From: a virus
DNA length: 36,086 nucleotides
Virus record (IMG/VR): IMGVR_UViG_3300025000_000269
Span: 1-36,086 of that record
Direction: 5' to 3' (one strand)
In this document: piece after piece, positions 1 to 36,086 of the stretch
How positions within the stretch are numbered: position 1 is the stretch's first letter
Layout: each line of letters opens with the position of its first letter
Notes under the pieces: model-generated
Database searches by the model: none
What the model was told of the DNA's origin: nothing
The model's input: only the letters and a program-made list of their open reading frames with translations
Translations under genes and position numbers: made by a program

Positions 1-20
1 ACTGAGAGAGTGAGTGAATT

Positions 21-42
21 GGTTTGAAAAAGGTTTGAAAAA
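21..42 (+). repeat. Tandem 11-bp repeat, putative L1 transposase site
   Basis: GGTTTGAAAAA is repeated twice without a gap, a period of about one helical turn. The inverted right end also starts with GGTTTG and carries a second GGTTTGA after about 22 bases. It is the left-most candidate for transposase end recognition. Confidence 0.55.
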
Positions 43-147
43 GTTGTGTGTTTGTTGGGGATTGCGGGGTGTTTTGCATCGTCAAGGATGGGGACAGGGT
101 GGAGTGATACCGTTTTTGAGGTTTTGCCGATTTTAAGCGAAATTTTA

Positions 148-190
148 CGCAAGGTTTGAAACCTTGCGATCAGGTGTCAAACCTTGCGAT
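148..190. repeat. Palindrome plus direct repeat, putative L2/L3 transposase sites
   Basis: A 21-bp palindrome at 148-168 is followed by a second TCAAACCTTGCGAT at 177-190. The copies sit on the same face of the helix (20-bp period). The same core appears at 36056-36070, so the element is shared by both ends and lies outside any gene. Confidence 0.6.
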
Positions 191-218
191 GTTAAGACCG
201 ATCCATTAAAGCTCTCAT

Positions 219-629
219 TTATTTTAACCTTCCGGTGACTTTAAACTCAATGTCGTTCGGTTTCTGATTGCCGCAATTTATCCCGAAATTTTCTATATAT
301 CCTATCTGCCCTGGGCCGATATCCATTGGGTCGGTATACATTGAGACTCTACCTAATAGATTGCCGTGCCCAGTTCCCCAAGCTGAAAAGGTAATCTTTA
401 CGAATTGGTAGCTTTCATATGTTTTGTTTTTGATATTCCCCCAGACTCTCACTCTTCCATTTTTCCATTCGGCTTTTTCCGGAGTGAAATCCAGGTCGAT
501 GTCTTCTGCTGTCTTTTGATTGCTTTCGGTAAAGCTAAATTGACCGGCCCAAGTAGTAAAAGCATAGAGATTTTCTGTTATAAAAACTAAAGGAACAAGA
601 AGCAGCGAGGATAAAAAGTACTTTTTCAT
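219..629 (-). CDS. Small secreted protein, FxLYD-like, possible lysogenic conversion gene
   Basis: The protein has 136 aa. The ATG at 629 is chosen over an upstream TTG at 647 because GGAGG lies 11 bases before it. Residues 1-24 form a typical Sec signal peptide: MKK, then a hydrophobic stretch ending in LYA, a good signal peptidase I site, so the mature protein is probably periplasmic or exported. The mature part looks like a small beta-sandwich with a WGNIKNKT-type strand and a later VKITFSAW strand, resembling FxLYD-type domains; this family call is by eye. It follows the repressor on the same strand with a 33-base gap, so both are probably transcribed together in the lysogen. That suggests a host-modifying role rather than a lytic one. 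No catalytic residues are evident. Confidence 0.65.
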   Translation of the reverse strand: MKKYFLSSLLLVPLVFITENLYAFTTWAGQFSFTESNQKTAEDIDLDFTPEKAEWKNGRVRVWGNIKNKTYESYQFVKITFSAWGTGHGNLLGRVSMYTDPMDIGPGQIGYIENFGINCGNQKPNDIEFKVTGRLK

Positions 630-662
630 TACAGGGTAAACCTCCAATAAGTTTGATTATTA

Positions 663-1316
663 TCAAATACCTTCCGGAATCAGCGACCTGCTGAAAAAGA
701 TCACCTGGCCGATGACGTGTAAATCTTGGATAGCTACTTCGTAGGGCTCGAAGTCTGTTTTATTATCGGAGATTACGAGGACTTTCTGTCCAGGGCGAAA
801 GGCCAGACGCTTGACCATAATGGTGTAGTCGTACCGGATGGCATAGATCTCCCCTTCTTTTATATCCTTTCTGTTCGTATCGATCAAGACCGTATCATTT
901 TTCTGTAAATTCGGTGTCATGGAGTCGCCTGTAACTCGCATGAGCACCAAGTCTTTCACGCTGGTGGCGACTCTGCGCAGCCAGTCCTTTCGAAAAGCAT
1001 AGTAGCCCTGGACTCCCTCTGCTTCAACAAACGATCCGCCACCGGCAGATAGTTTGGCTTCGACCATCGGGATGTAGTCGTAATCTAGGGACGGATGCGG
1101 TTGCAAGGCTTCCCTGTGCATCGGCTCCTCTCCTGAGATTAACCAGTCGGCGGTGATCTTGAAGTGATTACACAATGCTGCGATGAAAACACTATCTGGG
1201 GTTCGCTCGTCGTTCTCGTACCTCTGTATGGTGTTTCGAGCCACACCGAAAAGATCTGCAAAATCATGTCTTGCCATCTCTCCCCGAAGCTCTTTTATGC
1301 GCCCGCCAATACTCAT
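663..1316 (-). CDS. Phage repressor, XRE HTH plus S24 peptidase domain
   Basis: This 217-aa protein is a lysogeny repressor of the CI/LexA-like type. Residues 5-60 form an XRE helix-turn-helix (FADLFGVARNTIQRYEN). The C-terminal half is an S24 domain with catalytic Ser132 in GDSM and Lys169 in MVKRL. A candidate Ala91-Gly92 cleavage bond lies 41 residues before the Ser, close to the spacing in CI and LexA, so RecA-stimulated self-cleavage is plausible. The start is ATG at 1316 with AAGG about 10 bases upstream. The gene runs leftwards, divergent from the early operon, and the 300-bp gap between them holds repeats likely to be its operators. The classical Mu repressor lacks an S24 domain, so control here looks more lambda-like. 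Confidence 0.9.
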   Translation of the reverse strand: MSIGGRIKELRGEMARHDFADLFGVARNTIQRYENDERTPDSVFIAALCNHFKITADWLISGEEPMHREALQPHPSLDYDYIPMVEAKLSAGGGSFVEAEGVQGYYAFRKDWLRRVATSVKDLVLMRVTGDSMTPNLQKNDTVLIDTNRKDIKEGEIYAIRYDYTIMVKRLAFRPGQKVLVISDNKTDFEPYEVAIQDLHVIGQVIFFSRSLIPEGI

Positions 1317-1338
1317 TATTAGAAGACCTTCAAAACAT

Positions 1339-1362
1339 TAAGGTGCAACCTAAGGTGCAACC
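1339..1362. repeat. Tandem 12-bp operator-like repeat
   Basis: TAAGGTGCAACC occurs twice with no gap, just upstream of the repressor start on the lysogenic side. The core AAGGTGCAAC recurs at 1447-1456 beside the early promoter. It is likely a repressor or Ner-type regulator site. Confidence 0.5.
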
Positions 1363-1452
1363 ACCGGGAATCAAAATTAACACCGTGTTATGTGCTTGAT
1401 ATTATTGTGTATAAGAACGCTAAAGCGTGAATTTAAGAAAAACTGCAAGGTG

Positions 1453-1470
1453 CAACACCAAAAGGTGTTG
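1453..1470. promoter_or_regulatory. Operator palindrome overlapping the early -35 box
   Basis: CAACACCAAAAGGTGTTG is a perfect 7-4-7 inverted repeat. Its last three bases are the start of the TTGACA hexamer at 1468-1473, so a bound repressor would block the promoter directly. Confidence 0.6.
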
Positions 1471-1497
1471 ACAACGAACCCCGAACGGTGCTATTTT
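1468..1497 (+). promoter_or_regulatory. Putative sigma-70 early promoter
   Basis: A consensus -35 TTGACA (1468-1473) is followed after 18 bases by TATTTT (1492-1497), 120 bases before the first early gene and pointing into it. Overlap with the palindrome at 1453-1470 supports a repressor-controlled early promoter. Confidence 0.6.
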
Positions 1498-1510
1498 CCT
1501 TTAAATGACT

Positions 1511-1526
1511 TGTTACATAGGTAACA
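1511..1526. promoter_or_regulatory. Dyad TGTTAC-ATAG-GTAACA
   Basis: This is a perfect 6-4-6 inverted repeat just downstream of the presumed early start point. Its sequence differs from the GGTGTT operators, so it may be read by another regulator, for example one of the two small DNA-binding proteins encoded next. Confidence 0.4.
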
Positions 1527-1616
1527 TAGTCTGAATGTACCAAAACGGTGTTACCCGGTCAATATCCGGGTTCATAAGAAGCTTAGATATTGGTCATGGC
1601 GGAGGCCGGATAGTGA

Positions 1617-2036
1617 ATGGTTAAGCAGCTCAACCTCTTCAAGAAGCAGAGCCTTAAAGTCAGCCGGGAATTCAAGGAATGCCTGGCTGACGTGGTGACC
1701 AATAGCGGCTTATCCAGGGCGGAGTTCCTCGACCGGATGAACAGTGTCGCCGACCGGTTCGGCGTGCGGCTGATGAAGGGGAACGGCAACGGCTTAACCA
1801 TGGCCACCTTCGAGAAGTGGCTCAACGTCGAGCAGAGCCAATATGTTCCGCCCTTGGCGGCGCTGACGATCATCTGCGAAGTCGGCAACACGATAGAGCC
1901 CCTGCAGGTCTTTGCGAGAGCGCTCGGCCTGCAGGTTATCGACGAGCCGAAAATCAAGAGATTGCTCTGGGCCGACGCCTACCATGAAGCACGCGAGGCG
2001 CGGAACAAGATGAAGAAACTTGAGGCTGAAATATGA
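1617..2036 (+). CDS. Putative DNA-binding early regulator
   Basis: This 139-aa protein is the first gene of the early operon. The ATG at 1617 has GGAGG 11 bases upstream. Residues 10-75 are helical and basic, with an XRE-like pattern (a helix around VTNSGLSRAEFLDRMN, then LTMATFEKWLN), followed by a hydrophobic segment and a charged C-terminal helix ending KMKKLEAEI. Position and size suggest a regulator of early transcription, comparable to Ner of Mu, although no close family is recognised. Its end overlaps the next start by four bases (ATGA), so the two are translationally coupled. The DNA-binding assignment is inferred from the helix pattern and position only. Confidence 0.6.
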   Translation: MVKQLNLFKKQSLKVSREFKECLADVVTNSGLSRAEFLDRMNSVADRFGVRLMKGNGNGLTMATFEKWLNVEQSQYVPPLAALTIICEVGNTIEPLQVFARALGLQVIDEPKIKRLLWADAYHEAREARNKMKKLEAEI

Positions 2037-2263
2037 AACAAAAGAAGCGGATAGACCGGAGGCAGGCGCGGGCCTGGATGGTCATGGAGGGCATTCGTCC
2101 CCAGGACATTCAGAAGGCTCTCGGCCAGCGCTTCCACGTTCAGGTCATTGAGACACTCCAGGGCGTGCGTAACGACCGGAATGTCTTGAACTGGCTGATC
2201 GAGCGCGGCTGTCCGGTGGAATATCTGCAATTACCGAAATCAATGCAAAAGGGGGAGAAATGA
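2033..2263 (+). CDS. Small putative HTH protein, Ner-like position
   Basis: This 76-aa basic protein starts at an ATGA overlap with the previous gene and ends in an overlap with the next (2260). The middle (MEGIRPQDIQKALG, then VQVIETLQGVRNDRNVLNWL) reads as a compact helix-turn-helix, in which the second helix would contact DNA. In Mu the 75-aa Ner protein at the same position represses the early and repressor promoters; the size and position match, but sequence identity to Ner is not evident. It may bind the dyad at 1511-1526. No enzymatic motifs are seen. Confidence 0.6.
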   Translation: MKQKKRIDRRQARAWMVMEGIRPQDIQKALGQRFHVQVIETLQGVRNDRNVLNWLIERGCPVEYLQLPKSMQKGEK

Positions 2264-2913
2264 ACGAAGTAGCCCGTAAAGATGAGGCCCTACCACTATC
2301 AACCCGCGAGCGGGCGCTGCTCGACCAGCTTGAGGCGGATATCGCGCATAATTTAAAAGGATTTTTAAAGGTAGGTTATGCGCTGACAACCATCCGCGAT
2401 CAGGCTCTGTATCGGGTCGATTTCGATACCTTCGAGGACTATTGTCGCGAAATCTGGGACCTGGGTCGCCCCAGGGCCTACCAGCTTATCGACAGCTATT
2501 TGGTCGTAGACAATTTGTCTACCATGGTAGACAAAACCGCCGCACCAAAAGTAGGCGACGGAGACACTCATGTCATCGAGCTGCTGCCAGTAAATGAGCG
2601 CCAGACCAGACCGCTCGCGCCGCTTACTCCTGAAATGCAGATCGAAATATGGACGATGGTAATCGACCGGGCGACTGAAAATAAATGCCGGATTACCGCC
2701 GCGATGGTGCAGCAGTGCGCCGATGAATTGCTGCAGAAACAGATCAAGGATGTGGTCGACAAAGGCAAGCGGACGATCGGCGGAGACGATGAGCCGGGAG
2801 CCTTCGAGCAGCTGGCGCAATCCTTTCTGGCTCTCGCCCAGCGCGAAGCGGAGGGGAAAAAGAAGAAGGTCGCCGGGGTGCTGCGGGAGCTTCTTGAGGT
2901 CCTTGAAGCGTAA
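2260..2913 (+). CDS. DUF3102/ParB-like plasmid-type DNA-binding protein
   Basis: This 217-aa protein begins with an acidic N-terminus, then a conserved-looking block at about 30-80 (LKVGYALTTIRDQALYR, then FEDYCREIWDLGRPRAYQLI), typical of a family of phage and plasmid proteins with a helix-turn-helix around RPRAYQLIDS. A second block around 110-150 (LLPVNERQTRPLAPL) is also familiar from that family. The C-terminal third is charged and helical. The role in the phage is unknown; these proteins are usually linked to replication, partition or transcription. Within the gene, at 2506-2534, lies a pair of overlapping palindromes, one repeated in the late promoter region. The start overlaps the upstream stop by four bases, indicating operon translation. 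Confidence 0.65.
   Translation: MNEVARKDEALPLSTRERALLDQLEADIAHNLKGFLKVGYALTTIRDQALYRVDFDTFEDYCREIWDLGRPRAYQLIDSYLVVDNLSTMVDKTAAPKVGDGDTHVIELLPVNERQTRPLAPLTPEMQIEIWTMVIDRATENKCRITAAMVQQCADELLQKQIKDVVDKGKRTIGGDDEPGAFEQLAQSFLALAQREAEGKKKKVAGVLRELLEVLEA
2506..2534. promoter_or_regulatory. Overlapping palindromes, candidate protein-binding site in a coding region
   Basis: TTGTCTACCATGGTAGACAA at 2515-2534 is a perfect 20-bp palindrome. It overlaps a second palindrome at 2506-2522 (GTAGACAA, T, TTGTCTAC), giving three GTAGACAA half-sites in 29 bases. The 16-mer CCATGGTAGACAAAAC (2522-2537) recurs exactly at 14496-14511 in the late promoter region, again as part of a near-palindrome. Confidence 0.5.
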
Positions 2914-2930
2914 TCTGTAAGGGGCAGGTC

Positions 2931-5180
2931 ATGATTAGAACGGCAACGGCATCTGAAATCGCTGAAGTAGTAGGTATTTCCCGACAAGCAGCCATGCGGA
3001 AACTGGATCGCGTGAAGGCTCGCTATACTTGGAAAAAAGGCAGTACCGGCTCTGAGAAACATTACTTCGCAACCAGTATTCCCGATGACTGGCGTCTCGC
3101 CCTGGCCGCTAAAGACGCCGTGCCAACTGTCGAACTGCTCGCCGGAGAAGACGCCACGATCGGAGCCGATGCCGCTACCGAGATCCTCGTCACCAGAGCG
3201 GAAGAAAAAGAGCGCACCCAGATCGCCATGGAAGCCGGAATGGCCGCTTTCGAGCGGCTGCCGGAACAACGTAAAAAAGAGGCGCGGGCCAGGTTCTCCC
3301 TGCTGCAAATCTGCGACTCATTCATCAAAGCCGCACGGTTTGAAATCAAGCGATATGCCCGGCGCAGCAAGGTTGGCGATCAGGCCTTCGTAGAGGCTTA
3401 CAACAGCGGCAAGATCGCGGTGTCGGAAGACATCAAGGCAATCATCGGAGAACAGACCAGTTATTCCACTATTAGGCGGATCTCCGACGCCTACTATCGC
3501 CACGGCCTGGCCGGACTGGCCTTCAATTACCACAACCCGAAACGGGGCAGCACGGCGCTTGACGACAAGCAACAGGAAGAGGTCCTCAAGGTCATGTGCA
3601 AAAACCCTGCGACCAGCTCCTTCAATATTCAACGTGCCCTGCAGGGACGGTTCGGGATGGAGGTGCCATCGGCCTCGGTGATCAACAGGTTCCGCAGCCG
3701 GTGGATAGCCGACAACGAGGAATTATGGATGTTTTACACCAACCCGGATGAGTGGAAGTCGAAGCGCATGTTCGCCTTCGGCTCGGCCAGCGATCACGTC
3801 GAGCGTCTTAACCAATTATGGGAGGCTGATTCTACCCCCGCCGATCTGATGCTGACCGACGGGCGGCACTCCATCATCGGCATGATCGACGTCTACAGCC
3901 GCCGGCTTAGGTTCTTCGTGTCAAAGACTTCCAGGGCCGCGTCGGTTGTCGCCCTTATCCGCCACTGCCTGATCGACTGGGGCGTGCCTGAGACGATCAA
4001 AACCGACAACGGCAAAGACTATGTGTCCAATCATGTGGTGCGCGTCCTACACGGTCTGATGATCGAGCAGCGGCTCTGTACGCCCTTCCAGGGCTGGGAA
4101 AAGCCGCACATCGAGCGGTCGTTCAGGACCTTCCTCCACAATATGGTCGAGCTGATGCCGGGATATATCGGCCATAACGTCACGGAGCGCAAGGCGATCG
4201 AGGCCCGGCGCAGCTTCTCCGATCGCGTCATGAGCAAGGAAGGCGGACCGGTCGAGGTCAACCTCTCCTCCCGCGAGCTGCAGAAGATCTGCGACGAGTG
4301 GGTGACCTTCACCTATCACCACAATCCGCATGAAGGCCTCGGCGGCAAGAAACCGATCGATATGGTCCGCAACTGGCGGGAGCCGATCCGCCGGATCAAC
4401 GAGCCCAGGGCGCTCGACATGCTGCTCATGCCGGCGCCGAAAGACGGCGGGATTCGGACTATCCGCAAGAAAGGTATCCAGGTCGAAAACCGTTACTACC
4501 AATCGCCCGAGCTGGCCGGATATGTCGGACAGGACGTCTATGTGCTGCTCGATCCGGCGGACATGGGCACGGTCTACGTCTACACGGTCAATCAGTATGA
4601 AGAGCGGTCTTTCCTCTGCCCGGCCATCGATCCCGAGTGGGTCGGCATCGACCATGCCGGCTTCGCCACCCAGGCCCGCAAACACCAGGAAAAGATCATG
4701 CGGGAGCGCAAGCGCGAACTGACCAAACTGAGCAAGGAAGACGGCCAGCGCGAGGCGTATCAAGACTACATGGATATGCGAAAAAGCCAGGTGGACAACA
4801 TCATCGAATTCCCCCTGCCGGCGACAGAATACAGCACGCCGATGCTGGTCGAAGCGGCCAAGGCGGTCAGTGCGATCGATGAGATCAGGGATGAAGACAA
4901 GGTGCAGAATTCAATGGTGCTCGATCTTGGCAACGACGATTTAGCGGCCGTTCAAATGCCAGTCAAACAAGAGAAGATCGTCATGTTGCGGAGCGATGCC
5001 GATGAGTATGTCGAGCTGCGCAGCAGGCTGAAAATACAGAAACGCAAGCTGACCCAGGCGGAATACGACTGGCTCACCTGGTTTTACAGCAAGTCGACTT
5101 CAGGGGTCAGCTACATGGCCGTTGAGGGCGATCTGCGGAAGAAGATCGGCCTGGACGAACAGGTCCAGGCGGAAGGCTGA
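2931..5180 (+). CDS. MuA-type DDE transposase
   Basis: This 749-aa protein is the transposase that integrates and replicates the phage. Residues 1-50 are a Mu-type DNA-binding HTH (SEIAEVVGISRQAAMRKL), presumably for operators or the enhancer. Residues about 110-265 hold the end-binding helical domains. The catalytic core begins near 295 and shows the DDE triad: Asp300 (LWEAD), Asp359 (IKTDNGKDY) and Glu395 (KPHIERSF). A Mu-type beta-barrel domain follows (about 430-570), and the C-terminus is charged, as expected for contact with the B ATPase. The length is a little above that of MuA (663 aa). GTAAGGGGCAGGTC precedes the ATG. The gene lies directly upstream of the ATPase gene, the usual A-B order. 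Confidence 0.95.
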   Translation: MIRTATASEIAEVVGISRQAAMRKLDRVKARYTWKKGSTGSEKHYFATSIPDDWRLALAAKDAVPTVELLAGEDATIGADAATEILVTRAEEKERTQIAMEAGMAAFERLPEQRKKEARARFSLLQICDSFIKAARFEIKRYARRSKVGDQAFVEAYNSGKIAVSEDIKAIIGEQTSYSTIRRISDAYYRHGLAGLAFNYHNPKRGSTALDDKQQEEVLKVMCKNPATSSFNIQRALQGRFGMEVPSASVINRFRSRWIADNEELWMFYTNPDEWKSKRMFAFGSASDHVERLNQLWEADSTPADLMLTDGRHSIIGMIDVYSRRLRFFVSKTSRAASVVALIRHCLIDWGVPETIKTDNGKDYVSNHVVRVLHGLMIEQRLCTPFQGWEKPHIERSFRTFLHNMVELMPGYIGHNVTERKAIEARRSFSDRVMSKEGGPVEVNLSSRELQKICDEWVTFTYHHNPHEGLGGKKPIDMVRNWREPIRRINEPRALDMLLMPAPKDGGIRTIRKKGIQVENRYYQSPELAGYVGQDVYVLLDPADMGTVYVYTVNQYEERSFLCPAIDPEWVGIDHAGFATQARKHQEKIMRERKRELTKLSKEDGQREAYQDYMDMRKSQVDNIIEFPLPATEYSTPMLVEAAKAVSAIDEIRDEDKVQNSMVLDLGNDDLAAVQMPVKQEKIVMLRSDADEYVELRSRLKIQKRKLTQAEYDWLTWFYSKSTSGVSYMAVEGDLRKKIGLDEQVQAEG

Positions 5181-5188
5181 AAAGAGGA

Positions 5189-5214
5189 AGGCCGGACGTT
5201 GGCGCGTCCGGCCT
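5189..5214 (+). other. Strong intergenic hairpin between transposase and ATPase genes
   Basis: AGGCCGGACG at 5189-5198 pairs perfectly with CGTCCGGCCT at 5205-5214, leaving a 6-base loop TTGGCG. It begins nine bases after the transposase stop. No T-run follows, so it is not a classical terminator; it may stabilise the transposase mRNA 3' end or reduce read-through so that A and B are made in different amounts. Confidence 0.65.
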
Positions 5215-5255
5215 GGTATTGCAGAGCCAACAATGATTACGGAGGAAACTAAAGC

Positions 5256-5945
5256 ATGCGTGAAGAATTTGCAATGACCAAAAACGTCCAGCGGTTCATC
5301 CATGGCGTCGAGGTTGTGAAGACTCCCATCAAGGGCCGGATCGGCAACGGGCTGTTCTTCGGCCCTCCCGGTACCGGGAAAACGGATGTTGGCCAGTGGT
5401 ATGCCAGCCAGCACGATGTGCCCTATATCAGGGCGAAAGATATCAGCTCGCGGCGGTCGCTCCTGGCCAATATCGTGGCCGAACTGGGCGAGGCCCCGGA
5501 GTTCCGCACCGATCTGCTGTTCGGTCAGATCGTAGACCAGCTGATCGAGCGGCCCCGGCCGATCATCATCGACGAGGTCGACTATCTCATCAAGGGCGGC
5601 GCTGTCGAGGTGCTGCGGGACATCAACGATATGACCAATACCCCGATCATCATGATGGGGATGGAAAATGTCGATAAAAAACTCAAGCGGTTTCGGCATC
5701 TTTTCGACAGGTTTACGGCGATCGTCAAGTTCGAGTTGTTCGACAAGGAAGAGATCTCGGCGCTCGCCGAAAGCATCTGCTCGGCTAAGTTGTCGAATTG
5801 TGCGGTCGACTACATCTCGACCAGCGGCAAGGGCAAGCTGCGGCTCACCACTACCTGGTTTTCCAGGGCAGAGCAGCTGGCCAGCCGCAACAAGCTCGAT
5901 GTCGTGACCGGCGATCATCTCAGGGTGTTCGAGTCGAGAGGCTGA
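5256..5945 (+). CDS. MuB-like AAA+ ATPase, transposition target-delivery protein
   Basis: This 229-aa AAA+ ATPase should activate the transposase and select target DNA, as MuB does. Walker A is GPPGTGKT at 36-43 and Walker B is IIIDEVDYL around 103-111. Later motifs (IIMMGMENVDKKLKRF) match a sensor-1 region with an Arg-rich segment. It is shorter than MuB (312 aa) because it lacks a long N-terminal DNA-binding region; this shorter TniB/MuB-like form is common in Mu-like phages. The start has GGAGGA 10 bases upstream, after a hairpin separating it from the transposase gene. The next gene starts two bases past its stop. Confidence 0.9.
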   Translation: MREEFAMTKNVQRFIHGVEVVKTPIKGRIGNGLFFGPPGTGKTDVGQWYASQHDVPYIRAKDISSRRSLLANIVAELGEAPEFRTDLLFGQIVDQLIERPRPIIIDEVDYLIKGGAVEVLRDINDMTNTPIIMMGMENVDKKLKRFRHLFDRFTAIVKFELFDKEEISALAESICSAKLSNCAVDYISTSGKGKLRLTTTWFSRAEQLASRNKLDVVTGDHLRVFESRG

Positions 5946-5947
5946 TC

Positions 5948-6487
5948 ATGACCGTACTGGAACCAGTCATAGAATTTCTTATGAAATTCAGCGGCAAGAA
6001 AGTCCGCCTCGACCAGGTCATGGAAGGCGCGGAGCGGCCGCGCAAGCCTGTGTTGCGGGTCATGGACCGGCTGGTGCGGGAAGGCAACCTGGAGGAGATA
6101 GCCGACGATCCGGTGCCGCCTGGCCCGGGAGTCGGCGGCCGGCTGCCCCGCAACCCTACCTGGCGGATTATCGAGAAGCCTCTTCTCGGTAATTTTGTTT
6201 TTAAGCCGGGGAAGGTCACCCTGCGGGACAAGATGTGGCGGCTGATCCGGGCGCGCCGGCGGTTTACCAGGAGCGAGCTGATCCGCCTGTCCGGGGCGAA
6301 GCTCGGCAGCTGCGAGACATACACCAAGATGCTGGTACGCGACGGGTATCTCCGGCAGATCGGTAAGGATGGCCATCAACTGGTGTACATGCTGGTGAAG
6401 GATCCTGGACCGAAACGTCCGGTGACACCCGAGCGCAAGAAGAACCGTCGCCGAAAGACGGTGGAGGATAAAACCAATGCTCAGTAA
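5948..6487 (+). CDS. Winged-helix-type early protein of unknown role
   Basis: This 179-aa basic protein starts at ATG 5948, two bases after the ATPase stop, so it is probably translated by coupling; an upstream start inside the ATPase gene is possible but unlikely. It shows two likely winged-helix units: residues 1-55 (VIEFLMKFSGKKVRLDQVM, then VLRVMDRLVREGNLEEI) and 90-150 (LRDKMWRLIRARRRFTRSELIRLSG, then YTKMLVRDGYLRQIG). A Pro/Gly-rich linker joins them, and the C-terminus is very basic (ERKKNRRRKTVEDK). Such proteins commonly follow the B gene in Mu-like phages, but their function is not established. It overlaps the next gene by 11 bases. Confidence 0.7.
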   Translation: MTVLEPVIEFLMKFSGKKVRLDQVMEGAERPRKPVLRVMDRLVREGNLEEIADDPVPPGPGVGGRLPRNPTWRIIEKPLLGNFVFKPGKVTLRDKMWRLIRARRRFTRSELIRLSGAKLGSCETYTKMLVRDGYLRQIGKDGHQLVYMLVKDPGPKRPVTPERKKNRRRKTVEDKTNAQ

Positions 6488-6800
6488 TGGATGCAAGACG
6501 CTTCTGCAGCGGCACGTAGACATGAAAGGCCGGGCCGAGGTCGTGGCCGAGCTGGGGATCAGCTCGGCCACCCTCAGCCAGGTCTTAAACGATAAGTACG
6601 GCGCGGCGACCAGTGCGATCGAGGCGAAGATAATGAAGTTTTACGGCAACGACGGCAAGGTGACCTGCCCCATGCTCGGCCAGATTGACCCGAGCAAATG
6701 CGCGGATACCTACCAGAAGGCTCAGAAAATAAGAACAGCAGGCAATCCGGCCACTATACGACTGTATAGTGCTTGCCGTAAATGCGATTTTAGGGGGTAA
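6477..6800 (+). CDS. Small HTH protein with C-terminal cysteines
   Basis: This 107-aa protein has a lambda-repressor-like helix-turn-helix at about 18-50 (AEVVAELGISSATLSQVLN). Four cysteines lie in the C-terminal half (Cys64, Cys75, then a C-x2-C near the end in SACRKCDFRG) and could bind a metal. It is probably a DNA-binding protein of the early operon; its target is unknown. The start lies inside the end of the preceding gene, which suggests coupled translation. A strong inverted repeat at 6741-6777 falls within the last codons, so the coding sequence also carries a structural signal. Confidence 0.7.
   Translation: MLSNGCKTLLQRHVDMKGRAEVVAELGISSATLSQVLNDKYGAATSAIEAKIMKFYGNDGKVTCPMLGQIDPSKCADTYQKAQKIRTAGNPATIRLYSACRKCDFRG
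6741..6777. other. Nested inverted repeat at the 3' end of the HTH gene
   Basis: CACTATAC (6752-6759) and GTATAGTG (6764-6771) form a perfect 8-bp stem with a 4-base spacer GACT. An outer pair, GGCAA (6741-6745) and TTGCC (6773-6777), extends it. No T-run follows. It could be an operator or an mRNA hairpin. Confidence 0.5.
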
Positions 6801-6804
6801 GACC

Positions 6805-7197
6805 ATGGAAGTGGCGGAAAAAGCAAGAATGATTCTGGTGAGATTGAGCGCTATCCAGCCGGCGGTGAGCGTGGCGGGAATGGAAGCGGAAGCGTCGATT
6901 ATCGGCGAAATAAAAAACGATCTGCGGGCTCTGATGGCAGGCTCTACACTGCTGCCAACCGTTGCCGAGTCGGTTCTGTCGGCGAGCCGTGAAGATCTAA
7001 AAAATTGCGCTGCGGAGTTGCGCGGGTCACTGAACAGGCTGGCGACCTGCATGATGGTCTGCGAGCAGCGCGGGCAGCAAGACCAGATCGACAGGATGAT
7101 CAATATCACCAGGATCGCGGCCGAGATGTTTGTCGCTCGGGCAGGCGATTATCTGGGTTCGAAGGAATCCTTTCAAACTTTGTTTAAAGAGGATTGA
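6805..7197 (+). CDS. Hypothetical helical early protein
   Basis: This 130-aa protein starts at ATG 6805, five bases after the preceding stop region, with AGGGGG about 8 bases upstream. The sequence is almost entirely helical, with alternating hydrophobic and charged residues (EVAEKARMILVRLSAI; LKNCAAELRGSLNRLATCMMVC), and ends in FKED. No catalytic motif, membrane segment or named family is recognised. It sits between the HTH protein and the DUF3164 protein in the early operon, so a role in replication or host takeover is possible, but nothing in the sequence shows it. Confidence 0.65.
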   Translation: MEVAEKARMILVRLSAIQPAVSVAGMEAEASIIGEIKNDLRALMAGSTLLPTVAESVLSASREDLKNCAAELRGSLNRLATCMMVCEQRGQQDQIDRMINITRIAAEMFVARAGDYLGSKESFQTLFKED

Positions 7198-7198
7198 T

Positions 7199-7813
7199 AT
7201 GGCGCGTAAGGATGAATCCGGCCGCTGGATCGACGCCAAAGGCGATCCTATCCCGGCTAAGTATGTTGACCCTGTAGCCAAGAAACGTGATGCCATGGTT
7301 GAGAAGCTGCACCGGCTGGCGTTGCAAGAGCAGGACCGGCTGAGAAAATTCAAGGAACTGGTGCGTAACGATATCACCAAATATCTGGACTGGCTGGCGA
7401 CAACCAACGGCGAAGAGGCTTTGAATCCTGGCGGAAATTACAACCTCGACACCTTCTCCGGTAACCTGCGGATTTCGGTCAAGGTCAATAAGGTCATCGT
7501 CTTCGACGAGCGGCTGCAGCTGGCCAAGCAAAAGATTGACCGGTGTGCGGAGGAATGGAGCGTCGGAGCAAACGAAAACCTGCAGGTGGTTGTCTCTCAT
7601 GCCTTTATCCAGGACAAAAAAGGGAATGTCGACACCGGCCGGATACTCGGCCTGCGCACCTGGAAGATCAAGGATCCGGAGTGGAAGGCGGCGATGGATC
7701 TGATCACCGAGGCCATCACCATCACCGGCACAAGGGAATACCTGATTTTCCAGGTTAAGAAAGACAAGGATTCCGAGTGGCAGACAATCAGGCTCGACCT
7801 GGCGGGGGTGTGA
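7199..7813 (+). CDS. DUF3164 family protein
   Basis: This 204-aa protein matches the DUF3164 family by its opening (RWIDAKGDPIPAKYVDP), a long helix at about 25-60, and a conserved-looking YNLDTFSGNLRISVKVNKVI segment, then LRTWKIKDPEWKAAMDLI near the C-terminus. Proteins of this family are found in the early region of many Mu-like phages between the transposition genes and GemA; their biochemical function is unknown. The ATG at 7199 follows GAGG and sits next to the previous stop (TGATATGG). Its stop overlaps the next start in an ATGA-type junction at 7811-7815. Confidence 0.8.
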   Translation: MARKDESGRWIDAKGDPIPAKYVDPVAKKRDAMVEKLHRLALQEQDRLRKFKELVRNDITKYLDWLATTNGEEALNPGGNYNLDTFSGNLRISVKVNKVIVFDERLQLAKQKIDRCAEEWSVGANENLQVVVSHAFIQDKKGNVDTGRILGLRTWKIKDPEWKAAMDLITEAITITGTREYLIFQVKKDKDSEWQTIRLDLAGV

Positions 7814-8025
7814 TGGACAGAAATCAGACGACGGAGGCCAAAGGGCAGATTGTCAGACGGACGGCGTTTATTACCTCCGTCTGTACTTTTGCGCTTTGCC
7901 CTATCGAATGCGTGTGCGTGAGCATGACCGATCCGGAGCAAAAGAAGGTCAAATGCGGGCACTATAAAGGGTCGCGGACTGATGATACCGGGTCTGTTGT
8001 TAAGTGTGGATATCAAGGGGAATGA
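7813..8025 (+). CDS. Small Cys-rich protein, possible zinc binder
   Basis: This 70-aa protein begins at ATG 7813, overlapping the preceding stop. It has six cysteines in two groups: VCTFALCPIECVCVS in the middle, then KCGHY and KCGYQ near the C-terminus, a pattern compatible with one zinc site. No family is recognised. It belongs to a run of tiny early genes with cysteine pairs (7813-9465). The stop overlaps the next gene's candidate starts. Confidence 0.55.
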   Translation: MDRNQTTEAKGQIVRRTAFITSVCTFALCPIECVCVSMTDPEQKKVKCGHYKGSRTDDTGSVVKCGYQGE

Positions 8026-8027
8026 TG

Positions 8028-8255
8028 ATGGATAAGCAAAAACTCTACTCAGCGCTGAGGAATTTGGCGGATGCACTCGACCTTGACTCGGGTAATTCGT
8101 CTCCGGAAGAACTGGCAGATGTCCGTGACGGAGCGGAATTGATCCGCGTTTTAGCCAGGATCGTGAAAGGGAGAAGTATTGAACAAGCCTTCGGCTCTCC
8201 AGGAGATTGGGGGCACGACACTCCGATAGGTGATGCCCTCGCAAGCAGGGGATAA
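8028..8255 (+). CDS. Small acidic hypothetical protein
   Basis: This protein has 75 aa from ATG 8028. Two other in-phase ATGs (8022 is out of frame; 8025 is in frame) lie immediately upstream, and 8028 is preferred because AAGGGG ends seven bases before it. The sequence is helical and acidic (LYSALRNLADALDLD, then SSPEELADVRDGAELIRVLARIV). No motif gives a function. It is followed by an 80-base gap holding two tandem hairpins. Confidence 0.55.
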   Translation: MDKQKLYSALRNLADALDLDSGNSSPEELADVRDGAELIRVLARIVKGRSIEQAFGSPGDWGHDTPIGDALASRG

Positions 8256-8264
8256 AAGGCGAAA

Positions 8265-8303
8265 CCCCGGCCAGTCCGGGGTCATCGGCGGGTGGTTCCG
8301 CCG
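8265..8303 (+). other. Two tandem GC-rich hairpins
   Basis: Hairpin 1 is CCCCGG (8265-8270), loop CCAGT, CCGGGG (8276-8281). Hairpin 2 is CGGCGG (8286-8291), six-base loop, CCGCCG (8298-8303), and can be extended by a U-G and an A-U pair. Both lie in the 80-bp gap between two small genes. There is no T-run, so a mRNA-processing or attenuation role is more likely than simple termination. Confidence 0.6.
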
Positions 8304-8335
8304 GTCTGATGAGCAGCCAAAAACGGAGGCAGATA

Positions 8336-8506
8336 ATGAAAGAGGAATTGAAACCACAGCCAGGAAAAGACGTAGAGGTCGAGCTTCCCGGCTGCATCGC
8401 CTACCCAGCCGGCGAAGGTTGCCCGATCGAGTGGTGCAGAACCAATCGCGGTGACTGGTGCAAGGACTATCGCACCGGCCGCGTCTGTGAGTGGAAGCGG
8501 ATATGA
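8336..8506 (+). CDS. Small hypothetical protein with four cysteines
   Basis: This 56-aa protein starts at ATG 8336 with GGAGG six bases upstream. An in-frame upstream ATG (8309) lies within the hairpin region and lacks a ribosome site. Cysteines occur in GCIAY, GCPIEWC and WCKDY, with another in RVCEW, so a small metal-binding fold is possible. Its last codons overlap the next start (ATGA at 8503). Unknown function. Confidence 0.55.
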   Translation: MKEELKPQPGKDVEVELPGCIAYPAGEGCPIEWCRTNRGDWCKDYRTGRVCEWKRI

Positions 8507-9048
8507 ACGGCACCTGTCAAACCTGCGGCACAACCGCACCGATCGAGTGGTTCCTCTCCGAGACCGAGCACCGGCAGATCTGCGCCGTCCTGGTCGAGCT
8601 GCCGAAGGATGTCCAGGCGGTGGTCTTTCACTACCTCGCCCTCTTCAAACCAGTGACCGGCAAGGCCATCCAGGCGAAAAAGGCGAACAGGATCCTTGCC
8701 GAAATTAAGCAGCTGGTCGCCGCCGGGCACGTCCAGATCGACCGCAAGGTTGCCCGCCCCTGCCCGCCCAGGATCTGGGCACAGGCCATGGAACAGATGG
8801 TCGAGCGGCGGGATCGGCTCAGCCTGCCGATGCCGAACCACAATTACCTCAAATCAATCGCCTGGGATCTGGCCGATCATGCCGACGCGAAGGCGGAACA
8901 AACCCGCCAACCTGTATCCCGTACCGTGAGCAGCAACAGAACACCGGAAGCGCTGATGAGCCCGCTCAACCAGTACATCCAGGGTGTCCGGGACACTAAG
9001 CCGACAGACGAGGAAATGGCCGAATGGAAGCAAAAACAGCTGAGATAA
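8503..9048 (+). CDS. Early protein with N-terminal CxxC, function unknown
   Basis: This 181-aa protein starts at ATG 8503, which overlaps the upstream stop; a second in-frame ATG at 8491 is possible. The N-terminus has CQTCG, a half zinc knuckle. A helical domain at about 15-110 includes LPKDVQAVVFHYLALFKP and a block RPCPPRIWAQAMEQMVERRDRL that recurs in early proteins of Mu-like phages as I remember them. The C-terminus is polar with a PTDEEMAEWK motif. A DNA-replication or primosome-like role is sometimes guessed for such proteins but nothing here proves it. The stop overlaps the start of a tiny gene (TAATG). Confidence 0.6.
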   Translation: MNGTCQTCGTTAPIEWFLSETEHRQICAVLVELPKDVQAVVFHYLALFKPVTGKAIQAKKANRILAEIKQLVAAGHVQIDRKVARPCPPRIWAQAMEQMVERRDRLSLPMPNHNYLKSIAWDLADHADAKAEQTRQPVSRTVSSNRTPEALMSPLNQYIQGVRDTKPTDEEMAEWKQKQLR

Positions 9049-9182
9049 TGTGCGGCGGCTGCGGGGTTCTGATCCCCAGTATTGATAGCCTTTGTGAGAA
9101 GTGCCGAGAGGAGTTGCTTTCCGGAAAGACGGCTTGGGTGAACGAAACGAAAAATGAGAAGAAACTAGTATCAACATTTTGA
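9048..9182 (+). CDS. Tiny zinc-ribbon-like protein
   Basis: This 44-aa open reading frame begins at an overlapping TAATG junction. It has two CxxC pairs, Cys2-GG-Cys5 and Cys16-EK-Cys19, the layout of a minimal zinc ribbon, followed by a charged tail. The arrangement and the tight coupling to the previous gene make it credible despite its size. Mu-like phages often carry such mini zinc proteins in the early region. Function unknown. Confidence 0.5.
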   Translation: MCGGCGVLIPSIDSLCEKCREELLSGKTAWVNETKNEKKLVSTF

Positions 9183-9204
9183 AAACCTGAAAATAGGATG
9201 GATT

Positions 9205-9465
9205 ATGTGCGATTGCAGAAAGGTGCTTGAAGAAAAATTGCTGGCAAAAGTTCAGGAGATGCGACCGGATGCGATAAACATCACAGGGAGCCTGGCTGGT
9301 TACGGATTTATTATCAAAAACAACAAGATGACTTCGAGGCCGACAACAACCTTCGATATCTCATACACCCACAAACTGAAGAACGGGAAAGAGAAGTTGA
9401 AGAAAGAAAAGGTGAGTATTGCCCTGTCCCACTGCCCTCATTGCGGCGAGAAAGTGGCTGACTGA
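9205..9465 (+). CDS. Small protein with N- and C-terminal cysteine pairs
   Basis: This 86-aa protein opens with MCDCRKVLEEKL and closes with HCPHCGEKVAD, so a CxC and a CxxC could come together as a zinc site. Between them is a beta-rich section (ITGSLAGYGFIIKNN, then FDISYTHKL) and a lysine-rich turn. Similar small proteins occur in many phage early regions without a known role. AGGA precedes the ATG by about six bases. GC content is lower than in the flanking genes. Confidence 0.6.
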   Translation: MCDCRKVLEEKLLAKVQEMRPDAINITGSLAGYGFIIKNNKMTSRPTTTFDISYTHKLKNGKEKLKKEKVSIALSHCPHCGEKVAD

Positions 9466-9496
9466 TATCGAAACAATATATTGAAGAGCCTCGAAC

Positions 9497-9916
9497 ATGC
9501 CACCGACAGCCCTGCAAAATAAGAAGATCCATCTGGCCAAAAACCAGCTTGGCCTGACCGACGATATTTACCGGGATATCCTCCAGACCAATTTCAAGGT
9601 GGCATCCTCGACAAAGCTATCGCCGTTTCAGGCTGACAAGCTGCTCGATATCTTCAAGGCCAAGGGCTGGAAGGCCAAAGCGTCGAAGAAGAATTCACCG
9701 AAATACGACGATGCCTCGCACCGCAAGATCGTGGCCATGTGGATCACCATGGCCGATGCCGGCGTGATCCGCAACCGCAGCGACAAAGCCCTGCAGGCCT
9801 ACGTCAAGCGGATGGTCAAGATCGACAACCTGAAATGGTGCGACGGCGAGGATTGCCGCATCCTGATCGAGAGCCTGAAGTCCTGGGGCCTTCGCGAAGG
9901 CGTGGACTTTGACTAA
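9497..9916 (+). CDS. gemA: GemA-like regulatory protein (Mu gp16 family)
   Basis: This 139-aa protein matches the GemA/DUF1018 family: an N-terminal block NKKIHLAKNQLGLTDDIYRDIL, then SPFQADKLLDIFKAKGWK, and a C-terminal block with KIVAMWITMADAGVI and LKWCDGEDCRILIESLKSWG. In Mu, GemA modulates host gene expression and DNA gyrase-linked functions and is made early with Mor. It sits immediately upstream of the Mor gene, as in Mu. The ribosome site is weak (GAG only). The assignment by motif and context is strong; the biochemical role is poorly known in the family itself. Confidence 0.85.
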   Translation: MPPTALQNKKIHLAKNQLGLTDDIYRDILQTNFKVASSTKLSPFQADKLLDIFKAKGWKAKASKKNSPKYDDASHRKIVAMWITMADAGVIRNRSDKALQAYVKRMVKIDNLKWCDGEDCRILIESLKSWGLREGVDFD

Positions 9917-9919
9917 GGA

Positions 9920-9929
9920 AAGGAGGTGA
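9920..9929 (+). promoter_or_regulatory. Near-perfect Shine-Dalgarno before mor
   Basis: AAGGAGGTGA is fully complementary to the 3' end of 16S rRNA and sits just before the ATG at 9933. It suggests very efficient translation of the late activator. Confidence 0.7.
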
Positions 9930-9932
9930 CCT

Positions 9933-10277
9933 ATGGACGATCTGACCAAACTCCCCGCCGAATTCCTGCCGCAAGCCAACGAGCTTCCCGGTGAGCTGTC
10001 TCAGCTTGCGCGGGAAATATCGTCTGTGCTCGGGCCTGAAATGGCGGTGCGGATCACCCTGCTGCTTGAGCAGCGGTACCGGGGCACGTCCGTCTATTTC
10101 CACAACGCCGATGCGATCAGGCGGCGGGTGCGCGATCGGCGGATCGTCGAGCGGTTCAACGCCGGGGAGAGGGCTGACGATATCGCCAGATCGGTCGGGA
10201 TGTCATCCCGGCATGTGTGGAATATCCTGGGCCGCGAGCCGGTTGTCGAGGATAACCGGCAGCTGAAACTTTTTTAA
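9933..10277 (+). CDS. mor: Mor family middle/late transcription activator
   Basis: This 114-aa protein has the Mor layout: an N-terminal dimerisation helix bundle (LPGELSQLAREISSVLG, then AVRITLLLEQRYRGTSVYF) and a C-terminal helix-turn-helix (RDRRIVERFNAGERADDIARSVGMSSRHVWNIL). Mor-type activators bind a dyad overlapping the -35 region of their promoters, which lack a good -35 box. A suitable dyad is seen at 14515-14536 upstream of the lysis genes. No second activator (Mu C) was found, so Mor may drive the late operon directly. The ribosome site is a perfect AAGGAGGTGA. Confidence 0.88.
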   Translation: MDDLTKLPAEFLPQANELPGELSQLAREISSVLGPEMAVRITLLLEQRYRGTSVYFHNADAIRRRVRDRRIVERFNAGERADDIARSVGMSSRHVWNILGREPVVEDNRQLKLF

Positions 10278-10291
10278 GGAAAACGACCTGC

Positions 10292-10492
10292 ATGGCAGAT
10301 AACAGCATTCCCTTTGAGGCGATCGATGAGGCCCGTAACGCCCTTGTCGATCGCTATTTTGTTATGAAAACCAACCTGGAACAACCAAGTGCCATCGCCT
10401 TTTTTCACAGGAGAAGGACGGAGGTGCGAGTGTTGAAAATCGAGCAGTTTCTAACAGAGCTTGATGCATGGCTGAAGGAGGTGCGAGGATGA
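10292..10492 (+). CDS. Small hypothetical protein upstream of the recombinase
   Basis: This 66-aa helical protein contains FEAIDEARNALVDRYFVM and ends KIEQFLTELDAWLKEVRG. It starts 14 bases after mor (AAGGA upstream) and overlaps the recombinase start by four bases (ATGA at 10489). It may be an accessory partner of the recombinase, such as a small directionality or stability factor, but only the coupling suggests that. No motif recognised. Confidence 0.5.
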   Translation: MADNSIPFEAIDEARNALVDRYFVMKTNLEQPSAIAFFHRRRTEVRVLKIEQFLTELDAWLKEVRG

Positions 10493-11334
10493 ATATCACT
10501 GTGGATAAAGGGGTAAAAGCCTACATGGATTATCACCGGGCGAACTCCAGACCAAACACGATCAGAGGGTTTTCTTTCACGCTCGAGAAATTCCGGGACC
10601 TGTTTACCGGTATAGACATCGCGGCGGTGAAGGAAGACGATGTCGCTACCTTTCTCGAGATCCTTACCAATGGTTTGTCGGCGTCGACGAAAAGCAACAG
10701 GGTCAGCCACCTCTCCGCCTTTTTCAATTTTCTAAGAGATGTCTTCGATCTCGACTTCACCAACCCCTGTAGCAGAGGGATCATCAAGAAGCTTTACAAA
10801 AGGCCGCGCTGCGTGTCTCCAGAGCTGCTCGATAAAGAGGTAATCGACGAGATCATCTACCGGTCAAGCGGCCGTGATCGCTTGATGCTCGAATTAATGG
10901 GCAGGGCGGCAATGAGGGTCGGCGAGGTGCTTAGCATAAGGCCGAAGGATCTGAATGTCGAGGTGGCCACGATTTCGATAGAGCAGCCGAAGTCCGGGCG
11001 TCAGGGTGAAGTAGTGTATCTCCCCAAGAAAATGATGCACCGGCTCGACGGCTATGTTCGGTCTAATAAGATCATGGCCAGTGACAGAATCTTTCCGGTT
11101 TCATACTCAACGGCGCACCGGATGGTGAAGCGGCATGGGCAATCCGTCGGCGTCGAACTCCGGCCGCATGATCTCAGGCGTCACGCCGCGACCCAGGCCT
11201 CCAGGGCCGGAATGCCGCTGGAGATGATAAGCAAGATTCTTCTTCGGCACGCCGATTTGAAAACGACTCAGATTTACCTCGGCCAGGTGAGCGTTGCCGA
11301 GGCAAACAGGATGATTGAGTCGTTCCTTGGGTGA
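10489..11334 (+). CDS. Tyrosine recombinase/integrase
   Basis: This 281-aa protein is a complete tyrosine recombinase. Residues 1-95 are the SAM-like core-binding domain (YHRANSRPNTIRGFSFTLEKF). The catalytic residues are all visible: Arg143 (AMRVGEV), Lys168 (PKSGR), His227 and Arg230 (PHDLRRH), His254 (LLRHAD) and the nucleophile Tyr263 (QIYLG). AAGGAGG lies before ATG 10489. The domain is like XerC/D and phage integrases, slightly short. A phage that integrates by transposition has no evident need for it. It lies between Mor and a tail-protein cassette of different base composition, so resolution of cointegrates, inversion or exchange of the cassette are possible roles. It could also be an ordinary member of this phage clade. 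Confidence 0.9.
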   Translation: MNITVDKGVKAYMDYHRANSRPNTIRGFSFTLEKFRDLFTGIDIAAVKEDDVATFLEILTNGLSASTKSNRVSHLSAFFNFLRDVFDLDFTNPCSRGIIKKLYKRPRCVSPELLDKEVIDEIIYRSSGRDRLMLELMGRAAMRVGEVLSIRPKDLNVEVATISIEQPKSGRQGEVVYLPKKMMHRLDGYVRSNKIMASDRIFPVSYSTAHRMVKRHGQSVGVELRPHDLRRHAATQASRAGMPLEMISKILLRHADLKTTQIYLGQVSVAEANRMIESFLG

Positions 11335-11337
11335 CGA

Positions 11338-11349
11338 GTACTGAAATGG
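11338..11349 (+). repeat. Short direct repeat at the left edge of the tail cassette
   Basis: GTACTGAAATGG begins four bases after the recombinase stop; GTACTGAAAATGG occurs at 14165-14177 just after the tailspike gene, one base longer. GGTACTGAAATA is also at 12239-12250 within the middle gene, so chance is possible. Confidence 0.3.
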
Positions 11350-11439
11350 TTCAGATGAATTTTGTTGACGAAGCGGGCTATCTTCACGAGTTGGAGATGG
11401 TCCGTTTCTTTTTTTAAGGCAGTTTTTAAGGAGGTTCAA

Positions 11440-11796
11440 ATGGTAGATAAAATCGGCGAGCCCAGTGGGCATATAGGCACCGGCAGCACCTTGCTGCTCA
11501 AGGATCTTGTTCCGTTGGCCAATGGAGCAACCCGCGCGTCTGACCCAATCAACACGAGCATGTGCGGCAAGATCGGCATCGACATCAAGGCCGACAAGGC
11601 CTGCACGGTAAAGATCGTCAGGCTGCCGGATGGCGTGACTGCCGGGGAGGTGTCCGATGTCGGCTCTGTCGTGGCCGGCACTCCCGCTTTTTTCCTCTAC
11701 TCCAGCCTGCTCTGCCCGGCCATCAAGGTGGTAGTTGAGAATACCGGCGGGGCAGACATGGCCGCATTTTCCATGTACGTGCGCGGAGGGGCGTGA
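11440..11796 (+). CDS. Putative small virion protein of the tail cassette
   Basis: This 118-aa protein has a strong AAGGAGG site and ATG at 11440. It is beta-rich, with repeated Val/Ile/Gly strands (KACTVKIVRLPDGV; CPAIKVVVENTGGADMAAFSMYV), and lacks charged helices, so it resembles small tail or fibre proteins. No family recognised. Its stop overlaps the next start (TGATG), placing it first in a three-gene unit with the two following tail-type proteins. GC content is still phage-typical here and falls from about 11930. Confidence 0.5.
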   Translation: MVDKIGEPSGHIGTGSTLLLKDLVPLANGATRASDPINTSMCGKIGIDIKADKACTVKIVRLPDGVTAGEVSDVGSVVAGTPAFFLYSSLLCPAIKVVVENTGGADMAAFSMYVRGGA

Positions 11797-12590
11797 TGGA
11801 ACTGCTGGCGCCGACGAAAAACCTGCAACGCTACAGCGTGCAGGCGATCGAGGAGCTGTTCCCCGAGCTGCACGGCTGGGGCAATGCGGTACACCTGAAC
11901 GAAAGCGGCGTGCCTGGCGATCCGATAGCCTTGTGGCTTTATAAGAATGGTGTTCTGCAGCCAGATTCTATCAGCGAATTAAGCATCACGCTCACGACCG
12001 GGACCGCCGCCGATCTCATGCATGCGTCATGGGCGTTCCCCGCCACTGAGGTAATGCTCGCTCTCGATGCATTAGAGGGTGTGGACATGTTTTTTGATTC
12101 CGGCAACGCCATGGCTCCGATAGTGCGCTTTGGCTATCAGTGGTATGCCCTGCTCAATACTTCGTTTGTGTGGGTTGGTCACAGAGGCATAGCCGGTTTT
12201 TTAGAAACCAAAGCTGCAAACGCTTCTCAAATTCAGCGGGTACTGAAATACGCTACCGACAGGATAGAACTATATTCTGGTGTGGTTTCTGGATTTATAG
12301 AAGACGGAAGCGCTTCAGGGACATTAACGCCAGCGGACGGAACATTTACTACTGAGTGGATCGCTGTTTCGCCTAGTTGCAATTATTTAATGGCGTCGCC
12401 TGGCGGCAATAGACGGAGAATCCAATTTAAAACGGCCGGGGGGGCTATATCGTACATCGGTTCACAGTCCACAGATGCTAACCCATATCCGTGTGAAATC
12501 CAGACAGCATTAGATACTGAATTCATGAGAATATATGTCTCTAATGATGGGAATTATGGGTCAATATCTATTCAGCAATTAATAGCATGA
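11796..12590 (+). CDS. Putative tail fibre or tail-associated protein
   Basis: This 264-aa protein begins at ATG 11796 with GGAGGGG upstream. The first 100 residues (ALWLYKNGVLQPDSISELSI) look like a structural or attachment domain; the C-terminal 90 residues (SGFIEDGSASGTLTPADG; IYVSNDGNYGSISIQQL) form a beta-sandwich pattern, possibly carbohydrate-binding. Codon use becomes AT-richer within the gene, from roughly 11930. The end overlaps the tailspike start at 12587 by four bases, consistent with a complex of the two. No homolog named. Confidence 0.5.
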   Translation: MELLAPTKNLQRYSVQAIEELFPELHGWGNAVHLNESGVPGDPIALWLYKNGVLQPDSISELSITLTTGTAADLMHASWAFPATEVMLALDALEGVDMFFDSGNAMAPIVRFGYQWYALLNTSFVWVGHRGIAGFLETKAANASQIQRVLKYATDRIELYSGVVSGFIEDGSASGTLTPADGTFTTEWIAVSPSCNYLMASPGGNRRRIQFKTAGGAISYIGSQSTDANPYPCEIQTALDTEFMRIYVSNDGNYGSISIQQLIA

Positions 12591-14137
12591 TACCATTGTA
12601 CTCATCACGATCGCTTGCTGTGTGTGCCATGACACCCCAAATGTTTGGTGGGGCTGGCGATGGAGTTACAGATGATACGATCAGTTGCCAGAAAGCATGG
12701 GATGCACTGGCCAATAGGGGTGGTGGAGTTTTACTTATCCAGGGTGATTTTCTGTGCAATCTTGTTGGCTATAAAAGCCAAGGCGTGTCTATCCAGGGGT
12801 GTGGCCTTAGTTCGTCGTTGTCTTCATATTCAGCCAACGATTTTGCTGTGCGAATTGAATCTGACTCTATCAACAGCGCATACCCAATAACCTTTGTGCG
12901 AGACGTTGTACTCAAGGACAACACCGGGGCTAAAAACAAACACGGTTTATACGCCAATATCGGCAATGGTCTATATCTTGATAATATATTTTTTCAGGAT
13001 CTCGGGGTAGGCTTATTTAAAAACGCTACTTACGGCGGGCATCATAACCGACTGAGATTTATCAACAACTATATCGGAGCATTTTTTACTACAGTTAAGG
13101 GTGATAATTGTCTGGTTGAGGGTGTCAATAATCAAAATATTATGGTCAGTGAGGCTGGCTCAGACAGCCACCCAGGGTTTCAACATTTTAATGATTGCTG
13201 GTGGACTAGTGGCACGGATATCGGAGTTTATTTTGAGCAGCCTGACAATATTTACCAGAGAGAGTCTGCGTTAAATTTTCAAGGTGGGCTGATTGCCACT
13301 TCCGGCCCTGGACTGGTGTTTACCGGAGAACAAACAAACCACAATGTCTGCATAAATCAGATGTGGTTTGAAGGGTCGCTAATGTCAAAAAGCGTAAGGG
13401 GTATGTATTTGCCCGCCAGATATATTTATTCGGAATGTGCTGACCTGGCTATATCCAACTCAACAATCTCAGATATTGAAATAAAGAATAAGGTGATTTG
13501 TTGCCTGGACAATTGCACCCTGGGTGGGAATTACATTTCATCAGGTCGCTCTATGTTCTTCGGAAGAAATTGCATAGGTGACGACATTAACGTCGATTTT
13601 CATATTGACGGTGGAAAAAACTACACAGACTCCAGAGAGTTTTGTTTTCTGACTGTGCCAAAAACAAATATTGGAAAATCGTTTGCCGCAAGTCTGGTTG
13701 CATCAAATACATGCTTGCCAGGGAGCGTATTGCCAACGGGATGGGGCCAACTAGCCTCAGACGGAATATTCCCAATCTCTGGTTGTATTGCCAATACCAT
13801 TGCCGCTCAGTCAAGCTCCAGGGTCGCGGCTGACCTTGACGCTACTTCCGGAAAAATATTTATCCTTACGTTTGCGATAAAAAACACTGCCGCAGAAACG
13901 AGTGATGGGTATATCTCTTTCCCCTCTGGTGCTGGGAAATTCGTGCTCACAAACAAGTGGAAAAGTTTTTGCATTATATGCTCGTCAGCGGGCGTACCGT
14001 CAACGGAGATTTGGTACAGCAACACTACATCAGCTGAACAGTGTATCAGGATCAGTGGATTCCAGCTGTTGGCGTTTGATAATTATACCGATGCTAATGC
14101 GGCAGTCAGATCTGAGTCATTCAGTGTGGCTGATTGA
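12587..14137 (+). CDS. Tailspike-like protein, pectate-lyase/beta-helix fold
   Basis: This 516-aa protein contains an N-terminal motif typical of tailspikes and polygalacturonase-like proteins: GAGDGVTDDTISCQKAWDAL, followed by GGGVLLIQGDFL (about residues 22-55), the start of a right-handed beta-helix. Short strand-turn repeats continue to about residue 340, and a beta-sandwich C-terminal domain follows (GKIFILTFAIKNTAAETSDG; FQLLAFDNYTDANA). Such proteins bind and often cut surface polysaccharides. Active-site residues cannot be assigned by eye. It is AT-richer than most of the phage, suggesting recent acquisition. It lies far from the tail genes at 25-34 kb, next to a tyrosine recombinase gene. 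Confidence 0.75.
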   Translation: MIPLYSSRSLAVCAMTPQMFGGAGDGVTDDTISCQKAWDALANRGGGVLLIQGDFLCNLVGYKSQGVSIQGCGLSSSLSSYSANDFAVRIESDSINSAYPITFVRDVVLKDNTGAKNKHGLYANIGNGLYLDNIFFQDLGVGLFKNATYGGHHNRLRFINNYIGAFFTTVKGDNCLVEGVNNQNIMVSEAGSDSHPGFQHFNDCWWTSGTDIGVYFEQPDNIYQRESALNFQGGLIATSGPGLVFTGEQTNHNVCINQMWFEGSLMSKSVRGMYLPARYIYSECADLAISNSTISDIEIKNKVICCLDNCTLGGNYISSGRSMFFGRNCIGDDINVDFHIDGGKNYTDSREFCFLTVPKTNIGKSFAASLVASNTCLPGSVLPTGWGQLASDGIFPISGCIANTIAAQSSSRVAADLDATSGKIFILTFAIKNTAAETSDGYISFPSGAGKFVLTNKWKSFCIICSSAGVPSTEIWYSNTTSAEQCIRISGFQLLAFDNYTDANAAVRSESFSVAD

Positions 14138-14164
14138 TTAGAAACTATTATCGGTCTTTGGCCG

Positions 14165-14177
14165 GTACTGAAAATGG
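14165..14177 (+). repeat. Short direct repeat at the right edge of the tail cassette
   Basis: GTACTGAAAATGG, a one-base variant of the copy at 11338-11349. Together they bracket the three-gene cassette. Confidence 0.3.
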
Positions 14178-14185
14178 AGTAGGCA

Positions 14186-14461
14186 ATGGCAAACCAAAGG
14201 CAGCAACTTACTCATGGGGATTTACACCTTGCAGTTCGCTCTATCGAGGAAAAGTTGTGGTACAGGGCGGAACAGAAAGGATTTGGGACAATGGCCAGTT
14301 CTCATGAAATACTCGGGATAATAGAAGAAGAAGTCCATGAATTTAAGATTGAGGTGCATGGAAAGACAGCGCAACATCTTAAAATTGAAGAATTGAAGGA
14401 CATCGCTGTTGCTGCAATATTTGGTATTGCATCAATAAAAAGCGGCGGTGTGGATTGGTAG
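14186..14461 (+). CDS. MazG-like nucleotide pyrophosphohydrolase
   Basis: This 91-aa protein carries the MazG-type helical metal-binding pattern: EILGIIEEEVHEFKIEV, then EELKDIAVAAIFGIASI, with the EExxE and ExxD residues expected to bind Mg. Small MazG-like enzymes hydrolyse dNTPs or other NTPs and are common in phages, where they may lower (p)ppGpp signals or alter the dNTP pool. It is compact, about the size of a single MazG-fold unit. It follows the tail cassette but precedes the late promoter region, so it could be transcribed with the cassette. AT-rich composition matches the cassette. Confidence 0.6.
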   Translation: MANQRQQLTHGDLHLAVRSIEEKLWYRAEQKGFGTMASSHEILGIIEEEVHEFKIEVHGKTAQHLKIEELKDIAVAAIFGIASIKSGGVDW

Positions 14462-14488
14462 TCTGACAGATTACGAAATAATGTCTGA

Positions 14489-14508
14489 ATGTCTCCCATG
14501 GTAGACAA
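14489..14508. promoter_or_regulatory. Near-palindrome repeating the early-gene site
   Basis: ATGTCTCCCATGGTAGACAA matches 18 of 20 bases of the perfect palindrome at 2515-2534, and the 16-mer CCATGGTAGACAAAAC is identical at 14496-14511. It lies between genes, just upstream of the lysis and head genes. Confidence 0.55.
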
Positions 14509-14514
14509 AACTTG

Positions 14515-14536
14515 CAGTAATGATGACGCATTACTG
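14515..14536. promoter_or_regulatory. Inverted repeat, candidate Mor-binding site
   Basis: CAGTAATG (14515-14522) and CATTACTG (14529-14536) are perfect 8-bp inverted repeats with a 6-bp spacer. Possible -10 boxes lie downstream: TTTAAA around 14560 and TATAAA at 14572-14577. No good -35 box is seen, as expected for an activator-dependent promoter. Spacing from the dyad centre to a start point after TTTAAA is about 46 bp, close to that of Mor sites in Mu. Confidence 0.5.
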
Positions 14537-14571
14537 AAGCCCTTCAAATAACCTTCCTTTTTAAAACCCTC

Positions 14572-14577
14572 TATAAA
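14572..14577 (+). promoter_or_regulatory. Possible late promoter -10 box
   Basis: TATAAA without a matching -35 hexamer, 76 bases before the lytic transglycosylase start. The alternative -10 is TTTAAA near 14560. Confidence 0.35.
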
Positions 14578-14596
14578 CACCATTGAAACGAGAGAC

Positions 14597-14623
14597 GCCG
14601 GACCGGGTTATCACCGATCCGGC
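14597..14623 (+). other. Hairpin in the leader of the lysis operon
   Basis: GCCGGA pairs with TCCGGC (six bases), then one mismatch and three more pairs around the seven-base loop GTTATCA. TTT follows, so it is a weak terminator-like or mRNA-leader structure. Confidence 0.45.
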
Positions 14624-14652
14624 TTTCCGGCGATGGCGGTTATGGAGGGATC

Positions 14653-15174
14653 ATGCAGTACTCAACTTGTTACGACCGATATTTCGAAGTTTTCTGCTAC
14701 GGATTTTTCCGTCAGATCCTCCCCTGGCAGTGGTTCAAGGCTCAGGCGATAGCGGAGTCTGATCTCGATCCGGCAGCGATCTCGCCTGCAGGCGCGGTTG
14801 GCCTCATGCAGCTCATGCCCGGCACCGCAGCGGAGATGGCCAAAAAACTCGGCATTGAAAACACGCCTCAAGTCCTGCACATCAATATCCGGCTGGGTAT
14901 CGCCTACGACCGGCAATGCTGGGATATCTGGAAGAAGGAATCCGGTATCGAGCGCGTCCGCTTCATGCTCGGCAGCTACAACGCCGGGCCGGGCAGCATC
15001 CTTGATGCACAGCGCCTTGCCTCCAAAAAAGGTCTGCCTACCGACCAATGGCAATCGATTGCCGCCGTTTTGCCGGAGATCACTGGCGACGATGATGCTC
15101 CGGAAACCATTAACTATGTGGCAAAGATCGAGCGTATCTTCAGAGAGCTCACAACCAAGGAGAGGAGCAAATGA
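14653..15174 (+). CDS. Lytic transglycosylase endolysin, SLT-type
   Basis: This 173-aa protein cuts the peptidoglycan to release virions. The SLT fold signature is clear: catalytic Glu35 in AIAESDLDP, then GAVGLMQLMPGTA, and SYNAGPGSI near residue 113. There is no obvious signal peptide, so it likely needs the holin or SAR-like export; the first 24 residues are aromatic and only partly hydrophobic. GGAGGG precedes the ATG at 14653. It opens the lysis block and overlaps the next gene by four bases. Confidence 0.9.
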   Translation: MQYSTCYDRYFEVFCYGFFRQILPWQWFKAQAIAESDLDPAAISPAGAVGLMQLMPGTAAEMAKKLGIENTPQVLHINIRLGIAYDRQCWDIWKKESGIERVRFMLGSYNAGPGSILDAQRLASKKGLPTDQWQSIAAVLPEITGDDDAPETINYVAKIERIFRELTTKERSK

Positions 15175-15395
15175 AAGGATGGATCACATGGCTTGCCGCC
15201 GCGTGTACGGCCGGTCTTGGCTTGGTGAGTGTCGTGAATGGCGACACCGAAACCGGCCTGCAGCAGCTGGCCTTCGCCGGCGGGATGATCGGCCTTGGCC
15301 GCAAAATCGAGAAGAACTCCCCGGCGGCGAACGGCATCGAAATTCGCGGCACAATCGTAGACCAGGACTCTCCAGATTGGGGCCAATTGAAATAA
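15171..15395 (+). CDS. Holin-like small membrane protein
   Basis: This 74-aa protein begins at the ATGA overlap with the transglycosylase. A hydrophobic segment at 4-22 (WITWLAAACTAGLGLVSVV) and a weaker one at 31-45 (QQLAFAGGMIGLG) suggest one or two membrane helices followed by a polar tail (IDQDSPDW style). Position next to the endolysin argues for a holin or related lysis protein. The family is not recognised with certainty. Confidence 0.6.
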   Translation: MKGWITWLAAACTAGLGLVSVVNGDTETGLQQLAFAGGMIGLGRKIEKNSPAANGIEIRGTIVDQDSPDWGQLK

Positions 15396-15610
15396 TGGAC
15401 CAGTTTGACCAGGCTCAGGAGCTGGACGCCAGATACCGCAATCAGGCTCTGGAACTGCACAGAAAACGGATGGAGAAAATCGGCGATACCCTGACCCACT
15501 GCATCGAATGTGGCGACGAGATCCCCGAGGCCAGAAGGACACTCCTGCCGGGCTGCACCCACTGCGTGCATTGTGCGGCGAGAATTGAAGAGAGCGAGAG
15601 GAGGAAATAG
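15395..15610 (+). CDS. TraR/DksA-type zinc finger protein
   Basis: This 71-aa protein has an N-terminal coiled helix followed by the TraR/DksA signature C36-x2-C39-x17-C57-x2-C60 (CIECGDEIPEARRTLLPG, then CVHC). DksA-like proteins bind RNA polymerase through the secondary channel and alter promoter choice. TraR is about this size (73 aa). In phages such genes are commonly placed in the lysis/late cassette. The ATG overlaps the preceding TAA and the stop overlaps the next GTG start. Confidence 0.85.
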   Translation: MDQFDQAQELDARYRNQALELHRKRMEKIGDTLTHCIECGDEIPEARRTLLPGCTHCVHCAARIEESERRK

Positions 15611-15960
15611 TGGAAAACGCATGGGCAGGTGTCGCCATGGTGATCAAGGCGATGGACGGATCTCAGTTCGGCTTGTTGCTGCTGGCAATGGTTCTGCCGC
15701 CGGCGCTTATCATTATCGCTCTGTTTCTCCTTCGCGAGGAGATCAGGCGGCGAGAGATCGCCGATGCGAAGCGATTCGAGGAAGTTGTCCAGATGTATAA
15801 GAACAACGTCTTGCTCGTCGAAAAGTCGGATAAGACAGCGGACGGCCTGCAGACGGTTATTCACCTGTCAACGCAGGCCATCACCAAGCTCATAGAGAAA
15901 ATCAACAACAATCATTTCTGCCCGATCGTCCGGGAAAGGAGCAAGCCAAGTGGCGAGTAA
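15610..15960 (+). CDS. Membrane protein of the lysis cassette, possible spanin or DUF2730-like
   Basis: This 116-aa protein starts with GTG at 15610 (GAGAGGAGG upstream, overlap with TAG). A clear transmembrane helix at about 20-42 (FGLLLLAMVLPPALIIIALFLL) is followed by a long basic-acidic coiled helix. One TM plus coiled coil fits an inner-membrane spanin subunit, or the DUF2730-type protein found at this place in Mu-like phages. A lipoprotein partner within the gene is not seen. Its end overlaps the next start by 11 bases. Confidence 0.5.
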   Translation: MENAWAGVAMVIKAMDGSQFGLLLLAMVLPPALIIIALFLLREEIRRREIADAKRFEEVVQMYKNNVLLVEKSDKTADGLQTVIHLSTQAITKLIEKINNNHFCPIVRERSKPSGE

Positions 15961-16201
15961 CGCAATAGCTCAGATGCGCATCAAGCTCACGCAGCTGCAG
16001 ATGGAGAGGACCAGCCTGCAGGTTGAAGCGAAGGGCTTGTGCCGGACAATCACCGGCCTGCTTGTGCCCGAGCTGACCGAGATCGAGGAGATGGAGGTGG
16101 CAAAGGCCGCATCCTATATGGATGACCTGGTCGTAAAACAGGGCGAGCTGATCAGCCTGCAGACGAAAATATGGGAACTGGAGAAGGCCCTTGGCAACTA
16201 A
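15950..16201 (+). CDS. Small coiled-coil hypothetical protein
   Basis: This 83-aa protein uses GTG at 15950, overlapping the previous gene. It is one long helix with heptad-like spacing (QMRIKLTQLQMERTSLQVE, then LVVKQGELISLQTKIWELEKAL). No known function. It sits where Mu has small genes just before the terminase small subunit, and it overlaps that gene by 11 bases, so both are coupled. Confidence 0.5.
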   Translation: MASNAIAQMRIKLTQLQMERTSLQVEAKGLCRTITGLLVPELTEIEEMEVAKAASYMDDLVVKQGELISLQTKIWELEKALGN

Positions 16202-16721
16202 AGGCGTAAAGGCCAGCCTTGAGCCGATCGCGTTCCGCCTCTACGCCCAGGGCTGGACGATGTCATCCATCTCCGAACGCTTCGATGTCAGCGGGACCAC
16301 CTTGTCTAAGTGGAAAGCTGCCAGCAAGCGGCCGAACGCCGATCTCGATGAATGGGATATGGCCCGGCAGGCGAACGCCACCCGGGGAGAAAATCTGCGA
16401 CGGCTGTTTGAAGAGCAGGAAGAGTATGCCCTGTCGCTCCCGGTCGGCCAGCGCGATACCAAGATTCACGATGCCCTGTCCAAGGCTGCGGCCAATCTGC
16501 GCCACTGGGAAGAGCATCAGAAGGCTGCGGCTGCAGCACTGCTGGCGGAGACCGCCACCGGGACGGCCGAGGTCGACAAACCGGCCATGTTCCTTGAGAT
16601 AGTTCAGTGGATGGCATTGCAGTTAAAGGATAGCGATCCTGAGGGACTGAAGGTTCTGGCGAGAAACTTCGACAACCTGGTCATTCAGTTCAAGGCGGAA
16701 CACGCCAAGGAAAACGGCTAA
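16191..16721 (+). CDS. Terminase small subunit, Mu gp27/DUF1804-like
   Basis: This 176-aa protein starts with TTG at 16191, overlapping the upstream gene. An N-terminal HTH (WTMSSISERFDVSGTTLSKWKAA) would bind the packaging site; the middle is helical (QANATRGENLRRLFEEQEEYALSL). In Mu-like phages the small subunit recognises the pac region near the left end and headful packaging proceeds into flanking host DNA. It lies directly before the large subunit, with abutting stop and start (TAATG). Confidence 0.8.
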   Translation: MATKGVKASLEPIAFRLYAQGWTMSSISERFDVSGTTLSKWKAASKRPNADLDEWDMARQANATRGENLRRLFEEQEEYALSLPVGQRDTKIHDALSKAAANLRHWEEHQKAAAAALLAETATGTAEVDKPAMFLEIVQWMALQLKDSDPEGLKVLARNFDNLVIQFKAEHAKENG

Positions 16722-18244
16722 TGCGACAGCGGCCAAAACTTTCAGAAAACAGGTTTGACGCCTGGGCGGATGAAATCAAGGGATGGATTACGGAATCCGT
16801 CTCGCCGTTTGAGGACGATACGCCGGAGAAGAAGGAAGCCCGGATCGCCCAGGGTCGGCACGATCTGCTTTTTTTCTGCAAGACCTATCTTCCCCACTAT
16901 TTCACCATTGGCTTCGGTGATTTTCATGAGGAGTGGGAGGAGATCAGCAACGTCACCGACGATGTCGAGCTGGTGGCCGCACCCAGGGAGCATGCAAAGT
17001 CGACATTCTGGTCATTCGCCATTCCGATCAGGAATATCTGCTACGAGCTGCGCAAGTTTCAGCTGATCATCAGCGACACCAACGATCAGGCGGTCGGCTT
17101 CACCCTGCCGATCAGGCTGGAGCTGGAAGATAATCCCCGGCTGCGCCATGACTTCGGCGAGTTCCGGGGCCAGAAGTGGGCGTCCGGCGATTTCGTAACG
17201 TCCAACGGCGTGAAGGTTTTGGCTCGCGGCCGGGGCGAGAAGGTGCGCGGCCTGAAGAACCGGCAGTACCGGCCCGACTATGCGGTGGTCGACGACTTCG
17301 AGAACGATGAGAACGTCGAGAATCCGGCACTGGTCAACAAGGGCCTGCGCTGGCTGCGGCGGGCGGTCATCGGCTCAATGGGCACCGGCTATCTGTTTGT
17401 CATGGTCGGTAACCTGTTCCACCCGAAGTCGGTGTTGTCGCAGCTGATCGCCGAAAAGGACGAAGAAGGCAAGCCGCTCTACAGCTCGCACGTATACCGG
17501 GCCTGGCTCGACTACGGCAAGCCGGATCAGCGTCCCCTCTTCCCCGAATTGTGGCCGCCAGAGCGACTGGAAAAGAAGAAGCGGACCATGGGCACCAGGG
17601 ACTTCAACGCCGAGATGATGAACCTGACCGGCGATGACGAGTCACCATTTCAGGAAACCTGGTTCGTCTATTTCGATCGGCTGGAGATCCCCCAGACGAA
17701 CCTGCTGGTCGCGACCTTTGTCGACCCGAGCGCCAAAAACGGCGAGAACAACGACTACAAGGCGATCATCACGGTCGGCCTCGATCGGGCGAAGATGAAG
17801 TTCCGCTGTCTGCACGCCTGGATCCGGCGGTCCTCGGTGGGCGAGATGTTCCGGGCGGCATACGCCCAGTACGACGAATACGGCGGCGCGATCGGTATCG
17901 AGGAAAACATGCTGCAGGACTTCCTCCATGAGGCGATCGCCAACTATGCCAAAGAGGTCGGGCGATACCTGCCATGGCAGGCAATGCATCACTCGACCAA
18001 CAAGGAAGCGCGGATCATCGGCACACTCAGCTATTTGGTCGAGCATCAAAAGCTGATGTTTGAAAAAGGGCACTCCGACCAGGACCTGCTGATCGAGCAG
18101 CTCATCTATATCCTGAACAAGAACATCCATGACGATGGCCCGGATGCCCTGGAGGGTGCGGTCAGCATGTTGCAGGGCGGGAGCAGCTCGACAGAATACC
18201 AGTCTCTGACCAAACGCCGGTTTGCCAAAAAAGGAATGTGGTGA
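16721..18244 (+). CDS. Terminase large subunit, Mu gp28-like
   Basis: This 507-aa packaging motor has an ATPase and a nuclease. The P-loop variant is APREHAKS at 87-94, Walker B is YAVVDDF ending near Asp191-Asp192, and the RNase H-like nuclease has an acidic residue at about Asp335 (TFVDPSAK) with further acids near the end (HDDGPDALEG). The opening (FFCKTYLPHYFTIGFGDFH) is typical of Mu gp28-type terminases. Length is near the usual 500-550 aa. It uses ATG 16721 overlapping the small subunit stop, and its own TGA overlaps the portal start. Confidence 0.92.
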   Translation: MRQRPKLSENRFDAWADEIKGWITESVSPFEDDTPEKKEARIAQGRHDLLFFCKTYLPHYFTIGFGDFHEEWEEISNVTDDVELVAAPREHAKSTFWSFAIPIRNICYELRKFQLIISDTNDQAVGFTLPIRLELEDNPRLRHDFGEFRGQKWASGDFVTSNGVKVLARGRGEKVRGLKNRQYRPDYAVVDDFENDENVENPALVNKGLRWLRRAVIGSMGTGYLFVMVGNLFHPKSVLSQLIAEKDEEGKPLYSSHVYRAWLDYGKPDQRPLFPELWPPERLEKKKRTMGTRDFNAEMMNLTGDDESPFQETWFVYFDRLEIPQTNLLVATFVDPSAKNGENNDYKAIITVGLDRAKMKFRCLHAWIRRSSVGEMFRAAYAQYDEYGGAIGIEENMLQDFLHEAIANYAKEVGRYLPWQAMHHSTNKEARIIGTLSYLVEHQKLMFEKGHSDQDLLIEQLIYILNKNIHDDGPDALEGAVSMLQGGSSSTEYQSLTKRRFAKKGMW

Positions 18245-19815
18245 TGATAACACTCTACGATCAATTCAACCGGCCGATCGACATGTCGAAAAACAAGAAG
18301 CCGGAACGCCGTGAACTGGCTGTGGCGCCGATCCTCGACAGCTATCGGGAATACATCAACGACGGCCTCACTCCCGAGCGCCTGGCGACGGTCTTCAAGC
18401 GGGCCGATGCCGGCGACGTGCGGAGCCAGGCCGAGTTGTTCGAGCTGCTCGAAGAGCGGGACGGCCATGTTATGTGCGAGCGGGACAAACGGCGCAATGT
18501 CATCGTCGATCTCGATTACACCATCGAGCCGGCTGACGACGATCCGCGCAGCGCCACTGTCGCCGAGTTCGTCCAGGACTGGTTCGACAACTGCGCCGAC
18601 TGGGATGATGACCTGGTCGCCCTGCAGGATGCGGTCGGCAAGGGTTATTCCGCCATGGAATTGCACTGGGATAATTCAGAGGGCCAGGCCATCCCTGCGC
18701 GAATTGAACGGATCGAGCAGAAGCGCTTTTCTTTCGTCGACGAAAGCGGCGTGCTCAGCCGGGTGCCAAGGCTTTTGACCGATACCGATTCCATGGGCGT
18801 CGAGATCCCGGCCTGGAAGACGATCATGCACCGTTACGGCGGCAAGTGCGGGAGTCCGACCAGGGCGGGGATCTACCGGGTCTGCGCCTGGATGGTCCTG
18901 TTCAAAAACTATGCAATAAAAGACTGGGTGGTCTTCTGCGAACTGTTCGGCATGCCTTTGCGGCTGGGCTACTACGATCAGGGCGCAACCAAGGATGACA
19001 AGGATGCGCTCTTCGCCGCCATCTCCTCCCTCGGCTCGGATGCCGCAGGCGTGATCAGCAAGGCGACGGAGATCAAGTTTATCGAGTCGGCCAAGGGCTC
19101 GACCGCTACCGATCTCTGGGAAAAACTGGCCAACTTCTGCAACGCCGAAAACAGCAAGGCGATCCTGGGCCAGACGCTGTCCGCCCAGGTCGGCGACAAG
19201 GGCAGCTACGCCGCCTCGAAGACTCACAACGAGGTCCGCCTCGACCTGCTGCAGACGGACGGCCGGGCGCTGGCCTCGACGGTCCGTAGCCAGCTGATCC
19301 GGCCCATGGTCGGTTTCAACTTCGGCTGGGATACGCCGCTGCCGAAGTACAAGGCCGTGTACAAGGAAGCAGAAGACCTGGAGGCGAAGGCCAACTGGCT
19401 GGAGAAGGTTATGAATACCGGCATGCCGGTCGGGGTGAAGTACCTGCGCGAGCAGTTTTCCATCCCTGAACCGGAGAAAGACGAAGAGGTTATCCGGGTC
19501 CAGACTGTTCTGCCGGGGCAGCAGTTTGCTGCTGCCAAGATCGTGGCAAGCGACAAGCCGCAGCGGGCCTTCTCACCCGAACAGCAGGCGCTGGAAGATC
19601 TGGCGGCGGCATCGGCCGGCACCGACCCGCTTGCCGCAAACGAGGACGCGATTTTGAAAATTGTCCAGACGGCCGGCAGCTATGAAGAGGCGATGGAAGA
19701 GCTGCTGAAGTTTTATCCCCGGATGGATGTCGGCAGCCTGCAGGCCGGACTCGACAACGCCATGATCAACGGGCATCTGCTCGGCCGCAAGATGGTGCAG
19801 GATGGCCAAAGATAA
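18244..19815 (+). CDS. Portal protein, DUF935 (Mu gp29-like)
   Basis: This 523-aa protein is the portal, the ring at the head vertex through which DNA passes. ATG 18244 is preferred over two upstream in-frame GTG codons because AAAGGAA ends seven bases before it and it overlaps the terminase stop. DUF935 character is seen in YDQFNRPIDMS at the start, ELFELLEERDGHVMCERDKRR near 75-95, and the WENTR-like region KNYAIKDWVVFCELFGMPLRLG (about 220). The C-terminus overlaps the next gene by 14 bases. Confidence 0.88.
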   Translation: MITLYDQFNRPIDMSKNKKPERRELAVAPILDSYREYINDGLTPERLATVFKRADAGDVRSQAELFELLEERDGHVMCERDKRRNVIVDLDYTIEPADDDPRSATVAEFVQDWFDNCADWDDDLVALQDAVGKGYSAMELHWDNSEGQAIPARIERIEQKRFSFVDESGVLSRVPRLLTDTDSMGVEIPAWKTIMHRYGGKCGSPTRAGIYRVCAWMVLFKNYAIKDWVVFCELFGMPLRLGYYDQGATKDDKDALFAAISSLGSDAAGVISKATEIKFIESAKGSTATDLWEKLANFCNAENSKAILGQTLSAQVGDKGSYAASKTHNEVRLDLLQTDGRALASTVRSQLIRPMVGFNFGWDTPLPKYKAVYKEAEDLEAKANWLEKVMNTGMPVGVKYLREQFSIPEPEKDEEVIRVQTVLPGQQFAAAKIVASDKPQRAFSPEQQALEDLAAASAGTDPLAANEDAILKIVQTAGSYEEAMEELLKFYPRMDVGSLQAGLDNAMINGHLLGRKMVQDGQR

Positions 19816-20590
19816 AACATTTGAGCTGCCCATGCAGGGGGCGCAGGAATTTTGGCGCGGCAAGGTAAAGCTGTCGCCGGCTGAGTTCAAGGCGCTGGCT
19901 GACGAAGTCAAGGGCCGGGCTTTTGCCATCTCGGGCATCGCCAAGGGCGACGAGCTGGCCACCGTTTTTCAGGCGCTGCAGCAGGCGATCGATAAGGGCA
20001 TCAGCTTTGCCCAGTTCCAGCAAGAGTGCGAAGAGGTCTTTGCCCGGCGAGGCTGGAACGGCAAAAAGCCATGGCGGGTGGCCAATATCTTCCAGACCAA
20101 TATCCAGACAGCCTACAACGTTGGGCGCTATGACCAGCTGCAGACCGAAAAGGATATCCTGACTTACTGGATGTATGACGCCATCAACGACGCCCATGTC
20201 CGGAAAACCCATCTGGCCATGGACGGCCGGGTCTACCCGGCGAACGACCCGATCTGGAACAGCTGGTATCCGCCGAACGGCTACGGCTGCCGGTGTTCGG
20301 TGTCAGGGCTGACCCAGTCACAGGTGCAGGCGCGGGGCCTGGATCTGGCCAGCGAGAATCCTACGACCGGAGAACCCGAGCTGGTCAACACCGGCACCGG
20401 GGCGGTGAGGGCGCCGGCACAGGTCTCCCCGGACGCAGGCTTTGCCAATAACCCGGGCCGGGACTGGTGGAAGCAGACCGCAAAGATCATCCGCGAGCGG
20501 CTGAAAAGCTACCCGCAGGAACTGGCCCAGATGGTCGAGGCGGATCTCGGAGAAGTGTTGGAGAAGAAAACGCCTGAAAATGACCTGTAA
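19802..20590 (+). CDS. Mu F-like head morphogenesis protein
   Basis: This 262-aa minor head protein matches the phage_Mu_F/SPP1 gp7 family: FQTNIQTAYNVGRYDQL, then WMYDAINDAHVRKTHLAMDGRVYP, and WYPPNGYGCRCSVSGLT, which gives the family's conserved Cys pair. Mu F (gp30) is longer, so this may be a compact form. It is thought to help assemble the connector or head. It overlaps the portal gene end and is followed by a 91-base gap with no clear signal. Confidence 0.88.
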   Translation: MAKDKTFELPMQGAQEFWRGKVKLSPAEFKALADEVKGRAFAISGIAKGDELATVFQALQQAIDKGISFAQFQQECEEVFARRGWNGKKPWRVANIFQTNIQTAYNVGRYDQLQTEKDILTYWMYDAINDAHVRKTHLAMDGRVYPANDPIWNSWYPPNGYGCRCSVSGLTQSQVQARGLDLASENPTTGEPELVNTGTGAVRAPAQVSPDAGFANNPGRDWWKQTAKIIRERLKSYPQELAQMVEADLGEVLEKKTPENDL

Positions 20591-20681
20591 GCGATTTTGC
20601 CGGTCGGGCGCTAAATGGTGCGGGCCAATAGGCGTCCGTCAAGCACAGGAAAATTTAAACGTATTTTAAACAGACATTCCC

Positions 20682-21245
20682 ATGATCAGCCCTGGAATAA
20701 AAATAGACGACCGCGAGATGCAGAAAGTCTGTGCCAAGATCGTCGAGCGCGGCGTCAATAAAAAACCTGCGCTGCGCACCATCGGGGCCATCGCCCGGGA
20801 GTCCGTCCGCTGGAACTTCCGGGCGGGCGGCCGGCCGAATAAATGGCAGCCGTCGAAACGGGTAAGCGGCAAGCGCGGCGGTCAGACGCTCCGCAAAAGC
20901 GGCCGGCTGCAGAACTCGATTGCCTCCTCAGTCGGCAGCGACAGCGTGATCGTCGGCACCAACGTGGTCTATGCTCCTACGCACAATTTCGGGGCCAAGA
21001 AGTTTTCCTTCGGCACGGTGGTGGCGAAGGTGCCGGCGCACAGCCGGAAGAATTCGGCGGGCGACATCAAGGTCGGACGGAAGAAGGTGGCGGGCGGGGT
21101 GAGTTTTGTCAAAGCGCACACCAGAAAGATGAAGGTCCCCTGGGGCGATATCCCGCAGCGTGAATTTATGCTGCTGCAGCATCAGGATCTGGTGGAAATC
21201 CAGGGCGCGCTGCTGGGCCACATGATCACAGGAGAGGGAAAATGA
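20682..21245 (+). CDS. Virion morphogenesis protein, Mu gpG-like
   Basis: This 187-aa basic protein shows the phage virion morphogenesis pattern: IDDREMQKVC at the start, SVRWNFRAGGRPNKWQPS, LRKSGRLQNSIAS, then VYAPTHNFGAKK and KVPWGDIPQREFM near the C-terminus. Family members are Mu gpG and P2 gpS-type tail completion proteins. There is no clear Shine-Dalgarno before ATG 20682, so expression may be low. It overlaps the I-like gene by four bases (ATGA). Confidence 0.8.
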   Translation: MISPGIKIDDREMQKVCAKIVERGVNKKPALRTIGAIARESVRWNFRAGGRPNKWQPSKRVSGKRGGQTLRKSGRLQNSIASSVGSDSVIVGTNVVYAPTHNFGAKKFSFGTVVAKVPAHSRKNSAGDIKVGRKKVAGGVSFVKAHTRKMKVPWGDIPQREFMLLQHQDLVEIQGALLGHMITGEGK

Positions 21246-22234
21246 AAAAGGTGTATTCAATTGTCGCGGCGATGACCGCCGCCGGGCAGAAGGACCTGCC
21301 GGAGTGGTTCCTGCTTTTTCCCGAGGGCGAAAACGAGGTCGAGGGAGAAGGCAGGTATGTGGTCGACCGATCGGCCTGGGAGCTGGTCAAGGCCAGGCTC
21401 GATCGGCGAGGCCTGGACGTGGTGTTCGATTACGAGCACCAGACCCTGGCCAACATCAAGGCACCGGCTGCCGGATGGTGCAAGGACTGGCGCTATACCG
21501 GAGGGGTGGGCATAGAGGCAAAGATCGATTGGACCGAGGAGGCGGCGGGGTATCTGGCCAAAGGTGAATACCGCTACTTCTCGCCGGTCTTCTTTGTCCG
21601 GAAGCAGGATGGCCGGCTGTGTGCCGTCCACAGTGTGGCGCTGACGAATGCGCCGAAAACAAATCATTTGAAACCGCTCCTGGCCAAGATCGGGGCGGAA
21701 CTCAAGGAGGAAGGTATGGATTTATTGAAGATGCTCATCGCTGCGCTGAAGATGCCGGAAAACTCGACGGCGGAAGAAGTGTTGGCTGCGATCGAGAAGA
21801 TGACGAAGCAGGAACCGAAGGAAGTTGTCGCCAAGGCGGTGATCGAGGCCCTGGGGATCGATCAGTCGGATGTGTCGACCGTAGTGGCCTCGATCCATGC
21901 CCTGAAACAGGGCGGGAAAAATTCCGTCAGCCGGGTCGAGTTCGAGGCCCTGCAGAAGAAGCTGACCGAGCGGGATGCCGGTGAGGCGGTCGTGGCCGCC
22001 ATGAAGGCAGGCAAGATCACTCCGGATCAGAAAGAGTGGGCGGCGAAATATGCGGCCGACGATCCGACCGGTTTCGCCACCTTCGTGGCCAAGGCTCCGG
22101 TAGTGGTGCCGGTGACCGATTTGCCTAAGGGCAAAGAAACGACTCCGGCCCTGGGCGACGAGAACGTCCTGAAGGTAGCCAAGATGATGAACGTCAGCAA
22201 CGAGGATCTGAAGCAGTACGGCGGCCTGCAGTAA
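21242..22234 (+). CDS. Prohead protease, Mu gpI-like
   Basis: This 330-aa protein belongs to the phage I-like family. The N-terminal half is the protease: VVFDYEHQTLANIKAPAAGW (about 60-80), KGEYRYFSPVFFV (about 110-123) and CAVHSVALTNAPKT. It should process the scaffold and capsid. The C-terminal half (from Met159) is helical and acidic like a scaffold. A strong internal AAGGAGG and ATG in the same frame suggest a separate scaffold product, as gpZ in Mu. The length is close to Mu I (361 aa). Confidence 0.88.
   Translation: MKKVYSIVAAMTAAGQKDLPEWFLLFPEGENEVEGEGRYVVDRSAWELVKARLDRRGLDVVFDYEHQTLANIKAPAAGWCKDWRYTGGVGIEAKIDWTEEAAGYLAKGEYRYFSPVFFVRKQDGRLCAVHSVALTNAPKTNHLKPLLAKIGAELKEEGMDLLKMLIAALKMPENSTAEEVLAAIEKMTKQEPKEVVAKAVIEALGIDQSDVSTVVASIHALKQGGKNSVSRVEFEALQKKLTERDAGEAVVAAMKAGKITPDQKEWAAKYAADDPTGFATFVAKAPVVVPVTDLPKGKETTPALGDENVLKVAKMMNVSNEDLKQYGGLQ
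21716..22234 (+). CDS. Internal-start scaffold protein, Mu gpZ-like
   Basis: In frame with the protease gene, ATG 21716 is preceded by AAGGAGG at 21704-21710. It would give a 172-aa product identical to the protease C-terminus, starting MDLLKMLIAALKMPENST. The product is helix-rich and acidic, with LQKKLTERDAGEAVVAAMKAGKITPDQKEWA, typical of I/Z scaffolds. In Mu the scaffold gpZ arises the same way from the end of the I gene. The dual-product arrangement is inferred from the ribosome site, not proved. Confidence 0.65.
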   Translation: MDLLKMLIAALKMPENSTAEEVLAAIEKMTKQEPKEVVAKAVIEALGIDQSDVSTVVASIHALKQGGKNSVSRVEFEALQKKLTERDAGEAVVAAMKAGKITPDQKEWAAKYAADDPTGFATFVAKAPVVVPVTDLPKGKETTPALGDENVLKVAKMMNVSNEDLKQYGGLQ

Positions 22235-22289
22235 GGCAAAAAACACAACTGCCACTCACGGCGGAAAGAAACATGGAGGAGAAATAACC

Positions 22290-23153
22290 ATGGCATTAAC
22301 CAGTGACAACAACTTGGAGCGCAAGGATGGCGTGCAACAAGCTCTCCCCGTCAAAGGTGCGGCGAAGATCTATGCCGGGGCTCTCATCGCCGTAGGCGAT
22401 GACGGGTATCTTGTGCCCGGGGCGGATACGGCCGGGCTCATCTTCCAGGGCGTCTCCCTGCAGCACAAGGACAACACCAGCGGCGCCGATGGCGCTTTGA
22501 GCTGCGTCGTACATCGGCGGGGTTTGATCAAGTGCGCCATCGCCTCAGCCAGCCAGGCCAATGTCGGGGACCGCGTTTACCTGGTCGACGACGAAACGGT
22601 CGGTCTGATTGGCACCACAGACAACGATATCTTCTGCGGCATCATCGCCGGCTTTATCGACAGCACGCATGTTTGGGTGGATATCGAGCCGGCAGTTGTC
22701 CAGACGGATGTGGCCGCGCATATTGCCGACGCCAGCGACGCCCACGCGGCCAGCGCGATTTCCCTCGCGGATGCCGGGGGCTTTACCGGCCAGGGCACCG
22801 TCGAGGCGGTTATCGCCGAGATCCTGCCCAGGTCGCCGATTCTCATTGCCGACCCGGGCAATGGGGCTGCCATCCCGGTCATCCGCTCAGGCGTGTGCGC
22901 CATCACTACCGCCGGCGCAGAAACCCGCACCCTGGCGATCCCCACTGCCGATGGTCAGATAATGACACTCAGCATGGACGTCGACGGCGGCGACGGCGTG
23001 ATCACGGTGGCCTCGGCCATCAACCAGACCGGCAATAACACCATTACCATGAACGATGCCGGCGATACCATTGTCCTGGCTTCGATCAAGAAGGCAGGCG
23101 TGCGGGCCTGGCGAGTCGTTGTCAATGACGGCTGTGCCCTGTCCACTGTCTGA
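22290..23153 (+). CDS. Putative capsid decoration protein with C-terminal extension
   Basis: This 287-aa protein has a decoration-type N-terminal half: YAGALIAVGDDGYLVPGADTAGLIFQG, then GDRVYLVDDETV and CGIIAGFIDSTHVWVDI, features of small head-stabilising proteins next to the capsid gene. The C-terminal half (about 180-287: ADPGNGAAIPVIRSG and MTLSMDVDGGDGVITVA) adds a second beta domain, and a linker rich in Ala/Asp/His separates them. Family members are usually about 120-180 aa, so the extension is notable. GGAGGAG precedes ATG 22290; it lies immediately upstream of the major capsid gene. Confidence 0.65.
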   Translation: MALTSDNNLERKDGVQQALPVKGAAKIYAGALIAVGDDGYLVPGADTAGLIFQGVSLQHKDNTSGADGALSCVVHRRGLIKCAIASASQANVGDRVYLVDDETVGLIGTTDNDIFCGIIAGFIDSTHVWVDIEPAVVQTDVAAHIADASDAHAASAISLADAGGFTGQGTVEAVIAEILPRSPILIADPGNGAAIPVIRSGVCAITTAGAETRTLAIPTADGQIMTLSMDVDGGDGVITVASAINQTGNNTITMNDAGDTIVLASIKKAGVRAWRVVVNDGCALSTV

Positions 23154-23217
23154 TAATTGAACGTTTGACGACGGCTGGTAAACGAACCTGAAACATATTT
23201 CAAAGGAGAACAAAATT

Positions 23218-24264
23218 ATGAAGTCGAGATTCGCCACCATGTTGAGTTGGATCATGGTATTCGGCACCGCTTTCCTGGCCAATTGCCTTTATGGCATGGA
23301 CGCCAGAGCCACCGGTTATGATCCGTCCCTCTTAGGGCTGGTCGGTATCGGCGGCATGATCGTCAATCAAGCCAATCTGGGGAGCATCTTCATCACCCTG
23401 AAGACGATCTTCAACAAGGCCTTCGACGGAGCACCGTCCATTTGGCAGCAAACCACCATGCTGGTACCGAGCACCGGTTCACAGAATGACTACGGTTGGT
23501 TGAGCCGGTTTCCGAAAATGCGCAAGTGGGTCGGTGACAAGGTACTCAAGTCCCTTGCTGCCTTCAAATACACCATAGTCAATGACGACTGGGAGGCCAC
23601 CGTCGTAGTGAATCGCAACGACATCACTGATGACAATATCGGCATCTACGGGCCGCAGGCGCAGGAGGCTGGATATTCAGCCAAGCAGCTGCCCGACGAA
23701 ATCGACGCCGACCTAAAAAACAATGCGTTCACGAACTTCTGCTTCGATGGTCAGTATTTTTATGACACCGACCATGTTGTAGACGGAGCCAGTGTCAGCA
23801 ACAAGGGCACCGCAGCCCTGTCGGCGGCGACCACTGCCGCCGCTACTGCAAGCTACGGCGCGGCCCGGACGGCGGTCATGAGTTTCACGGATGACGAGGG
23901 CCGGCCGCTGGCCATGATCCCCGATACTCTCGAAGTGCCGCCCGCCCTGGAGGCTACGGCGCGGCTTATCTGCGAAGGCGACAAGCTCACCGACCAAAGT
24001 CCGAACCCCTACAAGGGCACGGCCAAGGTGTTGGTAAATCCCCGATTGACCAGCGCCACCGCCTGGTTCCTGCACGTGACGTCCAGACCGCTCAAACCGT
24101 TCATCTACCAGGAACGGGAAAAACCGGTGTTTGTTTCCCAAACCGACATGCAGGCTGACGGTGTTTTCATGCGCAAGGAATACAAATTTGGCGCCGAGGC
24201 CCGCGCAGCCGGCGGCTATGGTCTCTGGCAGCTGTCTTTCGGGTCGACCGGTGCCGGTGGCTGA
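23218..24264 (+). CDS. Major capsid protein, Mu gpT-like, with extra N-terminus
   Basis: This 348-aa protein builds the head shell. The gpT core is clear: MIVNQANLGSIFITLKTIFNKAF (from Met47), MRKWVGDKVLKSLAAFKYTIVN, FYDTDHVVDG and GFMRKEYKFG-like ending. Mu T starts at a position equal to Met47. The 46 residues before it include a hydrophobic, signal-like stretch (ATMLSWIMVFGTAFLANCLYG) and a second hydrophobic LLGLVGIGG. AAGGAG sits before ATG 23218, while no good site precedes codon 47, so the extension is probably translated; it may be a processed delta-domain. Confidence 0.85.
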   Translation: MKSRFATMLSWIMVFGTAFLANCLYGMDARATGYDPSLLGLVGIGGMIVNQANLGSIFITLKTIFNKAFDGAPSIWQQTTMLVPSTGSQNDYGWLSRFPKMRKWVGDKVLKSLAAFKYTIVNDDWEATVVVNRNDITDDNIGIYGPQAQEAGYSAKQLPDEIDADLKNNAFTNFCFDGQYFYDTDHVVDGASVSNKGTAALSAATTAAATASYGAARTAVMSFTDDEGRPLAMIPDTLEVPPALEATARLICEGDKLTDQSPNPYKGTAKVLVNPRLTSATAWFLHVTSRPLKPFIYQEREKPVFVSQTDMQADGVFMRKEYKFGAEARAAGGYGLWQLSFGSTGAGG

Positions 24265-24288
24265 TAACTAATTTTTTAACGCGACTTT

Positions 24289-24312
24289 AAACCGGCCGTA
24301 AAACGCCGGTTT
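24289..24312 (+). other. Hairpin after the major capsid gene
   Basis: AAACCGGC (24289-24296) and GCCGGTTT (24305-24312) form a perfect 8-bp stem with an 8-base loop. It may stabilise the capsid mRNA or dampen read-through into the next gene; there is no T-run on the + strand. TTTTTT lies upstream at about 24272, which would suit a terminator on the opposite strand. Confidence 0.5.
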
Positions 24313-24328
24313 GAAGCGGGAGGTGTCA

Positions 24329-24622
24329 ATGATTGAGATCAGAAGCAAAAAGGAAGGCTTTCGACGGGCGGGGGTGGCGCACAGTGTAGCGCCGAAGCAA
24401 TACCCGGATGATGCCTTCACAGAGAAACAACTGGAGCAGCTGCGGGCCGAGTCGATGCTGACGGTAACTCAGGTTGATGGGGATAAGGCTGCTGAAGAGG
24501 AACCTGCCAAGCCTGCAGGCAAAGCTGCAGCAACGTGGACGAAAGCCGAAATAAAAGCTGCAGTGAAGGAAACAGAATCTAAGGCAACCAAAGTACCTGA
24601 CATCCTGGACCGGGATAAATAA
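24329..24622 (+). CDS. Mu gp35-like FluMu small protein
   Basis: This 97-aa protein starts at ATG 24329 with GGGAGG five bases upstream. The N-terminal part (IEIRSKKEGFRRAGVAHS, then YPDDAFTEKQLEQLRAESML) matches the FluMu N-terminal domain of Mu gp35-type proteins, and the rest is Ala/Lys-rich (KPAGKAAATWTKAEIKAAVK). The function is unknown; it lies in the head-tail junction part of the Mu head operon, directly after the capsid gene. Confidence 0.75.
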   Translation: MIEIRSKKEGFRRAGVAHSVAPKQYPDDAFTEKQLEQLRAESMLTVTQVDGDKAAEEEPAKPAGKAAATWTKAEIKAAVKETESKATKVPDILDRDK

Positions 24623-24624
24623 CC

Positions 24625-25035
24625 ATGTACGCAACCGAGGCCGACCTCAAGAACAAACTGGATGAGGCGACTCTGATCCAGCTGACCGATGACGCCGACA
24701 CCGGCGCCATCGTCAGCGCCGTGATCGATGCCGCCCTGGAAGCCGCCGATGTCGAGATCGACGGCTACCTGTCGCGGAAATACACCCTGCCGCTGGCCAA
24801 TACCCCGCCCCTTCTTTTGCACATGGCGGCGGACATCGCCATCGTCAGCCTCTACTCCCGGCGCGGCGGACCGCCTGAGCATTGGCAGAAGCGGTATGAA
24901 AACCATATCGCCTTCCTCGGAAAAGTCGTGTCCGGAGAGATCGCCCTGGGCGTGAACGCACCGGATGCCGGCGCCAGTGTGAAACTGACAAACAGCGAGC
25001 GGATCTTCAGCCGCGAAAAGTTGAAAGGGTTCTGA
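24625..25035 (+). CDS. DUF1320 protein, Mu gp36-like
   Basis: This 136-aa protein has the DUF1320 pattern: MYATEADLKNKLDEATLIQL, then AALEAADVEIDGYLSRKYTLPL, and PPLLLHMAADIAIVSLYSRRG. In Mu-like phages it forms the head-tail connector (an HK97 gp6-type adaptor). ATG 24625 is two bases from the previous stop, so the two are translationally coupled. Length matches Mu gp36 (about 140 aa). Confidence 0.88.
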   Translation: MYATEADLKNKLDEATLIQLTDDADTGAIVSAVIDAALEAADVEIDGYLSRKYTLPLANTPPLLLHMAADIAIVSLYSRRGGPPEHWQKRYENHIAFLGKVVSGEIALGVNAPDAGASVKLTNSERIFSREKLKGF

Positions 25036-25039
25036 AAAA

Positions 25040-25474
25040 ATGAAAAGCCTGATCATCGCAACCAGAACCAGCCTCCGGGCGGGCATCGCCTACGTCAAGG
25101 ACCGGGACGTTTTCGTCACCGAGGATCTCCGCCTGGTGCGGAACATGGGCACCTACCCGGCGATCGGCATCAAGGACGGCGGGATCACCTTCGGCGCCGA
25201 GGCCGGTACGCAGGATGACGAATCGCTGCAGCTGTCCTTCTCCCTGCAGGTCAAGCTGGAAAAGCAGGAGGCGGCGATCATGGGCGACACCTCGACCAGC
25301 TCGGTAGGCGTGCTTGACATGGCGGCCGACCTGATCGCCCTGCTCAGGGACAAGCCGCCGGCAGGCTTCGATCTCGCCCTGCCCGTCTCGATAGGTGAAT
25401 CGGAGATCCTGGACACCGACAAACTGCAAATCGTCATGCTGCCGGTGACAATGAAATTTGAACGTTACAGCTAA
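25040..25474 (+). CDS. Gp37-like tail-terminator-type protein
   Basis: This 144-aa protein occupies the Mu gp37 position, five bases after gp36. It contains LIIATRTSLRAGIAYVKDRDVFV at the start and GVLDMAADLIALLRDK and TDKLQIVMLPVTMKFER in the second half, patterns of the gp37/tail-completion family. The protein probably caps the tail or joins it to the head. The family match is by eye and neighbourhood. Confidence 0.7.
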   Translation: MKSLIIATRTSLRAGIAYVKDRDVFVTEDLRLVRNMGTYPAIGIKDGGITFGAEAGTQDDESLQLSFSLQVKLEKQEAAIMGDTSTSSVGVLDMAADLIALLRDKPPAGFDLALPVSIGESEILDTDKLQIVMLPVTMKFERYS

Positions 25475-25492
25475 CCATTAAAGGATACGACA

Positions 25493-26539
25493 ATGGCGAA
25501 TGAAATTACCGGGCGTGAAACGATCTGCGGCTTTGCCAAAGCGGAGACATGGCATACGCCTGTCGCCTGCGGTGCCGGGGACGGGGTGTTGATTCTGGCC
25601 GACAACATCAAGGTCGGCATGGAACTGGAGCTGGACGAATCGGCCGGCCAGCAATGGGTGACCGAGGCGGACGCCGGCGTGGAGAAGGTTGCCGGCAACC
25701 TCGAAGCCTATATGCGCTACGAGGGGTTCGATGTCATGCTGGCGCTGATCATGGGCGCGGCCGGCGTGCCGGTCCAGCAGGAAGCGACGATCGCCTATGC
25801 CAATACCTACGACCTTACATCCAAGATCGATACCCTGTTCGGCACGCTGGCGCAAAAGAAGCTGACCGACAAGATCTGGGAATATCCCTCGGTCAAGCTG
25901 CACGGTTTCAAACTCAGCGGCGAGATGAACAAGCCGGTGAAGATCAGCTTCGAGGCGATCTGCGACACCATGAAGCGGGATTCGGAAACCAATACTGCCA
26001 CTACCATGGCCGATGTGACCGCCCTGAAAGAGAACCGGGTCATCATGAACAAGAACACCGTTTTCCGGATGAACGATCAGTCGGGTATCGCGCTGAGCGA
26101 TGCGCACAAGCTCTATCCGTCAAGTTTTGAGCTGACGTTTACCCGGCCGATGGATTCCGATTACGTGGCTGGGCAGGACGGCCTGGACGAACCGGCCGAC
26201 AACGGCTTCCCAACCTGTTCTCTGGTGCTCAAATTCCCGCGATACAACACCGCCAACGACGCCTACTTCGACGACTGGCAGGACACGGTCAGCAAGAAAA
26301 TGGATATCACCTTCACCGGCAAGGTCATCGTCGGCAGTTATAACTATAAGTTGCGGATCCTGCTTTCCAACCTCAAGATCGATGGCCCGGAAGCGCCGGT
26401 CTCCGGCCCGGGCAAGATCCCCTTTTCCATGAACTTGAAAGGAATCGGGGCAAGTGCCGCGCCTACGGGCATGACCTCGCTTACCACACCGATGCGGATC
26501 GAGGTCGTCAATACACGTACCACCGACCCGCTGGCGTAG
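25493..26539 (+). CDS. Major tail tube protein
   Basis: This 348-aa protein is likely the tail tube subunit: a beta-rich protein with EITGRETICGFAKAETWHTPVACGAGDGVLI at the start shown in short pieces, a repeat of KLHGFKLSGEMNKPVKISFEAIC (strand-turn-strand), and a C-terminal half IFTGKVIVGSYNYKLRILLSN-like. The order gp37, tube, chaperones, tape measure is the siphovirus tail order. There is no sheath gene beside it, so the tail is flexible. The 348 residues suggest two tube-fold domains. Confidence 0.75.
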   Translation: MANEITGRETICGFAKAETWHTPVACGAGDGVLILADNIKVGMELELDESAGQQWVTEADAGVEKVAGNLEAYMRYEGFDVMLALIMGAAGVPVQQEATIAYANTYDLTSKIDTLFGTLAQKKLTDKIWEYPSVKLHGFKLSGEMNKPVKISFEAICDTMKRDSETNTATTMADVTALKENRVIMNKNTVFRMNDQSGIALSDAHKLYPSSFELTFTRPMDSDYVAGQDGLDEPADNGFPTCSLVLKFPRYNTANDAYFDDWQDTVSKKMDITFTGKVIVGSYNYKLRILLSNLKIDGPEAPVSGPGKIPFSMNLKGIGASAAPTGMTSLTTPMRIEVVNTRTTDPLA

Positions 26540-26553
26540 CCTGAGGACAGACC

Positions 26554-27003
26554 ATGGATGAATTAAAACTCGCCGACATCATCGACACCCGGGACGAACA
26601 GCCGCCGATCTGGGTTGCCTACCCCGGCTCGAAAACATTCGAGGTCCTGGCGCGGCCCATCGGCGGCAAGCATCGGGAATTGGTCCAGGCAGCAACGGAG
26701 CTGAAATGGGACCTGGCGCTGATGGAAAAGCGCCAGGTGCTCAATGGCGAAAAGTACCAGGAACTGTTCGGCGACTATGTGGTGGTCGACTGGCGCGGAC
26801 TGACGGTCGAGGACGTGCGGCGGTTGGTCCTGGTCGACAACTGGCAGAAGATAAAAGGCTTCAAGGGGGAGATCGCCTTTGACCGCGCCGCGCGGCAACT
26901 CCTCATGACCTGGTCGCCCGGCTTTACCGCCTGGCTGAACCGGGTCACCTTCGACATCGAGCGCTTCAACTTGGAGCGGGAGGCCGAGGCCGAAAAAAAG
27001 TAA
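26554..27003 (+). CDS. Tail assembly chaperone, first part
   Basis: This 149-aa protein lies between the tube and tape measure genes. It is helical and acidic at the C-terminus (LEREAEAEKK). The last codons form the slippery heptamer A AAA AAG followed by TAA, and a -1 shift would join it to the next gene, as in lambda G/GT. The motif YPGSKTFEVLARPIGGKHREL near the start is compatible with tail chaperones. The function is inferred from position and the frameshift site. Confidence 0.7.
   Translation: MDELKLADIIDTRDEQPPIWVAYPGSKTFEVLARPIGGKHRELVQAATELKWDLALMEKRQVLNGEKYQELFGDYVVVDWRGLTVEDVRRLVLVDNWQKIKGFKGEIAFDRAARQLLMTWSPGFTAWLNRVTFDIERFNLEREAEAEKK
26994..27000 (+). promoter_or_regulatory. Programmed -1 frameshift site A AAA AAG
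   Basis: Seven A and a G immediately before the TAA stop in the first chaperone give the heptamer used by dnaX. Reading -1 from 27000 continues without a stop through 27314, giving a 253-aa fusion. Seen directly; frameshifting itself is inferred. Confidence 0.75.
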
Positions 27004-27314
27004 TGGCGGCGGTGCAGTTCACTCTCGATTACCCGAGCGTCAACTGCAGGCAATGCCGCCAAAACCTGGAAAACGACGATGCGGAACCTGACTGCGCTGA
27101 TTGCCCGGTTGACACCTGGGACATGCTGACCAGGCAATTGCTGGCCCTTCATGACCGGTGCTGCCCCTGGGGCGATCTGATCATGACCGCCGTACCGCAG
27201 GCTATGAACGATCTGGAAATTGGCCTGGCGGATCGTCGTCTGGCCAGGCGCTGTCTGGTCGAGATCCACCGGACAAAAAAACTTTATCATCAACAGCGAC
27301 CCGCGACCAACTAA
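27003..27314 (+). CDS. Tail assembly chaperone, second part (-1 frame)
   Basis: This 103-aa reading frame starts at the ATG that overlaps the upstream TAA, and its phase is exactly the -1 frame of the first chaperone. It has two CxxC pairs (CRQC; CADC), a metal-binding candidate in DYPSVNCRQCRQNLEND, then helices. It can be made as a separate protein by reinitiation or as the tail of the frameshift fusion. Its place before the tape measure is that of lambda T. Fusion product would be 253 aa. Confidence 0.7.
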   Translation: MAAVQFTLDYPSVNCRQCRQNLENDDAEPDCADCPVDTWDMLTRQLLALHDRCCPWGDLIMTAVPQAMNDLEIGLADRRLARRCLVEIHRTKKLYHQQRPATN

Positions 27315-27319
27315 AGACC

Positions 27320-29089
27320 ATGCCTCAGCAACAGAACGCCAAAGTAGCCATAGAGCTGTATGTCGACGACAAGGGGACGGTGCGGGTCAAGGAATTCTCC
27401 GGCAAGTCGCAGGAAGAGTTCCGCAAAATCGAAACCTCCGGCTCCGGTGCGGCGGAGAAGATCGGCGGCTCCTGGGGCAAGGTTGTCGGTGTATGGGGAA
27501 TGGTCGCCGCTGCAGCTACAGCTGTTTTTGCCGCCGTCTCCGCCCTGGTGATCACCTCATCCAGAGAGGCCAAAGAACTTGAGAATATGGCCAGGTTGGC
27601 AAAAATGGGCAGCGGCGAATTCAAGGAGTACGCCTTTGCCGTGGAGTCCGTAGGGATATCCACCGAGAAATTCGCCGACATCAGCAAGGACGTGCAGGAC
27701 AAACTGGGCGATTTTATCGCCACCGGCGGCGGCGAGTTCAAAGACTTCATGGAAAACGTTGCGCCCAAGGTCGGCTTGACCGCCGAGGCGCTGCAGAAAT
27801 TGTCGGGGCCGGATGTACTGGTGGCCGTGAAAAAGGCGATGGACGATGCCAATGTCAGTAGCGCCGAGCAGATCTTCTACATGGAATCCATCGCCGATGA
27901 CGCTTCCCTGCTGATCCCAATCCTCGAAAACAGCGGCCGGGCATTGAAAGAGAAGGCAGCGAGAGCCAAGGAGCTGGGCATTGCCCTCAGCGAAGTCGAC
28001 AGCAAGAGCCTGCGGGAGGCAGGCGCAGCGAGCACCGAAGCAGGCAGCGCCTTCGGCGGGCTGAAGAACGCCATCGCCGCCGAATTCGCTCCGGTTGTGA
28101 CGGATGTGATGCGCTGGGTTACCGAGTCGATCGTCGGTTGGAAAAACGAGGCGCGAGCTGTCGCCGGTATCTTTACCAATATCGCTCAAAGCTTCCAGGG
28201 TATGAAGGCTGTTTTTCAAGGCCGCTTATCCTTTTTCGAATTCGCCACCATGGACGCCAAAGAGTTCGACGGATGGCTGGAAAAAAATCGGAAAAGCACG
28301 GTGGAGCTGGGAACAGCAGGCGTCAAGTCGCAGAACACCTATCAAAAAGGTGTCCAGTCCACGACCAACGCCTTGAAGTATCAGGAGGCAGCCCGGCAGA
28401 AAATCCTCGACAAGCACAAGAACGAAGCCGAAGAACAAGCCGACGCCGAAAAGGAAATGTACGAAGAGGCCGGCCTCGGCGCCGATAAATATTTTTCGGC
28501 GGAAGCAACCGAATTGGTCAAAAAAGCGGCCAGGTGGAAGAAGGCCGGTGCCGATGTGTACGCCGTCGAGCAGTGGCTCTATAACCAGCTGGGGAAACTG
28601 GCCGATGAGGCGTACGAAAAAGGTGAGATCGCCGCTGGCCAGTCGGTACAGACAGTCCAGAATATGACCGGTACCATCACGGAGCAGTTCAGCAACGCCA
28701 ATAACTACATGACCGAAGTCCTGACGAATATGGGAATAAAGGTCGATGATCTGAACGGCAAGGAGATCGGCATCACCGCCAAACTCGACGGCAGCGCGGT
28801 AGTGACCGGGGTAGACGCCTTGATCGGCAAGATGGAGGAGTTGAAGAGAACCGCTTCCGCCGCACACGCCGCTGTCGGTGCCGCCACCGCTGCCGCTTCA
28901 TCAGGCTCAGGAGGCTATGAGAATCAAGACGCCTCGATGTCCGCGTCCCAGGTCGCGGAGTCCGGAGCTGCCTATAACAACAGCTTACACGCTGGCGGCA
29001 ACGTCACCTTTAATATCAACCAGCAGCTTTCCCGCTCCGACATCATTGCGATTGCAAGCGAGCAAAAGCGATTAACCAAGAGAGGCTGA
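27320..29089 (+). CDS. Tape measure protein
   Basis: This 589-aa protein sets tail length. The start is ATG 27320 (MPQQQNAKVAIEL), six bases after the chaperone stop region; an in-frame upstream Met overlaps the chaperone and is rejected. It is Ala/Lys-rich and mostly coiled coil, with a hydrophobic segment around 60-85 (VVGVWGMVAAAATAVFAAVSALVI) and a polar middle. C-terminal residues (NVTFNINQQLSRSDIIAIASEQ) match the common tape-measure ending. At about 0.15 nm per residue the tail would be near 90 nm. It is short for a siphovirus. Confidence 0.85.
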   Translation: MPQQQNAKVAIELYVDDKGTVRVKEFSGKSQEEFRKIETSGSGAAEKIGGSWGKVVGVWGMVAAAATAVFAAVSALVITSSREAKELENMARLAKMGSGEFKEYAFAVESVGISTEKFADISKDVQDKLGDFIATGGGEFKDFMENVAPKVGLTAEALQKLSGPDVLVAVKKAMDDANVSSAEQIFYMESIADDASLLIPILENSGRALKEKAARAKELGIALSEVDSKSLREAGAASTEAGSAFGGLKNAIAAEFAPVVTDVMRWVTESIVGWKNEARAVAGIFTNIAQSFQGMKAVFQGRLSFFEFATMDAKEFDGWLEKNRKSTVELGTAGVKSQNTYQKGVQSTTNALKYQEAARQKILDKHKNEAEEQADAEKEMYEEAGLGADKYFSAEATELVKKAARWKKAGADVYAVEQWLYNQLGKLADEAYEKGEIAAGQSVQTVQNMTGTITEQFSNANNYMTEVLTNMGIKVDDLNGKEIGITAKLDGSAVVTGVDALIGKMEELKRTASAAHAAVGAATAAASSGSGGYENQDASMSASQVAESGAAYNNSLHAGGNVTFNINQQLSRSDIIAIASEQKRLTKRG

Positions 29090-29093
29090 GGCC

Positions 29094-29462
29094 ATGCCAT
29101 ATCCAAAATTCGTCCTCGGCGCATCCACCCTGCAATTCTCCCGAGGTCTCCAATTTCCGCTGCCCAAACCGATCGAGGTGATCCAGGCACTGGATCGTGA
29201 CGCGGGCGGGGGGCTGCAGGTGGAGGATCTCGGGCTGACGGTCAGGCGACGGACCCTCCCTTTTAAGAGTCTGCCCCTTGCCGACTATAACGCCGCGATC
29301 GATTGGTTCGTCAATAAGGCACGGGGCGCGCTCAACAGTTTCACCTATCACGACGAAACCGGGGCCACCATGACGGTAGTCTGGGCAAATTCCATTCACG
29401 ACTTCCAGGAGACCAGCTACCAGAGATTCACCGGCGTCATCGAACTTGAGGTGGTCGGATGA
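29094..29462 (+). CDS. Minor tail protein downstream of the tape measure
   Basis: This 122-aa protein is beta-rich with FVLGASTLQFSRGLQFPLP and NSFTYHDETGATMTVVW, resembling distal-tail proteins of the lambda M or L type. It starts five bases past the tape measure stop and overlaps the next gene by four bases. A tail-tip role is inferred from the position; no specific family is named. Confidence 0.6.
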   Translation: MPYPKFVLGASTLQFSRGLQFPLPKPIEVIQALDRDAGGGLQVEDLGLTVRRRTLPFKSLPLADYNAAIDWFVNKARGALNSFTYHDETGATMTVVWANSIHDFQETSYQRFTGVIELEVVG

Positions 29463-32419
29463 TCACCACCATGACCGCAGCACTGCAGGCCGCACTTGCC
29501 GGGAGATCCCGCCGTCCCCGGCAGTTGCTTGAGATCAATTTCCCGACCTCGGGCACGCTCTATCTGAGCGATCAGCCGCTCGGAGTGGCTGACGGCCTGG
29601 ATCACGAATACCTGCCGTTGGTGGAGGATTGGGGCGCGCTGGCGGCTTCCACCGGCGACGCCAGGGCGCGCGATCATGGACTGATCAGGCAATGCTCGAT
29701 CACCCTCTGGAACGGCGGCGATACTCCGTTCTCCGACTATTTTATCAGCAATCCGGCGGAGACTACGGAGGTGCTGCTGTATCAATGGGCGGTTGGCTTG
29801 ACCGATGCCGATAAATTCCTCATCGATCGTTTTTTTATTGCCGATCCCATTGAGTTTAACGAGGCGAGCCGCCTCTTGACCCTCGATCTCGTCAGCCTGC
29901 CCTGGCGGTGGGAGATGCCGATCGGCAGCGTTGTCACCCGGGCCGATTGGCCGTATGCCGATGCGGGCGAGATCGGCAATGCGATCCCGCTGGCGCTCGG
30001 CTCACCCGGTCAGATCCCGGCCATAAAGGCCAAGGTGGCGATGGCCTGCACTCTGGCAAATTCGATCCTGGCCGGCGACGCAACAATTCCGGTAAATGAG
30101 GATCTCGATACGATCGGCTTCCCGGCATCCGGAGCCCTGCAACTCGATGAAGAGCGCATAACCTTCAGCGGCCGCACCGCCGGTTCCTTCACCGGCTGTG
30201 GTCGCGGTACCGGCGGCACGGTGGCCGATCAGCATCTGCGCAACGCCGAGATCGTCGAGCACCTCACCGATCACACCTTCGTTCTCTGCGAAGGCCCGGT
30301 CGTGTCCATCGGCAATGTTCTGGTCGAAGGTTATCCGGCGCCGGCCGGCAGTTACACGGTCGATGCCGCCGCCGATCCCGCCCGGGTGGTCTTCAACACC
30401 CAGCCGTATTATGAGAAATATAGCAGTGGCAGCAAGTTTTTGGAGATGCAGTTCGATGCGACCGGCGCAGGCAACACCGCCCTCTGGCCCGCGTATGCCT
30501 ACGATACGGATGAGACGGCGTCCGGGGCGCTGGTCTGTGCGGCCAACCCTCAGCTGGTCGTTACCCAGACCGACGCCAATGAGGACAGGGGCCAGATCCT
30601 TAAAGCGTATTTAAGCGTCGCGGCTTTCACGGTCGGCTGGTATGCCGTCGACTATGTTGAGGTGTCGGTGTCGGGCCTTGGCGTGATAGGCCAGCTGTCG
30701 CGGCCGGATAGCGCCGATCAGATGTCGATCGACGGCGATGTCGATATCGACCACGGCCATCTGCACAGTACCGGCGCCGCCCACTTCCATACCTATACCG
30801 ATCCGAATTTTTCCAGCGTTTCGCCGAATCACAACCATGATCTGTCGATCGCCTTCTCGGAAATTCGGACCGATATCGGAGGATTCCCGATCGGCACATG
30901 GATTGAGAAGAGCGGGTCAGACTGGACGATCGATTACATAACCTTTCCGGAATACTCGAACAACGGCGTTTGGGTGGAATACACCCTGGACTGGTATGTG
31001 GCTGGCTACGCGCCGCCGATCATCGAACTGGTCATCGCTATCGGCGGCACGGTTTACGGCATTCCGCTGAACTCCGCAGGCACCACCACCGTGTATATCG
31101 GCTCAGGCGATCATGGCATCAACCCGTTTATAAAATACAAGACGACGTATGGAGACACTTGCAAATTCAAGTTGAGTATGTGCGCCATAATCTGGCATGC
31201 CGTCAACAGCGTACAGAATCGGGCGGCAACGGTGACGACATCGAAATCGCTCGCCGGCAGCGTCCTCGGCCAGGGCGCTGATAACAACGACGATCCGATC
31301 AAAGCCTATGACGACGTGCATGATCTGGCGACCGGCAACAGCCCGCTGAATATCAACGCCCAGGACAACCCGGGCAGGACCGTCGTCGACCTGTTCGACC
31401 TCACGCCTGCGGTGAACTTCGATTGGTCGTGGTTCACCGGCCGCACAGTGACTCTCCGCTATGTCAGCACCGGCGAGAATAAGGATGTGTATGTGCTGCA
31501 TACCCATTTTCAAATCGAATTCGCTCCGAAAGAAATCGTCTTCTCCGACGAGATCAGCGCCGAGGTGGTCGGGCAACTGACAACCCCGGCCGAATGCATC
31601 GAGTATCTGCTGACGGATAAAGCCGGGGTGACGGCGGGCCTCATCGACGGCGACAGTTTTACCGCTGCCGCTGCCAGTCATTTGGCGGCGAGCTACGTCC
31701 TGGATGGCCTTTTGCCCGGCGATATGTCGGTGCGCGATGCGATAAAGGCGATCTGCCGGCAGACCCACAGCCGGCTCTTTACCAACGCCGGGCTGATCCG
31801 GCTGGTGGCGAAAACTGCGACCCCGCCGATTGCTAAAGCTCTGTCCGGAGCTGCCGGCGATCTGCAACTGCGGTCAATCGCGGTCAGCAAGCAGCCGCTG
31901 GCCGATATCTCGAACAGAATCGACCTGGCGTACAACTTCGATCAGATCGGTGGCGGCTACAAGTCCATGGTCCGGGCGGAAAACGCGGACTCGATCGCCA
32001 ATTACGGGCTGCACTACCTTCCGGATAACTATCGGTTCGATCTGATCCGCAGCGCCGAGATGGCGGCCGGCGTCGCCGGCTACTACCTGGCTGTCGATGG
32101 CCAGCCGGCAACCTGGTACACGTTCTCGGGATATCTGCCCCAGCTGGCCCTGGAACCTGAAGACGGTATCCAGCTCACCGCGAGCTTCCACGGATTGACT
32201 GCCGCATCATTGGTTGTGCGTGGCATTCAACGCCGCTTCGGCAGCGGTAAAAACGGTCAGATCAATCTGCTTACCTTCACCGCCGAGCAGCATAATTACG
32301 GAGAGGCTGAGATCTTCGGGATCTATACCGATCTCGCCCCGGAAGTATTGCCAGGCGAGTTGGGCAGCGCCGTAGTCGGCTTGGATCATCTGGCCAATAT
32401 CGATCTCGCAATTTTATGA
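29459..32419 (+). CDS. Large tail tip/hub protein
   Basis: This 986-aa protein is probably the central tail hub or host-specificity protein. The first 150 residues (LLEINFPTSGTLYLSDQPLG and FIADPIEFNEASRLLTLDLV) and the region about 700-900 (EISAEVVGQLTTPAECIEYLL; VRDAIKAICRQTHSRLFTNAGLIRLV; RIDLAYNFDQIGGGYK) have hub or DUF-type features seen in siphovirus tail-tip proteins. A His-rich stretch lies at residues 432-460. The middle (about 430-640) has an inserted beta domain with DHGHLHSTG. It overlaps the previous gene by four bases. Confidence 0.75.
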   Translation: MITTMTAALQAALAGRSRRPRQLLEINFPTSGTLYLSDQPLGVADGLDHEYLPLVEDWGALAASTGDARARDHGLIRQCSITLWNGGDTPFSDYFISNPAETTEVLLYQWAVGLTDADKFLIDRFFIADPIEFNEASRLLTLDLVSLPWRWEMPIGSVVTRADWPYADAGEIGNAIPLALGSPGQIPAIKAKVAMACTLANSILAGDATIPVNEDLDTIGFPASGALQLDEERITFSGRTAGSFTGCGRGTGGTVADQHLRNAEIVEHLTDHTFVLCEGPVVSIGNVLVEGYPAPAGSYTVDAAADPARVVFNTQPYYEKYSSGSKFLEMQFDATGAGNTALWPAYAYDTDETASGALVCAANPQLVVTQTDANEDRGQILKAYLSVAAFTVGWYAVDYVEVSVSGLGVIGQLSRPDSADQMSIDGDVDIDHGHLHSTGAAHFHTYTDPNFSSVSPNHNHDLSIAFSEIRTDIGGFPIGTWIEKSGSDWTIDYITFPEYSNNGVWVEYTLDWYVAGYAPPIIELVIAIGGTVYGIPLNSAGTTTVYIGSGDHGINPFIKYKTTYGDTCKFKLSMCAIIWHAVNSVQNRAATVTTSKSLAGSVLGQGADNNDDPIKAYDDVHDLATGNSPLNINAQDNPGRTVVDLFDLTPAVNFDWSWFTGRTVTLRYVSTGENKDVYVLHTHFQIEFAPKEIVFSDEISAEVVGQLTTPAECIEYLLTDKAGVTAGLIDGDSFTAAAASHLAASYVLDGLLPGDMSVRDAIKAICRQTHSRLFTNAGLIRLVAKTATPPIAKALSGAAGDLQLRSIAVSKQPLADISNRIDLAYNFDQIGGGYKSMVRAENADSIANYGLHYLPDNYRFDLIRSAEMAAGVAGYYLAVDGQPATWYTFSGYLPQLALEPEDGIQLTASFHGLTAASLVVRGIQRRFGSGKNGQINLLTFTAEQHNYGEAEIFGIYTDLAPEVLPGELGSAVVGLDHLANIDLAIL
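30752..30838 (+). other. Histidine-rich HxH cluster in the tail hub
   Basis: Residues 432-460 of the hub carry HGHLH, HFH and HNH within 29 residues, seven histidines in all. HxH motifs bind iron or zinc in tail fibre and spike tips of other phages, such as T4 gp37 needle domains. Metal binding here is inferred. Confidence 0.5.
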
Positions 32420-32429
32420 GGATGCAATA

Positions 32430-34013
32430 ATGGCAATTGTCACAAAAACACAGCTTGAAAACGCCGCTTTGGATGTTGTCTCCATCGAGCAATTTGTCAA
32501 CGGCGCGGCTGATCTGGGTGGCACTGGTATTGTCACCAGCCGCCTCGGCGAGACCTACCCAACGCTGGCGAAATTGGTTGATGATGCCGAGGCGTGGATT
32601 GCCCTGATCGAGGCAGAGACCGCCGGCGATGCAGTCGCCACTGCTGCGGATCGCGTCCAGACCGGCAACGATGTATTGGCCACCGCCGCCGATCGCGTAC
32701 AGACAGGTCTTGATCGTGCAGAAGCAACCGCTCAGGCGGGTGTAGCCACCACGAAAGCGGGCGAGGCAGACCAAGCATATGCCGCCACGGCGGCAATTTA
32801 TGGAGACATTCAGGCGGTGCAGTCTGCTGTAGCCGAGTCTGCCGCCAATGCGCTGGCGACAGAAGAGGACAAGACGGCCACCGCCGCCGATGTAGCTGCC
32901 ATCACGGCAATCTATGGAGACATCCAGGAAGTGCAAGCTGCGGCGGCCTCGTCTGCCGCCAATGCGCTGGCGACAGAAGAAGACAAAACCGCTACGGCTG
33001 CGGATGCGTTGGCCACGGCCGCCGATGCAGTCTCCACCGCTGCGGATCGCGTCCAAACCGGCAACGATGCGTTGGCCACTGCCGCCGACGCAGTCGCCAC
33101 CGCCGCCGATGCAGTCGCCACCGCCGCCGATCGTGTCCAGACCGGCAGCGATGTATTGGCCACGGCCGCCGATCGGACGCAGACGAGTCTGGATGCAGTC
33201 GCCACCGCCGCCGATCGCGTACAGACAGGTCTTGATCGTGCAGAAGCAACCGCTCAGGCGGGTATAGCTACCACTAAAGCGGGTGAGGCCGCAGCGAGCG
33301 CGGCTCTTATGCCAGCGTTTACTGGCGATGATGTGGGGAAGGTGCTCACTATTGTGGCAGGCCCTGCTGCGGCTTACGAACCACCTATTGCACCAGCCCA
33401 TAACGACATTATCGGCGGGGATATCACGGTCGCCGGAAACACCTTGACGATTAAACCGTGCGGCTGCTGGGACTCGACGCGGACTGTTTGGCTTGAAACG
33501 ACCGAAAATAAAACGATCGTTTTGTCTGGGACGATCAATCAGGACTTCTTTGGGTTCATCGTGAGGTTACTGGATGGTACCTTCGGTCTGAGGGCATATA
33601 CGACTCTGGTGGAACCATTGAGTGACAACCAGATCAATGCTTGGCGGCAGATCACCTATGCCAAGAACAACGGCAGTGGCGTGACGATGCCTTACATCCA
33701 GGTTGGTAATAGGATCGCTTGGATCACTTCAAACAGACCAATACTAACGCCGTCCTTAACTACTTCCTACGTAGTGTATTCTATCTCTTCCTTGCTCCCA
33801 ATAGCTAGTTTGTTCGAGCTATCAATCATCTCATTCGGGGCAACTGGCTGTTATTTAAACGTATCATATGATGGGGTAACACCTATCTATAATTCATATA
33901 ATTCAGACCCCTCTGGACCACAGTGCATAGTTGCTGCTGTGTCTCAGATTTATATGAAAACATCTTCAGGCTCTGTTGCTGTCCATATCATATCAGCAGA
34001 ATTAAGAAGATAA
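32430..34013 (+). CDS. Tail fibre protein with Ala-rich repeats
   Basis: This 527-aa fibre has three parts. Residues 1-65 form an attachment domain (LGETYPTLAKLVDDAEAWIA). Residues about 66-290 are a low-complexity coiled rod with ATAADRVQTGND-type repeats, including a 38-residue unit (IYGDIQ...) that occurs one and a bit times and a 63-bp exact repeat. Residues about 300-527 form a beta-rich tip, AT-richer near the end, likely the receptor-binding part (IVRLLDGTFGLRAYTTLVEPL). ATG 32430 is 11 bases after the hub stop. It is the presumed main fibre of this tail. Confidence 0.75.
   Translation: MAIVTKTQLENAALDVVSIEQFVNGAADLGGTGIVTSRLGETYPTLAKLVDDAEAWIALIEAETAGDAVATAADRVQTGNDVLATAADRVQTGLDRAEATAQAGVATTKAGEADQAYAATAAIYGDIQAVQSAVAESAANALATEEDKTATAADVAAITAIYGDIQEVQAAAASSAANALATEEDKTATAADALATAADAVSTAADRVQTGNDALATAADAVATAADAVATAADRVQTGSDVLATAADRTQTSLDAVATAADRVQTGLDRAEATAQAGIATTKAGEAAASAALMPAFTGDDVGKVLTIVAGPAAAYEPPIAPAHNDIIGGDITVAGNTLTIKPCGCWDSTRTVWLETTENKTIVLSGTINQDFFGFIVRLLDGTFGLRAYTTLVEPLSDNQINAWRQITYAKNNGSGVTMPYIQVGNRIAWITSNRPILTPSLTTSYVVYSISSLLPIASLFELSIISFGATGCYLNVSYDGVTPIYNSYNSDPSGPQCIVAAVSQIYMKTSSGSVAVHIISAELRR
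32679..32741 (+). repeat. 63-bp exact repeat in fibre gene, copy 1
   Basis: An identical 63-base stretch recurs in frame at 33201-33263, 522 bases (174 codons) away. Both encode the Ala-rich rod ending in a Gln-Ala-Gly turn. Recombination between them would remove 174 residues from the rod. Confidence 0.8.
32796..33005 (+). repeat. Tandem 38-residue repeat in fibre rod
   Basis: IYGDIQ starts at 32796 and again at 32910, giving one full 114-bp unit and a second of 96 bp. Both contain SAANALATEEDKTATAAD. The spacing suggests rod-length variation by duplication. Confidence 0.7.
33201..33263 (+). repeat. 63-bp exact repeat in fibre gene, copy 2
   Basis: Identical to 32679-32741. It lies at the downstream end of the repetitive rod. 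Confidence 0.8.
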
Positions 34014-34107
34014 CCAAAATGGGAAAAATGCATTTTTCGGCCGCGACGGTGTAATCATTGCCCAAAAGATGCCTGGCCGGCAAACAAAAAAAAATATGAG
34101 GTTTAAA

Positions 34108-34680
34108 ATGACAAAACTGTTTTCGACAATCCTATCCTTGATCGCGGCTTTTTTCTTGCTGTTCGGCCTGTCCGGCTGTGTCGAACTGACCGGTAATATC
34201 TCTAAGACCAATAAGCAAATCGCAACGTCGAACGAGAATAATTTAAAAGCTTTCAGCGCTGCCATGGCAGCATGTGATGGAGAGCAGGGCTGCCTGGTGG
34301 GCGTAGCCATGGCGTTTGCCGGCGGACTTGGTAGGCAATCGTTTTATCGGCCCGACACCGTTCTAGACTGGATACGCGCCCTTAATCAGCCACTCGACAC
34401 AGTCTTACGCTATACCGCAAAACAGGGTGACGGCTCGGGTGGCGCTGCGGGAAGCCTTGTACTCAAGGGTGACCAAAATATCGTAAATGTCGGCAATACC
34501 GCAGAGCATCGCGGCAGTGGCTCACTTGTACAGGATCTGAGCACCAGCGCTCAACCTTACAAAGAGCATCGCACATGGACTCAGGATGGTCAGAGCCAGA
34601 GCAACGGCACAAGCTCGACGGAAGGAACACTCAATCCAGAGTCGATGTCCTCTATGAAGGTTCCTGCGGAAGGGCAATGA
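34108..34680 (+). CDS. Phage lipoprotein
   Basis: This 190-aa protein starts at ATG 34108 (GAGG six bases upstream, before it a poly-A run). It has a lipoprotein signal: a hydrophobic run and the lipobox LSGC, with Cys24 as the lipid-attached residue. The mature part is Asn/Ser/Gly-rich, with SAAMAACDGEQGCLVGVAMAFAGG and a low-complexity C-terminus. It may be an outer-membrane lipoprotein acting at entry exclusion or lysis. It follows the fibre gene and overlaps the next start by four bases. Confidence 0.65.
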   Translation: MTKLFSTILSLIAAFFLLFGLSGCVELTGNISKTNKQIATSNENNLKAFSAAMAACDGEQGCLVGVAMAFAGGLGRQSFYRPDTVLDWIRALNQPLDTVLRYTAKQGDGSGGAAGSLVLKGDQNIVNVGNTAEHRGSGSLVQDLSTSAQPYKEHRTWTQDGQSQSNGTSSTEGTLNPESMSSMKVPAEGQ

Positions 34681-35072
34681 AGTACTTCCGAGGCTATAAA
34701 TACGTTATCGCAGAAACGTTTTCGGTTCAGACGGATATCCTTGGTTTTACCGTTCAGGATAAGCTCACTAATCTGCAACCTGACGGCAAGCTTACAATCC
34801 AGCAATGGTATCCCTGGGACGGTAACAGCGGCCCTTGTATCGACTGCAAGTCGTCAATCAAGGCGAGCTGTGCTCATGACGTTCTCTGCGACTATATAAA
34901 TATGGGATGGCTTCCAGACTATCTGCAGCCGATCGTTGACCAGGAATATTACAAGATCGCAGTTACCAAGGGCATGTGGTGGCGGAGAGCGCGGGCCAGG
35001 TTGCTGGCGATCAGGTGGTATATGACCGGCAAAGGCGCAAAACGATATACGAGGAAGGTTCTCGAAGCATAG
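34677..35072 (+). CDS. DUF1353-like phage protein
   Basis: This 131-aa protein starts at ATG 34677, overlapping the upstream TGA, so the two are coupled. It contains PDGKLTIQQWYPWDGNSG, then SCAHDVLCDYINMGWLP and an RWYMTGKG ending, resembling DUF1353-type phage tail-region proteins. Cysteines lie in CIDC and SCAHDVLC. Function is unknown; it could work with the preceding lipoprotein. The family match is tentative. Confidence 0.55.
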   Translation: MKYFRGYKYVIAETFSVQTDILGFTVQDKLTNLQPDGKLTIQQWYPWDGNSGPCIDCKSSIKASCAHDVLCDYINMGWLPDYLQPIVDQEYYKIAVTKGMWWRRARARLLAIRWYMTGKGAKRYTRKVLEA

Positions 35073-35084
35073 ACAGGACGGGAC

Positions 35085-35183
35085 GGGGATGCGGAAACAT
35101 CCCCCAACCACTCAACCGTGCGCAAACACGGAAGGGGCCGACAAGGTTCACCTGCGTAAGTCCCGATGCTGGGTAAGCACGGG
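35085..35183 (+). ncRNA. Candidate structured RNA, three hairpins
   Basis: Three stems lie in 99 bases: GGGGATG/CATCCCC (35085-35104, loop CGGAAA), CCGTG/CACGG (35116-35131, loop CGCAAA), and CCCGATGCT/AGCACGGG (35162-35183, eight pairs with one bulged A, loop GGGTA). There is no T-run, so a simple terminator is unlikely. The region lies before the methyltransferase gene and could control it. An overlapping 55-aa reading frame exists at 35089-35256. Confidence 0.35.
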
Positions 35184-35256
35184 GCCATTTGTAGCAGATG
35201 AGCCCGTAAATTTAAAGGCAAAAAATGAAAGGAGTTATACCTTATTTCGGCGGTAA
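35089..35256 (+). CDS. Possible small open reading frame before the methyltransferase
   Basis: A 55-codon frame (MRKHPPTTQPCANTE...) fills the gap after the DUF1353 gene and overlaps the methyltransferase start by 32 bases. Only a weak GGGG precedes it. Two cysteines and no recognised family. The hairpins in the same stretch make a non-coding explanation equally likely. Confidence 0.25.
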   Translation: MRKHPPTTQPCANTEGADKVHLRKSRCWVSTGPFVADEPVNLKAKNERSYTLFRR

Positions 35257-35992
35257 ATCACGACTGGCAAAAACCATCATCAACAAGATCCCCGAGCATA
35301 CTTGCTATGTAGAAGTATTCGCCGGGGGAGCGAGCATTTTCTTCGCTAAAGATCCATCCTCCGCAGAGGTCATAAATGATCTCGACAAAGACCTGGTCAC
35401 CCTTTACCGGGTGATAAAACATCATCCGGAAGAACTTTACAGACAGTATAAATATAGCCTGGTCGCCCGCTCGGAATTCGATCGAGAGCAACAGGTCAAC
35501 CCTGATACTCTCACAGACGTGCAAAGAGCGGCCAGATATCTCTTCCTGCAAAAGTGCGCTTTCGGTGGCCATATCACCGGCCAGACATTCGGCGTGTCGA
35601 CCACAGGTAAGCCCCGCTTCAACCTGCTCACCCTGGAGTCGACCATCGAAAAGGCATGGCAACGCCTAATCAACGTTCAGATCGAGTGCAAAGACTTTCG
35701 TGATCTCATACCCAGATATGACCGGCCGCATTCTTTTTTCTTTCTAGACCCGCCATATTGGAAAATTCCAGGCTACAAGCATGATTTCCAGGAACCGGAC
35801 TTCATCGAGCTGGCGTCGATTCTCAATGGCATCAATGGCAAGTTTCTGATGACCATTAACGATACCGAGGAAGTGAGGACCATCTTCAAGGACTTTTCCA
35901 TTCAGGAGACCACCCTCAAATACTCAATGGGTACAACAGCACATTCAAGGTCAAAACAGCGAAATGAACTGCTGGTTTCAAACTACGCTTAA
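35225..35992 (+). CDS. DNA adenine methyltransferase, D12 class
   Basis: This 255-aa enzyme should transfer a methyl group from SAM to N6 of adenine. Motifs: PYFGGK at 6-11, the SAM-binding VEVFAGGAS at 29-37, catalytic DPPYW at 175-179, and late NELLVSNYA. It resembles Dam-type D12 proteins; the target site (GATC or another) cannot be read. Length fits (about 250-280 aa). In Mu the right end carries com/mom for DNA modification; here a methyltransferase occupies the same place and may protect the phage from restriction. AAAGG precedes ATG 35225. Confidence 0.92.
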   Translation: MKGVIPYFGGKSRLAKTIINKIPEHTCYVEVFAGGASIFFAKDPSSAEVINDLDKDLVTLYRVIKHHPEELYRQYKYSLVARSEFDREQQVNPDTLTDVQRAARYLFLQKCAFGGHITGQTFGVSTTGKPRFNLLTLESTIEKAWQRLINVQIECKDFRDLIPRYDRPHSFFFLDPPYWKIPGYKHDFQEPDFIELASILNGINGKFLMTINDTEEVRTIFKDFSIQETTLKYSMGTTAHSRSKQRNELLVSNYA

Positions 35993-36086
35993 AGTGGGTT
36001 TTGGAGGGCGCTGAAAAGGGGGCTCAGGGGAAGGGAAAAAGCTTTGCAAAAGTGGTTTCAAACCTTGCGACAAATGGTCGCAAACC
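35993..36086. other. Right phage end with probable transposase-binding sites
   Basis: There is no gene after the methyltransferase. GGTTTCAAACCTTGCGA at 36054-36070 repeats the core of the left-end sites, and GGTCGCAAACC at 36076-36086 closes the window. Read inward from the right, the end starts GGTTTGCGACC, similar to the GGTTTGA at 21 on the left, so the ends are inverted as expected for a transposon-like phage. The window may stop a few bases before the true terminus. Confidence 0.65.

Follow-up and report, generated by a model that had tools for sequence, protein, structure and literature searches.

A palindrome inside an early gene of a Mu-like phage as the probable parS-like site of the ParT-type ParB relative that the gene encodes

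Why a perfect palindrome should lie within a translated early gene of a Mu-like phage, and which protein might bind it, was investigated in the IMG/VR record IMGVR_UViG_3300025000_000269 (positions 1 to 36,086; this whole stretch of 36,086 nt is referred to as the window). A first-pass annotation had reported a perfect palindrome, TTGTCTACCATGGTAGACAA (2515–2534), overlapped by a second one, together with a 16-mer, CCATGGTAGACAAAAC, identical at 2522–2537 and 14496–14511, and a match to 18 of the 20 palindrome bases at 14489–14508. It proposed a site shared by early and late regions for a phage or host regulator, perhaps the protein encoded around the first copy. All of these sequence features were present, the first palindrome extending to 22 bp (Table 1). 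Only two palindromes with arms of at least 9 bases were found in the window, one at 2514–2535 and the other at the left end of the phage. The half-site TGTCTACC occurred three times (expected 0.46), always within the two palindrome places. Shuffled windows contained no match to the palindrome within three mismatches, and chance is therefore excluded as the source of the window copies. The third half-site, contributed by the odd repeat, doubles as codons of a conserved VVDN motif, and the overlap of this repeat may be a coincidence. As had been stated, the second copy is intergenic, 28 bp past the stop of the ORF at 14186–14461 and ahead of the endolysin gene; it is less symmetrical than the first, one half-site being degraded.

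Table 1. Coordinates of the palindromic sites and of the genes discussed, in window positions
Feature	Position	Strand	Remark
22-bp perfect palindrome TTTGTCTACCATGGTAGACAAA	2514..2535	.	Same position as the palindrome in SCP2 parT
18-bp core TGTCTACC-AT-GGTAGACA	2516–2533		Proposed parS-like site at which P0001 would load
Odd inverted repeat GTAGACAATTTGTCTAC	2506..2522	.	Overlaps the 22-bp palindrome; supplies a third half-site, 2506–2513
Second, imperfect copy ATGTCTCCCATGGTAGACAA	14489..14508	.	Right half exact, left half TGTCTCCC
Gene of the 217-aa ParT-like (CTPase-less ParB-like) protein P0001	2260..2913	+	
Recognition-helix codons RPRAYQLI	2467..2490	+	P71 = column 59, Q75 = column 63; predict half-site bases 4 and 6
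NERQ codons	2593..2604	+	R114 = column 89; predicts the base beside the site centre
Early regulator (phrog_2345)	1617..2036	+	Conserved neighbour in two other Mu-like phages
Transposase A	2931..5180	+	Gene after the ParT-like gene
Transposition protein B-like ATPase	5256..5945	+	
S24-type phage repressor	663..1316	-	Divergent
Lytic transglycosylase / endolysin	14653..15174	+	First identified gene past the second site

Repeats of the AGGTTTGAAACCTTGCG type were also present at both window ends (142–190 and 36053–36075), one of them forming a 21-bp palindrome (148–168); these are probably the end sites bound by the transposase of the Mu-like phage. The ORF at 32430–34013 (527 aa) contained imperfect direct repeats of 151 and 112 nt within 32617–33289.

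The gene holding the palindrome is preceded by phrog_2345 and a 76-aa protein, both early regulators, and followed by transposase A. In three Mu-like phages the phrog_2345 regulator, the ParT-like gene and transposase A came in this order, a single small gene flanking the ParT-like gene on one side or the other, and the gene for transposition protein B came next in both phages scanned for it (the window and L004). ParA (PF13614) was not matched in the six viral records with the gene (the window and five related contigs), and for this reason the phage gene was not classed as a ParATS partition system.

The product, P0001, gave no match in Pfam, PHROGs or NCBIfam at E≤0.01, and other family members had scattered weak matches, for example to phrog_4571 and borfam_49. 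PDB sequence searches returned nothing useful, and no relatives were recovered from IMG/VR proteins with P0001 or the transposase, or from 50,697 GenBank phages with four family queries. Residues 18–161 of a structural model resembled the Noc–NBS, Spo0J–parS and ParB–parS domains with Z scores of 7.2–7.7, which are marginal alone, can be reached by unrelated helical models and need sequence evidence to convince. The structural matches included about a dozen ParB, Noc, Spo0J and SopB entries, and the comparison with the Noc DNA-binding domain on NBS (6y93) gave a Z score of 7.6 and an rmsd of 3.0 over 113 residues. Foldseek alone found no match to the model at E≤0.001, the resemblance to ParB and Noc standing out only upon VIA realignment; the best Foldseek matches, to the Rubisco factor Raf1, were discarded as spurious (rmsd above 10 Å). 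At the C-terminus, where a ParT-like protein would have a dimerization domain behind a flexible linker, helices (179–216) were modelled with a pLDDT of about 60. The N-terminal CTPase domain was missing (no Pfam match; the homologous region starts at residue 13 of the 217), which places P0001 outside the canonical ParB and Noc proteins.

Sequence comparison connected P0001 with ParT of the ParATS system on the Streptomyces coelicolor plasmid SCP2, which is described as ParB-like and devoid of a CTPase domain (Sukhoverkov et al., 2025; PMC12260392). According to the text of that paper, the inverted repeat of 18 bp to which ParT binds lies inside parT itself (ChIP-seq and BLI), and ParT diffuses away from parS independently of CTP; the same text describes an in-gene parS for SCP2 parT alone, and neither a family rule nor a recognition code. 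SCP2.04c (ParT) was matched at E=6e-18 by profile A2, which did not include ParT, and blastp aligned P0001 with SCP2 ParT over 140 aa at 31 % identity (E about 1e-14). P0001 is a member of the ParT family. A perfect repeat, TGTCTCCAATTGGAGACA, was found in SCP2 parT at the same domain codon (76) as positions 2516–2533 of the window, so that the phage site occupies the family position. The letters of parS are not given in the text of the paper (PMC12260392), and this palindrome is presumably the published parS.

The exact 18-mer was present in just five IMG/VR contigs, and four of these carried it in the family gene at the same place, after the conserved helix-turn-helix (RAYQLI) and ahead of LPxNERQxRPL; the site was thus neither absent from relatives nor common by chance. 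The same 18-mer was found in the family gene of a Verrucomicrobiales MAG (L009), and its 16-bp core in that of the viral contig L027. In L007, one of the four contigs, the 18-mer is read in a different frame (NVYHGRQN versus NLSTMVDK), which indicates that conservation acts at the DNA level. Two further loci with the 18-mer (L011 and L018) proved to be an unrelated, longer inverted repeat around the start of a TetR-type gene, and most IMG/VR matches to the 16-mer were one recurring stretch (GACTATCTGCTTATCGG...) outside the family.

A search with a protein profile for which the site was not a requirement gave 103 distinct family members, spread over viral contigs, Cyanobacteriota and Verrucomicrobiota; the palindrome had served to find the seven sequences that seeded the first profile. 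An inverted repeat scoring at least 8 was present in 63 of the 70 close members, compared with 2.0 % of codon-order shuffles, and the palindrome centres clustered around codon 76 of the domain. The palindromes differed widely between members with their symmetry kept (TTTGTGTACCATGG..., TGTCTCCAATTGG..., TTTGCCGACCATTGG..., GAGAACCATTGG...), and were found in members from phages, cyanobacteria, Verrucomicrobiota, Bacteroidota and Actinomycetota. The TGTCTACC and TGTGCGCC sites each occurred in two reading frames, and even and odd centres each fell in two reading phases. When the peptide at each of 61 sites was recoded at random with synonymous codons, no more than 1 % of the codings were as palindromic as the natural sequence at 54 of them, a level reached by none of 62 control segments of the same genes (window peptide: just 2 of 1500 codings). 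The in-gene site is therefore conserved in relatives beyond what coding needs. The region is translated, which is the one point in favour of a palindrome arising by chance or imposed by protein coding, but with so few equally palindromic codings, a frame that varies among relatives and so large an excess over shuffled genes the probability left to that explanation is negligible.

A palindrome was lacking in some divergent relatives, namely a cyanobacterial ‘YPVWRANQVI’ subfamily, several Verrucomicrobiota members and L049. Loci L139–L144 belong to this divergent subfamily (YPVWRANQVI...IPQNEAQARLL) and have no palindrome at the site. In other genes (L056, L060, L067, L130 and L133) the linker was lengthened by palindromes repeated in tandem, two or more per gene, as though the site had multiplied there. 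On the plasmid of Streptomyces sp. NBC_01238, the family domain forms the N-terminus of a protein annotated as DUF5131 (L201, 3989–5344), and the family position is taken by an imperfect repeat, CCGTTACA-AA-TGTAACGG.

The half-sites were aligned from the centre over 9 bases (window half-site, TGTCTACCA) and compared with the proteins. Three protein columns predicted three half-site bases, column 59 predicting base 4, column 63 base 6 and column 89 base 8. With R at column 89 (NE[R]Q), base 8 was C in 35 of 36 cases, whereas N, G, A, S or F went with A (17/17) and W with G. R at column 59 was accompanied by G at base 4 (19/20); R at column 63 (AY[Q/R]) was accompanied by C at base 6 (19/20) and Q by A or G (19/19). 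Protein and site thus co-vary. This code is independent of overall relatedness, since half-site similarity tracked the helix-turn-helix when the remainder of the protein was controlled for (partial Mantel r=0.36, 0/2000 permutations) and did not track that remainder when the helix-turn-helix was controlled for (r=-0.07). Prediction from members less than 50 % identical elsewhere was correct in 47, 42 and 48 of 54 cases for bases 4, 6 and 8, where guessing the majority base would score 30, 18 and 35. In a tree from which the code columns had been left out, the states changed 10–16 times, and independent pairs on supported branches, which were too few for significance in sign tests, included on average none in the opposite direction. 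Nineteen further plasmid members outside the derivation of the code, several of them close to first-set sequences, were predicted correctly at base 4 in 19, at base 8 in 18 and at base 6 in 12 cases, the failures at base 6 involving E and L residues that the rule covers poorly. The SCP2 ParT residues A, R and G predict C, C and A, all three of which were correct. Among the 61 sites, the innermost six pairs had no mismatch, which is partly due to the construction of the search. A relation of the same kind is known from Noc, in which R201, lying outside the recognition helix, recognizes the C next to the NBS centre (C6; PMC7383237), as R114 (column 89) appears to do here.

Given palindromes within the gene across the family and a residue-to-base code in the geometry of Noc, the palindrome is very probably the encoded protein's own loading site, and we put the probability that it is the cognate parS-like binding site of the ParT-type ParB relative whose gene holds it at about 0.88. 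Across the family, the DNA target of the protein is largely readable from its own gene. Any perfect palindrome also folds as RNA, and a 91-nt stretch gave z=-2.1, so an mRNA hairpin through which the gene's own message would be regulated in translation or stability was weighed. It is very improbable, as the would-be loop bases at the centre were complementary in all aligned sites, site bases followed DNA-contact residues, some genomes had intergenic copies and ParT is reported to bind the DNA duplex (PMC12260392).

Further copies were found in some genomes. The exact palindrome recurred in four genomes with a TGTGCGCC-type member (9, 9, 3 and 2 places; reversed control 0), partly between genes and partly in frame within unrelated genes. 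Within one cyanobacterial order, the TGTGCGCC-type palindrome was confined to four of 149 genomes, namely the two that have a matching member and two whose members are of another type. Dispersed identical palindromes of this kind, some in frame in unrelated cyanobacterial genes, might be expected of a small mobile or REP-like repeat inserted in the gene by happenstance. Such an origin is very unlikely for a palindrome that keeps to one fixed place in one gene family across phages and five phyla, has a sequence fitting the contact residues and is held by phages in just one or two copies.

In-frame palindromes of the TGTGCGCC, TGTCCGCC and TGTGTACC types were seen in unrelated genes of cyanobacterial-type genomes, encoding the peptides LCAMAHK, VRHGAQ, LSAMADK and LCTNGTH (L172, L176, L187–L191, L194, L195 and L197–L199 in G009; L169 in G087; L180 in G013). 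The homologous kinase-like genes L188 and L198 carried TGTGCGCC and TGTCCGCC at the same place, which implies that both arms changed together. An exact window-type palindrome was present in two unrelated Hydrococcus genes (L010 and L014, Hydrococcus rivularis; L016), and the only family member found in Hydrococcus had a TGTGTACC site. The idea that co-resident plasmids need different sites for compatibility was dropped, as three plasmids of Nostoc sp. C057 share TGCCGACC half-sites.

For the phage, the proposal of the first-pass annotation divides into two parts. The family-wide in-gene palindromes, the recognition code and the ParT precedent (PMC12260392) give strong support to binding by the protein whose gene surrounds the first copy. 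The link between early and late regions through a two-site regulator was not supported: no second copy was found in the five other phage contigs with the gene, which may be fragments and have one palindrome copy each where the window has two; one half of the 14489 copy is imperfect; and a promoter-like match adjoining it was no better than chance. This copy may be a weak extra site of the ParT-like protein. Several regulator genes lie close by, and the two copies could be operators of another phage regulator (the repressor, the phrog_2345 regulator or a late activator), but plasmids and chromosomal contigs, away from the setting of this phage, also keep the site within the gene, and it co-varies with residues of the ParT-like protein itself, so that this explanation is very unlikely.

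The main functional rival, which does not exclude a loading site, accepts the same protein and site and assumes simple transcriptional autoregulation without clamp-like loading or spreading: the early operon would be repressed or meet a roadblock, and the 14489 copy would modulate the lysis genes. The position among early regulators near transposase A in three phages, the lack of a ParA (PF13614) match in the six viral records and the second site preceding the lysis genes agree with it; the conserved site lies within the coding region and not at a promoter, however, no strong promoter was found beside 14489, and the close precedent, ParT, loads and diffuses (PMC12260392). Autoregulation without spreading is a serious possibility, at somewhat below even odds.

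Under the loading-site explanation, P0001 would be a ParB/Noc-like helix-turn-helix domain without a CTPase domain, acting as a dimer in which each subunit reads one TGTCTACC half-site. The predicted contacts are made by the recognition helix at columns 59 and 63 (P71 and Q75) and, beside the centre, by R114 of NERQ. The site occupies codons of a poorly ordered linker just past the helix-turn-helix that tolerates many peptides, which is how the gene could carry its own target. After loading at 2516–2533, the phage protein would accumulate on the stretch of phage DNA that holds its gene and the neighbouring transposase genes, and the copy at 14489 would serve it as a further, weaker site. With no ParA detected, the protein probably serves the phage in autoregulation or in organizing DNA, and not in classical partition.

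A broader, tentative reading, which we consider a little less probable than autoregulation, is that ParT proteins without ParA form a broad self-addressed class. Where the gene is the loading site, the protein would accumulate on whichever replicon carries the gene; during replicative transposition, Mu-like phages might in this way mark or organize their own copies close to the transposase genes, and members from cyanobacteria might, like Noc, act on several matching sites in the genome.

What had been a peculiarity of one plasmid, a parS inside parT, is likely to be a family rule in phages and several bacterial phyla. The family, for which there is no Pfam model, offers many naturally matched protein–site pairs and a simple residue-to-base code open to mutational testing. 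The results also suggest that Mu-like phages carry a ParB-type loader without the partition ATPase, by which the function of a ParB-like clamp without ParA becomes directly testable.

Among known systems, ParB and Noc share the type of DNA-binding domain with P0001 (Jalal et al., 2020; PMC7383237), but possess a CTPase domain and bind sites of 14–16 bp and fixed sequence, whereas the sites of the ParT-like family are 18–19 bp long, lie in the gene and vary among members. Borrelia PF49 (NCBIfam borfam_49, plasmid replication/partition) showed weak profile similarity to four of seven members, the best E value of 0.0024 being below the curated cut-off. Among plasmids, a ParA gene precedes the family gene in those of Streptomyces, Actinomadura, Emticicia and Spirosoma (Actinomycetota and Bacteroidota), with the site present (the S. 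cellulosae copy is defective in one pair), and a role in partition is thereby supported for these plasmids; of the cyanobacterial plasmid members inspected, none had an annotated ParA neighbour. The closest likeness is to SCP2 ParT, which is homologous, lacks the CTPase domain, has its palindrome at the same place in the gene and satisfies the three-base code. The two differ in length (217 aa for P0001, 325 aa for ParT), in half-site (TGTCTACCA in the phage, TGTCTCCAA in SCP2) and in setting, the SCP2 system having ParA and the phage gene adjoining transposase A in a record in which no ParA was found. Beyond the published ParT, the present comparison adds three Mu-like phages in which the gene lies close to the transposase and ParA was not detected, further matching sites in some genomes, a family-wide rule that the site lies in the gene and a recognition code.
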